Source of the DNA: Tannerella sp.
Lineage (GTDB): Bacteria; Bacteroidota; Bacteroidia; Bacteroidales; Tannerellaceae
Direction: 5' to 3'
Length of the DNA stretch: 11,689 bases
NCBI GenBank assembly: GCA_031282485.1
Contig: JAITDQ010000227.1
Coordinates: forward strand, 1 to 11,689
The notes beneath the pieces are model-generated. The model saw only the letters and a list, made by a program, of their open reading frames with translations. It was not told the origin of the DNA and ran no database searches. Below, piece after piece: positions 1-11,689 of the stretch. The position numbers and the translations under genes were made by a program. Within the stretch, counting starts at the first letter, position 1. Each line of letters opens with the position of its first letter.

Positions 1-9
1 CCGAATCCG

Positions 10-41
10 GCCATAACCGGCAGAAAGTGCGCAGTTATGGC
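10..41. other. Inverted repeat just after the last gene
   Basis: GCCATAAC at 10-17 pairs perfectly over 8 bases with GTTATGGC at 34-41 around a 16-base loop. It begins three bases after the stop codon of the ABC-2 permease gene. No T-run follows on the minus strand before the window ends, so it does not look like a standard intrinsic terminator. An ATG on the minus strand (14-12) lies within the distal arm and could start another gene outside the window. Confidence 0.4.
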
Positions 42-44
42 TTG

Positions 45-761
45 TTAGACGAATTTTTCACGTTTCTGGAGGTTCAGGAGGCCGGTCATCAGCCATACGA
101 GGCCGCCGGTGAGGAGGAAGATGCGGCTTTTGATGATGGTGTTTTGCCAGATCATGGGGTGGATGTCGCGGGGGATGGTGAAGGGGTTCAGGAAGACGTT
201 CCAGAAGGAATTGGTTATCGTGTTGACGGCGTTCATGGAGATGAAGAATACGAGGCCGAGGATGATCATGATGACGGCGGTGCCGTTGCCGCTCTTTGTT
301 ATCGTGGAGAACATGAAGGCGAGGTTCCCGAAAAAGAGCATGGGGAAGATCAGCTGGGCGGCCATCTCGAAGATGTTGACCGGATAGAGCAGCAGGCGGG
401 CAACGTAGGCGAAGATGACGAGGATGAAGTAGTTGGCGACGTAGACCATCAGCATGCGGACGCCCCATACTTTGTAGCGGTAGTTCGGTATGCCGAAGAT
501 GATTTCGAGGATGCGGTTGTCTTCGTCGTTTTGTATGCCGAAGACGACGGGGTAGAAGATGAGCAGCAGGCAGGGGAAGAGCAGCAGGCTGTATATCAAG
601 CCTTCGCTGATTTCACTCCTGTTCCACGCCTGCTGGAACATGAAAAAGGCGAAAAAGGCAAATGCGGCCATGAGGAACCAGAAGAACTTGCCGGCAAAGA
701 TGATTTTCAGGTTGTACCGGACGACTTTTGTTACAAGTATTATACAGTTTTTTAAATTCAT
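45..761 (-). CDS. ABC-2 type transporter permease
   Basis: This 238-residue membrane protein is a half-size ABC-2 permease. Six helices can be read at about 26-43, 55-76, 103-125, 134-152, 161-179 and 213-230. After helix 2 comes the polar stretch QNDEDNRILEIIFGIPNYRYK (77-97), matching the cytoplasmic coupling region with ILEII..IP that contacts the ATPase in this family. There is no ATP-binding motif of its own. The ATG at 761 follows three bases after the stop of the RND-ABC fusion, so the two are almost certainly co-translated, and the fused ATPase is its likely energy source. It may form a homodimer, or pair with the six extra helices of the fusion to complete a twelve-helix channel. Family is confident; substrate and partner are inference. 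Confidence 0.88.
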   Translation of the reverse strand: MNLKNCIILVTKVVRYNLKIIFAGKFFWFLMAAFAFFAFFMFQQAWNRSEISEGLIYSLLLFPCLLLIFYPVVFGIQNDEDNRILEIIFGIPNYRYKVWGVRMLMVYVANYFILVIFAYVARLLLYPVNIFEMAAQLIFPMLFFGNLAFMFSTITKSGNGTAVIMIILGLVFFISMNAVNTITNSFWNVFLNPFTIPRDIHPMIWQNTIIKSRIFLLTGGLVWLMTGLLNLQKREKFV

Positions 762-764
762 ACG

Positions 765-3700
765 TTACATATTTTTCAATAGACATAAATACGCATCTTC
801 AAGGTTCGCTTCTACCTGTACGGCGCCGGGCCATGGCGGGTCGACGGACAGGTAACGCACCTGTATCCGGTCGCCGTCCTGAATGTTGTGTACGACTAAG
901 GATTTGTCGAGCTTTCCTTCGAACGATTCCCGGTCGATGTGGAACTGCCAGATTTTACCTGCGGCCATACTTACCATGCTTTCCGGTTCGCCGAAATATT
1001 TGAGTTCGCCTTTGTTGATAACCACGACTTGGTTGCACGAGCTTGAGATGTCTTCGATAATATGGGTGGAGAATATCACGATACGGTTTTTGCTCAGTTC
1101 GACGAGCAGGTTGCGGAAGCGTATCCGTTCGCGGGGATCGAGGCCGGCCGTAGGCTCGTCGACGACAAGGATGCGCGGCAGGTGGAGCAGTATGAGTGCG
1201 ATGCCGACGCGCTGCTTCATGCCGCCCGAGAACGAACCGATTTTATCGTCTTTCCGGTCGTACATGTGCACGGCTTTGAGGACATATTCTATCCTTTCTT
1301 TCCGTGTTTTTTCGTCGGTCAGGCCTTTCATTATCGCCTGATAGTCGAGGAACTCGGACGAGGTCATGTTCTCGTACGTACCGAATTCCTGAGGGAGGAA
1401 TCCGATAAGGCTTTGCAGTTCTTCGCGGTAGACGCGCGTGTCGAGGCCGTTTATCCAGATGCTGCCGTAGCTTTGTTCCAGTATGCCGGTGATGATGCGC
1501 ATGAACGTTGATTTGCCGGCGCCGTTGGGGCCTAACAGGCCGAACATTCCGGTTTTGATGTCGAACGATACGCCGCGCAGGGCTTTGAACGGTCGGCGGC
1601 GTTTCCCGATGACCGGGATGTTCTTCACGAGGCGGAACAGCGAACGGCGCAGGCCGGCAAAACGGCCGCTGATGCGTTCGATATTGATCTCCCTGTCGTA
1701 CAGGTACTGCGAGGTGACGTATATGGCGATTCCCACTCCCCACAGGACGCCGACGATGGCGATCATGGGCAGGTTGTCAAGCTTCACGTACAGCCCGTAC
1801 AGGATGAGGGGCGGGATGCTCCAGAAGATGATGCGGTTAATGTACCGTACGGCTTTGCTCCCGGCAAAACGGTAGAACAGGTAGGTGCGGACTTTACGCC
1901 ACAGGTACAGCGTTTCGGCGTAGACGGCAAACGACAGGATGAAACCCCACAGTTTGCTTTCCAAGTAGAAGTACGTGAAATACAGGCAGAAGCCCCAGAG
2001 CGCAAACTGCCAGCTTATGTTTATAAAATCCCTCAGCGAATGGTATTCGTTGCTGAGGCCGAGGCGTTTCCTCAGTTCCAGACCGCTGTTCCACTGGCGC
2101 GGGAAGCGTCCGGCGCGGTCGTATATTTTCACCAGATTGCGTATGATGATGTGAATCTCCCTGTCGGGTGCGACGACATCGGCCTTTGCACGCCGGAGAC
2201 TTGTCTGCGCGAAATACGTGACGCCGGGTATCAGGATAATGAGCGCCACGAAATATAACGACTGCCACAGCAGCCCGTCGGCATAAAGGTATATGCAGAC
2301 TGTTCCGGCGACGGCAAGCAGGAGATGCATGAGTTTCATTTTGCGCGACAGGGTGCGGTACCACAGCATGGCGTTTTCCAGTCCCATGCAAACGGTCGGG
2401 ATGATGACCAGCGTCAGCAGCGACGAAAAGGCGAGGCCGCCGATAACCGTTATGGCAAAGGGAGCGCCTATCGCGCCGGCGTATTCCGAATCGCCCATGG
2501 CCATGGGCAGCATGGCGATGATGGTCGTTATGCTCGTTATGAGGATGGGGCGTACGCGTGACAGCCCGGCCATAATGAGCGCACGTTCGCGGCGGAATCC
2601 GCGTTTGCGCAATATATTGGCATAGTCAATCAGGATGATGCCGTTGTTCACCACAACGCCCAGCAGGATGAGGAATCCTATCAGTGTGTTGGCGCTCAAC
2701 AGGCTGTTGCCGGTCATAATCAGCGCCAGCAGCGAACCGATTGCGGCCAGAGGGATGGAGAAGAGCATGACAAACGGGGTTGTCACGGATTCGAAGACGC
2801 AGGCCAGTATCATAAATATCAGGATAAAGGCGGCGAGGATGAGGAATTTGAAGTCGGCGAAGATGTCTTCTTCGTGTATCACTTCTATGGCGATGCCGGC
2901 GGGAAGGTTATAGTTGGCGATAAGCTGGTCGATGTCGGCGCGGTAGCCTTCGAGCAGGGATTTGGACTGTTCGACGCTGCGGATGAAATTATACCGCACT
3001 TCGAGCTGTTTGTCCTGATTGACGCGCGTTATGCGCGAGCGTCCGAAGCCTTTATTCACCGTCGCGATATCTTTCAGGCTGTGCAAACCGCCGTTTGCGT
3101 TCATGATTTGTACGGCTTCGAGGTGTTCTATTGTTTTTTGTTTCTTAGCTTCTTCCTCTTCTTCTTCCGGCGTTTTTTCGCGGATGATGATGTCGTACGA
3201 TTCATTTCCTACCTTAAACGTTGTGCCCGACGAGTATTCGGTGTTAAGGTCGGCCAGTCCGGAGGTTATATTGGCACGTGTTATTTCGTAGGAAGTAAGC
3301 AGTATCTGGTCGAAATTAAGGCGCACTTCCGGCTGACGGCGTGTATACGAAACCCACGAGTTGCGGATAAAGTCCTGCGCGTCGAGATAATAGCGCACAT
3401 CTTCGGCAACGAGCTGCATCATGTCGTAGTCGGCGCCTTTGACGATAACCCGTTCCTGATTGTCGCCTATGCCCAGCAGGCTCATGAACGCGACCATGCC
3501 TCCCATATCGCCGCCGCGGTTTTGTCCGCCCGTAGCGTCGGAAACGGATATTTCCGTGCCTTCGATGTTCGGCATTTTCGACTGTACGTCGGCTTTTATT
3601 TCGGAAATCTTGCGTTTTCCTATCTCGCGGTAATTTTCCTGCAGGACAAGCGTCAGCGTTGCTTCTTCTTCATTGATGCGGCTTATGATGTCTTTCTTTT

Positions 3701-5453
3701 CCGGTATTTCACTCAGCCGTTCTTCGAGCGCCCGGACTACTTTATCCGTATTTTCGAGGGTGCTTCCCGTGCGCATGGTGACGTAAATATTGAAACGGTC
3801 GGAATCGACTTCCCTGTTCTGCTGTACGGTCGTAGAGATTGATACAATCAGTGTTACGAAAAGGAGGATGACGGAACCGAAGATGGCTGTCCCGGGATTA
3901 CGCATGCACGTTTTCAGCAGGACGAGGTAAATCTGGACGGGACGCTGCGAAAGGGATATTTTTTCAGAAAACACGTTGCGGCCTTTTTTCTGCAGTATCA
4001 AATAGGCGGTCATGGGGATAAAAAGCAGTGCAACGCCCATGGAGACAAGGAGTGTTGATACGATGGATACCCCGATATTGTTTCCGATGAGTTTCACAAG
4101 GAAATTGTCGGAGAAGATGAAAGGCATAAACACGGTAATTGTCGTGAGGGTCGCCGCGACGATGGAACGCCAGACCTCTGTCGTGCCCTGTACAACGGAA
4201 CGTTCGGACGACAGGCCGGAAACCGACAGGCGGTAGATGTTTTCGAGCACGACGACGCTGTTGTCGAGCAGCATCCCGACGGCCAGCGCCATCCCGACGA
4301 GCGTGAGGCTGTTTATCGTAATTCCCGCCGCATAAAAGAAATTGAAGGCCGTATATACGGATATCGGTATCGACAGCGCGATGAAAAATACCAGCCTTAC
4401 GTTTTTAAGGAAAAACCAGAGCACAACGATTGCGAGCAGACCTCCGATGAGTGCGAGGTTGATAATCTGGTTGATGTTGTCTTCCATTGTTTCGGCGGTG
4501 TTGGAATCTATGACAACCTCCACGTCTAACGGTTCCAGACGCGCGTTCAGGCTGTTGATAACCTCCGTTGTGCGGTGCGACAGGTCAATGAGGTTGGCCT
4601 GCGCATCGTTAACGAGCGAGACGGATATGGCTTCTTTCCCGTTCACACGGCTGTATGATGTTTCTTCCTTGAGGTCGAAAAATACGGTGGCCACATCTTT
4701 CAGCAGTATGGGACCCGGCGCCACAACGATATTCTCGAGGTCGGACACTTTTGTGTAGGAGGAATTGACGTGAACGAAATACTGGTTGCCGGCGTCTTTC
4801 GCATTGCCGACGAACACTTTCTCCTGCGTATTGGCGCTCAGCAGGCTGCTTATCCTTGCGGTAGTAAGGTTCAGCGCTTTGCACGCATTCCTGTCGAGGC
4901 GTACTTCGATCGCTTTTTCGCGTCCGCCGTAGACGGTTACGGCTGCAATGCCGTCGATATTTTCGAGTTCCGTCAGGACTTCTTCGTCAACGACATTCCG
5001 CACGCGGTCGACGCCGCCCGAACCGCGCACCTGCAAGGTCATGAAATTGCTGTTCATCATCGCCACATTGACTTTCTGGACGCGCACGGTAAACTCGTCG
5101 GGAAGCGATGTCGAGACTTCTTTCATTTTTTCTTCCAGCCGCAGGGATGTGGTCTTGAAATTGACATCGGCCTTGAAGTCGATGCGTATCGACGACTGGC
5201 GGTTGCTTACCTCCGACTGTATCTTGTCGACGCCCCCGACTGTGCTTATGGCTCCTTCGAGCGGAATGATGACCTCCGATTCCACATACGAAGGGTCCAT
5301 CTCCTGCTGCGACGTGACCGATACGAACAGTACGGGCGGCTCCGCATTGGGCAGCAACTCCACGGGCAACTGTTTATACGACACGTACCCCAGCAGGGTA
5401 AGCGATATAAACAACATGCTTATTGTTATCCTTCTATTTAGCAGAATATTCAT
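765..5453 (-). CDS. RND efflux permease fused to membrane helices and an ABC ATPase
   Basis: One uninterrupted 1562-codon frame, about 500 residues longer than an RND permease. Residues 1 to about 1030 are a complete RND protein: two porter domains and twelve helices, TM4 motif GMLLDNSVVVLEN (Asp397-Asn398) and TM10 motif VVVNNG (Asn936-937). Six extra helices follow at about 1043-1058, 1062-1081, 1150-1164, 1168-1185, 1208-1223 and 1229-1247. The ABC domain has an A-loop-like strand IIIRNLVKIYD (Tyr1111), Walker A GPNGAGKST (1308-1316), Q-loop Gln1355, signature FSGGMKQ (1408-1414), Walker B VVDEP (Asp1432, catalytic Glu1433), D-loop AGLD and switch His1464. All key residues are intact, so ATP hydrolysis is expected. 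The ATPase resembles those paired with ABC-2 exporters, and an ABC-2 permease gene starts three bases after the stop. An acidic EEEEEE run (763-768) interrupts the second docking region. A separate ABC product from Met1039 or Met1042 is possible but unsupported. Substrate unknown. Confidence 0.93.
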   Translation of the reverse strand: MNILLNRRITISMLFISLTLLGYVSYKQLPVELLPNAEPPVLFVSVTSQQEMDPSYVESEVIIPLEGAISTVGGVDKIQSEVSNRQSSIRIDFKADVNFKTTSLRLEEKMKEVSTSLPDEFTVRVQKVNVAMMNSNFMTLQVRGSGGVDRVRNVVDEEVLTELENIDGIAAVTVYGGREKAIEVRLDRNACKALNLTTARISSLLSANTQEKVFVGNAKDAGNQYFVHVNSSYTKVSDLENIVVAPGPILLKDVATVFFDLKEETSYSRVNGKEAISVSLVNDAQANLIDLSHRTTEVINSLNARLEPLDVEVVIDSNTAETMEDNINQIINLALIGGLLAIVVLWFFLKNVRLVFFIALSIPISVYTAFNFFYAAGITINSLTLVGMALAVGMLLDNSVVVLENIYRLSVSGLSSERSVVQGTTEVWRSIVAATLTTITVFMPFIFSDNFLVKLIGNNIGVSIVSTLLVSMGVALLFIPMTAYLILQKKGRNVFSEKISLSQRPVQIYLVLLKTCMRNPGTAIFGSVILLFVTLIVSISTTVQQNREVDSDRFNIYVTMRTGSTLENTDKVVRALEERLSEIPEKKDIISRINEEEATLTLVLQENYREIGKRKISEIKADVQSKMPNIEGTEISVSDATGGQNRGGDMGGMVAFMSLLGIGDNQERVIVKGADYDMMQLVAEDVRYYLDAQDFIRNSWVSYTRRQPEVRLNFDQILLTSYEITRANITSGLADLNTEYSSGTTFKVGNESYDIIIREKTPEEEEEEAKKQKTIEHLEAVQIMNANGGLHSLKDIATVNKGFGRSRITRVNQDKQLEVRYNFIRSVEQSKSLLEGYRADIDQLIANYNLPAGIAIEVIHEEDIFADFKFLILAAFILIFMILACVFESVTTPFVMLFSIPLAAIGSLLALIMTGNSLLSANTLIGFLILLGVVVNNGIILIDYANILRKRGFRRERALIMAGLSRVRPILITSITTIIAMLPMAMGDSEYAGAIGAPFAITVIGGLAFSSLLTLVIIPTVCMGLENAMLWYRTLSRKMKLMHLLLAVAGTVCIYLYADGLLWQSLYFVALIILIPGVTYFAQTSLRRAKADVVAPDREIHIIIRNLVKIYDRAGRFPRQWNSGLELRKRLGLSNEYHSLRDFINISWQFALWGFCLYFTYFYLESKLWGFILSFAVYAETLYLWRKVRTYLFYRFAGSKAVRYINRIIFWSIPPLILYGLYVKLDNLPMIAIVGVLWGVGIAIYVTSQYLYDREINIERISGRFAGLRRSLFRLVKNIPVIGKRRRPFKALRGVSFDIKTGMFGLLGPNGAGKSTFMRIITGILEQSYGSIWINGLDTRVYREELQSLIGFLPQEFGTYENMTSSEFLDYQAIMKGLTDEKTRKERIEYVLKAVHMYDRKDDKIGSFSGGMKQRVGIALILLHLPRILVVDEPTAGLDPRERIRFRNLLVELSKNRIVIFSTHIIEDISSSCNQVVVINKGELKYFGEPESMVSMAAGKIWQFHIDRESFEGKLDKSLVVHNIQDGDRIQVRYLSVDPPWPGAVQVEANLEDAYLCLLKNM
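1593..2117 (-). other. Four-helix membrane segment inserted inside the ABC domain (codons 1113-1287)
   Basis: In ordinary ABC ATPases the A-loop tyrosine lies roughly 25 residues before Walker A. Here the matching tyrosine (Tyr1111 in NLVKIYD) is 197 residues before Gly1308. The extra stretch holds four hydrophobic helices joined by two short outside loops (YLESK, KLDNLP) and a strongly basic inside loop (RKVRTYLFYRFAGSKAVRYINR). It ends in a basic run, GKRRRPF, before the strand KALRGVSFDI resumes the ABC fold. Loop charges fit the positive-inside rule with both ATPase pieces in the cytoplasm. That the first piece really is strand 1 of the ABC domain is inference from its motif. Confidence 0.6.
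5450..5453 (-). promoter_or_regulatory. ATGA stop/start overlap coupling the two RND genes
   Basis: On the minus strand the four bases ATGA contain both the ATG of the fused RND-ABC gene and the TGA of the preceding RND gene. Such an overlap usually means translational coupling. It fixes the start of the downstream gene and argues that the two RND chains are made in linked amounts. Confidence 0.85.
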
Positions 5454-8400
5454 CCTTTTCGTCTGAGGCTGTTTTTCATTTGTTCAAACACATAATACAC
5501 GCATGGTATGACAACCAGACTCATCAGCGTCGACGTGACAAGTCCGCCTATCACCGCAATGGCCATTGACGAACGTAAGGCTGCGCCTTCGCCGATGTTA
5601 AACGACATGGGCAACAAGGCCAGAATCGTCGTAAGGCTTGTCATTATAATCGGACGTATACGCTGCTGCCCGGCCTCCACGATTGCGTCGGCAAGCGGCA
5701 TGACCGTTTTCAGCTGGTTGATGCGCCCGACCAAGAGAATCGAATTGTTGACCGCTATACCTGCCAGCATGATGATGCCGATTACGCCCATAATGTTAAT
5801 CGTCATGCCGGTAATTAAAAACAGCAGGACGGCGCCGACGAGGGAGAGCGGTATGGTCAACAGGATCGTGAACGGATGCAGGAGCGATTCAAACTGTGAT
5901 GCCAGTACCATATAAACGAGTATCACGGAGAGCAGCAAGGCAAACATAAGGCTGTTCATCGATTCCTGACGTTTTTCTTCTTCGCCGGTGACGACGATCG
6001 AATAGTTTGCGGGGAGGTCGATGTCGCCGGTTGCTTGGCGTATCTGCTGAGCGACCTTGTCGAGCGACTTGCCGGCATCCTTGTCGGCGAGTATCTTGTT
6101 TATACGGCTTTGATTGCGGCGGAAGATTTCTTTAGGCGCCGTCGAACTTGTGACGGTGGCGATTTCGCGCAGACGGAACTCCTGATTTCCGTTTTTAATG
6201 ACAAGGTTCTGCAATTCGCTTACGGTGATATCGGGTACCTTGATTACGATATCGCGCATCTCGCCTTTAAAATCCATTTTCCCGACATCGCGTCCCTGTA
6301 ACTGTTGCCTTAACTGCTGGATAACCGTCGCAACGCCGATGTTGTTTATCCCGGCTACGGTACGGTCGATCGAGACGAGCAGCTCCGGCGCGCCGTCTGC
6401 CATGGACGATTTTATATTGTAGATGCCGTCAATCGCCTCCATCCTTGCCAGAACGTCGTCGGTAACAGCTGCAATTTCATCAAGGTCTTCCCCTTTGACT
6501 TCCACGACGAGGGGGGCTTCTTCGCTTCCGAAAAGCGAACCTAAGGAATTGTCATCCTGCTTGAATGTCAACTCAAGCCCGTCGATATTATTCGTTGCCT
6601 CCACGAAACGCGACATGACTTCTTCGGGCAGTAACGGTGACGATTTCGAGAGTATCACCTTCATCATCGCCGTATGTTCCCCTTCGAACACTTTGTTTTC
6701 CGACGCGCCTTTGCCGACATGGCTGTATATGGTACACAGGCTGTCGCCGCTTATCGTGTGGAGCAAATATTCCAGATTGTCGACGACTGCATCGGTTCGT
6801 TCGAGGCGGGTGCCTTCGGGCAACTTCACCGAAATGCCGAACGTTTTACTTTCCGAACGCGGCAGGAACTCCGTCCCGACAAACGGGATAAGCAATATCG
6901 TGGCGGTTAGCAGCAACACGGAAACAAATATCACTAACCAGCGCCGTTTGAGTAACGAGGCGAGAATACCGCCATACCACCTGAACTGTATGGATTTCGT
7001 TTCCTTCCCGGCGGTTTTGCGTTTCGACAGTTTATCATACAGCATCGGAATCACAAGCAAGGCGACGAACAGCGAGGAGAAGAGCGAGAAGGCTACCGTC
7101 CATGCCTGATCTTTAAACAGTTCGCCCGAAACGCCGTGCAGGTATACAATGGGGAGGAATACGACGATCGTCGTCAACGTAGAGGCAATGACGGCGCCCG
7201 CCACTTCGTCGGTTCCGGCGACAATCATATCTTCGTCCACAAGCCCCTTCTTCTGCTTCTGAAATATACTTTCGATAACGACAATGGCATTGTCCACGAG
7301 CATGCCGCCTCCCAGCGCCAGTCCGCCCAAAGTCATGACGTTAAGCGTCAGTCCGTTAAAATACATAAGGTTGAATGTCGCCACAATGGAAATCGGTATC
7401 GACAGACTGACGATTAGGGTTGTGTTTATGCGGCGAAGAAAGACAAACAGTATCAGTACGGCAAGCCCCATTCCCAACAGGGCGCTGTCCTTCACTTCGT
7501 CGATAGCCTGCTTGATAAATATGCCCTGATTGCTTATAATCCGGAATTTGTATCCGGGCAAAGCCTGCTCGATAAGCCCCAGCTGACGGCTGATAAGGTC
7601 GACAACCTTGACGGTATTGTACTGCATTTCCTTATAAACGGACAGTCCGATACAGCGTTCCCCGTTTATGCGTACGATATTTTCGGGTCTTGCGTTTTCA
7701 AATTTCACGGTTGCGACTTCGTGCAGGAACAGGGGCGCCCGGCTGTCATCTGTTGTCGAGGCGGCTGTTCCACCGCTACCCGAAGCTGTCCCACCGGTAC
7801 TCGAAGTTGTCGCTTCGGTCGATTTATAACTGACGATAAGATTCTCAAAATCGGCCTCGGAAGTGAACAGCGACGAACTTTTGACGATATACTGCAAGCC
7901 AAGCTCACTCACGCGCCCGCCGGAAATGCTTTGATTGTTGGCTTCTACCCTCGAAGCGATGTCGTCCATGGTCAGGCCGAAGGCGCTTAGCTTGTAGGGG
8001 TCGGTTTTGATTGTCAGGACGGGTGTTTCCTGACCCGAAAGGGCTACTTCGGCAACTCCTCCGAGGCGTATCAGTTCGTTGCGTATGTAACTTTCCGCCA
8101 TTTTACGCAATTCCGCCATATCCGTTATCGTGCGGTGCGACATTGCAATAAGGACTACCGGGTCGGTGTTGGGGTCGTATTGCGTGATATTGATGGATTC
8201 TATCTCCGTGTTCTGGGCAAACGGGCTCATGGCTTTTTGAAGGTCGAGGAAAGCCGCGTCCATATCCTTGTTCTGTACATATTCTACCGTTATACGCGCA
8301 GACCCTCCCCTGACAACCGACGATACCTGCGTCACATCGTTCTGGCGTATCGCCATGGATTCCATGTTTTCTATAAACATTTTCTCTATCTCCTGCGGCG

Positions 8401-8566
8401 GACGCTCACCGGCCTCAATCTCGACAAAAAGGCGCGGAGAATTCATGTCAGGCAACAAATCCACGTTAAGACGGTCATACGAAATCTTTCCCAGCAACAG
8501 GATCGCCAGTACAACCATGCTTATGGTAACAGGATTTTTTATTGCAAATCTGATTATTTTTCTCAT
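5450..8566 (-). CDS. RND efflux permease subunit (HAE1-like, AcrB/SwrC-type)
   Basis: At 1038 residues this is a full-length inner-membrane RND permease, which takes substrate from the periplasm or outer leaflet and passes it through the adaptor to TolC. The classic layout is present twice: TM1 at about 12-30, a large periplasmic porter domain, TM2-6 (about 365-510), TM7 near 545-565, a second porter domain, and TM8-12 (about 870-1030). The TM4 motif is GGMLVDNAIVVIES with Asp425 followed by Asn426, where AcrB has two aspartates. The TM10 motif is AVNNS (Asn940-941), where AcrB has a lysine. This DN/NN pattern is, as I recall, usual in SwrC-like RND proteins. A Ser/Thr/Gly/Ala-rich insert at about 249-276 falls in the hairpin just before the LHEVATV strand of the first docking region. 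The gene overlaps the next by ATGA. Confidence 0.95.
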   Translation of the reverse strand: MRKIIRFAIKNPVTISMVVLAILLLGKISYDRLNVDLLPDMNSPRLFVEIEAGERPPQEIEKMFIENMESMAIRQNDVTQVSSVVRGGSARITVEYVQNKDMDAAFLDLQKAMSPFAQNTEIESINITQYDPNTDPVVLIAMSHRTITDMAELRKMAESYIRNELIRLGGVAEVALSGQETPVLTIKTDPYKLSAFGLTMDDIASRVEANNQSISGGRVSELGLQYIVKSSSLFTSEADFENLIVSYKSTEATTSSTGGTASGSGGTAASTTDDSRAPLFLHEVATVKFENARPENIVRINGERCIGLSVYKEMQYNTVKVVDLISRQLGLIEQALPGYKFRIISNQGIFIKQAIDEVKDSALLGMGLAVLILFVFLRRINTTLIVSLSIPISIVATFNLMYFNGLTLNVMTLGGLALGGGMLVDNAIVVIESIFQKQKKGLVDEDMIVAGTDEVAGAVIASTLTTIVVFLPIVYLHGVSGELFKDQAWTVAFSLFSSLFVALLVIPMLYDKLSKRKTAGKETKSIQFRWYGGILASLLKRRWLVIFVSVLLLTATILLIPFVGTEFLPRSESKTFGISVKLPEGTRLERTDAVVDNLEYLLHTISGDSLCTIYSHVGKGASENKVFEGEHTAMMKVILSKSSPLLPEEVMSRFVEATNNIDGLELTFKQDDNSLGSLFGSEEAPLVVEVKGEDLDEIAAVTDDVLARMEAIDGIYNIKSSMADGAPELLVSIDRTVAGINNIGVATVIQQLRQQLQGRDVGKMDFKGEMRDIVIKVPDITVSELQNLVIKNGNQEFRLREIATVTSSTAPKEIFRRNQSRINKILADKDAGKSLDKVAQQIRQATGDIDLPANYSIVVTGEEEKRQESMNSLMFALLLSVILVYMVLASQFESLLHPFTILLTIPLSLVGAVLLFLITGMTINIMGVIGIIMLAGIAVNNSILLVGRINQLKTVMPLADAIVEAGQQRIRPIIMTSLTTILALLPMSFNIGEGAALRSSMAIAVIGGLVTSTLMSLVVIPCVYYVFEQMKNSLRRKG
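7764..7805 (-). repeat. Two tandem 21-bp units coding a Ser/Gly/Thr linker in the RND permease
   Basis: Positions 7764-7784 and 7785-7805 are 21-base units identical at 18 of 21 positions. On the minus strand they encode SSTGGTA and SGSGGTA (residues 255-268). A degenerate third unit may follow at 7806. The insert lies in the hairpin of the first docking subdomain, expected at the top of the porter facing the adaptor or TolC. Expansion by whole units keeps the frame. Confidence 0.75.
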
Positions 8567-8591
8567 TTAATATACAAACTTAAATATTGTA

Positions 8592-8610
8592 CGTAAAGCT
8601 GTTATTTACG
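8592..8610. other. Short inverted repeat between adaptor and RND genes
   Basis: CGTAAA at 8592-8597 pairs perfectly with TTTACG at 8605-8610 around a 7-base loop. It lies in the 54-base gap between the adaptor stop and the RND start. There is no following T-run, so it is unlikely to be a terminator. It could be a minor mRNA hairpin or chance in A/T-rich DNA. Confidence 0.3.
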
Positions 8611-8620
8611 GCAAGTTCTC

Positions 8621-9673
8621 TCATTTCATCACCTTAACGCGACTGTTCTCCCGCAGCGTTTCATATCCGCGTATGATGAGGTTGTCGTTTTCTTTCAGGC
8701 CTTCCGTAACTTGGATATTATCTTCATCCTCAAGACCTGTCTGTATGTTGCGCACAATCGCGGTATTCCTTTCCACGATGTAGACATACTTCCTGTTCCT
8801 CATCGAAAGGATTACCTCTTTGGGGATGATAATCACACTGTCGGCCTTGTCGACTACAACATCGGCCTTGACAAACATACCCGGACGCAGCTTCAACTCC
8901 TTATTGTCAATGAGTATCTTCCCCTTAAACGTCCGCGTTTCGGAGCTTATCGCGGGCGACAGTTCGCTGATAACGCCGCCAAGCGTATCGTTGGGCAAGG
9001 TGTAATGGGTGATGAATACGGGCTGGTTGGCTTTGATGTACCCAATCGTGCTTTCGGGGAGGTTTATATCCATGTACAGGCGTGCGTAATCCATTATCCC
9101 GACCATTGGCCGCCCCTGTTCCACACGGCCGTTTACGGTATAATGAGGCAAGGAAACAATCACCCCGTCGAACGGCGCTTTTATGTTCATTTTTTCGAGG
9201 TTTATATCCGCATTCTCAAGGTCGTAGCGGGCGTTTGTGATCCTCACTTCCGTGTTACGCATTTCGCTCAGGGTCACGCCTCCTTTTTCGTACAAAGCTT
9301 TTTGTTTGCTCTGTTCCTGCTCCGCTATTTCGAGGCTGAGTTTTTTCGATTCTAATGCGATGCCGTTTTCGTATTCTCTATTTTCGAGGCGAATGATGAG
9401 TTCGCCTTTTTTAACGGCGTCGCCCAGTTTGAAGGGTTTGCCTGTCCTGGGGTTATTCTGAAGGAGGTATATACCGCTCGTCTCGGAGCTGAGATCGACG
9501 CTATAAGTGGCCAGCGCCGTTCCCGTGGTATTAATCAACTTGCTGATAGAGCCTTTTTTAAGTTCCTGTACGGATACGGGCGTCTCAATATCATTCTGGG
9601 TACTTTGAGGCTGATTGTTACATGCCGTAAGTAAAACAACAATTGCCGCAGATAATAAGCTTTTATACTTCAT
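8621..9673 (-). CDS. RND efflux periplasmic adaptor lipoprotein (MFP/HlyD-AcrA family)
   Basis: This 350-residue adaptor links the inner-membrane RND pump to the TolC duct. Residues 1-18 are a lipoprotein signal with lipobox LTAC, so Cys18 should be lipidated; Asn residues follow at the next two positions. Domains in order are a membrane-proximal strand region (about 30-60), the first half of the lipoyl-like domain (about 60-98, with a KLGDAVKKGE turn), an alpha-helical hairpin (about 100-161, tip near KGGVTLSEM), and the second lipoyl half (NIKAPFDGVIVSL, about 163-190). A beta-barrel (RLYMDINLPESTIGYI and onward) and a C-terminal membrane-proximal domain (VYIVERNTAIVRNIQTG to the end) complete it. 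The IKAPFDG motif is the family hallmark. The gene sits 37 bases after the TolC gene and 54 bases before the first RND gene. It is the only adaptor in the window, so it presumably serves both RND chains. Confidence 0.94.
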   Translation of the reverse strand: MKYKSLLSAAIVVLLTACNNQPQSTQNDIETPVSVQELKKGSISKLINTTGTALATYSVDLSSETSGIYLLQNNPRTGKPFKLGDAVKKGELIIRLENREYENGIALESKKLSLEIAEQEQSKQKALYEKGGVTLSEMRNTEVRITNARYDLENADINLEKMNIKAPFDGVIVSLPHYTVNGRVEQGRPMVGIMDYARLYMDINLPESTIGYIKANQPVFITHYTLPNDTLGGVISELSPAISSETRTFKGKILIDNKELKLRPGMFVKADVVVDKADSVIIIPKEVILSMRNRKYVYIVERNTAIVRNIQTGLEDEDNIQVTEGLKENDNLIIRGYETLRENSRVKVMK

Positions 9674-9710
9674 ACTATAATGTGTTTAAAATTGACTTTA
9701 TCATTGATTT

Positions 9711-11204
9711 CTATTCGTTATTTTTAAGTTCTTTTACCGGCACAATAGGCCTGTCTTGCTCAAAATCGTATAAAGAAAGTATTTTGAGGTTCAATAACTC
9801 AATCTTATAATTTATAAGCGTCTGTGAATAGGTGATTTTCTTATTGGAGAGCTGTGTCTGGAACTGGCTTATTTCCATTCCGGTGAGGTCGCCTTCGCGG
9901 TATCTCGTAAGGTTTATATCATACGTAAGCTGTGCGTTGCGGACGCTTTTTTCCGCTATATCAATCTGTGTACGCAGATTTTCCAAACGCCTCCATACCT
10001 GACGTATATTAAGCTCTATGTCTATTTTCTGGTTTTCGTGTTCGAGTTTCGCGATTGTCTGCGCTGTTTTCTGTGCCTTCACACGCGCTTTCTTCTCGCC
10101 CCAGTCGAAGATGGGAACGGTGAAACTTATCGCCACTCTTGGGTTTTGGGTCGGATTGTTATATATGTTGGAGAATTTCTCGTGGTCGCCGATTATACCT
10201 ATCGACAGGGAGACATCGCCTTTAAATTCGTTCAGTCCTTTCGTTTGAATCATCTGTAGTTCGGCCAAATCCATGTCTATCTCGCGCTGGCGCAATTCCA
10301 TACGCGAGGCCAAACCGCTGTTTACAGCCTGTTCCAGATTGACGGCGACCGGGCTAACCTTTATCTCCGCTTTCACATTTATGTTTTCGGTAAGCGACAT
10401 TCCCAGCGTCTGCTTGAGTTCGTCCTTGGCATTTTCGAGGGATACGACGCGCTCTTCGACAGCAGACTGCGCCGTTGCCAGATTGAGTTCGGCCTGATAA
10501 AGTTCTTCCTTGGCGGAAAGGTCGGCTTCGACCTTATTCTGAATGATGTCAAAGCTCTGCCGGGCGTTCTCCAGTTCGTCCCTGCTTATTTCCAGATTGC
10601 TCTGTGCCATATAGACGGCATAAAACTGGTTCGTAATACTTCTTTCGGTATTAAGACGCTGCAAAGCATAGCTGATGCCGGCATTTTCATAATCAAATTC
10701 TATCCGCCGGAGTTCCATTTTACGGCGGTTGTAGGTGAAAACCGGCTGGGTAAGCCTGAGGTAAAGGTCGTTGCTGAAGGCTTTATTCCTGTTATCAATG
10801 CCTTCTACCGTAGATTGGTTGTCCTGCCACCCGAACGTGTTTATGAGGGAAATTTCTCCGTCGGTCAACAAAATGGGCTGCGAGACCTGAAACGTTCCGC
10901 TGGAGTTAAACGTTTCGTTTGTATACCACTGCGACAGCCTGTTGTCAAACCTTCGGGTTTTACTGTAGCTTATCGGGTCGAGATTAAGGGAAAACTGCGA
11001 TTTGAGGGACGCCCGCTGGGCAACCAGATTCAACTGATACCTTTCGAGGTTCAGTTTGGAACGTATCAAAGTAGGATTATTCTCCTCCGCAATATCCAGC
11101 GCTTCTTCGATAGTGATTGCCTCCTGTGCGGACGAGAGCCACGACAAGCCTGCAATCAATATCGTCACACATGCGAATTTTATCCGTAAACGTCTGTATT
11201 TCAT
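9711..11204 (-). CDS. TolC-family outer-membrane efflux protein
   Basis: This 497-residue protein is the outer-membrane duct of the tripartite export system encoded downstream. Residues 1-26 form a signal peptide: basic start (MKYRRLRIK), hydrophobic stretch, then a WLSSAQ cleavage region. Cys12 lies inside the hydrophobic part and does not fit a lipobox, so I do not call it a lipoprotein. The mature protein starts with the family's usual element (ITIEEALDIAEENNP). The body is two copies of strand plus long helices; segments such as QAELNLATAQSAVEERV and FQTQLSNKKITYSQTLINYK are typical of the helical barrel. Its length is normal for the family. The ATG at 11204 follows an A/T-rich leader without a clear Shine-Dalgarno box. 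The stop is TAG, 37 bases before the adaptor gene. Its position directly ahead of adaptor and RND genes supports a dedicated channel. Substrate unknown. Confidence 0.93.
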   Translation of the reverse strand: MKYRRLRIKFACVTILIAGLSWLSSAQEAITIEEALDIAEENNPTLIRSKLNLERYQLNLVAQRASLKSQFSLNLDPISYSKTRRFDNRLSQWYTNETFNSSGTFQVSQPILLTDGEISLINTFGWQDNQSTVEGIDNRNKAFSNDLYLRLTQPVFTYNRRKMELRRIEFDYENAGISYALQRLNTERSITNQFYAVYMAQSNLEISRDELENARQSFDIIQNKVEADLSAKEELYQAELNLATAQSAVEERVVSLENAKDELKQTLGMSLTENINVKAEIKVSPVAVNLEQAVNSGLASRMELRQREIDMDLAELQMIQTKGLNEFKGDVSLSIGIIGDHEKFSNIYNNPTQNPRVAISFTVPIFDWGEKKARVKAQKTAQTIAKLEHENQKIDIELNIRQVWRRLENLRTQIDIAEKSVRNAQLTYDINLTRYREGDLTGMEISQFQTQLSNKKITYSQTLINYKIELLNLKILSLYDFEQDRPIVPVKELKNNE

Positions 11205-11254
11205 AATTTCTTATCTTTAATTATCAAGTAATAATATTTCCAGCCACACCGGCG

Positions 11255-11689
11255 TCACCGTCTGACAATTTTAACCGCATCGGCCGTTACCGACCTCAGA
11301 CTGCAATTGTTTGTCAAAACGACATGTACCGTATCTTCATTAAAATAATATGTTCCCAAAATGCTCCAGCCTTCTTCCGAACGCCGGAGGTTTATATAAG
11401 CGCTTTCTTCGTATTCGTCATATTTCACTTTGAAAGAATATTCGGCATCTCCGCTTCCGCCGCCTCTGTTGCCGCCTCTGTCGGCATAGCGTCTCTGACG
11501 GAGTTCGTCGGGTTTATATACATAATAGTATAAATCATATTGCCCGGTCGCGGGGACGGGTATCTTCCATGTGGCGGTCTGGCTGCCGCTGCCGCTCTTA
11601 ATGACGTATGCGGAACGGACGTGCGTGCCGTAATATTTATCGTTTGTCGTCAGCGTCCATTGCAACGGGGCGCGCCAGTTCGATACGCC
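11255..11689 (-). CDS. Golvesin/Xly-like C-terminal domain protein (5' end outside window)
   Basis: The reading frame is open from the window edge to a TGA at 11257-11255, so only the last 144 or so residues are seen. A TTG codon at 11665 could serve as a start, but the frame runs on upstream of it without a stop and the domain sense continues (NWRAPLQWTLT), so I treat the gene as truncated by the window. The visible part is a beta-rich module with the pattern YYGTHVRSAYV, then ATWKIPVPATGQYDLYYYV, then WSILGTYYF and a C-terminal TADAVKIVRR. This resembles the Golvesin/Xly carbohydrate-binding-like domain at the end of many Bacteroidota proteins annotated as xanthan lyase. The family call is from memory of the pattern. 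A Gly/Arg-rich loop interrupts the domain. Fifty bases separate it from the TolC gene, so it may be the preceding operon member. Its catalytic or main domain, if any, is not visible. Confidence 0.6.
   Translation of the reverse strand, partial: GVSNWRAPLQWTLTTNDKYYGTHVRSAYVIKSGSGSQTATWKIPVPATGQYDLYYYVYKPDELRQRRYADRGGNRGGGSGDAEYSFKVKYDEYEESAYINLRRSEEGWSILGTYYFNEDTVHVVLTNNCSLRSVTADAVKIVRR
11459..11482 (-). repeat. Two tandem 12-bp units coding an (D/N)RGG loop
   Basis: Positions 11459-11470 and 11471-11482 are 12-base units identical at 11 of 12 positions (gccgcctctgtt, gccgcctctgtc). On the minus strand they encode DRGG then NRGG, followed by a GSG run. They sit in a surface-type loop of the Golvesin-like domain. 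Unit length is a multiple of three, so copy-number change would keep the frame. Confidence 0.7.

Follow-up and report, generated by a model that had tools for sequence, protein, structure and literature searches.

Gene organisation of the locus

The window, i.e. the whole stretch of DNA analysed in this study, was the entire contig C281 (11,689 bases) of a genome assembled in 384 contigs with 80% completeness. The genes of the window described here were located on its reverse strand. In the order of transcription, they encode the C-terminal end of a large ABC-2 protein, which carries a Pfam Golvesin_C domain and is cut by the contig end (positions 11255..11689), a TolC-type outer membrane factor (9711..11204; Pfam OEP), a periplasmic adaptor or membrane fusion protein (8621..9673; NCBIfam TIGR01730 above cut-off), an unfused RND permease of 1038 amino acids designated RND1 (5450..8566; Pfam ACR_tran), the fusion protein under study (765..5453), and, directly downstream of the latter, a putative ABC-2 (type V) permease of 238 amino acids (45..761). 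The RND1 stop and the fusion start shared four bases.

Translation confirmed the preliminary description in that a single ORF runs from ATG at 5453 to TAA at 765 and encodes 1562 amino acids. Pfam ACR_tran matched residues 2–1021 (E = 1.9e-153) and ABC_tran matched residues 1292–1436 (E = 2.7e-26), each exceeding its curated cut-off. The ACR_tran match extended over model positions 3–1016 of 1021, i.e. a full-length RND domain, as is expected of the HAE type (AcrB/MdtB-like). The proposed presence of an RND module and an ABC module on one chain was thus borne out by Pfam and by an alignment of 71 sequences, consisting of the window protein and the proteins of 70 of 80 homologous loci (ORF >1540 amino acids, not open at the start); both modules look complete, and the fusion is conserved.

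Conservation and distribution of the fusion

Both Pfam domains were present in every one of the best 120 of 4548 database matches, and 113 of the 120 were 1487–1585 amino acids long; two of the 120 were the window's own protein. It had been suggested that such proteins might be filed under plain names, and entries titled 'efflux RND transporter permease subunit' or 'ABC-type multidrug transport system ATPase subunit' were indeed among those found; the fusion explains why these entries bear just half their true name. Among the best 80 of 555 loci in named genomes, which were 46–87% identical to the window across the junction region, 72 had closed ORFs; 69 of these were 1559–1603 amino acids long, and the remaining three were 1486, 1057 and 391 amino acids long. 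Taxa named in the record titles include Bacteroides faecis, Parabacteroides goldsteinii, P. faecis, Tannerella forsythia, Prolixibacter, Mariniphaga, Draconibacterium and Maribellus. When the window was compared with the locus L035 using our own script, this one pair gave dN/dS values of approximately 0.04–0.21 in every segment including the junction, amino-acid changes being far scarcer than silent ones.

Since the same fused ORF occurs in many named genomes, a sequencing or assembly error and an isolated mutation are excluded; full-length homologues were found, and not separate RND and ABC genes divided by a stop around codon 1035. An assembly chimera or isolated mutation, which the single contig in a fragmented genome might have suggested, has practically no probability in view of the same junction in B. 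faecis, P. goldsteinii and Prolixibacter bellariivorans and of the database and locus ORFs.

Because the query covered the junction, the set of 80 loci was chosen for fused forms, and the frequency was taken from wider samples. Within the same genus, the fusion was found in 13 of 19 genomes, incomplete genomes included, and some copies were split by contig ends. Across the order, four of 41 genomes (G000, which is the genome of the window, G025, G029 and G435) carried the fusion; in G426 and G434 from the same 41, the operon was present and the contig stopped inside the gene ahead of the nucleotide-binding domain (NBD). G426 was considered as an unfused version and rejected, its contig ending within the gene. 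Across the phylum, the junction was matched in 6 of 395 genomes; the other phylum matches listed, apart from the second copy in G000 itself, started at profile position 228 of 336 at the earliest and corresponded to the NBD end without the RND. One of the 80 loci, L114, is labelled Actinomycetota and spans the junction at 47% identity; it is probably a misplaced contig from a mixed assembly.

Unfused forms were searched for by comparing residues 1093–1562 with proteins of approximately 258–822 amino acids. The best 120 of the 8000 candidates scored were taken as mostly gene fragments, many being on contigs of a few kilobases and several being labelled partial. Some short forms do exist (P0139, P0175, P0191, P0132 and P0154, the last of 803 amino acids from Bacteroides sp. 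519). Breakage, truncation or splitting of the gene may account for these, and rare split versions are possible.

Layout of the fusion protein

The RND permease module occupies residues 1–1033 (2355..5453, reverse strand, as are all segments below) and shows the 12 transmembrane (TM) helices and the periplasmic loops of the ACR_tran family. No Pfam match was obtained within residues 1024–1290. In an AlphaFold2 model, two extra TM helices (residues 1037–1057 and 1061–1090; 2163..2354) link the RND module to the NBD. These are followed by the first beta strand of the NBD with the A-loop Tyr1111 (residues 1098–1111; 2121..2162), an insert of approximately 177 residues in which four TM helices are predicted (residues 1112–1288; 1590..2120), the remaining ABC ATPase matched by Pfam ABC_tran with the Walker A, Walker B, Q-loop, signature and H-loop (residues 1289–1500; 954..1589), and a C-terminal tail of the NBD modelled as strands and a helix with block pLDDT values of 87–91 (residues 1501–1562 and the stop codon; 765..953). 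The four helices of the insert were placed at residues 1147–1163, 1167–1195, 1200–1225 and 1228–1253.

The ABC landmarks of the preliminary description were found where it had placed them, namely Walker A at 1308–1316, Gln1355, the signature at 1409–1411, Glu1433 and His1464. While this placement of the motifs was correct, the domain actually begins ca. 190 residues earlier than had been assumed, at the strand formed by residues 1102–1111, and a membrane segment breaks its continuity. Standalone NBDs align from this strand, with residue 1 of 4yer_B at model position 94 and residue 2 of 1vpl at model position 96 (model position plus 1004 gives the residue of the window protein), and the structural alignments run from before the insert to beyond it. 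Ile1102, Val1108, Lys1109 and Tyr1111 were invariant in the 71 sequences. The NBD is complete, with an A-loop, Walker A and B motifs, Q-loop, signature and H-loop all present, and is not contiguous, the insert following its first strand. The catalytic residues were kept in 71 of 71 sequences, with Thr in place of Ser1315 in two, and the flanking positions vary. The confidence of the NBD model was moderate (pLDDT 79.9, pTM 0.56; pLDDT 64–73 at residues 1305–1354 around Walker A). In profile comparisons, the extra helices showed no similarity to either ABC-2 protein of the operon. In G377, the fusion protein was 1633 amino acids long (L129:1665-6563), and its match to the window protein had a gap of approximately 37 residues near window residue 1138, inside the membrane insert.

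Operon context

RND1 was the nearest upstream operon gene in 65 of the 67 loci with room for it, and the gap was at most 247 bases in 62 of these 65; the ABC-2 permease gene followed the fusion gene in 69 of 71 loci. Loci without room and L056 and L070, whose frames are broken, were left out of these counts. Gene order was read in the 11 larger of 18 regions, L002 and L029–L034 being set aside as short contigs or cut. Ten of the 11 had an ABC ATPase gene followed in turn by those for the large ABC-2 protein, TolC, the adaptor, RND1, the fusion and the ABC-2 permease; among these 10, the last gene of L026 is cut by the contig end and L024 has two extra frames ahead of the fusion gene. The end of the 11th region is cut off. 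The extra open frames of L024 (5810-7451, G014) lie between RND1 and the fusion gene and correspond to 426 and 124 amino acids. As exceptions, L067 has the fusion gene without a neighbouring RND1 or permease gene, and L059 has the fusion and permease genes without RND1. A second copy of the operon, ca. 68% identical, was found in the genome of the window, with its adaptor and RND1 genes on C148 (L137) and its fusion end and ABC-2 permease gene on C297 (L002), both parts being cut by contig ends.

The 238-residue permease gave no Pfam or NCBIfam match, and a search of its profile against solved structures yielded no matches at E 1. Its structure model predicts the fold of a type V exporter, i.e. 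a six-helix membrane subunit with a coupling helix; the Foldseek E-values for this model were weak (best 0.09). Profile comparison revealed no mutual similarity between this permease and the large ABC-2 protein. The latter was 1091–1314 amino acids long in 10 full-length copies, and in the three copies scanned, Golvesin_C scored above cut-off in all three and ABC-2 in one. In the copy at L026:1354-5277, an ABC-2-like membrane part at the N-terminus precedes a long stretch that is presumably periplasmic and ends in Golvesin_C.

The separate ABC ATPase of the operon is 40–44% identical to the fused NBD and was its best match in the genome of the window after the fusion copies (231 bits, versus 110 bits for the next). 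The two NBDs may thus stem from an old duplication inside the operon. The first 50 residues of this ATPase gave 139 matches against solved structures. With a separate ATPase and a second ABC-2 protein in the operon, more than one ATPase-permease pairing is possible.

Proton relay residues

The proton relay of AcrB consists of D407, D408, K940 and R971, and substituting one of them abolishes export, as stated in PMC8277102; GX3DX6E is described as a motif of TM4 in PMC5719797. The motif was present in TM4 of the window protein (G393, D397 and E404), and the TM4 Asp equivalent to D407 was kept throughout as D397 in the fusion (71/71) and D425 in RND1 (66/66; the window and 65 RND1 frames scoring >1100). 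Asn398 in TM4 and Arg968 in TM11 were also present in all 71 fusion sequences, and we take the TM11 Arg of the fusion and of RND1 to be the equivalent of AcrB R971. The equivalents of D408 and K940, as placed by alignment, were Asn in the fusion (71/71) and in RND1 (66/66), and the full relay D407-D408-K940 plus R971 was found in neither protein.

We compared these positions in seven other RND proteins of the same genome, leaving aside a match on C283 that fell below the family cut-off. Asp-Asp together with Lys or Arg was present in four of them; the two encoded on C316 had Asp-Asn with Asn, and the one on C161 had Asp-Ile, its TM10 not being covered. Among the 25 nearest non-operon RND proteins returned from the order, 21 kept Asp-Asp with Lys or Arg and four did not. 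No ABC ATPase was found in the stretches fetched around these four or around the C316 pair; none was found anywhere on C316 (10,387 bases), and both of its RND proteins are without the D408 and K940 equivalents. On C316 (G000, L178; 433-9889), genes for an adaptor, an RND permease (1025 amino acids), a TolC-type protein and an RND permease (1077 amino acids) stand in a row.

Since the loss of D408 and K940 also occurs in RND proteins without nearby ABC genes, this residue pattern does not show a takeover by ATP. In PMC5719797, loss of the TM10 charge (K940) is said to go likely with loss of the D408-type negative charge, with the ability to be protonated maintained. The argument that the missing D408 and K940 prove the replacement of protons by ATP was rejected on these two grounds, the sharing of the loss by RND proteins with no ABC gene in the fetched stretches and the description of the double loss as compensated in that review (PMC5719797). 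Judged by their residues, the fusion and RND1 are of a single-Asp RND type that may well still use protons; the lack in both of the D408 and K940 equivalents, which AcrB needs for export (PMC8277102), was counted against the arrangement favoured below.

Possible mode of action

Taken together, the conserved genes resemble one export machine that could draw on two sources of energy. As the neighbouring gene models as the membrane subunit of a type V ABC exporter, the fused ATPase may power that exporter and be merely tethered to the RND. We tentatively favour, at a little under an even chance, a mixed tripartite machine in which an ABC exporter is held on an RND heterotrimer and substrate is handed across. 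The fused ATPase and the downstream ABC-2 permease would form a NosFY/PmtCD-like type V exporter, covalently held at the cytoplasmic and membrane face of a heterotrimer of the fusion and the unfused RND. ATP hydrolysis would lift the substrate out of the cytoplasm or the inner leaflet and deliver it on the periplasmic side to the RND porter domains, which would send it on through the shared adaptor and TolC; with its single TM4 Asp, the RND cycle would probably still be driven by protons. If two of the three RND subunits were fusions, there would be just one pair of NBDs per trimer; with three fusions, one NBD would be left without a partner. The two-RND pump MdtBC is described as a B2C trimer in PMC7015380, and with MdtB2C as a precedent, we infer a 2:1 ratio of fusion to RND1. 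An equal alternative would be that one fusion NBD pairs with the separate ATPase of the operon. The absence of partner genes at L067 and L059 was counted against the exporter being held on the RND in this manner.

The preliminary description had suggested a dual-energised or ATP-gated RND pump. In an ATP-driven or ATP-gated RND of this kind, the NBDs would push or lock the RND cycle through the six extra TM helices and ATP would replace or supplement protons. We consider this unlikely. The complete fused modules on which it drew were confirmed and the link is covalent; besides, the membrane helices that split the NBD could provide a stiff mechanical connection, and the D408 and K940 equivalents are absent from all fusion and RND1 sequences while most of the nearest non-operon RND proteins are intact. 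ATP drive or gating was nevertheless left unsupported, since the relay change was also found in ABC-free RND proteins (the four of 25 and the C316 pair, with no ABC ATPase in the fetched stretches), the K940 loss likely accompanies the D408 loss with protonation kept (PMC5719797), and a likely ABC membrane partner adjoins. A hybrid class is improbable as well; here, NBDs joined to the RND trimer by the six extra helices, four of which lie within the NBD, would hydrolyse ATP to drive or gate the conformational cycle of the trimer mechanically, and a single machine spanning the envelope would be energised by ATP as well as by the proton gradient. If ATP does act on the RND cycle, the protein may represent a new transporter class.

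Equally doubtful is a tether and nothing more, with two independent pumps sharing the adaptor and TolC and the fusion fixing their ratio and place with no transfer of substrate or energy. Fusions of RND permeases with outer membrane factors in Bacteroidales join pump parts with no new mechanism, and the separate ATPase and the large ABC-2 protein could make one complete ABC pump. Against this, the extra helices and the interruption of the NBD are conserved, with dN/dS of approximately 0.12–0.21 in the one pair compared, which is tighter than a loose linker needs. That the fused ATPase serves in assembly or regulation and transports nothing is very improbable given the retained catalytic residues and the ABC-2 permease gene that follows in nearly all loci.

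Comparison with known systems

In the favoured arrangement of an ABC exporter held on an RND heterotrimer, the components are of known kinds; no description of an RND-ABC fusion, of this combination or of an interrupted NBD was found in the open-licence literature. RND and ABC transporters are usually treated as separate power routes for export across the Gram-negative envelope. A protein conserved in gut and environmental Bacteroidales thus offers a natural system for studying the coupling of a proton-type and an ATP-type engine, and also allows one to ask whether one machine hands substrate from the cytoplasm to the outside. The interrupted NBD is itself an unusual architecture in a highly conserved fold.

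MdtABC-TolC and MuxABC-OpmB, whose make-up was taken from PMC7015380, are alike in having an adaptor, two different RND proteins of the same broad family and a TolC-type channel. The gene order has an MdtBC-type layout, in which two distinct RND genes adjoin each other and are accompanied by one adaptor gene and a TolC gene. To our knowledge, neither of those systems has an ABC part. In the alignment, TM4 of MdtB contains Asp-Asp and its TM10 a Lys, both of which are changed in the fusion system. The type V exporters NosFY and PmtCD share an NBD and a small six-helix ABC-2 permease with predicted matching folds; unlike theirs, the NBD of the fusion is joined to an RND permease, broken by four TM helices and encoded beside RND, adaptor and TolC genes. 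Among named ABC families, the NBD scored highest against the GldA- and DrrA-type ATPases (TIGR03522, 183.3 bits; TIGR01188, 164.5 bits), with both scores far under the curated cut-offs (402.6 and 312.45, respectively), and those ATPases are separate proteins.

The Bacteroidales fusions of RND permeases with outer membrane factors likewise carry a pump part at the C-terminus of an RND permease, and the fusing of pump parts is thus not in itself unique; the part fused there is TolC-type and not an ATPase. Two such ORFs, L183:1620-6131 (1503 amino acids) and L184:2336-6676 (1446 amino acids), both on the reverse strand, carry ACR_tran plus OEP on one chain.
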